DNA from: Alphaproteobacteria bacterium
GTDB lineage: Bacteria > Pseudomonadota > Alphaproteobacteria > Rhodobacterales > Rhodobacteraceae
Assembly (NCBI GenBank): GCA_030431485.1
Contig: JAUIIR010000002.1
Coordinates: 62,001-126,000, forward strand
Direction: 5' to 3'
Length of the DNA: 64,000 nt
The notes below the pieces were generated by a model, which had not been told where the DNA came from, ran no database searches, and worked only from the letters and a program-made list of their open reading frames with translations. This document shows, in pieces, positions 1 through 64,000 of the stretch; positions within the stretch are counted from its first letter, which is position 1, and each line of letters starts with the position of its first letter. The position numbers were made by a program, and so were the translations under genes.

Positions 1-393
1 ATCTTTGCCGCCGCCATTGATAGCCAGAAAGCCAGCTATCGTGTCGATTTCCGCATGGACATGAACGTGGCCATCACACCGACGACGCTGGCCCCTGAAA
101 CCGAGGCCAGCATCCGCAAACTGATGAGCGCGCTAGGCCTCACGTATGGAGCCCTCGACTTCCGGCGTCGCCCGAATGGCGAAGAGGTGTTCCTCGAAAT
201 CAACCCGGCAGGCCAATGGCTATTCGTAGAAGACCAGACCGGCCAACCGATCAGTAAAGCCGTGGCGGATTGCCTGATCGACCGGGCCAGAACGGGCACT
301 ATCCCAAAACGAACGCATCCTTTGATGGACACCGTTCTGGCAACGAACGCTCCTTCTCTGGTCAGATCAGACCAGACCGTCGCCGCGAGATGA
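1..393 (+). CDS. C-terminal part of an ATP-grasp protein (MvdC/MvdD/RimK-like, peptide maturase type), truncated at window start
   Basis: Open frame runs from base 1; motif YGALDFRRRPNGEEVFLEINPAGQWLFVEDQTGQPI is typical of the ATP-grasp metal-binding end of graspetide-type ligases. Confidence 0.7.
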   Translation: MFAAAIDSQKASYRVDFRMDMNVAITPTTLAPETEASIRKLMSALGLTYGALDFRRRPNGEEVFLEINPAGQWLFVEDQTGQPISKAVADCLIDRARTGTIPKRTHPLMDTVLATNAPSLVRSDQTVAAR

Positions 394-1237
394 CAACCAG
401 CATCAGAATGGTGACAAGATACGGCAGGCTCGACAGCATTTGCGATGGCAGACCCACGCCCATCGCCTGGGCTGTCAGCTCGCCCAAGGACAGGATACCG
501 AAGAGCAGCGCGCCGAACGCAACCCGTCCAGTCTGCCACGTGCCAAACACCACCAGCGCAAGCGCGATCCAGCCCCGCCCGGCGATCATACCGTCGGCCC
601 AAAGTGGCGTGTAGACGGTTGAGGCATAGGCCCCCGCCAGCCCGCACATCGCTCCGCCGAACGCCACGGCGCAGAGCCGGATCAGAACGACCGGGTAGCC
701 GATGGACCTTGCCGCATCCGCGTTTTCGCCGACCGCCGCAATGATGAGGCCCAGCTTTGTCCGGTTCAGCACCCACCACAGCACAATGGTGCCAAGGACC
801 GCCAGCCAGACCACAATGTCCTGCGTCAGCAGCGTCGGCCCTATCAGCGGGATGTCGGATAGAATGGGAATGTCGATTTTGGGCAATCCGCTGATGGTCC
901 GGCTTTCGTACGACTTCCCGAAGAGTGCGGACAGTCCAAGCCCCAGCACCCCGATTGCGAGCCCAGCCGCAACCTCGTTGGCCTTCACACCGATTACCAG
1001 GATCGCAAAGAGCATTGCGACAACCGTGCTGATCAGCGCTGCAGCCGCAAAACCCAGCATATGGGAACCCGTATGGAAGACGCAGATGAACGCTATCGCC
1101 GCCCCGATGGCCATCATGCCTTCAAGTCCAAGGTTCAGAAGCCCTGTCTTTTCCACAACCATCTCACCTAATGCCGCCAACAGAAGCGGCAGGGAGGCGG
1201 CGAGCGTGCCCGCAAGCAGAAACTCCAGCCCGCTCAT
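362..1237 (-). CDS. ABC transporter permease, BMP/nucleoside-purine family (YufQ-like)
   Basis: 291 aa hydrophobic protein, GLLNLGLEGMMAIGA motif; operon with second permease, ATPase and BMP lipoprotein. Confidence 0.9.
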   Translation of the reverse strand: MSGLEFLLAGTLAASLPLLLAALGEMVVEKTGLLNLGLEGMMAIGAAIAFICVFHTGSHMLGFAAAALISTVVAMLFAILVIGVKANEVAAGLAIGVLGLGLSALFGKSYESRTISGLPKIDIPILSDIPLIGPTLLTQDIVVWLAVLGTIVLWWVLNRTKLGLIIAAVGENADAARSIGYPVVLIRLCAVAFGGAMCGLAGAYASTVYTPLWADGMIAGRGWIALALVVFGTWQTGRVAFGALLFGILSLGELTAQAMGVGLPSQMLSSLPYLVTILMLVVISRRRSGLI

Positions 1238-2304
1238 GCCGGCACCTTGCGGTCAAATTCGATGCGGAACCGGATCAGGGTAAAGGTCAGCAGGTAGAAG
1301 AACAAAAGCAGCCCTTGAAAGACCTCGACTGCCGCGACCGGAAGCCCAGCGGACACGGTGGCACTGTCGCCGCCGATATAGATCACCGAAATCAGAAAGC
1401 TCGACGCGATGATCCCGAGCGGGTTCAGCCCGCCAACATAAGCGACGATGATCGCCGCATAGCCGTAGCCGGACGTTACAGAACGCTGGAGCTGACCAAG
1501 CGGCCCGGCAACTTCGCTCGCCCCGGCGATGCCTGCGGCCAAACCGCCCAAGCCAAGACCCAGCCACACCATTCGAGGGGCAGAAAACCCGGCATAAAGC
1601 GCCGCACGCGGCGCAAGGCCCGCCGTGCGCAACTGATAACCCCGAAAGTGATGCTGCATCATCAGGTAGGCAAAGACGCTCGCCAGAAGTGCGAAGATCA
1701 GCGAAATGTTTGTGCGCGTCCCGTCGAACAGGATCGGCAGCAGCGCATTGTCGGGGAACATCACCGTCTGCGGGAAATTGAACCCGCGCGGGTCTTTCCA
1801 CGGACCGAGCAGCAGGTAGTTCAGGATCTGCACTGCAATCAGCGCCATCATCAGCGTGACAAGGATCTCGGAGGCACCAAAGCGCGTGCGCAAGGCCGCA
1901 GCGATCAGCGCATAGACAGTGCCGCCCAAAGCGCCGAACGCGATCATCGCGGGCAGCATCATCGGGAAATCGCCATCCGGGAAATAGACCGGCAGTGCAG
2001 ACGCGCACAGCGCGCCAACGATGAACTGCCCCTCTGCCCCGATGTTGAACACGTTGGCGCGGAACCCAATGGCCAGACCCTGCGCAATCAAAAGCAGCGG
2101 CGCCATCTTCAGCAGGACTTCGGAAAAGCTGTACCAACTCAGGAACGGCTTTAGCAGCAGCGCGTGCAACGCTGCACCCGCGTCTTTGCCCAGCGCAGCA
2201 AATAGGATGAGGCTCGCCAAGCAGGCTAGAGCGAGCGCCAACACGGGTGCTGTGAACATCGCAAGGCGCGAGGCGGAGTCGCGGCGGATCAGTCGGAGTT
2301 TCAC
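1234..2304 (-). CDS. ABC transporter permease, BMP/nucleoside-purine family (YufP-like)
   Basis: 356 aa hydrophobic protein, NVFNIGAEGQFIVGA motif; 4-bp overlap with neighbour. Confidence 0.9.
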   Translation of the reverse strand: MKLRLIRRDSASRLAMFTAPVLALALACLASLILFAALGKDAGAALHALLLKPFLSWYSFSEVLLKMAPLLLIAQGLAIGFRANVFNIGAEGQFIVGALCASALPVYFPDGDFPMMLPAMIAFGALGGTVYALIAAALRTRFGASEILVTLMMALIAVQILNYLLLGPWKDPRGFNFPQTVMFPDNALLPILFDGTRTNISLIFALLASVFAYLMMQHHFRGYQLRTAGLAPRAALYAGFSAPRMVWLGLGLGGLAAGIAGASEVAGPLGQLQRSVTSGYGYAAIIVAYVGGLNPLGIIASSFLISVIYIGGDSATVSAGLPVAAVEVFQGLLLFFYLLTFTLIRFRIEFDRKVPA

Positions 2305-3800
2305 GTCGCAGCCCCAATCATGTAGCGTCCGATTTCCTGAGGGCTTGTCTCTGCCGCGTCCAGGGCGGGCGACAGATGCCCTTTATGAAGCACATGGAGC
2401 TTGCTGCACATCTCGAACAACTCGTCCATTTCCTCGGAAATCACCAGGATCGCACAGCCTTGATCGCGCATGTCGAGCAGACGCCTGCGAATGGCCGTCG
2501 CGGCCCCGATATCGACACCCCAAGTGGGTTGCGACACCAGCATCACGTCCGGGTTCAGCATGATCTCGCGGCCCAGAATGAATTTCTGCAGATTGCCACC
2601 TGACATCGCGCCCGCCTCGGCATCGGGTCCAGGGGTGCGCACGTCAAAGGCCTCGATACACTCACGTGTAAAGGCGCGCTCCACACCGCGTCGGATGAAC
2701 CCGCGCGACAGCATGCTGCGGCTGTGGGCGGTCAGCAGGCTGTTGTCGGCCAGTGACATTTCGGGCACCGCACCGCGTCCCAGCCGTTCCTCGGGCACAA
2801 AGGCAAAGCCCAGCTTCCGCCGCGCCATCGGGCCTAGATGCCCGACCTTTTTACCCATGATTTCGATCATCCCGGGTTCCTGCGCGCGGGTCTCGCCGGA
2901 AATCAGCGCCGCCAATTCTTGTTGCCCGTTGCCGGAAATCCCCGCGATGCCGACGATCTCACCGCTGCGCAGTTTGAGGTCGATGCCCTCCAGCGACGTC
3001 CCAAACCGGCTGGCGCGTGGGTGACTGAGTGCATTCAGACGCAGCCGCTCATCCCCTGGGTGTTGCGGCGCTGCATGAGCGACGTTGGGCATCTCGCGCC
3101 CGATCATCAACTGCGCCAGGGACCGCGCATCGTGCTCGCGTGGATCGACGCGGCCCGTCACCTCTCCGCCGCGCAGAACGCTCGCGGTGTCACACAGCTC
3201 GCGGATCTCATCCAGCTTGTGCGAAATGAACAAGATCGCCATCCCATCGGCCTGCAATTTGCGCAGGGTCTCGAACAGGCGGCGCACGCTTTGCGGCGGC
3301 AGGACCGAGGTCGGCTCATCCAGAATGAGAAGCTTTGGATTGAGCAGCAGGCACCGGATGATTTCCACCCGCTGGCGTTCGCCCACCGACAGCCGATGCA
3401 CCATCGCGTGTGGATCGACGGATAGGCCGAACTGGTCGCCCAGATCAGCGATCTTCTGCGCCAATTCCGCTGTTTTGCCGGGGATCATCAGAGACACGTT
3501 CTGCACGACACTCAGCGTCTCGAAAAGCGAGAAATGCTGGAACACCATCCCGATGCCCAGCGCCTGCGCGTCGGAGGGTCGGGCAAGATGCACCTCTTGC
3601 CCATTCCAGTAGATATGGCCCACATCCGGCTGTTCGACACCGTAGATGAGCTTCATCAGGGTGGATTTCCCAGCCCCGTTTTCACCCAGCACGGCGTGGA
3701 TCGACCCCGAATGAACCTCAAGGTCGATCTCATGATTGGCCTGAACGGTGCCGTAGCGCTTGGAGACCTTCGAAAGCCTCAGAAGCGCATGCTGGCTCAC
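2301..3800 (-). CDS. ABC transporter ATP-binding protein with two ATPase domains (YufO-like); probable GTG start at 3800
   Basis: Walker A GENGAGKST, signature LSVGERQRVEI, second domain MSGGNLQKFILGRE. Confidence 0.9.
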   Translation of the reverse strand: MSQHALLRLSKVSKRYGTVQANHEIDLEVHSGSIHAVLGENGAGKSTLMKLIYGVEQPDVGHIYWNGQEVHLARPSDAQALGIGMVFQHFSLFETLSVVQNVSLMIPGKTAELAQKIADLGDQFGLSVDPHAMVHRLSVGERQRVEIIRCLLLNPKLLILDEPTSVLPPQSVRRLFETLRKLQADGMAILFISHKLDEIRELCDTASVLRGGEVTGRVDPREHDARSLAQLMIGREMPNVAHAAPQHPGDERLRLNALSHPRASRFGTSLEGIDLKLRSGEIVGIAGISGNGQQELAALISGETRAQEPGMIEIMGKKVGHLGPMARRKLGFAFVPEERLGRGAVPEMSLADNSLLTAHSRSMLSRGFIRRGVERAFTRECIEAFDVRTPGPDAEAGAMSGGNLQKFILGREIMLNPDVMLVSQPTWGVDIGAATAIRRRLLDMRDQGCAILVISEEMDELFEMCSKLHVLHKGHLSPALDAAETSPQEIGRYMIGAAT

Positions 3801-4891
3801 GACGGCAGCGGCGTGGTCACGCCCGCAACATGCCAATCCATGCCGATGATTTCCGCATCGGTCATCGCCACACCATCTGCCACGCGCTCGGTACCCGATT
3901 GATCGGTGAGCGGCCCTTTGAAGACCACGAAGTCACCCGCTTCGATCTCGGCTTCCTTGGCTTTGATCTGCTCGATCATGTCCGCCGGTATGTCTGGGTT
4001 CCAGTCGGCGGTAAAGACCACATCATCTTCCATGCCCAGCCAGTAATTTGCGCCCGGGAATTTGCCAGCCACGTGACCATCTACCAGACGCTTGAAATGC
4101 GGACCCCAATCGGTGCCGACGACCCCAAGATATTTGCTCGGCGCGTATTTCTTCATCGACGAGTTGAGGTTATAGGCATAGACCCCCGCTTCTTCCGCAA
4201 CTGCGATCACCGACGGCGTGTCCTGCGCGTTCGAGAAGAGCACGTCCACATCCTGTGAAATCAGCGCCTTGGCGGCCTCCTGTTCCGAGGCAGGATCAAA
4301 CCAGCTGTTCACCCAAACGACGCTCATCGTGATTTCGGGGTCGACCGACAGCGCCCCCAGCATGAAGGCATTGATCGAGGTGATCAGTTCCGGGATTGCA
4401 AATGCCCCAACGCAGCCGATCTTCTTGGTCTTGGTCAGCGACGCAGCGGCCATGCCCATCAGGTAGGTGCCTTGCCAGTATTTCGCGGTGAAGGGCGCGA
4501 AGTTCGGCTCGACCATGAAGCCCGAGGCGTGGATGATCGACACATCGCGGTTGCGTTTGGCGATCTGGATACCGCCATTCTGATATCCGAAGGAGCCGAG
4601 CAAAAGAACCTCGTTGCCTTCGGAAACGAGCCCGTTGGCAATACGGTCTGCATCCGGGCCTTCCATGATGTTTTCCAGCACCGTCAACTCCAGCTTGTCG
4701 CCATAGGCTTCCTTCACGGTGTTCACACCTTCCATCAGCGTGTGCGACCAGCCCACATCGGCAACCGGCGACGGCAGCACGACGCCCATCTTCAGAACAT
4801 CCTGAGCATAGGCCCGCATCGGCAGCGCAAGTGCGGTAGTGGCGGCCAGAGTGCCTTTGAGAAAGCTTCTTCTCTCGAGTGTGTCAGACAT
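3797..4891 (-). CDS. BMP family ABC transporter substrate-binding protein
   Basis: MSDTLERRSFLKGTLAATTALALPMRAYA signal peptide followed by BMP/Med-like domain; ORF track start trimmed to MSDTLERRSF. Confidence 0.88.
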   Translation of the reverse strand: MSDTLERRSFLKGTLAATTALALPMRAYAQDVLKMGVVLPSPVADVGWSHTLMEGVNTVKEAYGDKLELTVLENIMEGPDADRIANGLVSEGNEVLLLGSFGYQNGGIQIAKRNRDVSIIHASGFMVEPNFAPFTAKYWQGTYLMGMAAASLTKTKKIGCVGAFAIPELITSINAFMLGALSVDPEITMSVVWVNSWFDPASEQEAAKALISQDVDVLFSNAQDTPSVIAVAEEAGVYAYNLNSSMKKYAPSKYLGVVGTDWGPHFKRLVDGHVAGKFPGANYWLGMEDDVVFTADWNPDIPADMIEQIKAKEAEIEAGDFVVFKGPLTDQSGTERVADGVAMTDAEIIGMDWHVAGVTTPLPS

Positions 4892-6281
4892 TATTTTCCC
4901 CGTTGGTTGTGTTTGGCAGTATTGTGTGAAGTGTCTCTTCGGCGGCCGCGAACAGCACGCCTTCATCGATCCCCGGAAACTCGCCTTTGTGCCAGACGAT
5001 GCGGCCGTTGATCATGGTCAGGTCCGTGGGTGAGCCGACGCCGACCTTGGCCAAAAGGCTGATCGGATCATGGCGTGTGCCCACGAAATCAAGCTTGCGG
5101 GTGTCGATGGCAAACAGATCCGCCGCCATGCCGGACCGCAATGCGCCAATGTCGGAGCGACCGAGCAGAGAGGCCCCGCCTTCGGTCGCATAGTGCAGGA
5201 ACCGGCCCGGAACCGGCACGCCATCTTCGCGGCTGGAGGCGACAAGGCATTGCAGCATGTAGCCGGAATGAATGCAGTGCATCAGGTTCGAATTGTCGTT
5301 CGATGCCGCCCCGTCACAGCCAAGCCCAACCCGCACACCCAGCGCATCCATCGCCGGGATGTCGGTAACCTCGGCTCCGACCAGATAGACCGGTTCCGGA
5401 CAATGCGACACGCCGGTGCCCGATACGGCAAGCTTGCCCAGTTCATCGCGGGTCAGTTCCCAGCCATGCGCATAGAACACGTCCGGCCCGGCAAATCCGA
5501 TCTCTTCACAGTAATCGACTGTACGCTTTCCGTGCACCTGCTCGATCACCGGGCTCTCACCCTCGCCAACATGGCTGTGCAGGATCACACCATTGGCGCG
5601 TGCCAAGGCCACGGACTGTTCGAATGTTTCGCGGTAACAGTTGACCGGTTGACAAGGGGCAACCGCGACCTGACGCATTGAGAACGGCCTCGGATCGTGG
5701 AACGTGTCGATGGCGTGTTCGCAAGCCGCAATAAACTCGTCTGTGGTTTCCAACATCTCATCCGGGATCGTGCTGCCCTCGGACTTGGGCAGCGTGTTGC
5801 CCCCGCGACCCGCGTGAAACCGCACGCCCAGAAGCTCAGCCGCCTCGAACTGCCGGTCGATGATGTGCGATCCGGCATGCCGCGGGAAGCAGTACTGGTG
5901 GTCAAACGCGGTGGTGCAGCCGTGTTTGATGAGCTCGGCCATGGCGACAACTGAACTGTGATAAAAACAGTCCTCGGTCAGCCGCGAGAAAATGGGGTAG
6001 ATGCGATCGAGCCATTCGATCACCGAATAGCGCGTCCAATCGAGATCGGCCCTATTGCGAACAAAACACTGGAAGAAATGGTGATGCGTGTTGACCAGTC
6101 CCGGATATACGAAATGACCTGCGGCGTTGATTGCCTCCGTCCCGTGTGGCGCCAGACGAGACAGGTCTGGTGCAATCGCGGTGACGACGCCGTTCTCACA
6201 AAGGATATCGTGGTGCCACAGCACCGGATCGCTGGCGGAGGTTACAATCGCCTCGCAGTTCTTGAGAAGGATCGCGGTCAT
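4884..6281 (-). CDS. Amidohydrolase, 8-oxoguanine deaminase / guanine deaminase-like
   Basis: NTHHHFFQCF metal motif, HSHVGEGESP, GLGCDGAASNDNSNLM; 465 aa. Confidence 0.85.
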   Translation of the reverse strand: MTAILLKNCEAIVTSASDPVLWHHDILCENGVVTAIAPDLSRLAPHGTEAINAAGHFVYPGLVNTHHHFFQCFVRNRADLDWTRYSVIEWLDRIYPIFSRLTEDCFYHSSVVAMAELIKHGCTTAFDHQYCFPRHAGSHIIDRQFEAAELLGVRFHAGRGGNTLPKSEGSTIPDEMLETTDEFIAACEHAIDTFHDPRPFSMRQVAVAPCQPVNCYRETFEQSVALARANGVILHSHVGEGESPVIEQVHGKRTVDYCEEIGFAGPDVFYAHGWELTRDELGKLAVSGTGVSHCPEPVYLVGAEVTDIPAMDALGVRVGLGCDGAASNDNSNLMHCIHSGYMLQCLVASSREDGVPVPGRFLHYATEGGASLLGRSDIGALRSGMAADLFAIDTRKLDFVGTRHDPISLLAKVGVGSPTDLTMINGRIVWHKGEFPGIDEGVLFAAAEETLHTILPNTTNGENNV

Positions 6282-6892
6282 GCGGGGTGCGCCAGTTCAT
6301 GCAAACGGTGGATGCCCGGCATTTCGATGAAACCGGGGAGTGATCTGATTGCCCGCATCCAAAGGCGTACAGATGGATACGGATCAAGACTGACACCGCC
6401 ATCCGGGGCCAGCGCGGTGTTGGGAAAGCAGGCAATGTCGGCAATTGTCGGTGTCTTGCCCGTCAGGAAGATCAAGCCGTCGAAGCGCTGTTCCGTCAGG
6501 TGCGCCTCAAGCCGGCGCAGCGCTGTCACGCCTGCCGCGCGGGTTTTGTCGATGTCGGCCGCGTAGCCGATCACGTCATGCAATCGCGCGAGGCCAACGC
6601 TGTCGTTCAGGTCGGACGCGAAGGCCAGCCACGTGTCATCATCAGTACTTCGCCACTCCGGATGCTCCGACGTCAGGTGCCTCAGAATGTCCGCGCTGTC
6701 TGCCAGGACCGTATCACCATCCGTAAGAACTGGCAGTGTGCCTTTCGGGTTCAGTGCCAGCATCTCGGGTGACTTGTGTTCGCGGCCAGGGTGAAAGTTC
6801 ACCGCGCGTAGAGTCAGCGACTGACCCAGCAGAGCTGCCATCAGACGGACCTTGTAGCAACTGGCGCTCAGGACATAGTCGTAAAGGATCAT
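6278..6892 (-). CDS. Glutathione S-transferase family protein
   Basis: N-terminal SASCYKVRLMAALLG...NPKGTLPVLTDGDTVLADSADILRHL thioredoxin-like GST domain. Confidence 0.85.
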   Translation of the reverse strand: MILYDYVLSASCYKVRLMAALLGQSLTLRAVNFHPGREHKSPEMLALNPKGTLPVLTDGDTVLADSADILRHLTSEHPEWRSTDDDTWLAFASDLNDSVGLARLHDVIGYAADIDKTRAAGVTALRRLEAHLTEQRFDGLIFLTGKTPTIADIACFPNTALAPDGGVSLDPYPSVRLWMRAIRSLPGFIEMPGIHRLHELAHPA

Positions 6893-7725
6893 GCCGCCAC
6901 CAACTTTGCGCCGTAGGTGTAGCCGATCTTCTTAAGCCAGCGGCGATAGGCGACCGAGGTCATGTCGGCCTGTGTCGGCACCTCCATCCCCGGATCGAGC
7001 GGCAGTTTGCGCGGCAGTTGGTTTTCAAGGATCGAGCGGTCCTGCATGAAGATCAGTTGCTGAAAGCTGACCATCTCGGACATCGTTGAGTCGTCGTCGT
7101 AAAGCGCCATCCAAGGCCACACCTCGCACCATTCGTCGGTCAAGGGCTGCACGAAAAGCGTGATAATGTCCCATTCACCAGGACGTGGAGGACATGTCTT
7201 GTAGAGCACCGAACAGGTCGGCGCGGGCACGCGGTACATGTATTCGGTGGTGATCCCGCCCGCGGCGGACTTGGCGGCCTGAGGCTGGTAGAACTTTACC
7301 TTGGTCGCCCAGACCTCGTCCACCTCTTCTCGGATTTTGACGTCGTAGCGATCTACCTCGGTGTGCGGCTCTGCGCCCAGAATGTCGGTGTGCACAAACG
7401 GGAAATGCGCGATGTCGAGGAAGTTCTCGACCGCGCGCAGCGGCGAGCATTTGACTTTGACCGATCCGACATCCACCAGGCGGCGACCGGGACTGTCCGC
7501 TTCGGGAATGGTAAAAAGATCACGGTTGGGCTGACCGGGGCTGGTCCAAAGGTGGCCGAACCGTTCTACAGTCGGCAGTGGCGTGCCCTGCGCATTTTTG
7601 ACCCAACACGCCCCTCCGTCGCGGCCCAGCGAAATTTTTTTACCAAGCAGTAAAGTCTCGCGCGGCGCGTCTATCCCCGAAATCATCGCAACGGGATACC
7701 AATGATTGTCGATGGCCGCGCTCAT
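6889..7725 (-). CDS. Rieske-type oxygenase catalytic (alpha) subunit lacking a Rieske [2Fe-2S] domain
   Basis: Mononuclear iron motif AVENFLDIAHFPFVH present; no CxH...CxxH Rieske motif in the 278 aa. Confidence 0.8.
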   Translation of the reverse strand: MSAAIDNHWYPVAMISGIDAPRETLLLGKKISLGRDGGACWVKNAQGTPLPTVERFGHLWTSPGQPNRDLFTIPEADSPGRRLVDVGSVKVKCSPLRAVENFLDIAHFPFVHTDILGAEPHTEVDRYDVKIREEVDEVWATKVKFYQPQAAKSAAGGITTEYMYRVPAPTCSVLYKTCPPRPGEWDIITLFVQPLTDEWCEVWPWMALYDDDSTMSEMVSFQQLIFMQDRSILENQLPRKLPLDPGMEVPTQADMTSVAYRRWLKKIGYTYGAKLVAA

Positions 7726-8396
7726 GCTGGCACCCCCTCAAGCGTTGTGCGCAGCTCCTCGACCCAGCGCGATACGGCCTTGGGATCCGCATCCGGCGTA
7801 GCGAGGACATGGAGAATGCAAGAGGTATCCGTACACGGCTGTACGGCTAGTAGAGTGTCATAGTCCGACACCACGGCGATTGTGGTAAATCCGGCCGTTC
7901 CGAAATGCGCAGCAACATCCTTTGCAGACAGAGAAACCGGAACCGACCGGATTGGCACCCGCGCGCCCAGCGCTGGCAGCGGATCGTTGCCCGAGTTCAG
8001 CGAAACCCAAATCACTCCGCCGTCTTCGACACAGGTGTAGGTCGGAACGCAGATCGTATCCGGTGGCGTCAGCTTGGGGTGGGCCGGGATATAGTCACAG
8101 GACCCGGTCTCGTTATACTGCCAGCCATGATAGATGCAGGCGAGCGTCTCGCCCCGGACGAACCCATGTGACAAGCGCATGCCCCGATGCGGACAGCGAT
8201 CGGACCACGCATGGTAGCGACCCGAGGGCGTACACCAGATTGCCATTTCCGTGTCTTCAATGCGGCTTGGGATCACCACACCCGGGGGCACATCCTGCGC
8301 CAAGCCAACAGCAATCCAGTCCATAGGTTCTCCGTCAAAGTCGGGGAAGGTTAGACGGACCGAACTTGTGCAATCAATAAGCCGACGCGACGACAT
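7722..8396 (-). CDS. Stand-alone Rieske [2Fe-2S] protein
   Basis: Rieske motif CPHRGMRLSHGFVRGETLACIYHGW; start uncertain (8423, 8396 or 8324). Confidence 0.8.
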   Translation of the reverse strand: MSSRRLIDCTSSVRLTFPDFDGEPMDWIAVGLAQDVPPGVVIPSRIEDTEMAIWCTPSGRYHAWSDRCPHRGMRLSHGFVRGETLACIYHGWQYNETGSCDYIPAHPKLTPPDTICVPTYTCVEDGGVIWVSLNSGNDPLPALGARVPIRSVPVSLSAKDVAAHFGTAGFTTIAVVSDYDTLLAVQPCTDTSCILHVLATPDADPKAVSRWVEELRTTLEGVPA

Positions 8397-8462
8397 CGCC
8401 GGGAACCGGTGATTTTTGCACATTTATTGCACTAAGCGATGAAATTGTGATCACCGGTTCTG

Positions 8463-8714
8463 TCAGGCGCACGTGGTGGTTGTGATGGTCATGGTCTCAA
8501 TGAGCACGCTTTCCGGCCCAAGACTCACCCCAAGAGCCAAAGCCTGAAGCATTTCCTCGGCACCGACTGCCGTCACTTCCAGACCAGATGGCACCTGTTC
8601 CGTCGTCACATGATCAAGACCCAGTTTGTGGGCATGACGGGAAATCCAATCTGGAAAGTCGGGACTTTGCACGTGGCCGGTCAAATGTATGCGTGCAGAC
8701 ATTTTATCAGACAT
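8463..8714 (-). CDS. Acylphosphatase-like protein, apparently without canonical active-site residues
   Basis: MSARIHLTGHVQSPDFPDWISRHAHKLGLDHVTTEQVPSGLEVTAVG follows acylphosphatase layout. Confidence 0.6.
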   Translation of the reverse strand: MSDKMSARIHLTGHVQSPDFPDWISRHAHKLGLDHVTTEQVPSGLEVTAVGAEEMLQALALGVSLGPESVLIETMTITTTTCA

Positions 8715-8734
8715 TCGGATCGCCTTCGGGCCCT

Positions 8735-9661
8735 CTACGCGAGACAGGATTTCGGGATCATCATATGGACACCCTTTTCGCGGTTGACGGTTTGTGTGAT
8801 CCGAAGATCGCCCGCGAGAGAGCACAGCATGTAGGCCTCTGCGCGGGTGATGCCTATGCGCTGCGCGACAAATTCAATCATTCGGCGGAGCGCAATCTCG
8901 ACACAGACATCCAAGTCGGCGTGCAGGCCCATAGTGATGTAATGCGTTTGCGTCTCGGCCTCTGGGTAGATCATATCGAGGTCTTGTCGCACCGTCAGGC
9001 GGAAGCGGCCTTGCAGCGCTGTTTCAATCGCAGTCACACAGACTTCGCCGTCGCCTTGTGCTGCATGACCGTCACCACAGGAAAACAGCGCACCTTCGTT
9101 GAAGACCGGCAGATAAAGCGTGGTGCCCGCCACCAGTTCCTTGTTGTCGAGATTGCCACCATGTGCACGCGGTTCAATCGTCGAAATGCGTCCCCATGCT
9201 GGGGGCGGAGCAACGGCCATTACGCCAAAGAACGGTGCAAGCGGCAGCTTGAGACCCCAAGGCATGATCGCCTCATTCCGGCTTTTGTCGAGCGGGATGA
9301 TGACTTTATGGGTGGTATCGAAATCAAGCGGCAACGTGCCAGCGAGCGGTCGGATGACGTTGTAGCCCCAATCCTGCCGCAGTTGCACATCGAGGATATC
9401 GACCTGCAACACGTCTCCCGGCATCGCGCCCTCAACTGCAACAGGTCCGGTCAGAATATGCCCGGGTGCAGTCGGTTCACCTGCGGCCTGCAACTCCAGG
9501 AGTTCGGGGGGCACGTAATAGCGGTCACCGGGCAGCATCGCCTTGCCTCCGGATACCGAGTTCATGGTGACTTCGGTACCGCTTTCAACCTGCGCGATTG
9601 GCGCGACGGTGGCGTCGAAATAGCCCCAATGACAGGTTTTCAGACCTGCTTCGATGATCAT
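8735..9661 (-). CDS. Acetamidase/formamidase family protein
   Basis: 308 aa; GDVLQVDILDVQ, GDGHAAQGDGEVCVTAIE motifs of FmdA/AmdA family. Confidence 0.88.
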   Translation of the reverse strand: MIIEAGLKTCHWGYFDATVAPIAQVESGTEVTMNSVSGGKAMLPGDRYYVPPELLELQAAGEPTAPGHILTGPVAVEGAMPGDVLQVDILDVQLRQDWGYNVIRPLAGTLPLDFDTTHKVIIPLDKSRNEAIMPWGLKLPLAPFFGVMAVAPPPAWGRISTIEPRAHGGNLDNKELVAGTTLYLPVFNEGALFSCGDGHAAQGDGEVCVTAIETALQGRFRLTVRQDLDMIYPEAETQTHYITMGLHADLDVCVEIALRRMIEFVAQRIGITRAEAYMLCSLAGDLRITQTVNREKGVHMMIPKSCLA

Positions 9662-10824
9662 GCCGGAAGCCTCTGTTCAGCAAGGGCGACCCAATAGGAA
9701 CAGCCGGTCGGGATAACCTCGTCGTTGAAGTCGTACTCGGGGTGGTGCAGCCCCGGACCCGGTCCAATGCCCAATTGGATATATGCTCCGGGACAGGCCT
9801 GCAGCATATACGCAAAATCTTCTCCACCCGTGGTGCGGGGGGCATCTGTGATACAGTCGCCAGCGACGTCTCGGGCTGCCGAAATGCAGTGTTCGGTTTC
9901 TGTATCGTGGTTTACCATGACCGGGTAAGGTTCTTCATCAAACCCAAGTTCCGCCTCTGCTCCGTAGCTTTGTGCAGTCAGTTCAGCAATTGCACGAATG
10001 CGATCCAAGGTTTTCGCGCGCACCTCCATGTCGAAACTGCGCACCGTGCCGCGCAGGACTGCATGTTCCGGGATCACGTTGAAGGCCTCGGATTCGGTCC
10101 TGAATGACGTGACCGAGACCACCACCGCCTGCTGCGGATCGGTATTGCGCGAAACTACGGATTGCAGGGCCATCACGATGGCAGAGGCCGCGAGGGTCGT
10201 GTCCACGGTATTGTTAGGGCGCGCGGCATGACCGCCCTTTCCGCGCACATTGATGTGGAAACTGTCCACGGCAGCATAGAACGCACCGGGTCGGATCGCG
10301 AAGGAGCCCAGCGGCAAAAGCGGAGTATTGTGCAAACCGTAGATTTCAGAGATGCCGAACTTTTCAATCAGGCCGTCTTGGACCATCGCTTCGGCCCCTG
10401 CACCGCCTTCTTCTGCAGGCTGGAACACGATGGCGACCGTACCATCGAAATTGCGGGTTTCGGCAAGGTACTGCGCTGCTCCAAGCAACATCGCGGTATG
10501 ACCGTCATGCCCACAGGCGTGCATCTTACCCGGTGTTTTTGACGCATGCGCCGCGCCCGTTGCCTCGAAGATCGGCAGAGCGTCCATGTCCGCGCGGAAT
10601 GCGATGGTTTTGCCCGACTGGTTCGTTTTGCCGTGGATCAGCGCGACGACCCCGGTCCGCCCGATACCTTCAACCACGCTGTCACAGCCGAACGCGCGCA
10701 GCTTGTCCGCCACAATCCCGGCCGTGCGCGGCAGGTCGTATTGGAGTTCCGGGTGCTCGTGCAAATCCCGCCTCCAAGCTGTGATGTCTTCGTGCAATTC
10801 GGCAAAACGATTGCGGATGGGCAT
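9658..10824 (-). CDS. M20 family amidohydrolase (hippurate hydrolase-like)
   Basis: RADMDALPI, HACGHDGHTAMLLGAAQYL, FQPAEEGGAGA, TGGEDFAYM motifs. Confidence 0.92.
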   Translation of the reverse strand: MPIRNRFAELHEDITAWRRDLHEHPELQYDLPRTAGIVADKLRAFGCDSVVEGIGRTGVVALIHGKTNQSGKTIAFRADMDALPIFEATGAAHASKTPGKMHACGHDGHTAMLLGAAQYLAETRNFDGTVAIVFQPAEEGGAGAEAMVQDGLIEKFGISEIYGLHNTPLLPLGSFAIRPGAFYAAVDSFHINVRGKGGHAARPNNTVDTTLAASAIVMALQSVVSRNTDPQQAVVVSVTSFRTESEAFNVIPEHAVLRGTVRSFDMEVRAKTLDRIRAIAELTAQSYGAEAELGFDEEPYPVMVNHDTETEHCISAARDVAGDCITDAPRTTGGEDFAYMLQACPGAYIQLGIGPGPGLHHPEYDFNDEVIPTGCSYWVALAEQRLPA

Positions 10825-10901
10825 AGTGGCTCCCGTGTCTGATTTGGGTGGATGCCGGTATCAGACCCGATAACCGAGTGAGTGGCAAACGGGAAAACTG
10901 C

Positions 10902-12683
10902 CTAGCGCCCGATGGCGTAGGCCTGCATCAAACGCGGTGTGGCGGCAGCGCGCAGCAGACCGTCCGGCTCGCGCAGTGCTGCGGTCAGACGGCCCACTGT
11001 CCACGGCTCGGCTACGGTAACGACATGCCCGCGCGCGCGCAACTCGGCAATCACTTCCCCGCCGACATTTGGCTCGATCATCATTTCTCCCGGGCGCACC
11101 TCACGCGGGAAGAACGAGCCCTGAAAATGCATCGAATGGAACAGCGGCTGGTCCATGCACTCCTGCAGCCCAAGGCCAAAATGCACGAAACGCAGGAACC
11201 AGATCAATTGCCATTGGTCCTGCTGATCGCCTCCCGGTGTTCCGAAGACCAACTGACGTCCGTCCTTTTCGGCAAGGCTGGGAGTCAGGGTTGTTCGCGG
11301 GCGGCGTTTTGGAGCGAGCGAAGTGGGCAAGCCCTCTTCGAGCCAGAACATCTGGGCGCGCGAATTGAGCGGGAAGCCAAGGCCGGGAATGACCGGGTTG
11401 CTTTGCAGCCAGCCGCCCGAGGGTGTAGCCGACACCATATTGCCCCAACGGTCGATGATATCGAGATGAACCGTGTCGCCGCGCTTTTCCGTAAGATGGG
11501 ACATGGTGGGTTCCTGCGCCGCAACCGGACCCACATCAAAGTCGCGCTGCGCGCGTTCGACATATGCATCGGCTAGATGCTCGAAGCCCGGAACCCGACC
11601 GGGACGCTGCTCGACCGACGCAGTGTCGCCGATCAGACCGCGGCGGTCGGCATTGTAGGCGTCACTCAACAGCACATCCATTGGAATTTCGCTGAAATCC
11701 GGGTCGCCGTAGTATGCCTCGCGATCTGCATAGGCGAGCTTGATCGCCTCGATCACAGTATGCACAAATTCGGCCCCGTTCGGGTCCATCGCGGCAAGAT
11801 CATATCCCTTGAGGATGGCGAGCGCTTGCAGGAGCACTGGTCCTTGAGACCACGCCTGGGTCTTGTGGACTATCCATCCGTGGTACTCATAGCTCAGCGG
11901 GCTTTCATAGGTGGCGCGCCAGTCGGCCATGTCGGACGCGGAGAGCACAGCAGAGTGTTTTTTGTCTGACACATCCATCACATGTGCATCGGATAGGTAG
12001 TCAAAGATGGCCTCGGCAACGAAGCCTTCCAGCCAGTCCCTCCGGGCGGCTTCGATCTGATCTTCGCGGGTCTCACCTGCGCTGCTGGCCAAGCGCTCAT
12101 AGGTCGCGGCAAGATCGGGGTTCTTCAGCAAGGCATGCGGCTCTGGCGCTTTGCCGTCCTGCAACCATACCTTTGCAGAGCTTGGCCATTCCGTTTCGAA
12201 GAACTCTGCCAGGCCGGCAATTGTGTGTGCGACCCGGGGCAGAACGGGATGGCCGTCGCGCGCATAGTCTATGGCAGGTTGCATGACGTCACGCAGCGAC
12301 AATGTCCCGTGATCCCGCAACAGGATCATCCAGCCGTCAAACGCACCTGGCACCACCGTAGACAACAATCCGGATCCCGGCACGAGCGTCAGGCCTTCTG
12401 CCTTGTAGTGCTCCAGCGTGGCTGCCTCGGGCGCAACGCCTTGAGCGCAGAGCACGTCCACGCGGCCGGTATCCACTGAATAGAAAATCGCCGGCATATC
12501 GCCGGCAGGACCGTTCAGATGCGGCTCGACAACCTGAAGCGTCAACGCGGTGGCAACGGCCGCATCAAAGGCGTTTCCACCTTTTTCGAGGATGCTCATG
12601 CCAACGGCAGAAGCGATCCAATGCGTCGAGGTCACAACGCCAAATGTACCGCGGATTTCAGGTCGGGTGGTGAAGTCTGACAT
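10902..12683 (-). CDS. Gamma-glutamyltransferase family protein
   Basis: MSDFTTRPEIRGTFGVVTSTHWIASAVGMSILEKGGNAFDAAVATAL..., HLNGPAGDMPAIFY; start trimmed from ORF track. Confidence 0.85.
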   Translation of the reverse strand: MSDFTTRPEIRGTFGVVTSTHWIASAVGMSILEKGGNAFDAAVATALTLQVVEPHLNGPAGDMPAIFYSVDTGRVDVLCAQGVAPEAATLEHYKAEGLTLVPGSGLLSTVVPGAFDGWMILLRDHGTLSLRDVMQPAIDYARDGHPVLPRVAHTIAGLAEFFETEWPSSAKVWLQDGKAPEPHALLKNPDLAATYERLASSAGETREDQIEAARRDWLEGFVAEAIFDYLSDAHVMDVSDKKHSAVLSASDMADWRATYESPLSYEYHGWIVHKTQAWSQGPVLLQALAILKGYDLAAMDPNGAEFVHTVIEAIKLAYADREAYYGDPDFSEIPMDVLLSDAYNADRRGLIGDTASVEQRPGRVPGFEHLADAYVERAQRDFDVGPVAAQEPTMSHLTEKRGDTVHLDIIDRWGNMVSATPSGGWLQSNPVIPGLGFPLNSRAQMFWLEEGLPTSLAPKRRPRTTLTPSLAEKDGRQLVFGTPGGDQQDQWQLIWFLRFVHFGLGLQECMDQPLFHSMHFQGSFFPREVRPGEMMIEPNVGGEVIAELRARGHVVTVAEPWTVGRLTAALREPDGLLRAAATPRLMQAYAIGR

Positions 12684-12738
12684 GGTGCCTCCGGATTGCG
12701 CCCTTTCGGACTGCGCTGGGGTCGGGACATCCGGAAAC

Positions 12739-12795
12739 TGGTACGGGCGGTGGGACTCGAACCCACACGGCACTAAGGCCTTCGGATTTTAAGTC
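12739..12795 (-). repeat. att direct repeat (tRNA-Leu 3' fragment), distal end of the integrative element
   Basis: 57-bp identity to 20649-20705, running from the CCA end through the anticodon loop of tRNA-Leu(TAA). Confidence 0.9.
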
Positions 12796-13109
12796 TTGTG
12801 TTGAAAGCTCGTTGCTCTTTCGAACACTAACTCAACAAAAACAAGTATTTGTCGAGCCGGATACGCCTACCAATCAAACCCCTACGTCAATTCCTGATAT
12901 CACAATCCATGATCATGAATCGCATGTCAATCACACGAGAAAGGGCAAATGTGTGCCGAATGTGTACGCGATGTGTCCCAAGATCAGAGGTATGATTTAG
13001 AAACAGGGCTCAGGACTCACACCAACAAACAATCCTGACGACCTCACGGATAGTCTCTTTTCAGAGGTGAGCAACATTGCCATGATGAGCGCAAGAAACC
13101 GGAGGCCAC

Positions 13110-13868
13110 ATGATACGACGGATTACTACCACAGGTCTTTTTCTCGGAACCTTTATCATTCCGACGGTAGTGCAGAGCGAACTTGGTTTTGACACACCGC
13201 CCTCGACTAATACAGACGAGCAATACTCAGTTACACAGCCCGATTATGACACTGGAACTGATTTCAAAGAGCCGACAAATGAGTCCAATCCTACTCAGGA
13301 AGGACCAAACCTGCGTGACAACGGTTACGAAGACGATTCTCCCCGTCGAGAACGTGAACAGAATGTTACTACCAACGCAGGGAGTGTGATTTCACCTCTC
13401 AGCCTCGGGATCGACCCAACCGCAGCCATTACACAACGGCTTAACAACGTAGAACGCATCTGTGAGACTATGGGAGATGAATATAAAATTGCTTGTTTCG
13501 CAGTAACTTACAGAGACCTTGCCAGAGCGATCAGACAATCAAAAGGCGATCCCGAAATTGGAAGGACGCTTAGTGAAGCTGCTGATAAACTTGACGCGCT
13601 AGTCCGTCGTAACCTTGATAGCCAGAAACCCGCCTTGCGTGCTCATCTCGACAGCCCAACGGGATCACGTCTCATCACAACTCCACCTATGCATGCAGTC
13701 AAACAGGCCCGAGCTGCGGAAATACAACGACAGGCTGCAAATATTCTGGAGGAGGCCGAAACCGTTCTTCTACGTTCTGCAACCTCAGTCGGGCCAACTC
13801 GATCTCTTTCATTCCAAAGGGTTGCTGCTGCCATTGGCTCTAACAAAGTTCTTTTGAGGTCTTCATGA
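13110..13868 (+). CDS. Secreted hypothetical protein (island-encoded)
   Basis: 252 aa with N-terminal hydrophobic signal MIRRITTTGLFLGTFIIPTVVQS; no family recognised. Confidence 0.6.
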   Translation: MIRRITTTGLFLGTFIIPTVVQSELGFDTPPSTNTDEQYSVTQPDYDTGTDFKEPTNESNPTQEGPNLRDNGYEDDSPRREREQNVTTNAGSVISPLSLGIDPTAAITQRLNNVERICETMGDEYKIACFAVTYRDLARAIRQSKGDPEIGRTLSEAADKLDALVRRNLDSQKPALRAHLDSPTGSRLITTPPMHAVKQARAAEIQRQAANILEEAETVLLRSATSVGPTRSLSFQRVAAAIGSNKVLLRSS

Positions 13869-14686
13869 GCCTTCGGAAAGGTGGAACGCGACACAAATGA
13901 ACAGCTATTGTCACAGGCCAGATGATAGACAGAAGCAGTCTCCCACCCTTGATCCTTGAAATTATGTAAAAGGTCAGAATGAACCAAAGGTGGGTACGCA
14001 TGGGCCACCCGCCCCCTACCTGATGGATGATACTTAGCTACTGACGGTGGTGGGACTCTCAGAGTTGTAAAGTACTTTCGGGGATGAAGAATTGGAATTT
14101 ACATTCAATGTTTGGAATTTGTATTTTCACACAACGGGACGGGTACGAATGCCCCCATCGGCCTAACCGCATGAAATCCAAGCTCAAAGTCGTCAAGCAA
14201 AATTACGCCCCCAGAATCTGTGCATAACGTTGTGGGCAGACCCTTGAGATGAGCGACTAACCAACTGGTTTTTATACACATATCCAGAAGCGATTAAAAA
14301 TTAAGCAAATCCTCAACATATTGATTTTATGAAAGAAATAAGTTCATAATGAAGCAACATCGGGCGTATATGCCTCAAAGTAGTGTCAAGAGTTAGTTTG
14401 AGAGCCGCTGGGGGATAACTTGAATGTTTCAAACGTCAGGTCGACACAACTTCTTAGGCGCAATTTCAGATATTGAGCGGTAAATGAAAGCCCTGACACA
14501 CTCAACGCCTTGACAACACTGCACAAAATCTGTCACTATTCGACTTGCATTTAGAGTGTGAGAAATCACCGCCAACCTTGCTCATGTAAAGGTGGCCTCC
14601 ACGATTAGGTGGGATGCGCCAGACACAACGTCTGGAAACATGGTCGCTCCCTTTTTCAGCGACTTAATTTTAACAAAGGAACTATT

Positions 14687-16834
14687 ATGCAATCAAAGCA
14701 CAACTTTGACGAAAAGTCAACCCCAACCAATCTCCCCAGCGACGAACCAGCATATGTCAGATTGAGATTGAACTCAAAGCAGCCAGAGGAACCGAACTGG
14801 CAAAACAATCCGTTGACGCGGTGGGCAATCGATCAGAACAGTCATAACATCGGTCTACTTTTGGGCAAACGGACCGGACTGGTAGACATAGACTGTGACT
14901 GTTCAGAAGCGGTTCACCTCGCCCAATACCTACTGCCAAAACCCGCACTCCACTTCCAAAGGAATGGGTCTTCCGCGCATTATATTTACCGGTGCAATGA
15001 TGCAGAGGGGACAGTTCAACGGGGTCATAGTAGTACGTTCATCGAGCTACGAGGCACGGGTGGTCAAACGATGATACCGCCCTCGGTCCATCCTGATGGC
15101 GATCAGCTAGAATGGAGCATAATACCCAAACAGTCCGGACCGGTTGCATACGTTGACCTCTTGAAGCTGGTGAACCTGATTGCTGCTGGATGTCTGGTGG
15201 CACAAGAGTATTCGGAGGGAAGCCGTCACTTCATCTCCCTTGGGTTCGCTGGTCTCGTGAGGAAGGCTGGGTTTGATCAAGACACCTGCGAGACAGTGAT
15301 CCAATCGATCTCATCTTGGGCAAATGATGGTGAGGACCGCACACCGAACGTGACGAGCACATATCAACAGAACATCAGTTCAGTATCAGGCTATCACCTT
15401 TTGAAAGACCATCTCGACAAGGCCGCTTTGAACAAAATATGTGACTGGTTTGGGGTTAACCGCGACGTCCCTGCCCTTGACGGAGAAGTTCTGGATGATG
15501 GGGACACAGGACAAATGCCACGGGCAATCACCAGTGACACAATATCCGAGGCGGTTCTTTCCGAAAACTTTGCCCAAGAGATCGAAGGGGCACACTGTTT
15601 TGTTCCGCAGGAAAAGCAATGGCGATACTGGGACGGGAGCCGTTGGATGCCAGATGATCGAAATGTGTTCGGCGCTTCGTTCATGGATTACCTGAAGGCT
15701 CAAAGAGCCAAGACGAACGACTACAGGACACAAGAGGCGCTTCAGAGCTTCGAGACTTGGTATAAAGCGAACAGCGTCGCGAAACTCACACAGGCATCTC
15801 GAGCGGTTGATACTGACCAGTTTGACCAGAAAGATACGCTGTTGAACTGCCCAAACGGTGTTGTCGATCTAAGCAGTAGCGGACTGAAGCGGCACGATCC
15901 CTTCAACTACCTGACCAAACAGACGACGACAGCTTTCGATCCGGAGGCAAGTGCACCAAGGTTTGAGCGGTTTGTTCTAGAAATCTGTGACGGAGACGAA
16001 GACCTTGCGGGTTATCTTCAACGGGTAGCAGGTTATGCACTTGAGGGGGGCAATCCAGAGCAAGTCATGTTCATCCTTCATGGAAATGGAGCCAACGGGA
16101 AATCTACGTTCGTCGAGATTTGCTCAGAAGTTTTGGGAGGTTACGCCAAGACGGCTCCGGCATCTGTTCTCGTGGAAGGGCGATCTGGTGGCGTCGGTGA
16201 CGATCTGGTTTTTCTGAAAGGGGCACGGTGGATCAATGCCAGTGAAACAGGCCAAGGGGCATATTTGGCGGAGAGTAAGCTCAAGCAGATCACCGGGGGT
16301 GACACCACTGCTGGGAGAGCCTTGTATGCTTCTTACCAAGAGTTTCAACTGTCTGGTGTCGTTCTGTTCTCTACGAATCACTTGCCGAGGGTACGAGGAA
16401 CAGACGAGGGGATTTGGCGACGGATGAATGTCATTGAGTTCAAGCGCACCTTCAAAGAGAATGAGAGGGACCCATACTTGAAGGACAGCCTACGGACGGA
16501 GAAATCGGGGATCCTCAACTGGATGCTAGAGGGTCATCGCCGGTACAAGGCTTCAGCACTACAACCACCAGCTTGCGTTCAGGATGCCAACCGGCGGTAT
16601 CGGAAGGATATGGATGTTGTCTCTGCATTTCTGGAGGAATGTTGCGAATTTGCTTCTGAGGCTCGATGCAACCAGACGATTTTGAAGAATGCCTATGAAC
16701 GGTACTGTCAGGATAATGGTCGTTCAGAAGCTTCTTGGAGGGACCTTACGGCAGCACTAGAGGCAAGAGGATTAGCGAAAAAGAAGAGTAATGGTCAACG
16801 CTTTTGGTCAGGTATCAAGCTCACCGAAGGATAA
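14687..16834 (+). CDS. Bifunctional prim-pol primase / P4-D5-type SF3 helicase
   Basis: N-terminal LVDIDCDC and H...FIELRGTGGQTMIPPSVHPDG prim-pol features; helicase GNGANGKSTFVEI, LFSTNHLPRVRGTDEGIWRRMNVIEF; AAAGGA upstream of ATG at 14687. Confidence 0.88.
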   Translation: MQSKHNFDEKSTPTNLPSDEPAYVRLRLNSKQPEEPNWQNNPLTRWAIDQNSHNIGLLLGKRTGLVDIDCDCSEAVHLAQYLLPKPALHFQRNGSSAHYIYRCNDAEGTVQRGHSSTFIELRGTGGQTMIPPSVHPDGDQLEWSIIPKQSGPVAYVDLLKLVNLIAAGCLVAQEYSEGSRHFISLGFAGLVRKAGFDQDTCETVIQSISSWANDGEDRTPNVTSTYQQNISSVSGYHLLKDHLDKAALNKICDWFGVNRDVPALDGEVLDDGDTGQMPRAITSDTISEAVLSENFAQEIEGAHCFVPQEKQWRYWDGSRWMPDDRNVFGASFMDYLKAQRAKTNDYRTQEALQSFETWYKANSVAKLTQASRAVDTDQFDQKDTLLNCPNGVVDLSSSGLKRHDPFNYLTKQTTTAFDPEASAPRFERFVLEICDGDEDLAGYLQRVAGYALEGGNPEQVMFILHGNGANGKSTFVEICSEVLGGYAKTAPASVLVEGRSGGVGDDLVFLKGARWINASETGQGAYLAESKLKQITGGDTTAGRALYASYQEFQLSGVVLFSTNHLPRVRGTDEGIWRRMNVIEFKRTFKENERDPYLKDSLRTEKSGILNWMLEGHRRYKASALQPPACVQDANRRYRKDMDVVSAFLEECCEFASEARCNQTILKNAYERYCQDNGRSEASWRDLTAALEARGLAKKKSNGQRFWSGIKLTEG

Positions 16835-16839
16835 GAGGC

Positions 16840-16923
16840 AGGGCACATAGGGCAGGCTGAAACATACTTTTTTAAAAGGGCATTCACTTCAGAAAGTTTG
16901 ATTTGGGGTGCCCTACCTGCCCT
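16840..16923. repeat. Cluster of five AGGGCA hexamers (three direct, two inverted), candidate iteron/origin region
   Basis: AGGGCA at 16840, 16849, 16877; TGCCCT at 16909 and 16918; outer arms 16840-16855 and 16908-16923 form a 13/16 inverted repeat. Confidence 0.5.
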
Positions 16924-17231
16924 TAGGACGCGCGCAAGGATAACTCCTACGTTATCGCTGTCTGTCGTGGTTTGGTTGTGTAATTCCATTCTGGGTGGAA
17001 CTGGTGACGCCTTTCTTCACAGGTGCTGTCGTCGATCGCACATGGAAGCGCTCGGTGCGTGGATGGCACGCGGTCAGATCGCAGCTCGCCATCATGTTCG
17101 AAGACCGCTTCCCAATAGCGTAAGAAGATGTGTAAGGAACATAATCCGGCACAGTCTCCAAATTGGACTTCCATTGCCTCACCAATCTACAATTTAGAAA
17201 AATTCTCACCTGAAATGCTTTGTGACAAGTA

Positions 17232-18068
17232 TTATGAACGGACAATAAATTTTATAAAGCACTCCGTCGTACCATTAATCATCAAATCTAAAACTTCTTC
17301 AAGAATGCCAAACTTTTGGAAAACCCATAATATTCCATGTTGCCTTTGGTTCCATACGGGGACTAATCTCGTTCTTTTCACAAATTCTAAATTCTTAGCC
17401 GTTCCTGCGTCTCGCCCATTTTTCTCTCCAAACACCAGTATCAACTCTGTTTCTCCCGCAATCATGCAGCTGCAAAGCGGATCGAACGCTGGATGCTGAA
17501 CATCACCTCGAAGACAGCGTATAGTATCGTCAATAGGTGCCCCACCAAATGAAAATCCCTTGGCCAAGTTTGCAAGCCTAGCATAGCGCAACGCAGGTAG
17601 TCCACCTGAACTAGTGCCAACCGAAATAGCGGTTTCATAATGCGCAACCCAATGCCTAAGAGCTTTTGGCAAATCGTAAAGTGAAAGCTCTCCATTTAAT
17701 ATGTTTCTCCTATAGTGATCACGCCACGGATCATATAACACTAATATATCTGTATTTCGTGGCAGCGCCTGTATGAAGATAGGTAATGGCATCATTGGGC
17801 GCATAGCCGCTCCCGTAAAAACTACAAGTAGATTCTCTCTTTTCGTGCTTGGATTAGTGAGTAATCTCGCATATCTTGTATCAGCCTCGCATCTGATTTG
17901 TGACGGCACTCGGGCCCCATTTAGCACGCCAACGGTTTCCGACCTTTCCAGAACTTCCAAAAATCCGAAATTCTTCTGACGCTTTACATCGTCGTAAGCG
18001 GACAAAAACTCTAAAGGAGTAGAGAATGTCTCCAATTGACGCAGCCGTTGAAATAGCTCCCTGTCCAT
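17232..18068 (-). CDS. Alpha/beta-hydrolase-fold protein (putative thioesterase/esterase) in the P450-ACP operon
   Basis: Nucleophile elbow VGTSSGG, downstream FGEKNGRDA and NQRQHG as candidate Asp and His; 19 bp after the ACP gene. Confidence 0.65.
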   Translation of the reverse strand: MDRELFQRLRQLETFSTPLEFLSAYDDVKRQKNFGFLEVLERSETVGVLNGARVPSQIRCEADTRYARLLTNPSTKRENLLVVFTGAAMRPMMPLPIFIQALPRNTDILVLYDPWRDHYRRNILNGELSLYDLPKALRHWVAHYETAISVGTSSGGLPALRYARLANLAKGFSFGGAPIDDTIRCLRGDVQHPAFDPLCSCMIAGETELILVFGEKNGRDAGTAKNLEFVKRTRLVPVWNQRQHGILWVFQKFGILEEVLDLMINGTTECFIKFIVRS

Positions 18069-18087
18069 TTAGGTCTTTCACAAAAAT

Positions 18088-18369
18088 TCACTGATGCAAG
18101 ATAGAAGATTCGATGTTCATCAAAAGCTCGGAAAAAGTTTGAGATGACAAAACTATACTTGGCTCCAAGTCCACCTCAAGAGCATCCTCTATTTGCATAA
18201 TAACCTCGTATGAAGACAAACTGTCTAAGTCTAGCTCTAGCAAATCAAAATCCTGATCAGAGTTTAATTTTTTAACCAAAGAAGACCGCTCCATGAGCCC
18301 GCATGTCTTGTCAAGAGCCATGATGACTGCATCCCTTACATTCATTGGACGAAAAACTCCCTGCTTCAT
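18088..18369 (-). CDS. Acyl carrier protein
   Basis: 93 aa with LLELDLDSLSSYEVIMQIEDALEVDLEPS, DSL phosphopantetheine site. Confidence 0.85.
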   Translation of the reverse strand: MKQGVFRPMNVRDAVIMALDKTCGLMERSSLVKKLNSDQDFDLLELDLDSLSSYEVIMQIEDALEVDLEPSIVLSSQTFSELLMNIESSILHQ

Positions 18370-19343
18370 TTCTTCTGAACAACAAATACCTTAGGCATAT
18401 CAAACACGTCATGCTTTAACAATTCAAATTCTACTGGCACCAAACTACAATCTAAGCCGGTCAACTTTTCACAGAAGACCGATATGAAGTCTAAAGCCAA
18501 GGTCCGACCCAAACACACATGGCTGCCAGCACCAAAGAAGTGACGGCGTAGTTGCTCTGGAGCATGGGTGAGTGTATCTAAACGACATTCGATTAATGCC
18601 CCGGAAGAAACTGGACATCCTGTAATAGTATTGTCATTCTTTGCAACACGGCCGATTGCAGGGATGCTGGTATGGGTTGGCATCACAGGCAGACCTTTAG
18701 AATTTAAGTTCCTGCCGTTGAGATCAGCCAAGAAGTGATACAGTGATAAACAAAGCATTCCCACAAGCGCATCTCTACCCATCGTCCATTGACCAATACG
18801 AATCATACGCTGCCGATCTGATTCACTAGGAAACAAAATACCCAGTAATGCGATTTGTTCACGCAACACGGATTCCAACCGAAGGCGCGCAGAAACCCCT
18901 AAATTTGAGCTAAATATACTAGGCATATCTGCAAGAGATTTTGCACTTGGCGGAACACCTGTAATCTCATACATGAAAGTATCTACTGAGCATCGGACAA
19001 CTTCTAATAAATCAATTTGGGGGTTAGAAAATTTTTCATTAATTATATTACCGATTCTTCCGGAAGTTCGCTTTAACTTATGACTTGAATCTTCATTTAA
19101 AAATTTAGCGGTCTCCCGTCGCAAATCGCTGTGTTCTTTTTCATCAGCCCATAGGGGCAATACTCGCATAACAGAAAGAGTTGCAGATAAATCAATGCAC
19201 AATCTTTCTGACAGAGATTCAACAAACCGGATATGGTTGGTTGTGGAAAAATTATTATCGGCCAACACTGAAACTGCGGCACTACCACCAATTACAAGGT
19301 CGGGGACAGCAGGGTATCCTCGCGGCGCAAGTCGATTAAACAT
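18366..19343 (-). CDS. Compact cytochrome P450 (about 325 aa)
   Basis: Heme-ligand signature FFGAGSHVCLGRTLALDF; HSDLRRETAKFL C-helix-like motif; ATGA overlap with ACP. ORF track start is 19364; 19343 (MFNRLAPRG) preferred. Confidence 0.85.
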   Translation of the reverse strand: MFNRLAPRGYPAVPDLVIGGSAAVSVLADNNFSTTNHIRFVESLSERLCIDLSATLSVMRVLPLWADEKEHSDLRRETAKFLNEDSSHKLKRTSGRIGNIINEKFSNPQIDLLEVVRCSVDTFMYEITGVPPSAKSLADMPSIFSSNLGVSARLRLESVLREQIALLGILFPSESDRQRMIRIGQWTMGRDALVGMLCLSLYHFLADLNGRNLNSKGLPVMPTHTSIPAIGRVAKNDNTITGCPVSSGALIECRLDTLTHAPEQLRRHFFGAGSHVCLGRTLALDFISVFCEKLTGLDCSLVPVEFELLKHDVFDMPKVFVVQKK

Positions 19344-19375
19344 AATAATTCTCCAAACATCCATCCCACGCTTAC

Positions 19376-19388
19376 GTCAAATTTTGAC
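19376..19388. promoter_or_regulatory. Operator-like palindrome GTCAAA-T-TTTGAC upstream of the P450 operon
   Basis: Perfect 6-bp arms around one base, 33 bp upstream of the preferred P450 start. Confidence 0.3.
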
Positions 19389-19493
19389 ATTCTTTTTCTA
19401 AACAAGCAAATTCGACATTTGATTGACTGCCAAGAGAGAAATTCGCTTGATTACCTTGTTAGTTGGCACCTCAAGCAATCGCAACATCCACTA

Positions 19494-20591
19494 CTAAACC
19501 AAGGTCCCGCCTAGCCATTCGCGCACTTTATCCAACGAGTAGCCATGCCCGTATCCTACGCCAACGCCACCAACAGACTTCCACCCACCGATCTGGTCAA
19601 TCAGCTCTGAAGGACACTCCACAGCCCTTAGTCGGTCCCTCATGGAGTGCCTGAGGCAATGTCCCGTCAGTCCATCAAAGTCCTGTTTCAACCACTTGTT
19701 CAGCGCGTTTGACGCGTGTGTGGCCTTGCAAGTGCCATCCTTGATGTATCGTGGAAACAACCATTCACCATCTGATTGCCGTACCGCCATCTCCATGGCC
19801 AGCTTGGCGTATCCCATAAGAGGAAGCGTCCGTATCGAGTTTGGTGTCTTCAACCGTCTGGCCGTATTCGGACGAATGTGAATCAAGTCTCGCTCAAGGT
19901 CGATATCTTCCAACCTCAAACCCACAATCTCTGCCAACCGACATCCAGTCTCCCCCAACAATGGCATCAGGAGCTTCACAGTGCTGCCAGAGGACAGAGC
20001 CTTGTCGTATCCCTGTTTGAGTTGGTCATTGGTGAAAGTGCCTCTCTTGTGCTTATCTTCGCCCTCACCTTGGATCATCAACCGGGTGAAAGGGTTCCGC
20101 TTTTCCAGATCAAGTTCTGAGTACGCATAGTTCAGGATAGCTGACAGGCTGTTGAGTCTTCGTCTTATCGTGGCTGTCTTGTTACCCTTGAGGACCATGT
20201 GACGGACGAACATCTTGGCATCTTCACGGGTATAACCGCTCACCTCCCTGTCACCAGCCAACATAAGGAATGTATTGAGAGCTACCCGTGGTGGTTTCTG
20301 GTCAATCTTCCTCAGGGAAAGGTATTCCTCTGCCATCTCTGACAGCGTGACCGACCTTGGTTTGAAACTCTCGACCACTGCCACAACGTCAACTGGTGCT
20401 TTACATGTGCCATGACTCCATGAGGCCTCAAGAACATTACTCAGACGTTCCGCATAGGCTTGGGCTTCATCTGGGTCTTTGGACAGGGCTTGCCGAATGT
20501 ATGACCCGTAGATTCCAACCGCATGTTTGGGCACACGACGATTATAGAAATAGGTCCCTGAACGGCAGATTGTGTACTGAATGTGTGACAC
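19494..20591 (-). CDS. Tyrosine recombinase / phage-type integrase
   Basis: GETGCRLAEIVGLRLEDIDL, HCLRHSMRDRL, GYGHGYSLDKVREWL (R...HxxR...Y); adjacent to tRNA-Leu. Confidence 0.93.
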   Translation of the reverse strand: MSHIQYTICRSGTYFYNRRVPKHAVGIYGSYIRQALSKDPDEAQAYAERLSNVLEASWSHGTCKAPVDVVAVVESFKPRSVTLSEMAEEYLSLRKIDQKPPRVALNTFLMLAGDREVSGYTREDAKMFVRHMVLKGNKTATIRRRLNSLSAILNYAYSELDLEKRNPFTRLMIQGEGEDKHKRGTFTNDQLKQGYDKALSSGSTVKLLMPLLGETGCRLAEIVGLRLEDIDLERDLIHIRPNTARRLKTPNSIRTLPLMGYAKLAMEMAVRQSDGEWLFPRYIKDGTCKATHASNALNKWLKQDFDGLTGHCLRHSMRDRLRAVECPSELIDQIGGWKSVGGVGVGYGHGYSLDKVREWLGGTLV

Positions 20592-20648
20592 GAATGTCTC
20601 CTCCGATGATAGGTTTCGAAGGAATTTCAGTAGGTTATCTGATTAGTA

Positions 20649-20705
20649 TGGTACGGGCGGTGGGACTCGAACCCACACGGCACTAAGGCCTTCGGATTTT
20701 AAGTC
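20649..20705 (-). repeat. att direct repeat inside the intact tRNA-Leu
   Basis: 57-bp identity to 12739-12795. Confidence 0.9.
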
Positions 20706-20734
20706 CGATATGTCTACCATTCCATCACGCCCGC
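20649..20734 (-). tRNA. tRNA-Leu (anticodon TAA)
   Basis: Reverse complement GCGGGCGTGATGGAATGGTAGACATATCGGACTTAAAATCCGA...GGTTCGAGTCCCACCGCCCGTACCA; 86 nt with long variable arm and encoded CCA. Confidence 0.95.
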
Positions 20735-20819
20735 ACTGCGTTATCCCTAACGGGGGCATCGGGCGAAAACAATGGGTTGGTTGGTCCAATTCCCATCAGA
20801 GCCAAGATGGCGTTAGCCA

Positions 20820-21389
20820 TCAAAGTTCGTCACCCTCAGGCTCTTTGATCAAAGCGCGCTCGCTCAACCAGGGGTTTAACGCGACCGCATCTTTCAGGAG
20901 CGGCTGAGCTTCATCCTCTCGCCCCATTGCTATGAGGGTCAGCGCCTTGCCGGTCAAAGCGCCCGTGTGCCGGGGATTCAGTGAGATGGCCTGATCGAGA
21001 TCCGGTAAAACGGCAGGATAGTCCCCGCGCAGGTAATTCACGAAAGCCCGCTGGTTATACCCTTCCGCATAGAACGGGCAGTAAGACACCAGCATGTTCA
21101 GACGATCCGTTGCCCTAAGGTAGTCGCCCACCCGCATCGCGCGCAAAGCCTCGTTCAGCATCATCTGCGACGGCTCATCTGGCGCTTCGAGCCAAAGCTC
21201 CCACAACTGGTCAGAATAGGCACCGGCAGCAAATCCATTCGGCGCGCGCTGAATTTCAGAATAGAGGCTGTCCATAGCAGCGGAATGGTCCGGTGCGACT
21301 GGGCATCCATCGGCGAATGCGGTTTGAGCCGCCAGAATAAGCGCAAGTGCAGAGGCAAATTTTTTCATGCGATTATTAGTCAGGGCCAA
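20820..21389 (-). CDS. Tetratricopeptide repeat protein, exported
   Basis: Signal-like N terminus and TPR-like helices; YNQRAFVNYLRGDYPAVLPDLDQAISLNPRHTGALTGKAL. Confidence 0.75.
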   Translation of the reverse strand: MALTNNRMKKFASALALILAAQTAFADGCPVAPDHSAAMDSLYSEIQRAPNGFAAGAYSDQLWELWLEAPDEPSQMMLNEALRAMRVGDYLRATDRLNMLVSYCPFYAEGYNQRAFVNYLRGDYPAVLPDLDQAISLNPRHTGALTGKALTLIAMGREDEAQPLLKDAVALNPWLSERALIKEPEGDEL

Positions 21390-21399
21390 TGGCCATCGG

Positions 21400-21870
21400 T
21401 CAAGTCACGTTCCCGAAAGCCTCTTCTTTCACCGCTTGCATTGCGACATAGGTCGACGTTGCCGCAACATGGGGAAGGGTCGAGATTTTTTCCGCCAGAA
21501 CCTGACGATAGCTGCGCATGTTTGCCGTACGCACTTTCAGAAGGTAGTCGAAATTTCCTGCTATGAGGTGAGCTTGCTCGATCTCGGGAATCTTCGCAAC
21601 CGCTTCATTGAACGCCGCGAGCGCTGCTTCGCGCGTATGGGTCATTTTCACCTCAACAAACGCGATATGGTCCAAACCCAGCCGGATGGGATCAAGCAGC
21701 GCGCGATACCCTTGGATCGCACCCATCTCCTCCAGCCGCCTCAAACGCGCTTGCGTGGGCGATTTCGACAAACCGATGCGACGCGACAGCTCGGTAATTG
21801 ATACTCGACCATCGCGCGCCACTTCCTGCAAAATGGCTTGGTCGAATCTGTCCAGGTCAGAAATGATCAA
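21400..21870 (-). CDS. Lrp/AsnC family transcriptional regulator, probable proline-responsive regulator of putA
   Basis: LDRFDQAILQEVARDGRVSITELSRRIGLSKSPTQARLRRLE; divergent from putA. Confidence 0.88.
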   Translation of the reverse strand: MIISDLDRFDQAILQEVARDGRVSITELSRRIGLSKSPTQARLRRLEEMGAIQGYRALLDPIRLGLDHIAFVEVKMTHTREAALAAFNEAVAKIPEIEQAHLIAGNFDYLLKVRTANMRSYRQVLAEKISTLPHVAATSTYVAMQAVKEEAFGNVT

Positions 21871-21981
21871 ATCGACTGTCCCTCCTCAAAAAATCAGGTC
21901 ATTTCCCGCATCAATCGCCAGAACTCCGGCGCTTTCCCTTCATTGCATGCGATATCCTACACCAAATGACTGGAGTTCGCT

Positions 21982-24900
21982 ATGCCCCGTGATGACATGC
22001 CCAATCTGCGCCCCCTGATCGACGACAATACCTATGCCAATGAAATGCAGGTGCTTGAAGAACAGCGCTCTTCCGCGGGTCTGAGCCAATCTGATCGCGA
22101 TGCAATCAAAACGAATGCGACGAGGCTGGTCACTGCGATCCGCGAGGATTCCCGCCCCGGTCTGATGGAAGTGTTCCTGAGCGAATATGGCCTTTCCACC
22201 GAAGAAGGCATTGCGCTGATGTGTTTGGCCGAAGCCTTGTTGCGGGTGCCAGATGCGGACACCATTGATGCCTTGATCGAAGATAAAATCGCCCCCTCGA
22301 ACTGGGCCAGTCATCTCGGCGAAAGCACGTCACCATTGGTGAACGCATCGACATGGGCATTGATGCTGACGGGTAAGGTGCTCAAGGATGAGCACCCCGG
22401 CCCTGTGGGCCATTTGCGCGGCGCCATCAAACGGCTTGGCGAGCCGGTGATCCGTACTGCGGTTGGGCGGGCGATGAAGGAAATGGGCGCTCAATTCGTC
22501 TTGGGCGAGACGATCCAATCCGCAATGAAGCGCGCCGCCAAGATGGAGGCAAAAGGCTACACGTATTCCTATGATATGCTGGGTGAGGCCGCGCGGACAG
22601 AGGCTGATGCGCGCCGCTATCATCTGTCCTATTCCCGCGCCATCAGCGCGATTGCAGAAGCCGCCAAGTCGCACGACATCCGCGAGAATCCCGGCATCTC
22701 CGTCAAACTATCCGCACTGCATCCGCGCTACGAAGAGGCGCAACAGGAAACTGTCATGAACGAAGTGGTGCCACGGCTGCGGACGCTGGCACAATTGGCC
22801 CGCTCCGCGGGGATCGGATTGAACATTGACGCTGAGGAAGCGGATCGTTTGTCAATCTCGCTCGACGTCATTGAAAACGTACTTTCCGAACCATCGCTCA
22901 AGGGCTGGGAGGGGTTCGGCGTGGTGGTTCAAGCCTACGGGCAGCGCGCAGGGCATGTGATTGACTGGCTCTACGCACTTGCAGAACGGCTGGACCGCAA
23001 GATCATGGTGCGACTGGTGAAAGGTGCGTATTGGGATACCGAGATCAAGCGTGCGCAGGTGGCGGGCCTTTCGGCATTCCCTGTCTTCACCGCGAAGCAC
23101 CACACAGACATCAGCTACATCGCCAATGCACGCAAACTGCTGAGCATGACGGATCGGATCTATCCGCAATTCGCGACGCACAACGCACACACAGTGGCCG
23201 CGATCCTGCACATGGCTACTGACCGCAATGCGTTCGAGTTCCAGCGCCTGCATGGCATGGGTGAAGCGCTGCATGACATCGTCAAAGGCGCCGAGGGCAC
23301 ACGCTGTCGGATTTACGCGCCGGTCGGTGCGCATCGCGATCTGCTGGCTTACCTTGTGCGCCGCCTTCTAGAAAATGGCGCGAACAGTTCGTTTGTGAAC
23401 CAGATCGTCGATACGGATGTACCTGCCTCCGAAGTGGCCTCGGATCCGTTCGACGCGCAGGACATGCCAAAGCTGACAACTGGGCCGGAATTATTCGCTC
23501 CCGAGCGCCCAAACTCGAAGGGTTGGGACCTCGCTCACCGCCCGACCCGTGCAGCGATCGAAGAAGCGCGCATGCCGTTTGCGACAGTGCAATGGTCTGC
23601 AGCACCGCTGGTGGCAACAAAGGCCGAAAACGGAGCAACGGAGCCGGTTATCAACCCGGCCCGACCAGGCGACACTGTCGGTTCTGTCACTTGGACCACT
23701 GCTGAAACTGTCGCGTCGGCCTGTGGTTCTGCATCCCCTTGGAATGCAAACGCCATAGAGCGTGCGAGGGTGCTGAACAAGGCCGCAGACCTTTACGAAG
23801 CCAACTATGGTGAACTTTTCGCGTTGTTCGCCCGAGAGGCTGGTAAGTCGCTGCTCGACGCTGTGGCCGAACTGCGCGAGGCGGTGGATTTCCTGCGATA
23901 TTACGCCGCTCGCGCCGAAGGTCCCGACCCGCAAGGCGTCTTCGCCTGCATCAGCCCTTGGAATTTCCCACTGGCCATTTTTACCGGGCAGATCGCTGCA
24001 GCTTTGGCGACCGGTAATGCCGTTCTGGCGAAGCCGGCTGAACAGACCCCTTTGATCGGCCATCGGGCGGCTCAGTTGCTGCACGAGGCGGGCGTCCCGA
24101 AAACGGCCTTGCAGCTTTTGCCCGGTGCGGGGGATGTCGGTGCGGCATTGACATCAAATCCAGCCATCAAAGGTGTTGCTTTCACCGGCTCGACCGAAAC
24201 CGCGCAGATTATTCATCGCAGCATGGCTAAGCACCTCGCGCCAGGTGCGCCGTTGATCGCGGAAACCGGTGGGCTCAATGCGATGATTGTCGATAGCACG
24301 GCGCTCCCGGAACAAGCGGTGCAGGCGATTGTGGAGTCGGCGTTCCAATCCGCAGGTCAGCGCTGCTCGGCCTTGCGATGCCTTTATGTGCAGGAGGACA
24401 TTGCCGAGGAATTTACCAAAATGCTGATGGGCGCGATGGACGCGTTGGTGATTGGCGATCCGTGGACCTATGGTACCGACGTTGGCCCCGCCATTGATGC
24501 CGAAGCGCGCGACGGGATTATCTCATATGTCGATACGGCCGAGGCTGAAGGCCGCGTGCTGCACCGCCTTCCCCTGCCCGGGGGTGGGACTTTTGTTCCT
24601 CCAACCCTGATCCGCGTATCTGGCATCGCCGATCTGGAACGCGAGATCTTTGGTCCTGTCCTGCATATCGCGACGTTCAAATCCAAAGACATTGATAAAG
24701 TGATCGACTCCATCAACGGCACCGGTTACGGCCTGACTTTCGGGCTTCAAACACGGATCGACGACCGCGTTCAGCATGTCTCGGAGCGGATCGAGGCGGG
24801 CAATATCTACGTGAATCGTAATCAGATTGGCGCAATTGTCGGTAGTCAGCCGTTTGGCGGTGAGGGATTGTCGGGCACCGGCCCCAAAGCAGGTGGTCCG

Positions 24901-25404
24901 AATTATCTGGCCCGTTTCCGTAGGCACGCTCCATCTGAAGCCACCGAAAGCTGGACAACGCAAGACAGCAAGGACCGTCTGGCCAAAGCGCTGATGGCCG
25001 TGTCAGGCAAGCATAACGTCACAAAGACCACTCTGCCCGGGCCGACGGGTGAATCCAATGTGCTCACGGCGATGGCGCGTGGACCAATTCTGTGTATGGG
25101 GCCGGGCGCGACGGCCGCGTCGGCACAGGCGGAAGCCGTTAAGGCTTTGGGCGGTCGCGCGGTTGTTGCAGCGGGCAGCATCGACGCGGCTTGGCTGTCC
25201 GATCTGGCTGCAGAAGGCGTAGTCTGGTGGGGTGATGCGGATACCGCTCGGGATTTTCGCACCGCTTTGGCCAACCGTACCGGACCGATCCTGCCATTGA
25301 TCACCGGCATGCCCGACAAAGGCCATGTCTGTCACGAACGCCATGTCTGCGTCGACACCACGGCGTCTGGCGGAAACGCACAGCTTCTGAGCGGCGCGGC
25401 TTGA
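21982..25404 (+). CDS. putA: Bifunctional proline dehydrogenase / L-glutamate gamma-semialdehyde dehydrogenase
   Basis: 1140 aa with PRODH motifs ([17 protein letters not shown]) and ALDH motifs ([29 protein letters not shown]). Confidence 0.96.
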
Positions 25405-25435
25405 CGCGCCGCCGCTTTGGCACAACTGTCGCGGC

Positions 25436-26179
25436 ATGTTTCCGATCCGCGATCACAACCCGTCGGGCCGCACGCCCTTTGTCACATACGCGCTGATTGT
25501 CGCGAATGTCGGCATCTTTCTGAGCTATTGGCCGCTGATGCAAAGCGATCAGCAGATCATGCGCTTTTACTTCGACTACGCTTTGATCCCCGCATTGGTC
25601 AGCGAAGGACAGGGCTTCACCGGATTCTTCACCTCCATGTTTCTGCATGGCGGCTGGATGCATCTGATAGGCAATATGCTTTTCCTGTTTATCTTCGGTG
25701 ACAATATCGAAGACGAGATGGGCCATATTGGATTTATTCTGTTCTACCTGGCCGCCGGACTAGGTGCTGGCTTCATCCACTATATCAGCGCGCCGGGTTC
25801 TCCCGTGCCAACCGTAGGTGCCTCTGGTGCCATTGCCGGGGTGATGGGCGGGTATCTCCTGCTTTTCCCCAAAGCCAAAGTCGATATCCTGATCATCATT
25901 GTCATTATCTTCCGGATCATCCCGATCCCCGCGTGGATCATGCTGGGGCTGTGGTTCGCCATGCAAATCTTTGGCGGATTCGGGACGGCCGCTGACGAAG
26001 GTGGCGTTGCCTACTGGGCGCATGTCGGTGGCTTTGTCATTGGATTGGTGCTTACCACTCCGCTTTGGCTGCGCCTTGGTGGACCACAATTCTGGACGCG
26101 TACCGAAGGCCACCCGCCACATCCCGAAGCCAAGTACCAGCTGTCGCGAACCCGTGTACCATCAGTGCGTCGGAAATGA
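25436..26179 (+). CDS. Rhomboid family intramembrane serine protease
   Basis: FLHGGWMHLIGNMLFLFIFGDNIED, VGASGAIAGVMGGYL, WAHVGGFVIGL. Confidence 0.92.
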   Translation: MFPIRDHNPSGRTPFVTYALIVANVGIFLSYWPLMQSDQQIMRFYFDYALIPALVSEGQGFTGFFTSMFLHGGWMHLIGNMLFLFIFGDNIEDEMGHIGFILFYLAAGLGAGFIHYISAPGSPVPTVGASGAIAGVMGGYLLLFPKAKVDILIIIVIIFRIIPIPAWIMLGLWFAMQIFGGFGTAADEGGVAYWAHVGGFVIGLVLTTPLWLRLGGPQFWTRTEGHPPHPEAKYQLSRTRVPSVRRK

Positions 26180-26544
26180 CGGACCGGGTCAAGGTCACCT
26201 GCCATTGTGGCGCAGTCGAATTGGTTGTCCGGCTCAAGCACGGTGTGGAGGCTGCACGACGGTGTGACTGCAGCTATTGCAAAAGGCGGGGAACCCCGAC
26301 CGCGAGCGTGGCCCGCAGCGATCTCCAGGTCCTCAAAGGAGCAACGAAGCTGACGCGTTATTCTTTTGGAACGCATACCGCACAGCACTTCTTCTGTAGT
26401 ATTTGCGGGATCTACACCCATCACCAGCGCCGCTCTGACCCAGACGAATACGGCGTGAACATGGGCTGCATTGAGGGCGTGAACCCAAGGGATTATGAGC
26501 CAATCGGCTGGCACGACGGCGTAAATCATCCTTCGGATCAATGA
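26176..26544 (+). CDS. GFA family (glutathione-dependent formaldehyde-activating-like) protein
   Basis: VTCHCGAVELVV, CDCSYCKRRG, FFCSICGIYTHHQRRSDPDEYGVNMGCIEG. Confidence 0.88.
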   Translation: MTDRVKVTCHCGAVELVVRLKHGVEAARRCDCSYCKRRGTPTASVARSDLQVLKGATKLTRYSFGTHTAQHFFCSICGIYTHHQRRSDPDEYGVNMGCIEGVNPRDYEPIGWHDGVNHPSDQ

Positions 26545-26653
26545 TCCCGCCACGCCAGAGCGCATTTCCAAACACAGCCTGAACACGTGCGATTGCACGG
26601 ACCTGCCTGCACGTGTATCCCTCGGCAAAATCGAAATTCAAAGGAACGCGATC

Positions 26654-28309
26654 ATGGCCTCCTACCAGTTTGTCTACCACATGAGCGGGGTCTCCAAGAC
26701 CTATCCCGGTGGGAAGAAGACGTTCGAAAATATCCATCTGAACTTCTTGCCCGGCGTGAAAATCGGTGTTGTCGGCGTCAACGGTGCCGGTAAATCCACG
26801 CTGCTCAAGATCATGGCGGGCCTCGATAAGGATTTCTCGGGCGAAGCGTGGGCAGCCGAGGGCGCCAAGGTAGGCTACCTGCCGCAGGAGCCGCAGCTTG
26901 ATCCGGCGCTCAGCGTGCGCGAGAACGTGATGCTGGGTGTGGCCGAGAAGAAAAGCAAACTCGACCGTTTCAACGAACTGGCGATGAACTACAGCGATGA
27001 AACCGCTGACGAAATGGCGGCCCTTCAAGACGAGATCGACGCCAACAACCTTTGGGATCTGGACAGCCAGATCGACGTTGCGATGGAAGCTCTGCGTTGC
27101 CCGCCGGATGACGCGGACGTGACCACGCTGTCTGGCGGTGAAAAGCGCCGTGTCGCGCTGTGCAAGCTGCTGCTCGAAGCGCCGGACATGCTGCTCCTCG
27201 ACGAACCGACCAACCACCTTGACGCGGAAACCATTGCGTGGCTGCAAAACCACCTGATCGAATACAAGGGCACGATCTTGATCGTGACCCACGACCGCTA
27301 CTTCCTCGACGACATCACCGGATGGATCCTCGAACTCGATCGCGGTCGCGGCATTCCCTACGAAGGTAACTATTCCAGCTGGCTGGAACAGAAAGCCAAG
27401 CGGCTTGAACAGGAAGCGCGCGAAGACAAGGCCAAGCAGAAAACGCTGGAGCGCGAACTTGCGTGGATGCGTCAGGGACAGAAGGCGCGTCAGGCAAAAT
27501 CCAAGGCGCGTATTCAGGCCTATGAAGAGATGGCCGGTCAGTCCGAGCGCGAACGCGTTGGTCGGGCTCAGATCATCATCCCGAACGGTCCGCGCCTCGG
27601 GTCGAAAGTGATTGAGGTCAATGGCTTGAAGAAAGCTATGGGCGACAAACTCCTGATCGAAGACCTGAGCTTCAGCCTGCCGCCGGGCGGCATTGTTGGT
27701 GTAATCGGCCCGAACGGGGCCGGTAAATCGACGCTCTTCAAGATGCTCACCGGCCAGGAAAAGCCAGACGCCGGCGACGTGACCTACGGGGACACCGTGC
27801 AACTGGCCTATGTTGACCAGTCGCGCGACGACCTGAACCCGGACGATACCGTCTGGGAGGCCATTTCAGGCGGGGCCGAGATCATCAAACTGGGTGACGC
27901 CGAGGTCAATTCCCGCGCCTATTGCGGGTCTTTCAACTTCAAGGGCGGCGACCAGCAGAAGAAAGTCGGTCTGCTGTCAGGTGGTGAACGCAACCGCGTG
28001 CACATGGCGCGTCTGCTCAAGGAAGGCGGGAACGTGCTCCTGCTCGACGAACCGACCAACGATCTGGACGTCGAAACGCTCCGCGCACTGGAAGACGCGA
28101 TTGAGGATTTTGCCGGCTGCGCCGTGGTCATCAGCCACGACCGCTTCTTCCTCGACCGTCTGTGTACGCATATCCTCGCTTTCGAGGGCGATGCCCATGT
28201 CGAATGGTTCGAAGGCAACTTCGAGGACTATGAGGAAGACAAGAAGCGGCGTCTGGGAGCGGACGCGCTTGAGCCGAAGCGGGTGAAGTTCAAGAAGTTT
28301 GTGAGGTAA
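26654..28309 (+). CDS. ettA: ABC-F energy-dependent translational throttle protein EttA
   Basis: 551 aa, two ABC domains with linker, VYHMSGVSKTYPGGKKTFENIHLNFLPGVKIGVVGVNGAGKSTLL. Confidence 0.93.
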   Translation: MASYQFVYHMSGVSKTYPGGKKTFENIHLNFLPGVKIGVVGVNGAGKSTLLKIMAGLDKDFSGEAWAAEGAKVGYLPQEPQLDPALSVRENVMLGVAEKKSKLDRFNELAMNYSDETADEMAALQDEIDANNLWDLDSQIDVAMEALRCPPDDADVTTLSGGEKRRVALCKLLLEAPDMLLLDEPTNHLDAETIAWLQNHLIEYKGTILIVTHDRYFLDDITGWILELDRGRGIPYEGNYSSWLEQKAKRLEQEAREDKAKQKTLERELAWMRQGQKARQAKSKARIQAYEEMAGQSERERVGRAQIIIPNGPRLGSKVIEVNGLKKAMGDKLLIEDLSFSLPPGGIVGVIGPNGAGKSTLFKMLTGQEKPDAGDVTYGDTVQLAYVDQSRDDLNPDDTVWEAISGGAEIIKLGDAEVNSRAYCGSFNFKGGDQQKKVGLLSGGERNRVHMARLLKEGGNVLLLDEPTNDLDVETLRALEDAIEDFAGCAVVISHDRFFLDRLCTHILAFEGDAHVEWFEGNFEDYEEDKKRRLGADALEPKRVKFKKFVR

Positions 28310-28318
28310 ATATTGCCT

Positions 28319-28340
28319 CGGGTGGGCTTTGGCCCACCCG
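28319..28340. terminator. Hairpin after ettA
   Basis: CGGGTGGGC-TTTG-GCCCACCCG perfect 9-bp stem just after the stop codon. Confidence 0.7.
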
Positions 28341-28373
28341 CAAAAACCCGTGCAGTTGACGCCGGGGGTGGCG

Positions 28374-28853
28374 TTACAGCGTAGTAACCAGCGCTGCGAC
28401 CCACATCCCTGCTGCGAATACCGTATGCGCAGCAAGGCCCATGCCGCGAACGCGCCACGGGTTGTCGGTGCGGCTGGCTGCCCATCCCAATCCCATCCCG
28501 GGCAACAGGAGAAACCATCCAGCGGCGATGGTGACCAGCGCGAAAATCCAGAGCGGTATGAACGGTTTACCGACAAGCCACTGGGAACCAACGATCATCA
28601 AAAACAGAATACCGTAGAGAATGCCTACGCCATAGTGCACAGCCCATCCAATGTGAGTTTCGCCAAAAACGGGCGGCACCTCACAAATGTCAGAATGGAA
28701 TACACGTCCCCTAGAAACCTCGGTCGCCCACCTCCCGACATTGCCCCAATTCGGTAAGGGTTGACCAAAAAACCGGTGCAGAACCATTGCCCAGAGGTCC
28801 ATCGATAGAGTTCCAACGACCCCCATAAAGACGCCTATAGTCACCAAGCCCAT
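28374..28853 (-). CDS. DUF2938 family membrane protein
   Basis: 159 aa hydrophobic; GTLSMDLWAMVLHRFFGQPLPNWGNVGRW pattern. Confidence 0.75.
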   Translation of the reverse strand: MGLVTIGVFMGVVGTLSMDLWAMVLHRFFGQPLPNWGNVGRWATEVSRGRVFHSDICEVPPVFGETHIGWAVHYGVGILYGILFLMIVGSQWLVGKPFIPLWIFALVTIAAGWFLLLPGMGLGWAASRTDNPWRVRGMGLAAHTVFAAGMWVAALVTTL

Positions 28854-28924
28854 AGCCCGCTCCCGCTTAATCGCTAAAACAAACTACAGACTTGGACACA
28901 AATTCCAATGCCGGGACCGAGCGC

Positions 28925-29347
28925 TTACCCAACCCAACCGACAATCTGATCCGCCCGCATCGCGCCCGACTGCCGCGCGCCCTCGCGGCCTTTGTCGAAA
29001 CGGATCATCGTCGGAATTCCCCGGATGCCGTAGGTTTGACCGGACTGAGGGAAGTCCTCGGTGTTCAGTTTCACCAAACGAGCCCGCGATTTTAGCGCAC
29101 CCGCAGCTTTGGAAAACTCCGGCCCCATCATCTTGCACGGCCCGCACCACGGCGCCCAAAAATCGACGACCAGTGGAACTTCATCCGTGCGTGCTGCTTT
29201 TTGCAAAGTTGCCCAATCGACCTCAACCGCCTTGCCTGGCATCAGTCCCGCGCCACAGGTGCCGCATTTGGGGTTTTCGTCCAGCCGGTTTTCGGGAACC
29301 CGGTTCGTCTGTCCACACTCAAGGCAGGTAAGTTTTTTTCCAGCCAT
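28925..29347 (-). CDS. trxC: Thioredoxin TrxC (thioredoxin 2)
   Basis: N-terminal zinc ribbon CLECGQTN...CGTCGAG and active site FWAPWCGPCKMMGPEF. Confidence 0.92.
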   Translation of the reverse strand: MAGKKLTCLECGQTNRVPENRLDENPKCGTCGAGLMPGKAVEVDWATLQKAARTDEVPLVVDFWAPWCGPCKMMGPEFSKAAGALKSRARLVKLNTEDFPQSGQTYGIRGIPTMIRFDKGREGARQSGAMRADQIVGWVG

Positions 29348-29422
29348 GACATCACTCCAAAACATATTCTGTGATTGATATGTGTGTGCTGAATCGAGAC
29401 GCTTCAAGACCCATCGCTGCCG

Positions 29423-30064
29423 TCAGTCCTCCGCAAGACTGCGCACCAGATCAGCCTTAGACATCTCAGATCGACCGTCGATCTTGCGCTCTTGTGCCAT
29501 GTCGTAAAGCTCATCCTTGGTTTTCTGCTCCAGAGCAGACACAGACTCTTCGCCCCGGCCGTCGTCATCGGTGGCGTCTTCTATTGCCGAAATCAACTCA
29601 TCCTTATTCATCGTCGATCGCCCTTCGATGTCCAGATCAGCTGCCCGATCCAAGAGCATATCCTTGGTTGGGCCGCGCTTTTTGATGAGCGCAACCTTGT
29701 CCCTCACATCGTCTGGTTGATCGACAAATTGCTGATCTCCGTCTTTCTTTTTCTGGGTAGATCGGGCGTATTCATCTTCTGTCAGCAACATCCTGACCTT
29801 CTTGGGCAGGTAGCGTTCACCAGTCGCATCCGAAGCCGCGCCCGACTTGGTGCCCCAATCTTCTTCGGTCCAACGGTGCAGATCGGTCTCCTCCTGATCA
29901 GGGCCGTCATCCTCATATCCTCCGCCCCGCTTCTGATATTCCTGTACAGCCAACTGCGCTTTCCGCGCGGACCATTGCCCGGGATCCCCGCCCTTGTCAG
30001 ATCGAGTGACTTCTTTTTTCACGGTCTCCCATAGATTGGGATCCGTTTTCTTGGCCGAACTCAT
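29423..30064 (-). CDS. Hypothetical protein with two Rho-N/SAP-like C-terminal repeats
   Basis: TKDMLLDRAADLDIEGRSTMNKDELISAIEDA and TKDELYDMAQERKIDGRSEMSKADLVRSLAED. Confidence 0.75.
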   Translation of the reverse strand: MSSAKKTDPNLWETVKKEVTRSDKGGDPGQWSARKAQLAVQEYQKRGGGYEDDGPDQEETDLHRWTEEDWGTKSGAASDATGERYLPKKVRMLLTEDEYARSTQKKKDGDQQFVDQPDDVRDKVALIKKRGPTKDMLLDRAADLDIEGRSTMNKDELISAIEDATDDDGRGEESVSALEQKTKDELYDMAQERKIDGRSEMSKADLVRSLAED

Positions 30065-30408
30065 GCGGACGTCTCCTTCACCAGGTCGTGGTTCCGGGTC
30101 ATCAGGGGATAGCGCCATTCGAACCTCTCAAACGCGCTGTCCGGGACGCCTTGCGACAGGTGAGGTTTCACATAGCCGAGGACTTTTGGCATGTGATCCC
30201 GCTGATTTTGGGACAGGCCATCCTTTTCCGTGTCTTTGATCTGCGCAATCCGGCGTCCGGATTTATCGCCGCTACTCTCACCTTCTTCGGCGTTCCCACC
30301 AGACCGGGAGTCCGCCGTATCGAGCCGCGGCTCCACCTCGGATTGGGTCATTTTGACGAGGTCTTGCCATTCGTCCCAGACTTGGTTTCTGGATTTTGAT
30401 GACGACAT
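30061..30408 (-). CDS. DUF3140-like protein
   Basis: VWDEWQDLVKMT...SGRRIAQI...HMPKVLGYVKPHL...WRYPLMTRNHD layout; ATGA overlap with the Rho-N protein. Confidence 0.7.
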   Translation of the reverse strand: MSSSKSRNQVWDEWQDLVKMTQSEVEPRLDTADSRSGGNAEEGESSGDKSGRRIAQIKDTEKDGLSQNQRDHMPKVLGYVKPHLSQGVPDSAFERFEWRYPLMTRNHDLVKETSA

Positions 30409-30648
30409 GTCTCACCTTTCTTTCCTATCGAAAGACAAGGCATGTGACGCAATGAAAGTTCCAAGGATTCGCGACATGCTACGCATGCAGTCACTTGCAA
30501 ATTCGCGCTGATTCTGCGATATAGGTGAGGCTAACGATCTTCTATTCGACCCTCTGTTTTCCGACACCGGCACACAGTCATCGATCCAGACGTGACTTCG
30601 CCGGGTTGCCGCATGTTGCGGGCAACGGAAAACACAAGGATACTTCAC

Positions 30649-30855
30649 ATGGCCTCTGGCACAGTGAAATGGTTTAACACCACAAAAGGCTACGGCTTCA
30701 TCGCACCCGATGGCGGCTCCAAGGACGTTTTCGTCCACATCTCCGCTGTTGAGCGTTCGGGCCTGACCGGTCTGCGCGACGATCAGAAGGTGACCTTCGA
30801 CATCGAAGCCGGCCGCGACGGTCGCGAGAGCGCAGTCAATCTCGCGCTGGCGTAA
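30649..30855 (+). CDS. Cold-shock protein (CspA family), copy 1
   Basis: [38 protein letters not shown]. Confidence 0.95.
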
Positions 30856-30866
30856 GCCAAACCTTA

Positions 30867-30911
30867 CACAAAAAAAAACTGTCCGTCGCGAAATGCGGCG
30901 GGCGGTTTTTC
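30867..30911 (+). terminator. Rho-independent terminator of cold-shock gene 1
   Basis: Hairpin CTGTCCGTCGCGAAATGCGGCGGGCGG followed by a T tract. Confidence 0.6.
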
Positions 30912-31090
30912 TTTACCACCGACCTGCAATCGGTTTGGACATGATCAGCGGTGTTGTGGCCAATGTGCCGCAATTGTTATTTCGCAGTGCGTGTCAGTCA
31001 TGCGATGGCGCTTGTTTTCGCCTAAAGCCTCGGCAACATGTCGCGTGCCTTTTTTTTGCGATTTACCAACAATGAGGAACAACGCTGCCC

Positions 31091-31651
31091 ATGTTTTCCA
31101 GACGTCACTTTCTGGCTGCCACCGCCGCCGGTCTGGCTGCCCCAAGCCTTGCCAAGGCGCAAGGTTTCCAAATTGATCCAATCTACATGCCCCAGAATGT
31201 TCGCATCAAAAGCGATGTGGCTCCGGGGCAAATCCTGATCCTGCCGCGTGCGCATTTTTTGTATCACGTGACCCAGCCCGGTGTGGCGCGCCGCTACGGT
31301 GTTGGCGTCGGTCGGGCCGGGCTTGAATTCACAGGCACTGCGGAAATCGCGGTCAAGAAAGAGTGGCCAACATGGCGACCAACGGACGAAATGATCGAAC
31401 GTGAGCCGAAGACTTACGCGAAGTTCGTCGATAACGACTACGTCCAGCCAGGTGGACCCGGCAACCCACTTGGCGCGCGAGCGCTTTATCTGTTCCAGAA
31501 CGGGCGGGACACATTTTTCCGGATCCATGGAACAACAGCCCCGCGGTCAATCGGTCAGTCCGTTTCAAACGGATGTATCCGTATGCTTAACGCCCATGTC
31601 GAAGACCTTTATGAACGCGTGCCCATCGGCACCGTCGTTACGGTCCTTTAA
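31091..31651 (+). CDS. L,D-transpeptidase (YkuD family), exported
   Basis: IHGTTAPRSIGQSVSNGCIRMLNAHVEDLYERVPIGTVV catalytic HGT...SNGCIRM. Confidence 0.92.
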   Translation: MFSRRHFLAATAAGLAAPSLAKAQGFQIDPIYMPQNVRIKSDVAPGQILILPRAHFLYHVTQPGVARRYGVGVGRAGLEFTGTAEIAVKKEWPTWRPTDEMIEREPKTYAKFVDNDYVQPGGPGNPLGARALYLFQNGRDTFFRIHGTTAPRSIGQSVSNGCIRMLNAHVEDLYERVPIGTVVTVL

Positions 31652-31784
31652 TTATACAGGCCTCCGAGGCGTGATCCGCACGCGCCTCGGGATTGTCATT
31701 CTGCTGCCTTAAATTCGAGCGCGATGCTGGGCCATCACTGGCACATTACTGATACGCGTGTTCCTTGAGTGAAGAGGCAGAACA

Positions 31785-31958
31785 TTGGCAGCCATAACAT
31801 TCATCGCTGGAAGCATTTTGGGTTGGATCGCAGCCGCCACTGCGTTGATTGCAGGAGCACTGGCCTCGACAGCGCTTATCGTCTTTGTGGCAACCAGCTT
31901 CGGATTTTCGTGCCTAGCTCTGCTCGCAGCCTCGCTAAGAGCGCAGCCCGACGTCTGA
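31785..31958 (+). CDS. Small hydrophobic membrane protein (57 aa, TTG start), absent from the ORF track
   Basis: TTG-initiated frame LAAITFIAGSILGWIAAATALIAGALASTALIVFVATSFGFSCLALLAASLRAQPDV, two TM-like stretches, purine-rich GAAGAGG upstream. Confidence 0.5.
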   Translation: MAAITFIAGSILGWIAAATALIAGALASTALIVFVATSFGFSCLALLAASLRAQPDV

Positions 31959-32013
31959 CCACAATCGCACAGTCATTAGGCAGGCGCGCGAAATCGCGCC
32001 GACCCTGCTAGTG

Positions 32014-32277
32014 TTACAGCAGGACGTGTATCACGAGCAGATTTGGAATGATGAACGCAGCAGCGATACAGAACAACTTGGCCAAATGCGACGCCGTCTG
32101 AAAAAGCTTATTCTCTTCCATCGCATCGCCATAGGCCAACGCCGCAAAGAATAGTGCACCGGATTGTCCGTTTTCAATCAATCGGTTACGCTCGATCTCG
32201 GCGCGGGCTTCGGCATACCGCTTATCCAGCATACTTTGCTCTGTTTTGGCGGCCACCCGTGCTTCCATGCCTGACAT
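32014..32277 (-). CDS. Small hypothetical membrane-anchored protein
   Basis: MSGMEARVAAKTEQ... with C-terminal hydrophobic segment LFCIAAAFIIPNLLVIHVLL; start trimmed. Confidence 0.5.
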   Translation of the reverse strand: MSGMEARVAAKTEQSMLDKRYAEARAEIERNRLIENGQSGALFFAALAYGDAMEENKLFQTASHLAKLFCIAAAFIIPNLLVIHVLL

Positions 32278-32526
32278 TATCCCTCTCCCTGCAGTCTGAG
32301 ACGGTGTAAAGATGGTGCGCAACGCGCGCAGGGCAAGGCACTTACAAATGAAAGTCAGCACTTGGCTTTTTTCTTGCGTCATTTCCGGAATCACATGAAA
32401 ACGTGACTCGCAACGTTACCAATTTCGACCACTGCTCCCATCCCGGCTCAGTTACGCGATTTTGACTGACCGAGCCCGTCGCGCCGTCTTGCCCGGCGGA
32501 AGATAAGACAGACAGGAGTAGAACGG

Positions 32527-32733
32527 ATGGCCACTGGCACCGTCAAATGGTTCAACACCACTAAAGGCTACGGCTTCATCGCACCGGACAGCGGCGGAAA
32601 GGACGTGTTCGTACACATTTCTGCCGTCGAGCGATCTGGCCTGACCGGACTCGCGGACAATCAGAAGGTCACCTATGACCTTGAAGCTGGTCGTGACGGT
32701 CGCGAAGCTGCGGTCAACCTCGCGCTCGCATAA
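32527..32733 (+). CDS. Cold-shock protein (CspA family), copy 2
   Basis: [38 protein letters not shown]; 60/68 identical to copy 1. Confidence 0.95.
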   Translation: MATGTVKWFNTTKGYGFIAPDSGGKDVFVHISAVERSGLTGLADNQKVTYDLEAGRDGREAAVNLALA

Positions 32734-32740
32734 CGTGGTT

Positions 32741-33355
32741 TCAGGGCTCCGCCCAATCCACGTCCTTGGCTTCTGAGATCGTCAATCGGCCATCCGGCCA
32801 AGGTCGGAACAACGCGCGGGCGGCTGTTGCGTCGCCCGTCAACCAAAGACCTAAGTCTTTTGGTTCAAGAATGACCCCCATACGATCGTGAATATTGCGC
32901 AGGTCCGCATTGGGCGGACAGGTCAGCGTTGCAATTTGTGGCACCTCAATGCCACCCGGCGTAGACCAGACGTCGTAAATAGATGCAAACCAGAGCGGTG
33001 CGCCCTCTGCCGAACGGATATCCCACGCCGTCTTTCGACGTGATTGTCCGGTCCACTCGTACCATCCGTCCACAGGTACGACGGCCCGACGCATGTTTTC
33101 AAAAGCGCTTTTTTCGAAAACCGTCTCAGAACGCGCGTTGACGATGGTTTCCATGACCGGGCGTCCTCTGGCATTCCGGCGCCCAGTCGGGATCATCCCC
33201 CATCGCATTTTGCAAAAACCGGTCTCAATCAGTGCCAAAACCTCCTGCCCGGGCTTGATGTTGCGCCTTGGCGGTTCTGCGTCTGGGACATCCACACCTG
33301 CGATGTCAGCCAACTCCGCAACGGGCCTAGTCAGGTATAGCCGACCCGGCATCAC
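32741..33355 (-). CDS. SOS response-associated peptidase / HMCES (YedK) family
   Basis: Catalytic-region NARSETV..., PVDGWYEW; partial N-terminal match (MPGRLYLTRP, Cys2 not obvious). Confidence 0.85.
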   Translation of the reverse strand: MMPGRLYLTRPVAELADIAGVDVPDAEPPRRNIKPGQEVLALIETGFCKMRWGMIPTGRRNARGRPVMETIVNARSETVFEKSAFENMRRAVVPVDGWYEWTGQSRRKTAWDIRSAEGAPLWFASIYDVWSTPGGIEVPQIATLTCPPNADLRNIHDRMGVILEPKDLGLWLTGDATAARALFRPWPDGRLTISEAKDVDWAEP

Positions 33356-34026
33356 TTAGCCGCGCGTTTGACCAATTCGGCAACAGCCGGACCCATAGCC
33401 TCAACGATCAAGTCCACACCCTCCGCGTTCGGGTGGATGCCATCCATCTGCATGACATCGCGCAGTTCGGCTGGAGTGCTCCCGACGCTATACAAGCCTT
33501 CGAAAAAACGAGGGAAGTAAAGCGCGCCGTAGGCATCCGCCAATTCCGGATACATCGCGTCGAATTCAGCTTTGTATTCAGGGCCGTAGTTGCCCGGCGC
33601 TTCCATTCCGACAATCAATACATCAAGCGCGTTCTCCTCGGCGACTTGTAGAATGCATTCGAGATTTTCACGCGACACCGATGGGTCTAGCCCCCGCAGA
33701 AGGTCGTTCCCGCCGAGAGCCACGATAAGTGCATCTGTAGACGGCGACAGCGACCACTCAACACGTGACAAGCCGCCCGCTGTGGTGTCTCCAGAGACAC
33801 CGGCATTCACCAGCCGCACATCAAGGCCCTGTTCCGCAAGATAGCTGCGCATCTTCGGAACAAAGCCGTTCTGGTCGATCAAACCATATCCCGCTGTAAG
33901 GCTGTCGCCCAAGGCAATCACCTCTACCGGTTCAGCTTGGACAGCCGTGACTGTGCACAGGCACACAACCGCCACGCGTGCCTTGCTCAGAACCCACGAC
34001 GCCCCATATGTGAATGAGTGAAACAT
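33352..34026 (-). CDS. SGNH arylesterase / lysophospholipase (TesA-like)
   Basis: IALGDSLTAGYGL, ALGGNDLLRG, DGIHPNAEG; divergent from an ABC ATPase as is typical of tesA loci. Confidence 0.9.
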   Translation of the reverse strand: MFHSFTYGASWVLSKARVAVVCLCTVTAVQAEPVEVIALGDSLTAGYGLIDQNGFVPKMRSYLAEQGLDVRLVNAGVSGDTTAGGLSRVEWSLSPSTDALIVALGGNDLLRGLDPSVSRENLECILQVAEENALDVLIVGMEAPGNYGPEYKAEFDAMYPELADAYGALYFPRFFEGLYSVGSTPAELRDVMQMDGIHPNAEGVDLIVEAMGPAVAELVKRAAK

Positions 34027-34045
34027 TAAAAAAGCTCCGTACCCA

Positions 34046-34738
34046 ATGACCCAACCCGTCCTCGACCTCAAAGATGTCACGCTCAGCCTTAAGGGCAATG
34101 CCGGAATGGTTGAGATCCTACATGGGATCAGCCTTTCCGTTCACAAGGGCGAGACATTGGGCCTGATCGGTCCTTCTGGCTCGGGTAAGTCTTCTTTGCT
34201 GATGGTGATGGGCGGCCTTGAGAATGCCACATCCGGCAGTGTGGTCGCCTTGGGACAGGATTTGACCGCGATGGACGAGGACAAAATGGCCCGGTTCCGC
34301 CGCGATCATATGGGGGTGGTCTTTCAGTCATTTCACCTGATTCCAACCATGACTGCACTGGAAAATGTCGCCACTCCGCTGGAGTTGGCTGGCGAGAAGG
34401 ATGCGTATGCGCGTGCTGAAGCCGAACTAGAGGCAGTCGGGCTCGCGCATCGAGCCGATCATTACCCGGCACAGATGTCCGGCGGGGAACAGCAACGTGT
34501 CGCGCTGGCGCGTGCGTCGGTCACCCGACCGGAAATCCTTCTCGCGGATGAGCCGACAGGCAATCTAGATGGTGTGAACGGACAAGCGATCATCGACTTG
34601 CTGTTTGGTCTGCGCGACCGCCACGGGGCAACGCTTGTTCTGGTGACGCACAGCCGTGAACTTGCCGCAAAATGCGACCGTGTGATCCGCCTGACCGACG
34701 GACATATCGCAGATAGCGAACTGAAGGCGGCAGAATAA
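34046..34738 (+). CDS. ABC transporter ATP-binding protein (YbbA/LolD-like)
   Basis: GPSGSGKSSLL, MSGGEQQRVALARA, LLADEPTGNLD. Confidence 0.92.
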   Translation: MTQPVLDLKDVTLSLKGNAGMVEILHGISLSVHKGETLGLIGPSGSGKSSLLMVMGGLENATSGSVVALGQDLTAMDEDKMARFRRDHMGVVFQSFHLIPTMTALENVATPLELAGEKDAYARAEAELEAVGLAHRADHYPAQMSGGEQQRVALARASVTRPEILLADEPTGNLDGVNGQAIIDLLFGLRDRHGATLVLVTHSRELAAKCDRVIRLTDGHIADSELKAAE

Positions 34739-37266
34739 TGGCGCTAGGCACAGCGGCTCGTTTCGCCCGCCGGGAACTACGTGGCGGTCTGAAGGGCTTC
34801 CGCATCTTTCTCGCTTGTCTTGCTCTCGGCGTGGCCGCAATCGCGGGGGTCGGTTCAGTCCGGTCAGCAATTCAGTCAGGTCTTGAAGCACAAGGCTCGA
34901 TCCTGCTCGGTGGGGATGCGTCGGTAGAATTTACCTACCGCTTTGCCGAGCCCGAAGAACGCGCCTATCTGGAAAGCATTTCCACCAGCATCTCCGAGAT
35001 TACCGATTTCCGCTCCATGGTCGTCAAAGACCCTGACGGAGTTGCCGAACGCGCGCTCACACAGGTGAAATCAGTTGATGACGCCTACCCGCTGACAGGC
35101 GATGTTGTTCTTGAGCCGGCCATGACATTGGCAGAGGCGTTGGTCGGAACCCAGGCCCAGCCCGGCGCGGTTATGGCTCCTCTGCTTGCGGACCGGTTGG
35201 GTCTTCAGCCCGGTGACAGTTTTCGCCTTGGAACACAGGATTTCACGCTATCGGCAATCCTCATCAATGAACCTGACAGTTCAGCCTCTGGCTTCTCACT
35301 GGGCCCGCGCACCTTGGTGACAACCGACGCTCTGCGCGACGCCGGCCTCTTGCAACCCGGCACCCTCTACGAGACCGAGTACCGCTTGCTTCTGCCCGCA
35401 AACAGCGATCTCGATGCACTCGAAACTGCAACGGTACAGGCGTTCCCAAGCAGCGGCCTGCGCTGGCGGGATTCACGAAACGGCGCACCAGGCGTGGCAC
35501 GGTTCGTTGAACGCTTGGGCGCTTTCCTGATCCTTGTAGGTCTGTCTGGCCTTGCTGTGGGCGGTATTGGCGTGTCTGCCGCCGTCCGCGCCTATCTGGC
35601 CCGCAAGACCAGCGTGATCGCCACGCTTCGCACCCTAGGTGCCACCCGCGCCACGATCTTCCAGACCTACTTCCTCCAGATTGGCGTTCTGAGCCTGTTG
35701 GGCATCAGTATGGGCCTTGTCCTCGGAGCACTTGTGCCAATTCTATTTGGCCCGCTTATCAGCGCCTCGCTGCCCGTACCCGCGATCTTCACTATTCACC
35801 CAGCCCCGCTGATCGAAGCGGCGCTTTACGGGATCCTGACGGCGTTGGTATTCACCCTCTGGCCGCTGGCGCGGACCGAAGACATCCGTCCGGCAACGCT
35901 CTTTCGCGATGCACTCGATGGCGGCAAAGCACTTCCCGCGTGGCGCTATGTAATCGCGACGCTTGTCTTGCTGGGATTGTTGGTCGGTGTCGCCTCACTC
36001 TTTTCGGGCAGCCCGTTTCTGACGCTCTGGACAGCCGGAGGTCTGATCGGCGCGCTTGTTGTCCTCGTGGTCGCAGCCATTGCTATCCGCTGGATCGCGA
36101 AACGCTCCACCAAAGCCACACGGGGCCACCCTGTCTGGCGGTGGGCGCTAGCGTCTATCGGCGGTCCCCGTGATGCCGCAGCCCCCGTTGTGCTATCACT
36201 GGGCCTTGGCCTGTCCGTTTTGGCTGCCGTTGGTCAGATCGATGGAAACCTGCGCACTGCGATTGACCGCGACCTGCCCGACGTAGCGCCGGCCTATTTC
36301 TTCGTCGACATCCAACCCGATCAGATGCCGGATTACATGGATATCCTTGAAAACGATCCCGCAGTAGACCGGATAGACACCGCCCCGATGTTGAGGGGCG
36401 TCCTGAGCGAAATCAATGGACGTCCCGCACGCGAGGTGGCTGGTGATCATTGGGTCGTTACCGGCGACCGGGGGATAACATACGCGGCGCAGCCCGATGC
36501 AAACACCCGCATCGTGGCTGGCGAATGGTGGGACGCCGATCATGACGGCCCTGCGGAAGTGAGCTTTGCAATTGAAGAAGCCGAAGAAATGGGTCTTTCG
36601 CTGGGCGACACACTGACCGTCAATGTACTTGGCCGGGACATCACAGCAACGATCACGAGCTTTCGCGATGTGGACTTCTCGACCGCAGGTATGGGCTTTG
36701 TGATGACCCTGACACCGAATGCGCTACGCGGCGCACCGCACACATTTATCTCGACCGTCTACGCCCCAGCAAAGGACGAAGCCCGCATCCTGCGCGAACT
36801 CGCCACTGCCTTCCCGAACATCACGGCGATCAGTGTTCGCGATGCCATCGACCGCGTAAGCGTCCTTCTTGAAGGGATCGGTGCTGCCGTTCGCTGGGGC
36901 GCTGCGGCCACCCTGCTCACCGGGTTCCTTGTTCTGATCGGGGCAGCCGCAGCGGGGGAAGGCGCGCGCACTTACGAGGCCGCTGTCCTGAAAACACTGG
37001 GAGCCAGCCGCGCCCGTATCCTGCAAAGCTTTGCCTTACGGTCGGCGCTACTCGGCGGCGGCGCGGGAATCGTTGCTTTGGCGGCAGGCATCCTTGGCAG
37101 TTGGGCCGTTATGACCTTCATCATGGACAGCAGCTTTGCCGTGGTCTGGCCGTCTGCATTAGGCATAGTTGTCGGCGGCGTGTTTGCCACGCTTGTTGCT
37201 GGGCTGATCTTTGCCTGGCGTCCCCTGGCGGCGCGGCCTGCCCAAGTGCTCCGCGCGCGCGAATGA
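34738..37266 (+). CDS. FtsX-like permease (YbbP-like)
   Basis: 842 aa, duplicated FtsX domains, overlaps ATPase by 1 nt. Confidence 0.9.
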   Translation: MALGTAARFARRELRGGLKGFRIFLACLALGVAAIAGVGSVRSAIQSGLEAQGSILLGGDASVEFTYRFAEPEERAYLESISTSISEITDFRSMVVKDPDGVAERALTQVKSVDDAYPLTGDVVLEPAMTLAEALVGTQAQPGAVMAPLLADRLGLQPGDSFRLGTQDFTLSAILINEPDSSASGFSLGPRTLVTTDALRDAGLLQPGTLYETEYRLLLPANSDLDALETATVQAFPSSGLRWRDSRNGAPGVARFVERLGAFLILVGLSGLAVGGIGVSAAVRAYLARKTSVIATLRTLGATRATIFQTYFLQIGVLSLLGISMGLVLGALVPILFGPLISASLPVPAIFTIHPAPLIEAALYGILTALVFTLWPLARTEDIRPATLFRDALDGGKALPAWRYVIATLVLLGLLVGVASLFSGSPFLTLWTAGGLIGALVVLVVAAIAIRWIAKRSTKATRGHPVWRWALASIGGPRDAAAPVVLSLGLGLSVLAAVGQIDGNLRTAIDRDLPDVAPAYFFVDIQPDQMPDYMDILENDPAVDRIDTAPMLRGVLSEINGRPAREVAGDHWVVTGDRGITYAAQPDANTRIVAGEWWDADHDGPAEVSFAIEEAEEMGLSLGDTLTVNVLGRDITATITSFRDVDFSTAGMGFVMTLTPNALRGAPHTFISTVYAPAKDEARILRELATAFPNITAISVRDAIDRVSVLLEGIGAAVRWGAAATLLTGFLVLIGAAAAGEGARTYEAAVLKTLGASRARILQSFALRSALLGGGAGIVALAAGILGSWAVMTFIMDSSFAVVWPSALGIVVGGVFATLVAGLIFAWRPLAARPAQVLRARE

Positions 37267-37364
37267 AAAGCCTTGGGAGCAAGCAAGGGCAATAAACCAC
37301 CTTGCCCTGACGCCGTTCCCTTGGCATGCCCCGGGCAACTTACCTTCCAGAACCGAGTCGCCCG

Positions 37365-38237
37365 ATGTCCGATAGCCTTCCGATGACGATCCCGGCCCCC
37401 CTGACGCCGGCACGACGTACGCAGATCATAAATCTCGTCCGCCGCGCCGCACGCGCTGAAATTCTGCCGCGTTTCCGGACGCTGAGCACCAATGACATTG
37501 ACCAGAAATCCGGTCCTATGGATGTGGTGACCGCCGCCGACAAAGAGGCGGAAAAGATGATTGCGCGGGGGTTGCTGGCCCTCTTCCCCAACGCCCATAT
37601 TGTCGGCGAAGAGTCAGTGACAGATGACAAGGTCGCTGGCCTAGCAGACGCTGAGATGGGGTTCACCATTGATCCTGTTGACGGCACCTGGAACTTTGCC
37701 CACGGTCTGGCGACCTTCGGCGTTATCTTATCCATGACCCGCTTTGGCGTTCCCGTGTTCGGTTTAATCTATGACCCCATCACAGACGAAGTACTGATCG
37801 CCGACGAAACCGGACCGGCGCAAGTCATCGCACCACGGCGCCCCGCACGCAGCGTCACCGTTTCCAAAGGCGGTCCGGTGGAAAGCCTCAGCGGCTTTGC
37901 TTCAGTCTACAACATTCCGGAAAACAAACGCGCTGAGTTGATTGGTCTGATGACCCGGTTCCAGAGGCTTTATTCACTGCGCTGCGCCGCACATGAATTT
38001 CGCATGGTCGCGCAAGGACATGTCGATTTTATCCTCTGTCCGAACCTCACACCTTGGGATCATGCAGCCGGATCGCTCATAGTGCGGCGTGCTGGTGGGC
38101 ATGTCGCGTGCCTTGACGGCTCGGAGTACCGGGCTCAGATGCGCGATGGCTATCTGCTCTGCGCGTCAGACGCAGCAACCTGGGGGCGCGTCCGGGACGC
38201 AATGTCATTCCTGCTGGAAGATCAGCCCAAGGGCTGA
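37365..38237 (+). CDS. Inositol monophosphatase family protein (SuhB/HisN-like)
   Basis: MDVVTAADKEAEKMI, IVGEESVTD, IDPVDGTWNFAHGL, WDHAAGSLIVRRAGG. Confidence 0.9.
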   Translation: MSDSLPMTIPAPLTPARRTQIINLVRRAARAEILPRFRTLSTNDIDQKSGPMDVVTAADKEAEKMIARGLLALFPNAHIVGEESVTDDKVAGLADAEMGFTIDPVDGTWNFAHGLATFGVILSMTRFGVPVFGLIYDPITDEVLIADETGPAQVIAPRRPARSVTVSKGGPVESLSGFASVYNIPENKRAELIGLMTRFQRLYSLRCAAHEFRMVAQGHVDFILCPNLTPWDHAAGSLIVRRAGGHVACLDGSEYRAQMRDGYLLCASDAATWGRVRDAMSFLLEDQPKG

Positions 38238-38242
38238 CTTGT

Positions 38243-38884
38243 CTACCGCGACAGCACAACATCAGCGCGGACGTCCAGGCCCCGCTCGACTGCGTCAATC
38301 AAGTAGTGCGCCACGCTTGCCCGAGAAATCAGCCCGTTGCGCCATGTCTTCGGATCACGCAGAACCTTGTAATCGTCGGTTCTTACCCCCGTCGTCAGGA
38401 TCACTGGCCGAACAATAGTCCACTCCAGTTGTGACGCCTCAATCAGAGCCTCTTGGCGATCTTTATCCGCATACGGCTTGCCAAGGATGGCACGATGCCC
38501 GGTACGCTCAACCCAACTCATTGAGGCCTTGCTACGCCCGGCACCAAACCCGGTCACCGCGACAAGCCGCGTTTGCGCCATACCGGACATGGCGTCGATC
38601 AACACACGAGTGGTTTGAGAAAAGAGCGTCTCTTCCTCCCACAGCATGGCCAGCCGTTCCGTGATGCCGAGCGCGTAGATCACGGCAGACACACCCTGCA
38701 CTGCGCGCGCCACGTCCGCCCCAGAGGTGGCGTCCCCTTTGAAGGGTTCGACCATATCAGTCGCTTCAAGCGTGTCCGCACTTCGACCGAAGGCACGGAC
38801 AGACAGCCCGCGACGCACGGCCTCGTCCAAAGCGCAGCGCCCGATTCCGGACGTGGCTCCCATGATCAGGATTGGCTGGCTCAA
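38243..38884 (-). CDS. NAD(P)H-binding atypical SDR protein
   Basis: ILIMGATSGIGRCALDEAVRRGLSVRAFGRS. Confidence 0.85.
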   Translation of the reverse strand: MSQPILIMGATSGIGRCALDEAVRRGLSVRAFGRSADTLEATDMVEPFKGDATSGADVARAVQGVSAVIYALGITERLAMLWEEETLFSQTTRVLIDAMSGMAQTRLVAVTGFGAGRSKASMSWVERTGHRAILGKPYADKDRQEALIEASQLEWTIVRPVILTTGVRTDDYKVLRDPKTWRNGLISRASVAHYLIDAVERGLDVRADVVLSR

Positions 38885-39063
38885 TTCTGCAGATCCTCAA
38901 AATGTGCGGTATAACGCCGATGCTGCGACCGGTCGCACTTGAGCGCGAGGTTTCCGCGATAGGGTGACACCGTGACAACGGGAATGGCGCGTTGCTCATC
39001 GGGCAAAGTCTTGCTTCTGATGCCATGCATCCAACGTCTCAGCTTCCGCAGTATATGTTTCAT
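38881..39063 (-). CDS. Small basic hypothetical protein
   Basis: MKHILRKLRRWMHGIRSKTLPDEQRAIPVVTVSPYRGNLALKCDRSQHRRYTAHFEDLQN, 4-bp overlap with the SDR gene. Confidence 0.4.
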   Translation of the reverse strand: MKHILRKLRRWMHGIRSKTLPDEQRAIPVVTVSPYRGNLALKCDRSQHRRYTAHFEDLQN

Positions 39064-39189
39064 ATTCCTGAAACGTAGTGCGGCTGGATTGGTTGCAACG
39101 CCTTTGACTAAATTTTCAGCTGAACTTGTCCAGAGCACAACAGGCCAGGCAAAGACCCGGCCTGTCGCAATATCGAAACTCTCAGACGC

Positions 39190-42033
39190 TTACTCTGCTG
39201 CCTCAGCGTAGTCTTCCATCGGAGGGCAAGTGCAGATCAGATGCCGATCCCCATACGCGTTATCAACACGGTTGACGGGCGGCCAGTATTTGTCCACCCG
39301 GAACGCGCCTGGCGGGAAACAGCCCTGTTCGCGGCTGTAGGGCCGATCCCATTCGCGCACCAAGTCCTCCATCGTGTGCGGAGCCAATTTGAGCGGGTTT
39401 ACATCCCTGTCGATCCGACCCTCCTCAATGTCCCGGATTTCCTGCCGGATCGCGAGCATAGCATCGCAAAACCTATCCAGCTCTGCTTTGGTCTCGGACT
39501 CGGTCGGCTCCACCATCAGCGTCCCCGCGACAGGCCAGCTCATCGTTGGCGCATGGAAACCAGCATCCATCAAGCGCTTGGCAATGTCCTCAACCGTCAC
39601 ACCCGCTGATTTCTCGAAAGGCCGCACGTCCAGAATGCATTCATGCGCGACACGCCCCTTTTCGCCGCGGTAAAGAACATCATACGCCCCTTCAAGACGC
39701 GTTGCGATGTAGTTGGCGTTCAGGATCGCAACTCGCGTCGCCTGGGTGAGTCCTTCTCCCCCCATCATCAGGCAGTACGCCCAGGATATGGGCAACAACG
39801 AGGGCGACCCGTAGGGAGCCGCACTCACAGCGCCTTCGCCCGTCAACGGATGTCCGGGCAGATGCGGAATCAGATGCGCTTTGACACCAATCGGCCCCAT
39901 ACCGGGTCCACCACCACCATGCGGGATGCAAAAGGTCTTGTGCAGGTTGAGGTGACTGACATCGCCCCCAAGATCGCCAGGCCGCGACAAACCGACCATC
40001 GCGTTCATGTTCGCCCCGTCAATGTAAACCTGCCCGCCATGCTCATGAGTGATCGCGCAGACATCCTTGACCGTGCCCTCAAAGACGCCGTGGGTTGATG
40101 GGTAGGTGATCATCGTCCCGGCAAGGTTCTCGGAATGCTGTTCTGCCTTGGCCCGGAAATCGTCAAGGTCGATGGAGCCGTTCTCGCCACATTTCACCGG
40201 CACCACTTTCCAGCCGACCATCTGGGCCGAGGCCGGGTTTGTCCCATGGGCGTTCACCGGGATCAGACAAATGTTGCGATGCCCTTCTCCATTCGCCCGG
40301 TGGTAACCGGCAATGGCCAAAAGCCCCGCATATTCGCCCTGAGCCCCCGAATTGGGCTGCATCGAAATCGCGTTATAGCCCGTGATTGTACACAGTTTTG
40401 AATTCAGGACGGCGATCAGGTTGTGATAACCGCGCACCTGATCATCGGGCACATAGGGATGAATATCCGCAAATTCCCGCCAGCTGACCGGCATCATTTC
40501 GGCTGCCGAGTTCAGTTTCATCGTGCACGAGCCAAGCGGGATCATCGCCCGATCAAGCGCCAGATCGCGGTCCGCCAGACGGCGCATATAGCGCATCATC
40601 TCGGTCTCAGCCCGGTTCATGTGGAACACATCGTGCTGCAGATAATCGGACGTGCGCAAAAGCGCATCGGGAAGGCGATATTCCGGCGTCAGATCATCGT
40701 CTTTCTGCACAAGACCAAATGCGCGCCACACCGCCTCGATCGTCGCAGGACGGGACTTTTCATCCATCGAGATACCGATCTTGGTCGTGCCGACCGGACG
40801 CAGGTTCAGCCCTTCGCGGACCGCTGCCTGCAAAACGCCGCGCTGCAAAAGTCCCACATCCACGGTAATCGTATCGAAAAACGCTGTTGGCTCGACCTTG
40901 AACCCAGCCGCTTCAAGCCCTTTCGCAAGGCGTACGGTCTTGCGATGGATGCGCTGCGCAATAGCCCGCAAGCCTTTCGGCCCGTGAAACACCGCGTAGA
41001 ACCCGGCCATCACCGCCAGAAGCGCCTGCGCTGTACAGACATTCGACGTCGCTTTTTCGCGGCGGATATGCTGTTCACGGGTCTGCAATGCAAGGCGGTA
41101 AGCCTTGTTGCCGTGACTGTCGATAGAAATGCCCACGATCCGTCCCGGCATCGCGCGCTTATAGGCATCTTTGGTGGCCATATAGGCGGCGTGAGGACCA
41201 CCGTAACCCAGCGGAATCCCGAACCGCTGGGTCGAGCCGATCGCGATATCTGCGTTCATCGCCCCCGGCTCTTTCAAAAGGCACAGCGCCATCGGATCCG
41301 CCGACATGACGGCAATCGCCTTGGCCTCATGCAGCCGCGCGATGTCCTCGGTGAAATCTCGCAAATGCCCGTAGGTGCCGGGATACTGGAATATCGCACC
41401 GAACACCGACTCGGGGTCCATGTCCGCAACATCGCCAACCACCACCTCGATACCCAGCGGCGCTGCGCGCGTCTTCATCACCGCAATGTTTTGCGGATGA
41501 CAGTTTTCGTCGACGAAAAACGCATTGGCTTTCGATTTCGCGACCCGCTGCGCCATCGTCATCGCTTCGGCACAGGCGGTCGCCTCATCCAACAAAGACG
41601 CATTGGCGATTTCCAGACCGGTCAGGTCGCTGATCATGGTCTGGTAGTTCAACAGCGCCTCAAGACGGCCTTGGCTGATTTCAGGCTGATATGGCGTGTA
41701 AGCCGTGTACCAGGCCGGGTTTTCGAAAATATTGCGCTGAATGGCAGGCGGGGTGACTGTGTCATAGTAGCCCATACCGATCAGTGATGTCATAACCGTG
41801 TTCTGGGACGCCACCTGTCGCATATGGTATAGCAATTCCCGCTCGGACAGCGCTTTGCCAAAATCCAGCGCAGTTTCCTGCCGGATTGCTTCAGGAACGG
41901 TCTGCGAAATCAGCTCTTCAAGCTCGGACACACCCACCGTCGCCAACATGTCGGCCATCTCTGCGGGGGACGGACCGATGTGGCGCCGGTTGGCAAAATC
42001 ATACGGAAGATAGTCTATGGCGTCATAACCCAT
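39190..42033 (-). CDS. gcvP: Glycine dehydrogenase (decarboxylating), P protein
   Basis: 947 aa; [31 protein letters not shown]-lysine motif. Confidence 0.97.
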
Positions 42034-42165
42034 ATCGTGCTCCTTGCGGTCCGGAACGGCTCAGCGTCCCCTGCTTCTTCTTTTTCCAAATATGCATCTG
42101 CGACGACAGCCAGAGGCTGCTCAGTCGAGGCAAAGCAAAGGGCGGGCACCCCGCCCTTGGCGGGA

Positions 42166-42525
42166 TCAGCCGATGTACTTCTTGTAGGCGGCTTCATCCA
42201 TCATATCGTCCAAAGCAGACAGGTCCTCGATCTTCATCTTGAAGAACCAGGCATCGCCCTCCGGATCTTCGTTGACCTTGCCCGGCTCATCGACAAGTGC
42301 CTCGTTCACTTCGGTGATCTCACCGTCCAGCGGCGCAAGAATATCCGAGGCGGCCTTTACCGACTCGATCACGACGACCTCGTCATCCTTGCTGACGGTT
42401 GCCCCTTCGTCCGGCAGCTCGATGAACACCACATCGCCCAGCTGCTCGGCAGCATGTGCGGTGATGCCAACGACCACCTCGTCGCCCTCGACGCGCAACC
42501 ATTCATGTTCTTCAGTGTACTTCAT
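42166..42525 (-). CDS. gcvH: Glycine cleavage system H protein
   Basis: [46 protein letters not shown] lipoyl lysine. Confidence 0.96.
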
Positions 42526-42544
42526 GATGTCCCTCTTGGAGTGA

Positions 42545-43669
42545 TTATCGTTTAAAACCTGCCGCGACGAAGGGCAGCGATGCAACTGTTACCGGCAGCC
42601 GCTTTCCACGAACCTCGCCGAACAGCGCAGTTCCCACCTGGGAATGGGCGGTCTCGACATATCCCATCGCGACCGGTCCATTGACACTTGGTCCGAACCC
42701 ACCCGAGGTCACTGTGCCAACAGGATCGGTAGCAGCTTCTGTGGCAAACAACGCCGTGCCTTCCCGCATCGGCGCGCGACCGTCGGGTTTCAGACCGACC
42801 CGCTGCCGGGAGACGCCTTTAGCAAGCTCGCTCAGGATGCGATCTGCGCCCGGAAAACCGCCTTCGCGCGCTCCCGAGGACCGCCGGGCTTTCTGAATAC
42901 CCCATGTCAGACCGGCCTCAACCGGCGACGTTGTGTCGTCGATGTCATGCCCGTAAAGGCACAGGCCCGCCTCAAGCCGCAGGGAATCCCGCGCACCAAG
43001 CCCAATTGCTTCCACATCGTCATGCTCCAGGAGAGCCCGGGCCAAATCTGCGGCTGCCGCCACAGGCACGGATATCTCGTATCCGTCTTCGCCGGTATAG
43101 CCTGATCGGGACACCCAGCATTCCGCACCGGCGATCGGCACAGTGGCAACATCCATGAACCGCATCTCGGATACCATCGGATGATGCTCGGCCAACACTG
43201 CCTCGGCTTTGGGTCCCTGCAATGCCAAAAGTGCACGGTTTTCCAACAGCTTGACCGTTACCTCCGGTTCCAGATCTTCACGCATCCGGGCCACATCGGC
43301 CTCCTTGCAGGCCGCGTTCACCACAACGAAGAGGTGATCACCCCGGTTGGCAAACATCAGATCGTCTTCAATCCCGCCGGCAGCGTTGGTGAAGAACCCA
43401 TAACGTTGCCGACCCTCGCCCAGACCCAGCACGTCCTGCGGGATCAACCGCTCCAGCGCGGCTTTCGCGACATCAGGGTTCTCAGACCGCAGGATGACCT
43501 GACCCATATGGCTAACATCGAAAAGCCCGGCCGCTTCCCGGCAGTGCAGGTGCTCTTTCATTACACCTAGGCTGTATTGGACGGGCATTTCGTAGCCCGC
43601 AAACGGCACCATCTTTGCGCCAAGCGCGACGTGCAGATCGTAGAGCGGAGTGCGTTTCAAATCGCTCAC
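42545..43669 (-). CDS. gcvT: Glycine cleavage system T protein (aminomethyltransferase), GTG start
   Basis: [43 protein letters not shown]. Confidence 0.94.
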
Positions 43670-43749
43670 GCGGCATCCCTTCAGTTTCGACCGGATGCTT
43701 GTGTAAGACAACCGGCATATTCCAAGCCACGCAACTGCGCGTCTGTCCT

Positions 43750-43905
43750 ATGCCCCCTCTGTCCTTTCGCCTGAGATCGTTATCCCTTCGGCGCTCCGGG
43801 TCATGCCCGGAATCTCTCCAGAGTTTATGTCCGCGACGGTCCTTCGGCCTGAGAGTTTCCGGGGGCGGTTGCTCCTTCGGCACCGGCGAACCGGTTCTCC
43901 CATCG
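43750..43905 (-). promoter_or_regulatory. Tandem glycine riboswitch upstream of gcvT
   Basis: Minus strand GGGAGAACCGG...GCCGAAGGAGCAACCGCCCCCGGAAACTCTCAGGCCGAAGGACCG and second aptamer GCGCCGAAGGGATAACGATCTCAGGCGAAAGGACAGAGG. Confidence 0.88.
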
Positions 43906-43949
43906 TGGATGTATGCAGTGGTAGACCGAATCTTTCTCGGTCTCAAGTC

Positions 43950-44420
43950 TCAATCTGCGAGAGCCGCCTCGCGCGCCGCGCAGCCACGCTCTGGGTTCAG
44001 AATATCCAAAAGATCGGCATTGGTGCAAACAAGTGCATCCAGCGTGATTGGATCAAGCGATTGGTAAAACGCTTCGACCGCATCGGTCAGAGCCGTTCGC
44101 AAACGGCACGCCTCGGTTAAAGGGCAGGTGTTGTCCACGTCGGCAAAGCATTCAGCCAATGGCACCGGAGCCTCCAGCACGCGGAAAACGTCACCAATAT
44201 TGATCTGGTCCGCAGGCCGCCCCAAAGACAGCCCGCCATTGCGGCCACGTTGAGTGTGCAGGAACCCAAGCTGTGCAAGTTGGTTGATCACTTGCGCCAA
44301 ATGGTTTTCAGAGGCGTTGCAGCGTTCGGCGATTTCCGTCTTGGTCACGAGACGCCCGGTGTTTGCCGCGCAGAACATGAGGACACGCATCGCGATATTG
44401 GTACGTTTTGTGACACGCAC
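43950..44420 (-). CDS. Rrf2 family transcriptional regulator
   Basis: NIAMRVLMFCAANTGRLVTKTEIAERCNASENHLAQVINQLAQLGFLHTQRGRNGGLSLGR; Cys cluster in CFADVDNTCPLTEACRLR. Confidence 0.9.
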   Translation of the reverse strand: MRVTKRTNIAMRVLMFCAANTGRLVTKTEIAERCNASENHLAQVINQLAQLGFLHTQRGRNGGLSLGRPADQINIGDVFRVLEAPVPLAECFADVDNTCPLTEACRLRTALTDAVEAFYQSLDPITLDALVCTNADLLDILNPERGCAAREAALAD

Positions 44421-44513
44421 GGCAGTTATCCTTATCAGATCAGTTGGCCAAACCTAGCGGTTCATGCAAAGTTGTCTTTGATATACATCAACCATCCCAG
44501 AGCAGATAGTCCC

Positions 44514-45077
44514 GTGAAGCACCCCCACTTTTTTGGTTACGGATCGCTGGTCAACCGCAACACGCATGACTTCACGCCCCTCCACGAGTCCCGGATAACC
44601 GGGTGGCGGCGCATCTGGCAGCGCGCTCCGAACCGGCCGGCTGCGTTCCTTTCGGTGATCGCGGATACAGCCTCAGACATTGAAGGCGTAATCGCACCTG
44701 TTCCCAATGACGACTGGGCGGCGCTTGACGCCAGGGAGTTTTCCTACGCGCGGCTTGCCGTAACCGACGCGGTGAGCCACGCAGCAGACAATGTGCGAGA
44801 CATCTCAATCTATGCCATCCCACCCAACAGCGCAGCTCCACCGGATGCCGATCATCCCATTCTCCTAAGTTATGTTGATGCTGTCCTGCAGGGCTATCTG
44901 CGGGAATTTGGTCATGCTGGCGCCGAACGCTTTGTCGCGACCACCGAGGGGTGGAACACACCGATCCGCAACGACCGGGATGCCCCGATCTACCCGCGGG
45001 CACAACGGCTCTCGAAAGAGGAGCTTGCATTCGTGGATGACATCTTGCTGGCAGCACGTGCCAAAGTGTTTGCCTGA
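44514..45077 (+). CDS. Gamma-glutamylcyclotransferase family protein (GTG start)
   Basis: FFGYGSLVNRNTHDF fold-start motif; the longer ORF-track start is not supported. Confidence 0.75.
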   Translation: MKHPHFFGYGSLVNRNTHDFTPLHESRITGWRRIWQRAPNRPAAFLSVIADTASDIEGVIAPVPNDDWAALDAREFSYARLAVTDAVSHAADNVRDISIYAIPPNSAAPPDADHPILLSYVDAVLQGYLREFGHAGAERFVATTEGWNTPIRNDRDAPIYPRAQRLSKEELAFVDDILLAARAKVFA

Positions 45078-46324
45078 TGCGGGAACGGATCTGGCTTTGG
45101 CTCAAGAGACTCTGGCGGCGTCCGGGCATTCGAATTTCGGCTTTTGGCGCGGCGGCACTGCTCATTGCGTTTATTGCACCACTTCTGGACCGCTTCCTCC
45201 CGGATTCGCTCGCCGACCGCTTCTCGCGTGACGCTGTTCTGCCGATCCTGAATATCCTCGCCTCGTCGATGCTGGCAGTGACCACCTTTTCACTCGGCAT
45301 AATGGTGCAGGCGTTCCGCTCGGCCGCCGGACAGGCGACTCCTCGTGTCTACAGATTGCTTATGCAAGATATGACGACACTCAACGTAATGTCGGTCTTT
45401 GTCGGTGCGTTCTTGTTCTCCCTTGCCGCAATCGTCATGTTCCGCGCGGGGTACTATGGAGAGTCCGCCACGGTGATCGTCTTTGCGATGACGATCCTGT
45501 GCATCTTCCTAATCGTCGTGGCGATCCTAAGATGGATTGCACACCTCAGCCAACTGGGTAGCCTGCATCACACACTGACACTGGTGGAAACCGCTGCAAA
45601 ACAGCCGCTGATCCGTCTCGCCAAGCAACCGAACCTTGCCGCGCGCGCCGCCAGTGATGCACCGCGTGCGCCGGGCACATCCAAAGCCCTGAAATCCCCC
45701 CGGTCCGGCTACGTGCAGTTCATCAGTCTTGCCGAGTTGAACGAACAGCTTGAAAAGGATGATGCCACTTTGTGGGTCTATACGCCTCCTGGAAGCTGGG
45801 TTCTGAAAGATACACCGCTTGCCTATGTCGAGGGCGACTGCGACCCTGACGCTCTGCTTGAGAACTTCACGATTGGGGACGAGCGCACCGTCGAACAGGA
45901 TGCCCGCTTCGGTCTGGTGGTCCTGTCGGAAGTGGCGTCGCGCGCTCTATCTCCTGGTGTCAACGATCCCGGAACCGCCATTGACGTCATCCACAGGATC
46001 GAACGCATCCTGTGGGATCTTGGTCAGGGCATGAGCCGCGAAGACCGGGAGACAAAAGCCCAGTTCGACCGGGTGATCATCGGCACGGTATCTGCCGAAA
46101 ACCTGATGCATGATGGGTTTGCCAGCTTGATGCAAGACGGCGGCGACCGGTTTGATGTCATGGCGCAAATGCTCAAGGCCGCCAACCGCCTGAGCAAGAG
46201 CGATTGGTCAGAACTGGCTCAGGCCGCCGAAGCGACCCGAGACGCAACACTTGGAATTATCGACCGGCGGATCGACGACCCTGACGCAATTGAAAAACTG
46301 CACAAAAAGGCGAAAGAGACTTAG
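45077..46324 (+). CDS. DUF2254 family membrane protein
   Basis: 415 aa; AVTTFSLGIMVQAFRSAAGQATPRVYRLLMQD, ALSPGVNDPGTAIDVI. Confidence 0.88.
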   Translation: MRERIWLWLKRLWRRPGIRISAFGAAALLIAFIAPLLDRFLPDSLADRFSRDAVLPILNILASSMLAVTTFSLGIMVQAFRSAAGQATPRVYRLLMQDMTTLNVMSVFVGAFLFSLAAIVMFRAGYYGESATVIVFAMTILCIFLIVVAILRWIAHLSQLGSLHHTLTLVETAAKQPLIRLAKQPNLAARAASDAPRAPGTSKALKSPRSGYVQFISLAELNEQLEKDDATLWVYTPPGSWVLKDTPLAYVEGDCDPDALLENFTIGDERTVEQDARFGLVVLSEVASRALSPGVNDPGTAIDVIHRIERILWDLGQGMSREDRETKAQFDRVIIGTVSAENLMHDGFASLMQDGGDRFDVMAQMLKAANRLSKSDWSELAQAAEATRDATLGIIDRRIDDPDAIEKLHKKAKET

Positions 46325-47658
46325 CTCTTTGCGAGTTTGCGCGCAGGAATGGTCTGCAAAATTGGCAGCAGATCCGCCATTTCCGGTCCCCGCTCCTGCC
46401 CTGTCACAGCCTTGCGCAGCGGCATGAAAAGACCTTTGCCCTTGCGGCCCGTCGCGTCTTTCACAGCAGTCGTCCACGTACTCCAGGAATCTGGACCCAG
46501 CGGTCCTTCGGGCAGCAAGGCCATCGCCTGAGCCACGAACTCTGCGTCCTCGTCGGCAACCATTGGCTCTGCTCCATTGACGCAGAGGTCCCACCACTTG
46601 GCGATATCCCGCCGCGTGGTGATGTTCTCACGCGCGACAGTCCAGAACGCCTCCGCCTTTTCCTCAGGCACGCCCAGCGCGGCCAGATCCTCTTTCATCA
46701 CGCTGTAATCAAGCGCATGCAGCTTGCGCGCGGTCAGTGGGAACAGGTCCTGGAAATCGAACTTTGTAGGCGCCGAACCGAACTGGTTTAGATCGAATCC
46801 GTCGGCGATCTCATCCAGCGACAGCCGCAGTTCCACCGGCTGCGACGATCCGAGACGCGCCATCAGGCTCAAAAGCGCCTCGGGCTCCACACCCTGCTCA
46901 CGCAGGTCTCGCAACGCCAGAGTACCCAGCCGCTTGGACAACGACTCGCCCTGAGGGCCGGTCAGCAGCGAATGGTGCGCAAACGACGGCACAGTGCCGC
47001 CCAACGCACGGATGATCTGGATCTGCGTGGCAGTGTTGGTCACGTGATCCGACCCGCGCACCACATGGGTCACACCCATCTCGGTATCGTCAACGACAGA
47101 GGCCAATGTGTACAAGATCTGTCCATCCGCACGGATCAACACAGGGTCGCTGACGCTTGCCGCGTCGATTGAGATGTCGCCCAGGATGCCATCGGTCCAC
47201 TCAATCCGCTCATGATCGAGCTTGAACCGCCAGACACCATCGCCCCGCTCAGCGCGCAGTTTGGCCTTTTCATCCTCGGACAAGGCGAGCGCGGCTCTGT
47301 CGTAGACCGGCGGCTTGCCCATGTTCAGCTGCTTCTTGCGCTTCAAGTCCAGTTCGGTCGGTGTTTCAAACGCCTCATAGAACCGTCCCATCTCACGCAG
47401 CGTGTCTGCAGCCGCGTGATACCGGTCAAGACGCTCTGACTGACGCTCTACCCGATCCCATGTCAGACCCAGCCATTCCAGATCCTGCTTGAGCGCATCG
47501 ACATATTCTTCCTTTGACCGTTCCGGGTCGGTGTCGTCGATCCGCAGAATAAACGTGCCGCCCGATTTCCGGGCGATCAGGTAGTTGAACAAAGCGGTGC
47601 GCAGGTTGCCGACATGGATATATCCGGTGGGCGACGGCGCGAAACGGGTGGTTGTCAT
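46321..47658 (-). CDS. gltX: Glutamate-tRNA ligase
   Basis: RFAPSPTGYIHVGNLRTALFNYL, ILRIDDTDPERSKEEY, SLSKRLG KMSKS-like. Confidence 0.95.
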   Translation of the reverse strand: MTTTRFAPSPTGYIHVGNLRTALFNYLIARKSGGTFILRIDDTDPERSKEEYVDALKQDLEWLGLTWDRVERQSERLDRYHAAADTLREMGRFYEAFETPTELDLKRKKQLNMGKPPVYDRAALALSEDEKAKLRAERGDGVWRFKLDHERIEWTDGILGDISIDAASVSDPVLIRADGQILYTLASVVDDTEMGVTHVVRGSDHVTNTATQIQIIRALGGTVPSFAHHSLLTGPQGESLSKRLGTLALRDLREQGVEPEALLSLMARLGSSQPVELRLSLDEIADGFDLNQFGSAPTKFDFQDLFPLTARKLHALDYSVMKEDLAALGVPEEKAEAFWTVARENITTRRDIAKWWDLCVNGAEPMVADEDAEFVAQAMALLPEGPLGPDSWSTWTTAVKDATGRKGKGLFMPLRKAVTGQERGPEMADLLPILQTIPARKLAKS

Positions 47659-47825
47659 GGACTGTGTCTCCTGTTGACCGCGCTTTCACACAAAGGGACG
47701 CTTTTGTCCAGAAAGCCCCGCACCAATGCACTGCGTGATTGCACAGTCACGAAGGCGTGAATGGACAAGCTTTGGGCGGAATTGCCGCTACTCTCATCTT
47801 CATTCTAACCAGGGGAGCATCCACC

Positions 47826-48752
47826 ATGTCTGAATTTACCATGTCGCGCCGCAGCCTTCTGGCCGGTGCCGCCGCCCTTCCGATGGCCGCCGGTCTCGGA
47901 GCAACCCGCGCCAGCGCCGGAGGCCATATGCAGGGCGCCCAGGTCCCCCGCGTGAACCGGTTTGGTGTGGGTGATTTCGAAGTAACCACCCTCCTCGTGG
48001 GCAGCCGCACCGTTGAGGAACCGCAGGGCATTTTCGGCATGAATGTCGAAGCAGACGAATTTGCCGCCGTATCTCAGGAAGCGCACATTCCTGTCGACAA
48101 GGCGCAGTTCTTCTTCACCCCGACGCTGGTCAACACCGGCTCCGAGTTGATCCTCTTCGACACTGGTCTCAACGGAGGCGCAACGGCGCAAGCCGTAGAG
48201 ATGGCCGGGTATTCAGCCGATGCTGTCACCCATGTCGTTCTGACCCACATGCACGGCGACCATATCGGTGGCCTGATGACCGATGGGGCAGAAACCTTCG
48301 GCAACGCCGCCTACGTCACTGGGCAGGCCGAATTCGACCATTGGTCCGGCACAGACAATGAAGGCTTTGCAAACAACGTCAAACCGCTTGCGGAAAAGAT
48401 GACGTTCCTTGGCGACGGCGACAGCGTGACCTCGGGCATCAGCGCTATGGCCGCGTTCGGACACACACCTGGCCACATGACCTATATGCTGGACAGCAAT
48501 GACCAGCAGTTGCTGATCTTTGCTGACCTCGCCAACCACTATGTCTGGTCGCTGGCCCATCCCGATTGGGAAGTCCGTTTCGATATGGACAAGGCCGCCG
48601 CCGCCGCGTCGCGTCGCAAAGTGTTGGGCATGCTGGCGTCAGACGGAATGCCGTTCATCGGCTACCACATGCCCTTCCCGGGTGTGGGTTACGTCGAAAC
48701 GCGCGGGGACGGCTTCCACTACGTTCCGCACAGCTATCAGCTCTTGCTCTGA
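47826..48752 (+). CDS. MBL-fold metallo-hydrolase, exported (TAT-like signal)
   Basis: MSRRSLLAGAAALPMAAGLGATRASA; THMHGDHIGGLMTD. Confidence 0.9.
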   Translation: MSEFTMSRRSLLAGAAALPMAAGLGATRASAGGHMQGAQVPRVNRFGVGDFEVTTLLVGSRTVEEPQGIFGMNVEADEFAAVSQEAHIPVDKAQFFFTPTLVNTGSELILFDTGLNGGATAQAVEMAGYSADAVTHVVLTHMHGDHIGGLMTDGAETFGNAAYVTGQAEFDHWSGTDNEGFANNVKPLAEKMTFLGDGDSVTSGISAMAAFGHTPGHMTYMLDSNDQQLLIFADLANHYVWSLAHPDWEVRFDMDKAAAAASRRKVLGMLASDGMPFIGYHMPFPGVGYVETRGDGFHYVPHSYQLLL

Positions 48753-48794
48753 TCTTGGCTTGACGCTGTCACTTTGCGCGGTGCTGATACGCGC

Positions 48795-49187
48795 ATGACC
48801 GCGCAAGACGATATCGATGACATCACACGCTATGCCGAGGCAGCCCTGACCGGGCTGCCTTTGCCGTTCCGCGATCTATGCCAGGACGTGCTGCTTCAGG
48901 TCACTGACTGGCCACCACAAAGCATTCTGGCTGAATTGGACATCGACGATCCGCTGGACCTGACCGGTCTCTATGACGGCATTCCCTTGACCGAGAAATC
49001 CGCTGGCGACCCATACCCGTTTCCCGATCAGGTCTGGCTGTATGCAGAACCCATCCTTGCGGAATGGCGCGAGAGGAAATCGGTCACGCTACAGGAACTG
49101 GTGGCCCATATCGTCATTCACGAAATCGCGCATCACTTCGGCTGGACCGATGACGAGATCGCGCAAGTGGACCGCTGGTGGGAATAG
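48795..49187 (+). CDS. Small metallopeptidase family (minimal zincin) protein
   Basis: VIHEIAHHFGWTDDEI zinc motif. Confidence 0.88.
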   Translation: MTAQDDIDDITRYAEAALTGLPLPFRDLCQDVLLQVTDWPPQSILAELDIDDPLDLTGLYDGIPLTEKSAGDPYPFPDQVWLYAEPILAEWRERKSVTLQELVAHIVIHEIAHHFGWTDDEIAQVDRWWE

Positions 49188-49198
49188 CTCCAAATAAT

Positions 49199-49227
49199 TT
49201 TGCAAACCCGCGCACAGGGTTTGCAAA
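49199..49227. terminator. Bidirectional terminator between convergent genes
   Basis: Perfect 11-bp arms TTTGCAAACCC / GGGTTTGCAAA. Confidence 0.7.
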
Positions 49228-49234
49228 GCCGGCC

Positions 49235-50632
49235 TCAGCCGTCCGTCAACGCGCCGTTAACCCATTCGCCGGTAGCCGTCTCACCTGACGCATAGCGCAT
49301 GGTGCCGGAGCCCTGACGTTTGCCATCAAGGAACGTGCCCTCGTAAACATCTCCGTTGGCATAGGTCGCGGTCCCCTGACCGCTGATCTCGCCATTCTGC
49401 CAGTCCCCGACATATCTGAACCCGTCGGTCATGGTGATTTCCCCCTGACCGTGACGCTGGCCGCCTTCGAACTGGCCGACATACACCGTACCATCCGTAT
49501 ACGTCGCGGTGCCCTGACCGTGGCGCTGACCGTCTTGCCACTCACCTTCGTACTTGTAGCCATCCGGATAGGTCATCACACCATATCCGTGATTGCGCGC
49601 GTTGCGGAACGCGCCCTCGTAGACCAGCCCATTGGCATAGACCGCGCGGCCCTTGCCGTCGATCACGCCATCGACCCAAGCACCCTCATAGGTCGAGCCA
49701 TCGGGATAGGTGATCTTGCCCTCACCATTAGCCAGATCGCCACGGAACTGGCCTTCGTAAACCGACCCGTCGGGATAGGTGACTTTGCCCATGCCTGCGA
49801 TCTGTCCGGCGACCCAAGCGCCTTCATAGCGATAGCCATCCGTGCCGATGAACGTGCCTTGCCCGTGGCGCAGATCGTCTTTGAACTCGCCCTCGTAGAC
49901 GTCTCCATTCGCATAGAGCACTTTGCCTTGACCATCGCGGCGGCCCGCCACCAATTGCCCCTCATAGACATCGCCATTGGACTGCGTCAGGGTGCCGATC
50001 CCGTCGATCTGACCGTCTTTCCACATGCCGTCATAGATGAGCCCATCTGGCATGGTCAGCTTGCCCTGTCCTTCGCGGTCGCCATCTGCAACACGGCCCT
50101 CGTAGACCGATCCGTCAGGATAGGTGATCGTGCCGTTGCCTTCCTTGACACCGTTTATCCAGTCGCCTTCGTAAACATAGCCTCCGGGGCTTTGCATCGT
50201 GCCGCGTCCGTGGTGCAGTGCGTTGCGGAACGACCCTTCATAGCGCACACCATTTGCATAAAGCGCCACGCCCTGCCCGGTGATTTTACCGTCGAGCCAT
50301 GACCCTTCATAGGTCGACCCGTCCGCAAAGACGATCTTGCCGATCCCTTCGGGCTTGCCCTTGGCGAATTGGCCTTCGTAGACCGACCCGTTCGGAAATC
50401 GCGCAACGCCGTCGCCCCTAATTTCGCCCTCAACCCAGTCGCCGGTATATTCGTACCCGTTGGGTAGCCGATACGTGCCTGTACCGTGCTGCAATCCGTT
50501 CAGGAAGGTGCCCTCGTACACGCCCCCATCATCATATTGCTTGGTCTGCACCTCGCCGTCCTGCGCGCCAACGCCTTGTGCGATCAAAAGTGCGAAGGAC
50601 GCACCCAGAATGACTTTGCTGCCCGGTCTCAT
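49235..50632 (-). CDS. Exported MORN-repeat protein (18 full 23-aa units plus a partial one)
   Basis: Signal peptide plus tandem YEGxFxxGxxxGxGxxxYxDG units. Confidence 0.92.
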   Translation of the reverse strand: MRPGSKVILGASFALLIAQGVGAQDGEVQTKQYDDGGVYEGTFLNGLQHGTGTYRLPNGYEYTGDWVEGEIRGDGVARFPNGSVYEGQFAKGKPEGIGKIVFADGSTYEGSWLDGKITGQGVALYANGVRYEGSFRNALHHGRGTMQSPGGYVYEGDWINGVKEGNGTITYPDGSVYEGRVADGDREGQGKLTMPDGLIYDGMWKDGQIDGIGTLTQSNGDVYEGQLVAGRRDGQGKVLYANGDVYEGEFKDDLRHGQGTFIGTDGYRYEGAWVAGQIAGMGKVTYPDGSVYEGQFRGDLANGEGKITYPDGSTYEGAWVDGVIDGKGRAVYANGLVYEGAFRNARNHGYGVMTYPDGYKYEGEWQDGQRHGQGTATYTDGTVYVGQFEGGQRHGQGEITMTDGFRYVGDWQNGEISGQGTATYANGDVYEGTFLDGKRQGSGTMRYASGETATGEWVNGALTDG

Positions 50633-50787
50633 TTATTCGGTATCCCACTCATGTCCGTTGCCATGACCCTGTGCGGGAAACCTAAGCGACACGGCGGGGT
50701 CAGACAACGTCTTATCCCACAAGATGCTTTCCCTCGCGCGGGGTTCTGCTATGTCACCCGCGATATCGGGAAAGGAAGGACCGCCCC

Positions 50788-52449
50788 ATGTCGGACCGGT
50801 TTCGCATCACTCTGGCGCAGTTGAACCCCACCGTGGGCGACCTTGCAGGCAACGCCGCAAAGGCCCGCGCCGCGTGGGAAGAGGGCAAGGCCGCAGGCGC
50901 CGATCTTGTTGCCCTGCCTGAGATGTTCATCACCGGGTATCAAGCCCAGGACCTGATCATCAAACCTGCTTTTGTCGCTGCGGCACAGGCAGAACTGACT
51001 GCGCTGGCCGAAGCGTGTGCCGAAGGTCCGGCGCTTGCCATTGGTGGTCCAAGTGTTGGCGAAGACCTCAAACTGCACAACAGCTACTTCGTGCTTCAGG
51101 GCGGCAAAATCGCCTCAACCGTGCACAAGTACTTTCTGCCGAACTTCAACGTCTTCGACGAAGTACGCCTGTTCTCTCGGGACATGATGCAGGGGCCGGT
51201 TTCGGTAAACGGCGTGCGCATCGGGATGCCCATCTGCGAAGACGCTTGGTATCCCGACGTGGTCGAAGCGCATGAAGAAAGCGGCGCGGAATTCATCCTT
51301 GTGCCCAATGGTTCGCCCTATTTCCGCGACAAATTTGAAACCCGTTTGAACCACATGGTTGCGCGCGTCGTGGAAAGCGGATTGCCGCTTATCTACCTCA
51401 ACATGGTTGGTGGTCAGGACGATCAGGTCTTTGACGGCGGGTCGTTTGCCCTAAATCGCGGCGGCGTACCTGCAGTCCAACTGCCGATCTTCGACGAAGT
51501 GATCAGCCATGTCGATCTTGAACGGCAAGACGACGGTTGGCACGTACTCGATGGAGATTTCACGACCCATCCGGAATCGATGGAACAGGATTACCGCGTC
51601 ATGGTTACCGCACTGCGGGACTACATGGCGAAGACGGGGTTCAAGAAGGTGCTTCTTGGTCTGTCCGGTGGGATCGACAGTGCCATCGTGGCAACCATCG
51701 CGGTCGATGCCTTGGGTGCAGAGAACGTCCGCTGCGTGATGCTGCCGTCGGAATATACCTCGCAAGGATCGCTGGATGATGCCAAGGACGTGGCGGAAAA
51801 CCTAGGCTGCCGCTACGATTTTTTACCAATTGGTAAAACCCGTGACGCGGTGACCGAAACGCTGGCTCCGCTGTTCGAAGGCACTCAGCCCGGTCTGACC
51901 GAAGAAAACATCCAGTCCCGCATCCGGGGACTGCTGCTCATGGCGCTCAGCAACAAGTTCGGCGAGATGCTTTTGACCACCGGCAACAAGTCCGAGGTCG
52001 CGGTGGGATATGCCACGATCTACGGCGATATGGCGGGCGGCTACAATCCGATCAAGGATATGTACAAGACCCGCGTATTCGACTGCTGCCGCTGGCGCAA
52101 TACGAACCACCGCGACTGGATGATGGGGCCAGAGAGTGCGGTGATACCCGACGCGATCATCACCAAACCACCCTCGGCAGAGTTGCGCGCGGATCAGAAG
52201 GACAGTGACTCGCTGCCCGATTATCCGATTCTTGATGGTATCCTGCAGATTCTCGTCGACGAAGACGGCTCCATAGCGGATTGCGTCGCCGCCGGATATG
52301 ACCGCGCGGATGCCAAGAAGATCGAGCACCTGCTTTACATCAGCGAATACAAGCGCTTCCAATCCGCCCCCGGCGCACGCCTTTCGAAACGCGCCTTCTG
52401 GCTGGATCGGCGCTATCCGATTGTGAACCGCTGGCGCGACCCAAGCTAA
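50788..52449 (+). CDS. nadE: Glutamine-dependent NAD+ synthetase
   Basis: N-terminal nitrilase-like amidase domain (LPEMFITGYQAQDL, PICEDAW) and VLLGLSGGIDSAIVATIA. Confidence 0.95.
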   Translation: MSDRFRITLAQLNPTVGDLAGNAAKARAAWEEGKAAGADLVALPEMFITGYQAQDLIIKPAFVAAAQAELTALAEACAEGPALAIGGPSVGEDLKLHNSYFVLQGGKIASTVHKYFLPNFNVFDEVRLFSRDMMQGPVSVNGVRIGMPICEDAWYPDVVEAHEESGAEFILVPNGSPYFRDKFETRLNHMVARVVESGLPLIYLNMVGGQDDQVFDGGSFALNRGGVPAVQLPIFDEVISHVDLERQDDGWHVLDGDFTTHPESMEQDYRVMVTALRDYMAKTGFKKVLLGLSGGIDSAIVATIAVDALGAENVRCVMLPSEYTSQGSLDDAKDVAENLGCRYDFLPIGKTRDAVTETLAPLFEGTQPGLTEENIQSRIRGLLLMALSNKFGEMLLTTGNKSEVAVGYATIYGDMAGGYNPIKDMYKTRVFDCCRWRNTNHRDWMMGPESAVIPDAIITKPPSAELRADQKDSDSLPDYPILDGILQILVDEDGSIADCVAAGYDRADAKKIEHLLYISEYKRFQSAPGARLSKRAFWLDRRYPIVNRWRDPS

Positions 52450-52466
52450 GGGCCGCGCCGCATCGG

Positions 52467-53561
52467 TCAGCTTGCCTTGAGAACACCGCGCTCGATCTGG
52501 TCAGCCTCAATGCTCTCGAAGAGCGCTTTGAAGTTGCCTTCCCCGAAGCCGTCATCGCCTTTGCGTTGGATGAATTCGAAAAAGATCGGCCCAATCACGG
52601 TTTTCGAGAAGATCTGAAGCAGGATGCGGGTTTCGCCACCACCGACCACACCTTCGCCGTCGATCAGGATGCCGTGTTTCTTCATACGGTCGAGCGGTTC
52701 TTCATGGCCGACCACACGCTCTTTGCTGAGATCATAGTAGGTATCCGGCGGCGCAGGCATGAACTTGAGGCCACGCCCTGCGATCTCATCCACTGCGTCG
52801 TAGATATCGCGCGCACCCACCGCGATGTGTTGGATGCCTTCGCCCTTGTACCGCTTGAGATATTCAACGATCTGCCCGGTCTCGCCCCGGTCCTCGTTGA
52901 TCGGGATGCGGATGCGCCCGCAAGGTGACGTCAGCGCGCGGCTTAGCAGACCTGTGTATTTGCCTTCGATGTCAAAAAAGCGGATTTCTTTGAAGCCAAA
53001 AATCTTGCCGTAGAAGTTGAACCACGTGTCCATGTTGCCCTTGTGGACGTTGTGGGTCAGGTGGTCGAGGTAATGGAAGCCGACACCTTCGGGGTTGGCT
53101 GTGGACACCCAGTTGAATTCGTCGTTGTAGGGATTCTGGCCGTAGTATTTGTCGATGAAGTAGATGAGCGACCCACCGATGCCGACAATCGCGGGAACAT
53201 CCATCGCCTTGTCGTCGCCGTCATAGGGTGTCGCGCCAAGCATCACTGCCCGGTCATAGGCGTGTTTCGCATCAACCACCCGCCAGCCCATCGATGGAGC
53301 ACACGGGCCGTGCTCTTCGACAAACCGCATGGCCTGGCTGCCGGGTTCGTTGTTCAGGATGTAAGTGATGTCACCTTGCTGCCACAGCTCGATCTGCTTG
53401 GTCTTGTGCGTGGCGGTGTGGGTGTAGCCCATCTTGGTAAAAAGATCGCGCAAGGCGTCCGGATCGGGATGGGCGAATTCGACAAACTCGAACCCGTCGG
53501 TCCCGGCGGGATTGTCGTTGGTGATTTTGGCTTTCGGTGCATCGTGCGGGAACGGACCCAT
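52467..53561 (-). CDS. hppD: 4-hydroxyphenylpyruvate dioxygenase
   Basis: DHLTHNVHKGNMDTWFNFYGKIFGFKEIRFFDIEGKYTGLLSRALTSPCG, EGIQHIAVGARDIYD. Confidence 0.95.
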   Translation of the reverse strand: MGPFPHDAPKAKITNDNPAGTDGFEFVEFAHPDPDALRDLFTKMGYTHTATHKTKQIELWQQGDITYILNNEPGSQAMRFVEEHGPCAPSMGWRVVDAKHAYDRAVMLGATPYDGDDKAMDVPAIVGIGGSLIYFIDKYYGQNPYNDEFNWVSTANPEGVGFHYLDHLTHNVHKGNMDTWFNFYGKIFGFKEIRFFDIEGKYTGLLSRALTSPCGRIRIPINEDRGETGQIVEYLKRYKGEGIQHIAVGARDIYDAVDEIAGRGLKFMPAPPDTYYDLSKERVVGHEEPLDRMKKHGILIDGEGVVGGGETRILLQIFSKTVIGPIFFEFIQRKGDDGFGEGNFKALFESIEADQIERGVLKAS

Positions 53562-53673
53562 AGCATCCTCCTTAATTTGTGGAGAAAATAGCTCCAGCGC
53601 TCTGCGTCATGTGCTCATAGTTGGATAAGTTCAGAGAAATATATGCGTCGATATTGCATGTTTTCGGCTGAAC

Positions 53674-54156
53674 ATGCAAAATTTACGCATGACCTCACTC
53701 GACCCCAAAGATATCAAGCTTCTCGCGCGCCTCCAGAGAAACGGTCAGATCCCGGCGCAGGACCTGGCCGAAGAGCTTGGCATGTCGGCGTCACAGATCA
53801 GCCGCCGCCGGCAACGTCTTGAAGCGGAAGGCTACATTTTGGGCACACCGTGCCGGTTGAACCCGGAAAGGCTGGGACTGACGGTACAAGCCTTTATTCA
53901 GGTCGAAACCCGTGCGCAGAGCAACGGTACACATCAGGCCATCAAGCGGCTTGTGGCGAGCACTCCCGAGATCGTGGCTGCGTGGACGCTGACCGGAGAG
54001 GCAGACTACATTTTCCGGGTTTATTGCTCTGATCTCGCGGCGCTCAATCGGTTGGTGCAGGACGTGATTTTGCCGCACGATTCCATCGGCCGGGTGCACA
54101 GCCAGATCGTGATGGACCAGGTCAAGGACGACACCGCGCTGCCCCTGCCGCGCTGA
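53674..54156 (+). CDS. Lrp/AsnC family transcriptional regulator
   Basis: LDPKDIKLLARLQRNGQIPAQDLAEELGMSASQISRRRQRLE; divergent from hppD. Confidence 0.9.
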   Translation: MQNLRMTSLDPKDIKLLARLQRNGQIPAQDLAEELGMSASQISRRRQRLEAEGYILGTPCRLNPERLGLTVQAFIQVETRAQSNGTHQAIKRLVASTPEIVAAWTLTGEADYIFRVYCSDLAALNRLVQDVILPHDSIGRVHSQIVMDQVKDDTALPLPR

Positions 54157-54972
54157 TCAATCCACCTTCATGAAGCGCGCGCCGCCCGCCCGCTCGCCAA
54201 CGGTGACGCGCCGCGCTCCGGCCGACACCGGGGCACGGGCGGCATAGTTGCGCATGTCCTGCATCATGGCAGCGACGGTCGCCGGAAGCGCCATACCAAT
54301 CGCCTCCTTCTCAGAAGAGGGTGCGGTCGACATCATCGAGATCACTGACAGAATACGCAGGCGCCCCTGATCGTTGACGAAAACCGGCGCGCCGGATGAT
54401 CCGAAGGTCACGTCACAATCAAAGGTCATCACACCGCCGCGGTATGTCTGCTTATGACGGCACCCGGATTCGCGCTGAAGCGACGTGTTGCGACCGCGCC
54501 CGTAGGACACCAGCGTCACCGGTCCCAAGGACATCTGCCTATCATGAATGCGAAACGGTTCGGCCTCGGTGCCGAAGATCGGACGGTCCAGCCGCAACAG
54601 CGCCAGATCGGTGCGGACCTGATCGGTCAAGTCGCCGTTGATCGCGTCAAGATATCCCTCGGCCAGAACGATCCGCACGACTCGCCGGGTCGCGGCGGTG
54701 AACTCATGTGTCAAACCTGCAGAGAACCGCATGCGCTCTTTGGTCAAGACACGGCGCGCCTCCAGATCCACCACACAATGCGCGGCGGTCAGGACCATGT
54801 CCTTGGCGATGAGAGTGCCGGTGCAGGTGCCGACCTCGGTATCAAGACGCCCAACACCCTCCCATCCAAGCACTTCACCGCGATGATCCAGCCGGTCACG
54901 TTCTTGCGCCGAAATCATTGCAGGCATCGCAAGCAAAGCTGCGAGGCAGAGTCCAAGGATTGATCGCAACAT
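54157..54972 (-). CDS. Trypsin-like serine peptidase, exported
   Basis: GTLIAKDMVLTAAHCVVD, DVTFGSSGAPVFVNDQG. Confidence 0.9.
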   Translation of the reverse strand: MLRSILGLCLAALLAMPAMISAQERDRLDHRGEVLGWEGVGRLDTEVGTCTGTLIAKDMVLTAAHCVVDLEARRVLTKERMRFSAGLTHEFTAATRRVVRIVLAEGYLDAINGDLTDQVRTDLALLRLDRPIFGTEAEPFRIHDRQMSLGPVTLVSYGRGRNTSLQRESGCRHKQTYRGGVMTFDCDVTFGSSGAPVFVNDQGRLRILSVISMMSTAPSSEKEAIGMALPATVAAMMQDMRNYAARAPVSAGARRVTVGERAGGARFMKVD

Positions 54973-55053
54973 TCGCCGCCTTTTGTCGTACACTCTACCC
55001 AAAGTAGCAGCGCGACATGGCACAAGATGGGCGGTATTGCGACGAGACGCGGA

Positions 55054-55815
55054 CTACACAAACTGCTCGCGGATCAGTCGCTCCTCAAGCCCATGACCGG
55101 GATCAAATAGAACGCGGTGGGCAATCGAGGGCTCAGATCGGATATCGACCCGCACCACGTCACGCACGGCCCGGGCATCAGCCTCGGCCATGACCGGACG
55201 TTTGTCGGGGTCGAGCACATCAAACGTAACCTCGGCCGTCTTTGGCAAAAGTGCCCCCCGCCAGCGGCGCGGACGAAAGGCGGCCATCGCCGTCAGCGCC
55301 AGCACATCCGATCCGATGGGCAGAATCGGACCGTGGGCGGAATAATTGTACGCGGTCGATCCCGCAGGCGTGGCAACCAGTGCACCATCGCAAACGAGTT
55401 CGGACATACGCACCTTGCCATCCACACTGATCCGCAGCCTGGCCGCCTGCGGACCGGCACGCAGAAGTGAGACCTCGTTGATTGCCAAGGCCCTGTGTGT
55501 CTGGCCATCATGGCTTGTGGCGAGCATCGACAGCGGATTGATGACCTCTTCCTGCGCCTGCTGAAGACGCTCTTCGAGCCCGTGCTCGGAGTATTCGTTC
55601 ATCAGAAAGCCAACGGTTCCCCGGTTCATCCCGTAGACAGGCGCAGCCAGGTCCTGGGTCCGGTGCAGGGTGGAAAGCATGAACCCGTCGCCCCCCAGAG
55701 CCACAATCACATCCGCGCCATCCTCGTTGTGGTCGCCATAGCGCCGGGTCAGCCCGGCTTTGGCGGCTTGAGCAATCGGCGCCGGGCTGGCAGCAAACGC
55801 AATGCGCATGGACAT
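55054..55815 (-). CDS. nadK: NAD kinase
   Basis: [52 protein letters not shown] (partial motif). Confidence 0.93.
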
Positions 55816-55985
55816 ACGGGTGGGTTCCTATCCGGGTCGTATGGTTCCGAAACAAGCACAAACGTCCGCTCTGCGCCAGACATGGCGCAGCTTTGTGTCG
55901 TGTGGTCGCTTTCCAACCTTTGCCTTTTGGCGCGACTCCTATACGTAATCGCCAACGTTTGACCCGCTTCAAGGAGGCCCTGCCC

Positions 55986-57281
55986 ATGAACGCCCCGCAC
56001 CGCGACACCGGTTTTTTCACCAAATCGCTGGCCGACAGCGACCCGGACCTGTTCCAGTCGATCACCGATGAGCTTGGCCGCCAGCGCGACGAGATCGAAC
56101 TGATCGCTTCCGAGAACATTGTCAGCCGCGCCGTGATGGAAGCGCAGGGCTCGGTGATGACCAACAAATATGCCGAGGGCTATCCGGGCCGCCGCTATTA
56201 CGGCGGCTGCCAGTTCGTCGACGTGGCCGAAAACCTTGCCATTGAGCGGGCGTGCCAGCTTTTCAACTGCGGCTTCGCCAACGTGCAGCCGAACTCCGGC
56301 TCTCAGGCAAACCAGGGTGTCTTTACCGCGCTCTTGCAGCCCGGTGACACGATCCTTGGCATGAGCCTCGATGCAGGTGGTCACCTGACCCACGGCGCGG
56401 CCCCGAACCAGTCGGGCAAGTGGTTCAACGCGATCCAGTACGGAGTGCGTCAGCAGGACAACATGCTGGACTACGATCAAGTTCAGGCGCTGGCCAATGA
56501 GCACAAACCGAAGCTGATCATCGCCGGTGGGTCGGCCATCCCGCGTCAGATCGACTTTGCCCGCATGCGCGAGATTGCCGACAGCGTGGGCGCGTATCTG
56601 CATGTGGACATGGCGCATTTTGCTGGTCTGGTCGCTGCGGGCGAACACCCCAGCCCGTTCCCGCATGCGCATGTCGCCACCACCACAACGCACAAAACCC
56701 TGCGCGGTCCGCGCGGCGGTATGATCCTGACGAATGACGAGGCGCTTGCCAAGAAGTTCAATTCGGCCATCTTCCCCGGCATTCAGGGCGGTCCGCTGAT
56801 GCATGTGATCGCGGCCAAGGCGGTTGCCTTTGGCGAAGCGCTGCGCCCCGAGTTCAAAACCTATCAGCAGAACGTCATCCGTAACGCGCAGGCGCTTTCG
56901 GATCAGCTGATCAAAGGCGGTCTGGACACCGTGACCCATGGCACCGACACCCATGTGGTTCTGGTGGACCTGCGCCCCAAAGGCGTGAAAGGCAACGCGA
57001 CCGAGAAGGCGCTGGGTCGCGCGCATATCACATGCAACAAGAACGGTGTGCCGTTCGATCCGGAAAAGCCAACGATCACGTCGGGCATCCGTCTGGGGTC
57101 ACCTGCTGGCACGACGCGCGGGTTCATGGAGGCCGAGTTCCGCCAGATCGCAGACTGGATCATCGAAGTGGTCGATGGACTTGCCGCCAATGGTGAGGAC
57201 GGCAACAGCGCGGTCGAGGACAAGGTTCGCGCCGAAGTGGCCGAACTGTGCGCCCGTTTCCCGATCTACCCCGATCTCTAA
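55986..57281 (+). CDS. glyA: Serine hydroxymethyltransferase
   Basis: [54 protein letters not shown]. Confidence 0.97.
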
Positions 57282-57300
57282 GATTTTATGGCGCGACCCA

Positions 57301-57322
57301 AGATTCTTCGTACGAAGAATCT
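57301..57322. repeat. 22-bp perfect palindrome downstream of glyA
   Basis: AGATTCTTCGTACGAAGAATCT. Confidence 0.8.
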
Positions 57323-57443
57323 CGGGCCAACCCGTAAAGATTTGAAGAACAGATATGCGCGCCCGGGCACTGGTGCGCATTTTTTCTGCCCTAAGGTCAT
57401 TCCACGGGTTTTCTTTCACAATTTGCGGCGTATAGTCCGCGGC

Positions 57444-57530
57444 ATGACAGGTCAGGCACATATCGCTTCACACATGCGCTCTAGCGCGCCGCTTGTGCTG
57501 GCCATCCGTCTTCTCCTAATCCGCCTCTGA
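57444..57530 (+). CDS. Putative leucine leader peptide (28 aa, or 18 aa from 57474)
   Basis: MTGQAHIASHMRSSAPLVLAIRLLLIRL, Leu/Ile/Val/Arg-rich end upstream of cupin-leuA. Confidence 0.65.
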   Translation: MTGQAHIASHMRSSAPLVLAIRLLLIRL

Positions 57531-57560
57531 GCGCGGCCGATCGGCGCGACCGCTCAGAGG
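57524..57560 (+). promoter_or_regulatory. Attenuator-type hairpin overlapping the leader peptide stop
   Basis: CCTCTGAGCG...CGCTCAGAGG perfect 10-bp stem, with nested GCCGATCGGC palindrome in the loop. Confidence 0.55.
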
Positions 57561-57600
57561 ATGCCCGTGACGCGCCGACGCACCCGGATTGGAAAGACCC

Positions 57601-57957
57601 ATGAACAAAATCAACCTCGCTGAAAAGCTGGCCCAATTTTCAAGCCATTGGGACCCGCATGTCATTGCAAGTTACAATGGCAACGACGTGATGGTGGTAA
57701 AACTCTCGGGAGAATTTCCCTTCCACAAGCACGACAACACTGACGATTTCTTCCTCGTTATTTCAGGTGAAGTCGTCATGGACTACGAGAATGCGCCCTC
57801 GGTGACATTTGGACCGGGCGAATTGGTTATCGTGCCGAAAGGCACCGTCCACCGCCCACGCGCCAACACCGAGGCATACGTGTTGTTAATCGAACCATCG
57901 GGCGAGCCGAATACCGGCGACAGCGGTGTAACACCGGCCGCAAAGCCTGCGATCTAA
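57601..57957 (+). CDS. Cupin domain protein
   Basis: FPFHKHDNTDDFFLVISGEVVMDYENAPSVTFGPGELVIVPKGTVHRPRA. Confidence 0.9.
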   Translation: MNKINLAEKLAQFSSHWDPHVIASYNGNDVMVVKLSGEFPFHKHDNTDDFFLVISGEVVMDYENAPSVTFGPGELVIVPKGTVHRPRANTEAYVLLIEPSGEPNTGDSGVTPAAKPAI

Positions 57958-57968
57958 GGACCAAACAC

Positions 57969-59528
57969 ATGACAGACGACAAGAACAGAGTTGTCATCTT
58001 CGACACCACTTTGCGCGACGGTGAACAATCACCGGGAGCCACCATGACCCATGACGAAAAGCTCGAGATTGCCGAGCTTCTGGATGACATGGGCGTCGAC
58101 ATCATCGAAGCCGGGTTTCCCATTGCCTCCGAAGGCGATTTCCGCGCGGTGAGCGAAATTGCCCAACGCTCCAATAATGCGGTGATCTGCGGCCTCGCGC
58201 GGGCGCAATTGCCAGATATCGACCGCTGCTGGGAAGCGGTGCGCCACGCTGCCAAGCCGCGCATCCACACGTTCATCGGCACCTCGCCGCTGCACCGGGC
58301 CATTCCGAACCTCACGCAGGACGAGATGGCGGAACGGATCGAACAGACCGTGACCCATGCGCGCAACCTTTGCGACAACGTGCAGTGGTCGCCGATGGAT
58401 GCGACGCGCACCGAATGGGATTACCTTTGCCGTGTGGTTGAGATTGCGATCAAGTCCGGTGCGACCACGATCAACATCCCCGACACGGTCGGCTACACTG
58501 CGCCGGTGGAAAGCGCCGATCTGATCCGCCGGTTGATCGAAACCGTCCCCGGCGCGGATGAGGTGGTCTTCGCCACCCATTGCCACAACGATCTTGGCAT
58601 GGCGACAGCCAACGCGCTCGCCGCGGTCGCTGGCGGCGCGCGGCAGATTGAATGCACAATTAACGGTCTCGGTGAGCGTGCGGGCAATACCGCACTTGAA
58701 GAGGTGGTGATGGCGCTCAAGGTGCGGCACGACATCATGCCCTACCACACCGGCATCGACACTCGGAAGATCATGCATATCTCGCGCCGCGTGGCGACGG
58801 TGTCGGGCTTCCCGGTGCAATTCAACAAAGCCATCGTCGGCAAAAACGCCTTTGCGCACGAGAGCGGCATCCACCAGGACGGCATGCTCAAGAACGCCGA
58901 GACGTTCGAGATCATGCGTCCCGAGGATGTCGGCATCGCAGGCACATCGTTGCCCTTGGGCAAACACTCGGGCCGGGCTGCGCTGCGCGCCAAGCTCAAG
59001 GAATTGGGTGTGGATGTTGGGGACAACCAGCTCAAAGATATTTTTGTCCGCTTCAAGGATCTCGCCGACCGGAAGAAAGAGGTCTTCGACGACGACATCC
59101 TCGCGCTTGTGACGGCAACAACCGAAGGCGACGACGCCCTGCAGTTGGTTAACCTCAAGGTGGTCTGCGGAACTGGTGGACCGGCTGAAGCAACGCTTGA
59201 AATGGAGATCAACGGCGAGGACAAATCTGCGGTCAGCGAAGGCGATGGACCGGTGGATGCCACCTTCAAGGCGATCCGCATGCTGCATCCGAACAAAGCG
59301 CGCCTGCAGTTGTACCAAGTGCACGCAGTTACCGAAGGCACTGACGCACAGGCGACGGTTAGTGTACGGCTGGAAGAGGACGGCATGATCGCCACCGGGC
59401 AGTCAGCGGATACCGACACCGTGGTGGCGTCGGCCAAGGCCTATATTCATGCGCTCAACCGGTTGATCGTGCGGCGCGGCAAAACCGGCAAGGACGTCAA
59501 GGAAATCTCGTACCGGGATGTGACCTAA
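57969..59528 (+). CDS. leuA: 2-isopropylmalate synthase
   Basis: IFDTTLRDGEQSPGATMTHDEKLEIAELLDDMGVDIIEAGFP, THCHNDLGMATANALAAV. Confidence 0.96.
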   Translation: MTDDKNRVVIFDTTLRDGEQSPGATMTHDEKLEIAELLDDMGVDIIEAGFPIASEGDFRAVSEIAQRSNNAVICGLARAQLPDIDRCWEAVRHAAKPRIHTFIGTSPLHRAIPNLTQDEMAERIEQTVTHARNLCDNVQWSPMDATRTEWDYLCRVVEIAIKSGATTINIPDTVGYTAPVESADLIRRLIETVPGADEVVFATHCHNDLGMATANALAAVAGGARQIECTINGLGERAGNTALEEVVMALKVRHDIMPYHTGIDTRKIMHISRRVATVSGFPVQFNKAIVGKNAFAHESGIHQDGMLKNAETFEIMRPEDVGIAGTSLPLGKHSGRAALRAKLKELGVDVGDNQLKDIFVRFKDLADRKKEVFDDDILALVTATTEGDDALQLVNLKVVCGTGGPAEATLEMEINGEDKSAVSEGDGPVDATFKAIRMLHPNKARLQLYQVHAVTEGTDAQATVSVRLEEDGMIATGQSADTDTVVASAKAYIHALNRLIVRRGKTGKDVKEISYRDVT

Positions 59529-59533
59529 GTCCC

Positions 59534-59581
59534 GGTGCGTGCAAGCATAAACCCTACGTAGGATGGGTGCTTGCACGCACC
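59534..59581. terminator. Terminator/inverted repeat downstream of leuA
   Basis: GGTGCGTGCAAGCA / TGCTTGCACGCACC perfect 14-bp arms followed by GTTTTC. Confidence 0.75.
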
Positions 59582-59585
59582 GTTT

Positions 59586-62033
59586 TCAATACGGCACCCG
59601 CCATTTCGGTTGACTTGGATGTGCTTCAACCTGCGCCAGACCGCTGGTCTCCATCAGCCGCGTGATCTCTTCTTCCAGAAGCCGTTCGTCCGCCTGCCCC
59701 CGCACCGGCACACGACCGGGTTCAAGAAATAGCGGCGCCGCCAGAGGCGTCACGCGGTCGAGGCGCAGCAGGTCGATACGGTCGCCCACCCGTTCTGCCA
59801 TCTCCCGGATGCGCGCGAAATCGACCAATCCGCGCATTGCCTCTTCGCGTGTGATCTGCATCAGCAGGTGGTCGGGGTCGTATTTAAGGAGCGTGTCGTA
59901 AAGGATATCCGACGACATGGTCGCCTGCCGCCCCGTCTTTCTCTGACCGCCGAGGTTGCGTTCGATGAGACCGGCAATGGTCGCAGATGCCCGGAAGGTG
60001 CGTTTCATCACGGCATTGCCCGCCAGCCAGCCGTCCAGTCCAGCTTCCAACGCTGCCAGATCGAAAAGCGGTGCCGGGTCGATCACTGCGTCCAGGCCCC
60101 AGATCAACACGGCGTAGTCGGTGGCGACAAAGCCCATCGGAGCCAGCCCTTCCTCTTCCATCCGCTTGGTCAGCAAGAGGCCAAGCGTCTGCATCGCGTT
60201 GCGTCCGGCAAAACCATAGGCCACCAGTTGCTCACGCCCGTCATGCGGGAAGCTTTCGATGAGCAGGCGCCCGGGTTCGGGCAAGCGGCTGACGCGGCGC
60301 TGAATGTGCAGCCAGTCACGTGTGTGGGCAGGCAACTCTGGCCAATCGTCCTGCTGAAACATCTGCAGAATACGGTTCGACAATTGGGTGGAGGTGGCAA
60401 ATTTCGTGCCCATGAAAGTGGCGATCTTTGGCTTTCGCCCAGGGTCGCGCGTCACTTCAACGGTCAATTCGCGCAGCCCTTCATACCGGACGATCTGGCC
60501 GCCGATCAAGAAGGTGTCGCCTTTGGTCAGGGTCGCGGCGAACCCTTCCTCAATCTCTCCCAGAGGTGCGCCACCCCTACCCCGCCATTTGACCTTGAGC
60601 GTGTCGGTGTCCTGTATCGTGCCGATGTTCTGGCGGATGCGGGCGGCGGACCGCGGATCGCGCAACTGCCAGCGCCCGTCGGGCAATTGCTTGAGCCGCT
60701 GCCACTGGTCATAGGCTCGCAAAGCATAGCCGCCCGTGGCGCAGAAATTCAGACAGGCGGTAAATTCGGCACGGCTGAGATCGGCATAGGACCCGGCGCT
60801 TGTCATCTCGGTGTATAGCAGATCCGCATCGAACGGGCCGGAGCAGGCTGCGATCAGGATGTGCTGACACAGCACGTCACGCGGCCCGCGACCACGCCAT
60901 TCGCCATCCAGATCGTGCGCCTTGACGGCTTCCAACGCAGCCACGCATTCGACCACTTCGAACCGGTTGGCAGGCACCAACAGCGCCTTGGACGGTGCGT
61001 TGTATCGGTGGTTCGCACGGCCAATCCGCTGCACCAAACGTTTGACGTTCTTCGGCGCACCGATCTGGATCACCAGATCCACATCGCCCCAGTCAATGCC
61101 CAGATCAAGGCTGCCCGTGCAGACAATCGCCCGCAAGTCACCTCTGACCATCGCCGCTTCGACCTTTTCGCGCTGCTTCCGGTCGAGCGATCCGTGATGG
61201 ATGCCGATGGGCAAGGCGTCTTCATTCGCGAGCCACAGATTGTGAAAGAAGATCTCGGCCTGCGCGCGGGTGTTGTGGAAGATCAGCGTGGTCTTGTGCT
61301 GTTTCACCTGCTCCAGCACTGCGGGAATGCTGTATTTCGCGCCACCACCGGACCACGGCGGGGCTTCGTCCGTGACCAGCATAGAGATGTCGGGCTCCGG
61401 CCCCGGATCGGCCATCACGATCTCGCAGGTGTCGGGATGACGTGCCAGCAACCGCGCGATGGCGTCCGGGTCATCGACAGTGGCAGACAGGCCGACACGG
61501 CGCAGATCGGGGCACATGCCTTGCAACCGGGCCAGCGCCAGCATCAATTGATCGCCGCGTTTGCTTTCCGCCAGCGCATGGATTTCGTCCACCACCACCC
61601 GCTGAACACCTTTGAACATGCGCGGCGCATCTTCGTAGCTGGTGAGCAGCGCCAGCGACTCGGGCGTGGTCAGCAGGATGTGGGGCGGGTCCGCCCGCTG
61701 CCGTTTCTTGATATGGGCCGACGTGTCGCCCGTTCGGTCCTCGACCCGGATCGGCAATCCCGCCTCGTCAATGGGCGTGCGCAGGTTGCGCTTGATGTCG
61801 GAGGCCAGCGCCTTGAGCGGGCTGACATAAAGTGTGTGCAGACCTTCGCGTGGCTCCTGCGCCAGCTCTACCAGCGTCGGCAGAAACCCTGCCAGCGTCT
61901 TGCCCCCGCCGGTGGGCGCAATCAGCAAAAGGCAGGGGTCCGCCGCCCGGTTCAGCATATCCTGCTGATGCGAATGGATTGCCCATCCTCGGGTATCGAA
62001 CCAAGATTGAAGTGAGGGCGGCAACGCGATCAT
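59586..62033 (-). CDS. Lhr-like, ligase-associated DNA damage response DEXH-box helicase
   Basis: LLIAPTGGGKTLAGFLPTL, VVVDEIHALAESKRGDQL, CTGSLDLGIDWGDVDLVIQIGAPKNVKRLVQRIGRANHR. Confidence 0.92.
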   Translation of the reverse strand: MIALPPSLQSWFDTRGWAIHSHQQDMLNRAADPCLLLIAPTGGGKTLAGFLPTLVELAQEPREGLHTLYVSPLKALASDIKRNLRTPIDEAGLPIRVEDRTGDTSAHIKKRQRADPPHILLTTPESLALLTSYEDAPRMFKGVQRVVVDEIHALAESKRGDQLMLALARLQGMCPDLRRVGLSATVDDPDAIARLLARHPDTCEIVMADPGPEPDISMLVTDEAPPWSGGGAKYSIPAVLEQVKQHKTTLIFHNTRAQAEIFFHNLWLANEDALPIGIHHGSLDRKQREKVEAAMVRGDLRAIVCTGSLDLGIDWGDVDLVIQIGAPKNVKRLVQRIGRANHRYNAPSKALLVPANRFEVVECVAALEAVKAHDLDGEWRGRGPRDVLCQHILIAACSGPFDADLLYTEMTSAGSYADLSRAEFTACLNFCATGGYALRAYDQWQRLKQLPDGRWQLRDPRSAARIRQNIGTIQDTDTLKVKWRGRGGAPLGEIEEGFAATLTKGDTFLIGGQIVRYEGLRELTVEVTRDPGRKPKIATFMGTKFATSTQLSNRILQMFQQDDWPELPAHTRDWLHIQRRVSRLPEPGRLLIESFPHDGREQLVAYGFAGRNAMQTLGLLLTKRMEEEGLAPMGFVATDYAVLIWGLDAVIDPAPLFDLAALEAGLDGWLAGNAVMKRTFRASATIAGLIERNLGGQRKTGRQATMSSDILYDTLLKYDPDHLLMQITREEAMRGLVDFARIREMAERVGDRIDLLRLDRVTPLAAPLFLEPGRVPVRGQADERLLEEEITRLMETSGLAQVEAHPSQPKWRVPY

Positions 62034-62135
62034 ACCTCCTACATATGCCGCAGGGCGGCAAAGAAAAACGCACAACTTGCATTGCGGGTTGGCGACACTT
62101 GGCAGATGGTGCGAGGAATCGCGAAAGGCGAAGAT

Positions 62136-63320
62136 ATGCGCAGCCCCCACCCTCTTCTACTGACGCTCACGCTGTATCTCGCTGGCCTTGGCGCGGCAGG
62201 ACAGTTTTCGAAACTGGCGGTAAGTTTCGTGACGCTGACCGAGGTCTATGCCGGACATGGCGAGACCATACTTGGGCTGGCGGTGTCGCTGATCAGTCTT
62301 GTCGGCCTGATACTTGGGCTGGTTGCTGGCATCGTCGTCACTCGCATAGGGGCACGCAGGGCATTGCTTGCGGCTTTGGCACTGGGCGCGGCAATGTCGC
62401 TCTGGCAAGCCATGCTGCCCTCCTTGCCGGTGCTGATGGTGAGCCGCGTGCTGGAAGGCGCGTCTCATCTTCTGATTGTTGTGGCCGCACCAACACTGAT
62501 TGCCGAGACCACACCTGATCGATATCGCCCAGCGGCGCTGACGCTTTGGAGCACGTTTTTCGGCGTGGCATTTGCGTTGACTGCGGTCATTGCGCCGGGC
62601 GTGATCGCAAATGGTGGTCTGGCTTTGCTGATCGGAGCGCATGGTGTCTGGATGGCGGTGGCATGTCTGGCCGTCCTTTTCGTCTTGCCACGCCCGGTGA
62701 TGACCCAATCGCCGCCATCGGAAATTTCTTTGCTGCGTCGCCATATCGTGGCCTACGCGACACCTGGAATTGCCACGCCGGCCTTGGCGTGGTTGTGCTA
62801 TACGCTCACCTTCGTATCGGTCCTAACCGCGTTGCCGCTGCTGACCTCAGGCACCGCGCCCACGTGGCTCGCCGCCATTGCGCCTTTGGTGTCCATCGGT
62901 GTAGCCCTGACTGTGGGCGTTGCCGTTCTGTCCCGCCACCCGGCGCGACCAGTGGTGACGCTGGGATTTGCGCTTTGCGTGGCGATGGCTGTGGTTGTTC
63001 TGGTCGCAGGCTTTACCGCGGTCACGGTAATCCTGCTCTTCGCCTCTATGGCCTTTGTGCAGAGCTCAGGTTTTGCCATCGTACCCCAGATCAACGCGGA
63101 TGCGGCGTCACGTGCTCTGGCCAATGGAGCGTTGGCGCAGATGGGCAACCTTGGAAATTTGACGGGAACGCCACTGCTTATTGCGGTTTATCAGGGCGCT
63201 CCAGTTCTTGGCCCGTTCCTTTTTCTGGTCATTGCCTATGGCAGCGGCGTCGCAATCACTTGGGTGCTCGGACGCAGGGCAGTGGCGGCAATGGACACGA
63301 GGCATGCTTCGATGAACTGA
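62136..63320 (+). CDS. MFS transporter
   Basis: About 12 hydrophobic segments; GIVVTRIGARRALLAALALGAAMSLWQA. Confidence 0.88.
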   Translation: MRSPHPLLLTLTLYLAGLGAAGQFSKLAVSFVTLTEVYAGHGETILGLAVSLISLVGLILGLVAGIVVTRIGARRALLAALALGAAMSLWQAMLPSLPVLMVSRVLEGASHLLIVVAAPTLIAETTPDRYRPAALTLWSTFFGVAFALTAVIAPGVIANGGLALLIGAHGVWMAVACLAVLFVLPRPVMTQSPPSEISLLRRHIVAYATPGIATPALAWLCYTLTFVSVLTALPLLTSGTAPTWLAAIAPLVSIGVALTVGVAVLSRHPARPVVTLGFALCVAMAVVVLVAGFTAVTVILLFASMAFVQSSGFAIVPQINADAASRALANGALAQMGNLGNLTGTPLLIAVYQGAPVLGPFLFLVIAYGSGVAITWVLGRRAVAAMDTRHASMN

Positions 63321-63345
63321 AGCCGCAAGCGCGTCGACGCGTGCG

Positions 63346-63936
63346 TTACCTCTGCATCTCGGCCAGACGCGCCACATAGCGGGCCAGAGTGTCGATTTCG
63401 AGATTGACCTTATCACCCACCTTAGTTGCCCCCCAGGTCGTGACCTCCTGGGTGTGCGGTATGATATTCACACCGAAGCGGGTCTTATCCACCTCATTCA
63501 CCGTCAGGGATGTGCCGTCGAGAGCCACCGACCCTTTCGGTGCGATGAACCGTGCGAGGGCGCGCGGAGCCTCGAACGTGTAGCGGACACTATCGCCTTC
63601 GGGACGCATCTCGACGATCTCTGCCAGCCCGTCGACATGGCCGGAAACGATGTGCCCGCCTAATTCATCTCCGACCTTGAGCGCGCGTTCGAGATTGATT
63701 TTCTGGCCTTCGCCCCATTGGCCGATATTGGTCTTGTCCAACGTTTCTGCGCTAATCTCGACATCAAACCAATCGGGGCCAAGCTCAACCACCGTCAGAC
63801 AAACACCACTACAGGCAATCGACGCGCCGATATCAATGCTTTGTGTGTCATAGGCCGTACCGATACGCGCGCGCAGGTCGCCGCGGCGCTCAAGGCTGCG
63901 AATTTCCCCAATGTCTGTCACGATACCGGTAAACAT
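63346..63936 (-). CDS. ribE: Riboflavin synthase alpha chain
   Basis: MFTGIVTDIGEI, duplicated lumazine-binding domains, GHIVSGHVDGLAEI. Confidence 0.95.
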   Translation of the reverse strand: MFTGIVTDIGEIRSLERRGDLRARIGTAYDTQSIDIGASIACSGVCLTVVELGPDWFDVEISAETLDKTNIGQWGEGQKINLERALKVGDELGGHIVSGHVDGLAEIVEMRPEGDSVRYTFEAPRALARFIAPKGSVALDGTSLTVNEVDKTRFGVNIIPHTQEVTTWGATKVGDKVNLEIDTLARYVARLAEMQR

Positions 63937-64000
63937 GATGTAGCCCTCACCGTCATCACCCGCACTAGCTATTGCGGAATAGTAGTTCTCAGTATGCCGC

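Follow-up and report, generated by a model that had tools for sequence, protein, structure and literature searches.

In nikkomycin-type systems, a canonical cytochrome P450 is paired with a carrier that is accompanied by an adenylation domain, and the product is released by a dedicated thioesterase (TE). NikQ is a P450 whose substrate is His bound to a PCP (cited in PMC3943440). The polyoxypeptin A cluster contains contiguous genes, plyQ-plyR-plyS, for a free-standing PCP, a NikQ-like P450, and a TE, which have been proposed to load, β-hydroxylate, and release an amino acid; the loader proposed for this carrier is the discrete adenylation domain PlyC, and both plyQ and plyS are essential for polyoxypeptin formation (PMC3943440). 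P450BioI oxidizes ACP-bound fatty acids (PMC10741444), and the glycopeptide Oxy P450s act on PCP-bound peptides, being recruited by a condensation-like X-domain (PMC9023744). P450s of the CYP157 family lack an intact K-helix ExxR motif (PMC3599690), which shows that this motif is not absolute.

Here, we analyzed a 64,000-nucleotide stretch of a Rhodobacteraceae genome (“the window”), which contains a trio of genes encoding a compact P450-like protein, a stand-alone acyl carrier protein (ACP), and an α/β-hydrolase-fold protein. A sequence-only reading of this DNA had held that no system with this exact trio had been described, a claim that has to be corrected, as plyQ-plyR-plyS is a contiguous trio that has been described and for which the same logic was proposed (PMC3943440). 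The two loci are alike in placing a carrier, a P450, and a hydrolase or TE side by side, and the locus related to ours in Thalassobium even has a PF00975 TE. However, plyQ-plyR-plyS lies in a 75-kb NRPS/PKS cluster of Streptomyces, has a different gene order, and encodes a full-length P450 of 415 aa, whereas the window P450 has about 325 aa; moreover, the Ply and NikQ systems both have an adenylation domain, whereas none was found near the window trio, which stands by itself. As for NikQ, the substrate of the window P450 is proposed to be tethered to a carrier.

P450BioI (CYP107H1; ACP complexes PDB 3EJB/3EJD/3EJE) is among the closest folds to the window P450 but is a canonical protein of about 400 aa, which functions in biotin synthesis in Bacillus; to our knowledge, it has no dedicated ACP-hydrolase cassette. 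Among the Oxy P450s (OxyA/B/C), kistamicin OxyA is the best PDB profile match of the compact P450 family, but these enzymes are of canonical length and catalyze aromatic cross-linking as part of giant NRPS pathways. CYP157 keeps the K-helix sequence and has only the Arg changed (EVLW), whereas the stretch after the I-helix of the window P450 is predicted to be nonhelical; the genomic context of CYP157, in conservons, differs as well. By analogy, the trio would work like the PlyQRS/NikQ, BioI, and Oxy systems, but it belongs to none of them. A search of the open PMC literature for a paper describing a P450–ACP–hydrolase trio found none. What is new here is a loader-free, stand-alone trio with a compact P450, whereas the load–oxidize–release logic has precedents in NikQ and plyQ-plyR-plyS.

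The trio and its tRNA-Leu element

The trio lies within an 8-kb element that is flanked by a perfect 57-bp direct repeat (12739–12795 and 20649–20705). The features of the trio and of the element are as follows:

12739–12795: distal attachment site, where the 3′ part of tRNA-Leu is perfectly repeated over 57 bp
13110–13868, plus strand: element protein of 252 aa, N-terminus resembling a signal peptide, not assigned to any family; context
14609–16834, plus strand: P4-family primase/helicase of the element (Prim-Pol, D5_N); context
17232–18068, minus strand: α/β-hydrolase-fold protein, 278 aa, a probable off-loading thioesterase/esterase
18088–18369, minus strand: stand-alone ACP, 93 aa (PF00550)
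18366–19343, minus strand: P450-like protein, 325 aa from the ATG used in the sequence-only reading
19494–20591, minus strand: tyrosine integrase of the element (DUF6538 and Phage_integrase); context, outside the trio
20649–20705: proximal attachment site inside tRNA-Leu(TAA), comprising its 3′ part
20649–20734, minus strand: tRNA-Leu (TAA), the integration target

The observation of a P450–ACP–hydrolase trio in the window was confirmed. The open reading frame check showed three intact minus-strand frames spanning 17232–19343, in agreement with the earlier description of three tightly spaced minus-strand genes, and the ATGA overlap between the P450 and ACP genes and the 19-bp gap between the ACP and hydrolase genes were reproduced upon remeasurement. 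The motifs FFGAGSHVCLG (P450), DLDSLS (ACP), and VGTSSGG (hydrolase) are all present, and the trio is indeed AT-rich, with a GC content of 43% versus 59% outside the element. An in-frame ATG further upstream, at 19364, would give a P450-like protein of 332 aa; the shorter start is favored by the N-terminus of the Marivita homologue (MLNRLKPRGYP...).

The trio had also been placed in a tRNA-inserted element with a primase and an integrase, and the 57-bp repeat, the P4-type primase, and the tyrosine integrase bear this out. In the window genome, a tRNA-Leu integrative element has acquired the trio. We looked for related elements with the same primase and other cargo at the same spot, and this idea was dropped: only distant primases (approximately 35%) in unrelated surroundings were obtained. 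One of these distant relatives of the element primase is encoded on a 7.5-kb contig (L059), which is possibly a small plasmid or another element.

Properties of the three proteins

The window P450-like protein scores 12.8 bits against PF00067, below the gathering cut-off of 22.8 bits, and the best score among the homologues tested (19.6 bits) is still below this value. As a single sequence, it has no significant relative among the PDB sequences. A profile built from eleven homologues, on the other hand, matches solved P450s, with kistamicin OxyA structures as the best match (E = 1.2e-11). The AF2 model, based on 16 homologues, shows a P450 fold (pLDDT 86.7, pTM 0.86). Foldseek searches with this model gave an E-value of 1.4e-10 and 1339 PDB chains at E ≤ 0.001, and the top matches, among those listed, are all P450s. 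The closest folds include the ACP-bound BioI structures 3ejb and 3ejd, with TM values of up to 0.75, but since Foldseek also returns many P450s that do not act on carriers, the likeness to BioI and Oxy is suggestive only.

Members of this family have a length of about 315–350 aa. The heme-Cys loop (FxxGxxxCxG) is present in all 20 homologues inspected, the C-helix HxxxR is found in 19 of the 20 by the pattern used, and the β-strand Arg is retained. The AF2 model has no K-helix after the I-helix, this stretch being predicted to be nonhelical, and ExxR does not occur at the K-helix position in any of the 20 sequences; two pattern matches were found elsewhere in the segment. The acid–alcohol pair of the I-helix is lacking as well, in that the acid is kept in most homologues, whereas Ala, Pro, or Gly stands in place of the Thr. 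The description of this P450 as “intact” thus applies to the Cys loop, FFGAGSHVCLG, and not to the ExxR motif or the I-helix Thr. As these last two features are missing, classical monooxygenase catalysis is not assured. With the I-helix acid mostly kept but the Thr lost, the substrate itself may assist proton delivery, as in P450eryF. The protein is predicted to have a cytochrome P450 fold with a conserved Cys and to be a divergent and unusually small member of this fold.

The ACP belongs to PF00550 (31.6 bits, with a cut-off of 20.8; E = 2e-7), and its profile matches solved ACPs with an E-value of 4e-12. The phosphopantetheine Ser, Ser50 in DLDSLS, is invariant in 12 homologues. The protein resembles type II fatty acid ACPs, and the host genome contains two PF01648 (PPTase-family) genes.

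The hydrolase matched no family in Pfam or NCBIfam, including no named thioesterase family. Its GxSxG elbow is present, and Ser153, Asp220, and His244 are invariant in the family. The AF2 model (pLDDT 88.6, pTM 0.88) retrieved α/β hydrolases in Foldseek with an E-value of 2.5e-7 and modest TM-scores of about 0.45. The P450 fold was predicted with confidence, and an α/β-hydrolase fold was predicted for the third protein, in line with the sequence-only reading. Sequence conservation and the model point to a probable off-loading thioesterase or esterase, its thioesterase activity being putative. An FDPLCxC-type motif, Asp196–Cys201, is also conserved in the hydrolase family and could be a metal site, a disulfide, or part of a lid.

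The P450 and the hydrolase were identified from family profiles and predicted folds, because their Pfam matches are below threshold and absent, respectively. Standard annotation misses the trio for the same reason, as the P450 does not reach the Pfam cut-off and the hydrolase has no family.

Recurrence, context, and the exchangeable third gene

Besides the window, 16 distinct alphaproteobacterial genomes, counted after removal of duplicates between two genome searches, carry the P450–ACP–hydrolase genes in the same order, overlapping or abutting. The P450 is intact in 15 of these and has an apparent frame break in the sixteenth (G738). A lack of joint conservation in other genomes had been named beforehand as an outcome that would speak against the trio; the outcome was the opposite, and because the three families recur in unchanged order in these genomes, the trio is more than a chance arrangement. 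Prevalence figures here all refer to samples of genomes. Among 396 other genomes drawn from the same family, there were 12 matches, 11 to the compact family and one to a canonical P450. When 85,488 species were scanned, each represented by a single genome, 15 loci were obtained, in named hosts that include Gemmobacter, Frigidibacter, Citreimonas, Seohaeicola, Cypionkella, Thalassobium, and Marivita. The compact family was not found in a phylum-level draw, where the single non-self match was a partial hit to a canonical-length P450. The canonical-length P450s that had been drawn in by the profile (L013/L025, L044, L045, and L047) were set aside. Searches of phage records, plasmid records, and viral contigs found no homologues of the P450 or the hydrolase.

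Protein distances within the trio are correlated (P450–ACP, 0.85; P450–hydrolase, 0.87; ACP–hydrolase, 0.77), in each case above all 2000 permutations, and indicate that the three proteins share one history. Comparison of the window with the Marivita copy (78–80% identity) gave dN/dS values of 0.157, 0.185, and 0.137 for the P450, ACP, and hydrolase genes, respectively, which indicates that the genes are under purifying selection.

The contig from Marivita (L039) has both the primase end of the element and the trio in common with the window; because these match at 80–85% nucleotide identity, the two share this part of the element, and the Marivita trio is probably element-borne too. Near the other trios, neither the integrase nor the primase of the element is matched, and their GC content is mostly host-like (trio minus surroundings, mean −1.4 points; Wilcoxon P = 0.11). 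For these two reasons, a satellite or defense island is rejected as the general context, and the earlier description as satellite cargo is not supported for the trio as such. The flanks in the relatives, judged from N-terminal translations, presumably include core genes, for example glnA/glnB, gcvP/gcvH, rpsB/tsf, ruvB/ruvC, and truA. A tRNA gene lies within about 400 bp at five of 19 other loci, which exceeds a rough expectation (P about 4e-4) that assumes 45 tRNAs per 4 Mb, the distance having been chosen after seeing the data. At one locus, a tRNA-Leu(TAA), the isoacceptor used by the window element, is located 65 bp from the trio (L022:9365–9450), with no integrase or primase match nearby. 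As had been noted for the window, no loading enzyme, PPTase, or redox partner is linked to the trio; contexts of about 20 kb, which cover linked genes only, revealed no conserved fourth gene (loader, PPTase, or ferredoxin) near the other trios and no broadly shared neighbor.

Five further loci keep the P450–ACP pair and lack the hydrolase. The third gene encodes a PF00975 thioesterase in the Thalassobium locus (E = 5.6e-14), and a Bradyrhizobium bin (L036:7874–9514) has, directly after the compact P450, an ACP with a fused NRPS Condensation domain (E = 4.7e-70), the two genes making up a stand-alone unit. In the remaining three (L024:10618–11496, L040:6052–6885, and L043:711–1742), the hydrolase is replaced by a common unnamed family, within which L024 and L040 are related by blastp (E = 1e-9), whereas L043 is joined by alignment only (25% identity). 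This family has no significant match in Pfam, NCBIfam, or PDB sequences, and assignment as an LpxL-like acyltransferase was unsupported by hhalign, PDB, Pfam, and NCBIfam. The P450 gene of L024 has a frame break, and in L043 the ACP gene precedes the P450 gene. Such swaps fit a P450–ACP core with an exchangeable off-loading step, although what these sequences suggest about off-loading is limited by the fact that three of the five replacement genes belong to the unnamed family.

Proposed function and alternatives

We consider it fairly probable, from the sequence comparisons and models, that the trio is a self-contained three-gene tailoring cassette in which a substrate would be tethered on the ACP, oxidized, and released. 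A phosphopantetheinyl transferase of the host would turn the carrier into holo-ACP, which could then be charged with an acyl or aminoacyl group drawn from host pools. The compact P450 would dock on the ACP and oxidize the tethered substrate, by hydroxylation, desaturation, or C–C cleavage, with electrons coming from host ferredoxin or from peroxide. Finally, the hydrolase would cut the thioester, so that the oxidized acid may be released or passed to an acceptor; this step is suggested because the Ser–Asp–His triad is intact and homologous loci substitute other thioester-acting enzymes. The reading as a whole rests mainly on the fact that both identified replacements act on carrier-bound thioesters. 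The product is probably a small acid that is oxidized on the carrier.

Loss of the ExxR motif and the I-helix Thr, together with the Pfam score below the cut-off, could also suit a P450-like protein that has become a structural or activator protein, leaving the chemistry to the ACP and the hydrolase, and a homologue weakly matches TIGR04515 (6.7e-6). The P450-derived glycosyltransferase activators of TIGR04515 have lost the heme Cys and have a partner glycosyltransferase. In contrast, all 20 homologues of the window protein have the Cys loop, in addition to the C-helix HxxxR and the β-strand Arg in the family, and no glycosyltransferase was recognized beside the trios, so that we regard an activator role as quite improbable. 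Fatty acid turnover or editing, where a housekeeping-type thioesterase would clear a dedicated ACP while the P450 oxidizes free fatty acids, is unlikely. It would agree with the resemblance to type II fatty acid ACPs, with a hydrolase that could be an editing TE, and with a loading enzyme that is not linked, but the P450 and the ACP form the constant pair and the third gene varies, which is the opposite of what is expected for an ACP-independent P450.

We give little credence to an anti-phage or interbacterial competition system spread by satellites, even though an element carries the trio in the window and probably also in Marivita, a tRNA gene is close by (about 400 bp) at five of the 19 other loci, and the distribution is patchy (11 of 396 family genomes). 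PADLOC gave no credible match, only a weak and probably spurious one to a methyltransferase (E = 0.0043), and phage and plasmid records and viral scans yielded no homologues of the P450 or the hydrolase; at the other loci, the neighboring genes appear to be unrelated core genes with the GC content of the host, and the tRNA-proximity statistic rests on an assumed tRNA density and a post hoc distance. The fold similarity to BioI–ACP complexes brings to mind a BioI-like route to pimelate and biotin, with the P450 cleaving acyl-ACP and the hydrolase processing the product. This is highly improbable, since no biotin genes were recognized nearby, no neighbors are conserved, and a condensation domain can occupy the third position; in addition, alphaproteobacteria are reported to make pimeloyl-ACP with BioZ (PMC7645780).

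Tethering, oxidation, and release on the ACP, as already proposed in the sequence-only reading, would hence be the most likely logic of the trio, as suggested by the co-inherited genes, the catalytic triad, and the exchangeable third gene. A wider idea, which we put forward as possible rather than probable, is that a new structural class of minimal P450s, with a core of about 300 residues and no K-helix or ExxR, may serve a stand-alone ACP and form with it a loader-free cassette that draws on the host acyl pool and makes an oxidized acyl signal or toxin, the form of the product being set by a swappable off-loader (hydrolysis, condensation, or transfer).

If the proposed reading is true, carrier-tethered P450 chemistry need not be part of an NRPS or PKS cluster but can be encoded by a three-gene unit, and a P450 can function without the K-helix salt bridge that is taught as near-universal. 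The trio would also be a small expressible system for studies of P450–ACP recognition, and the variation of its third gene would provide a natural experiment in the swapping of release enzymes.
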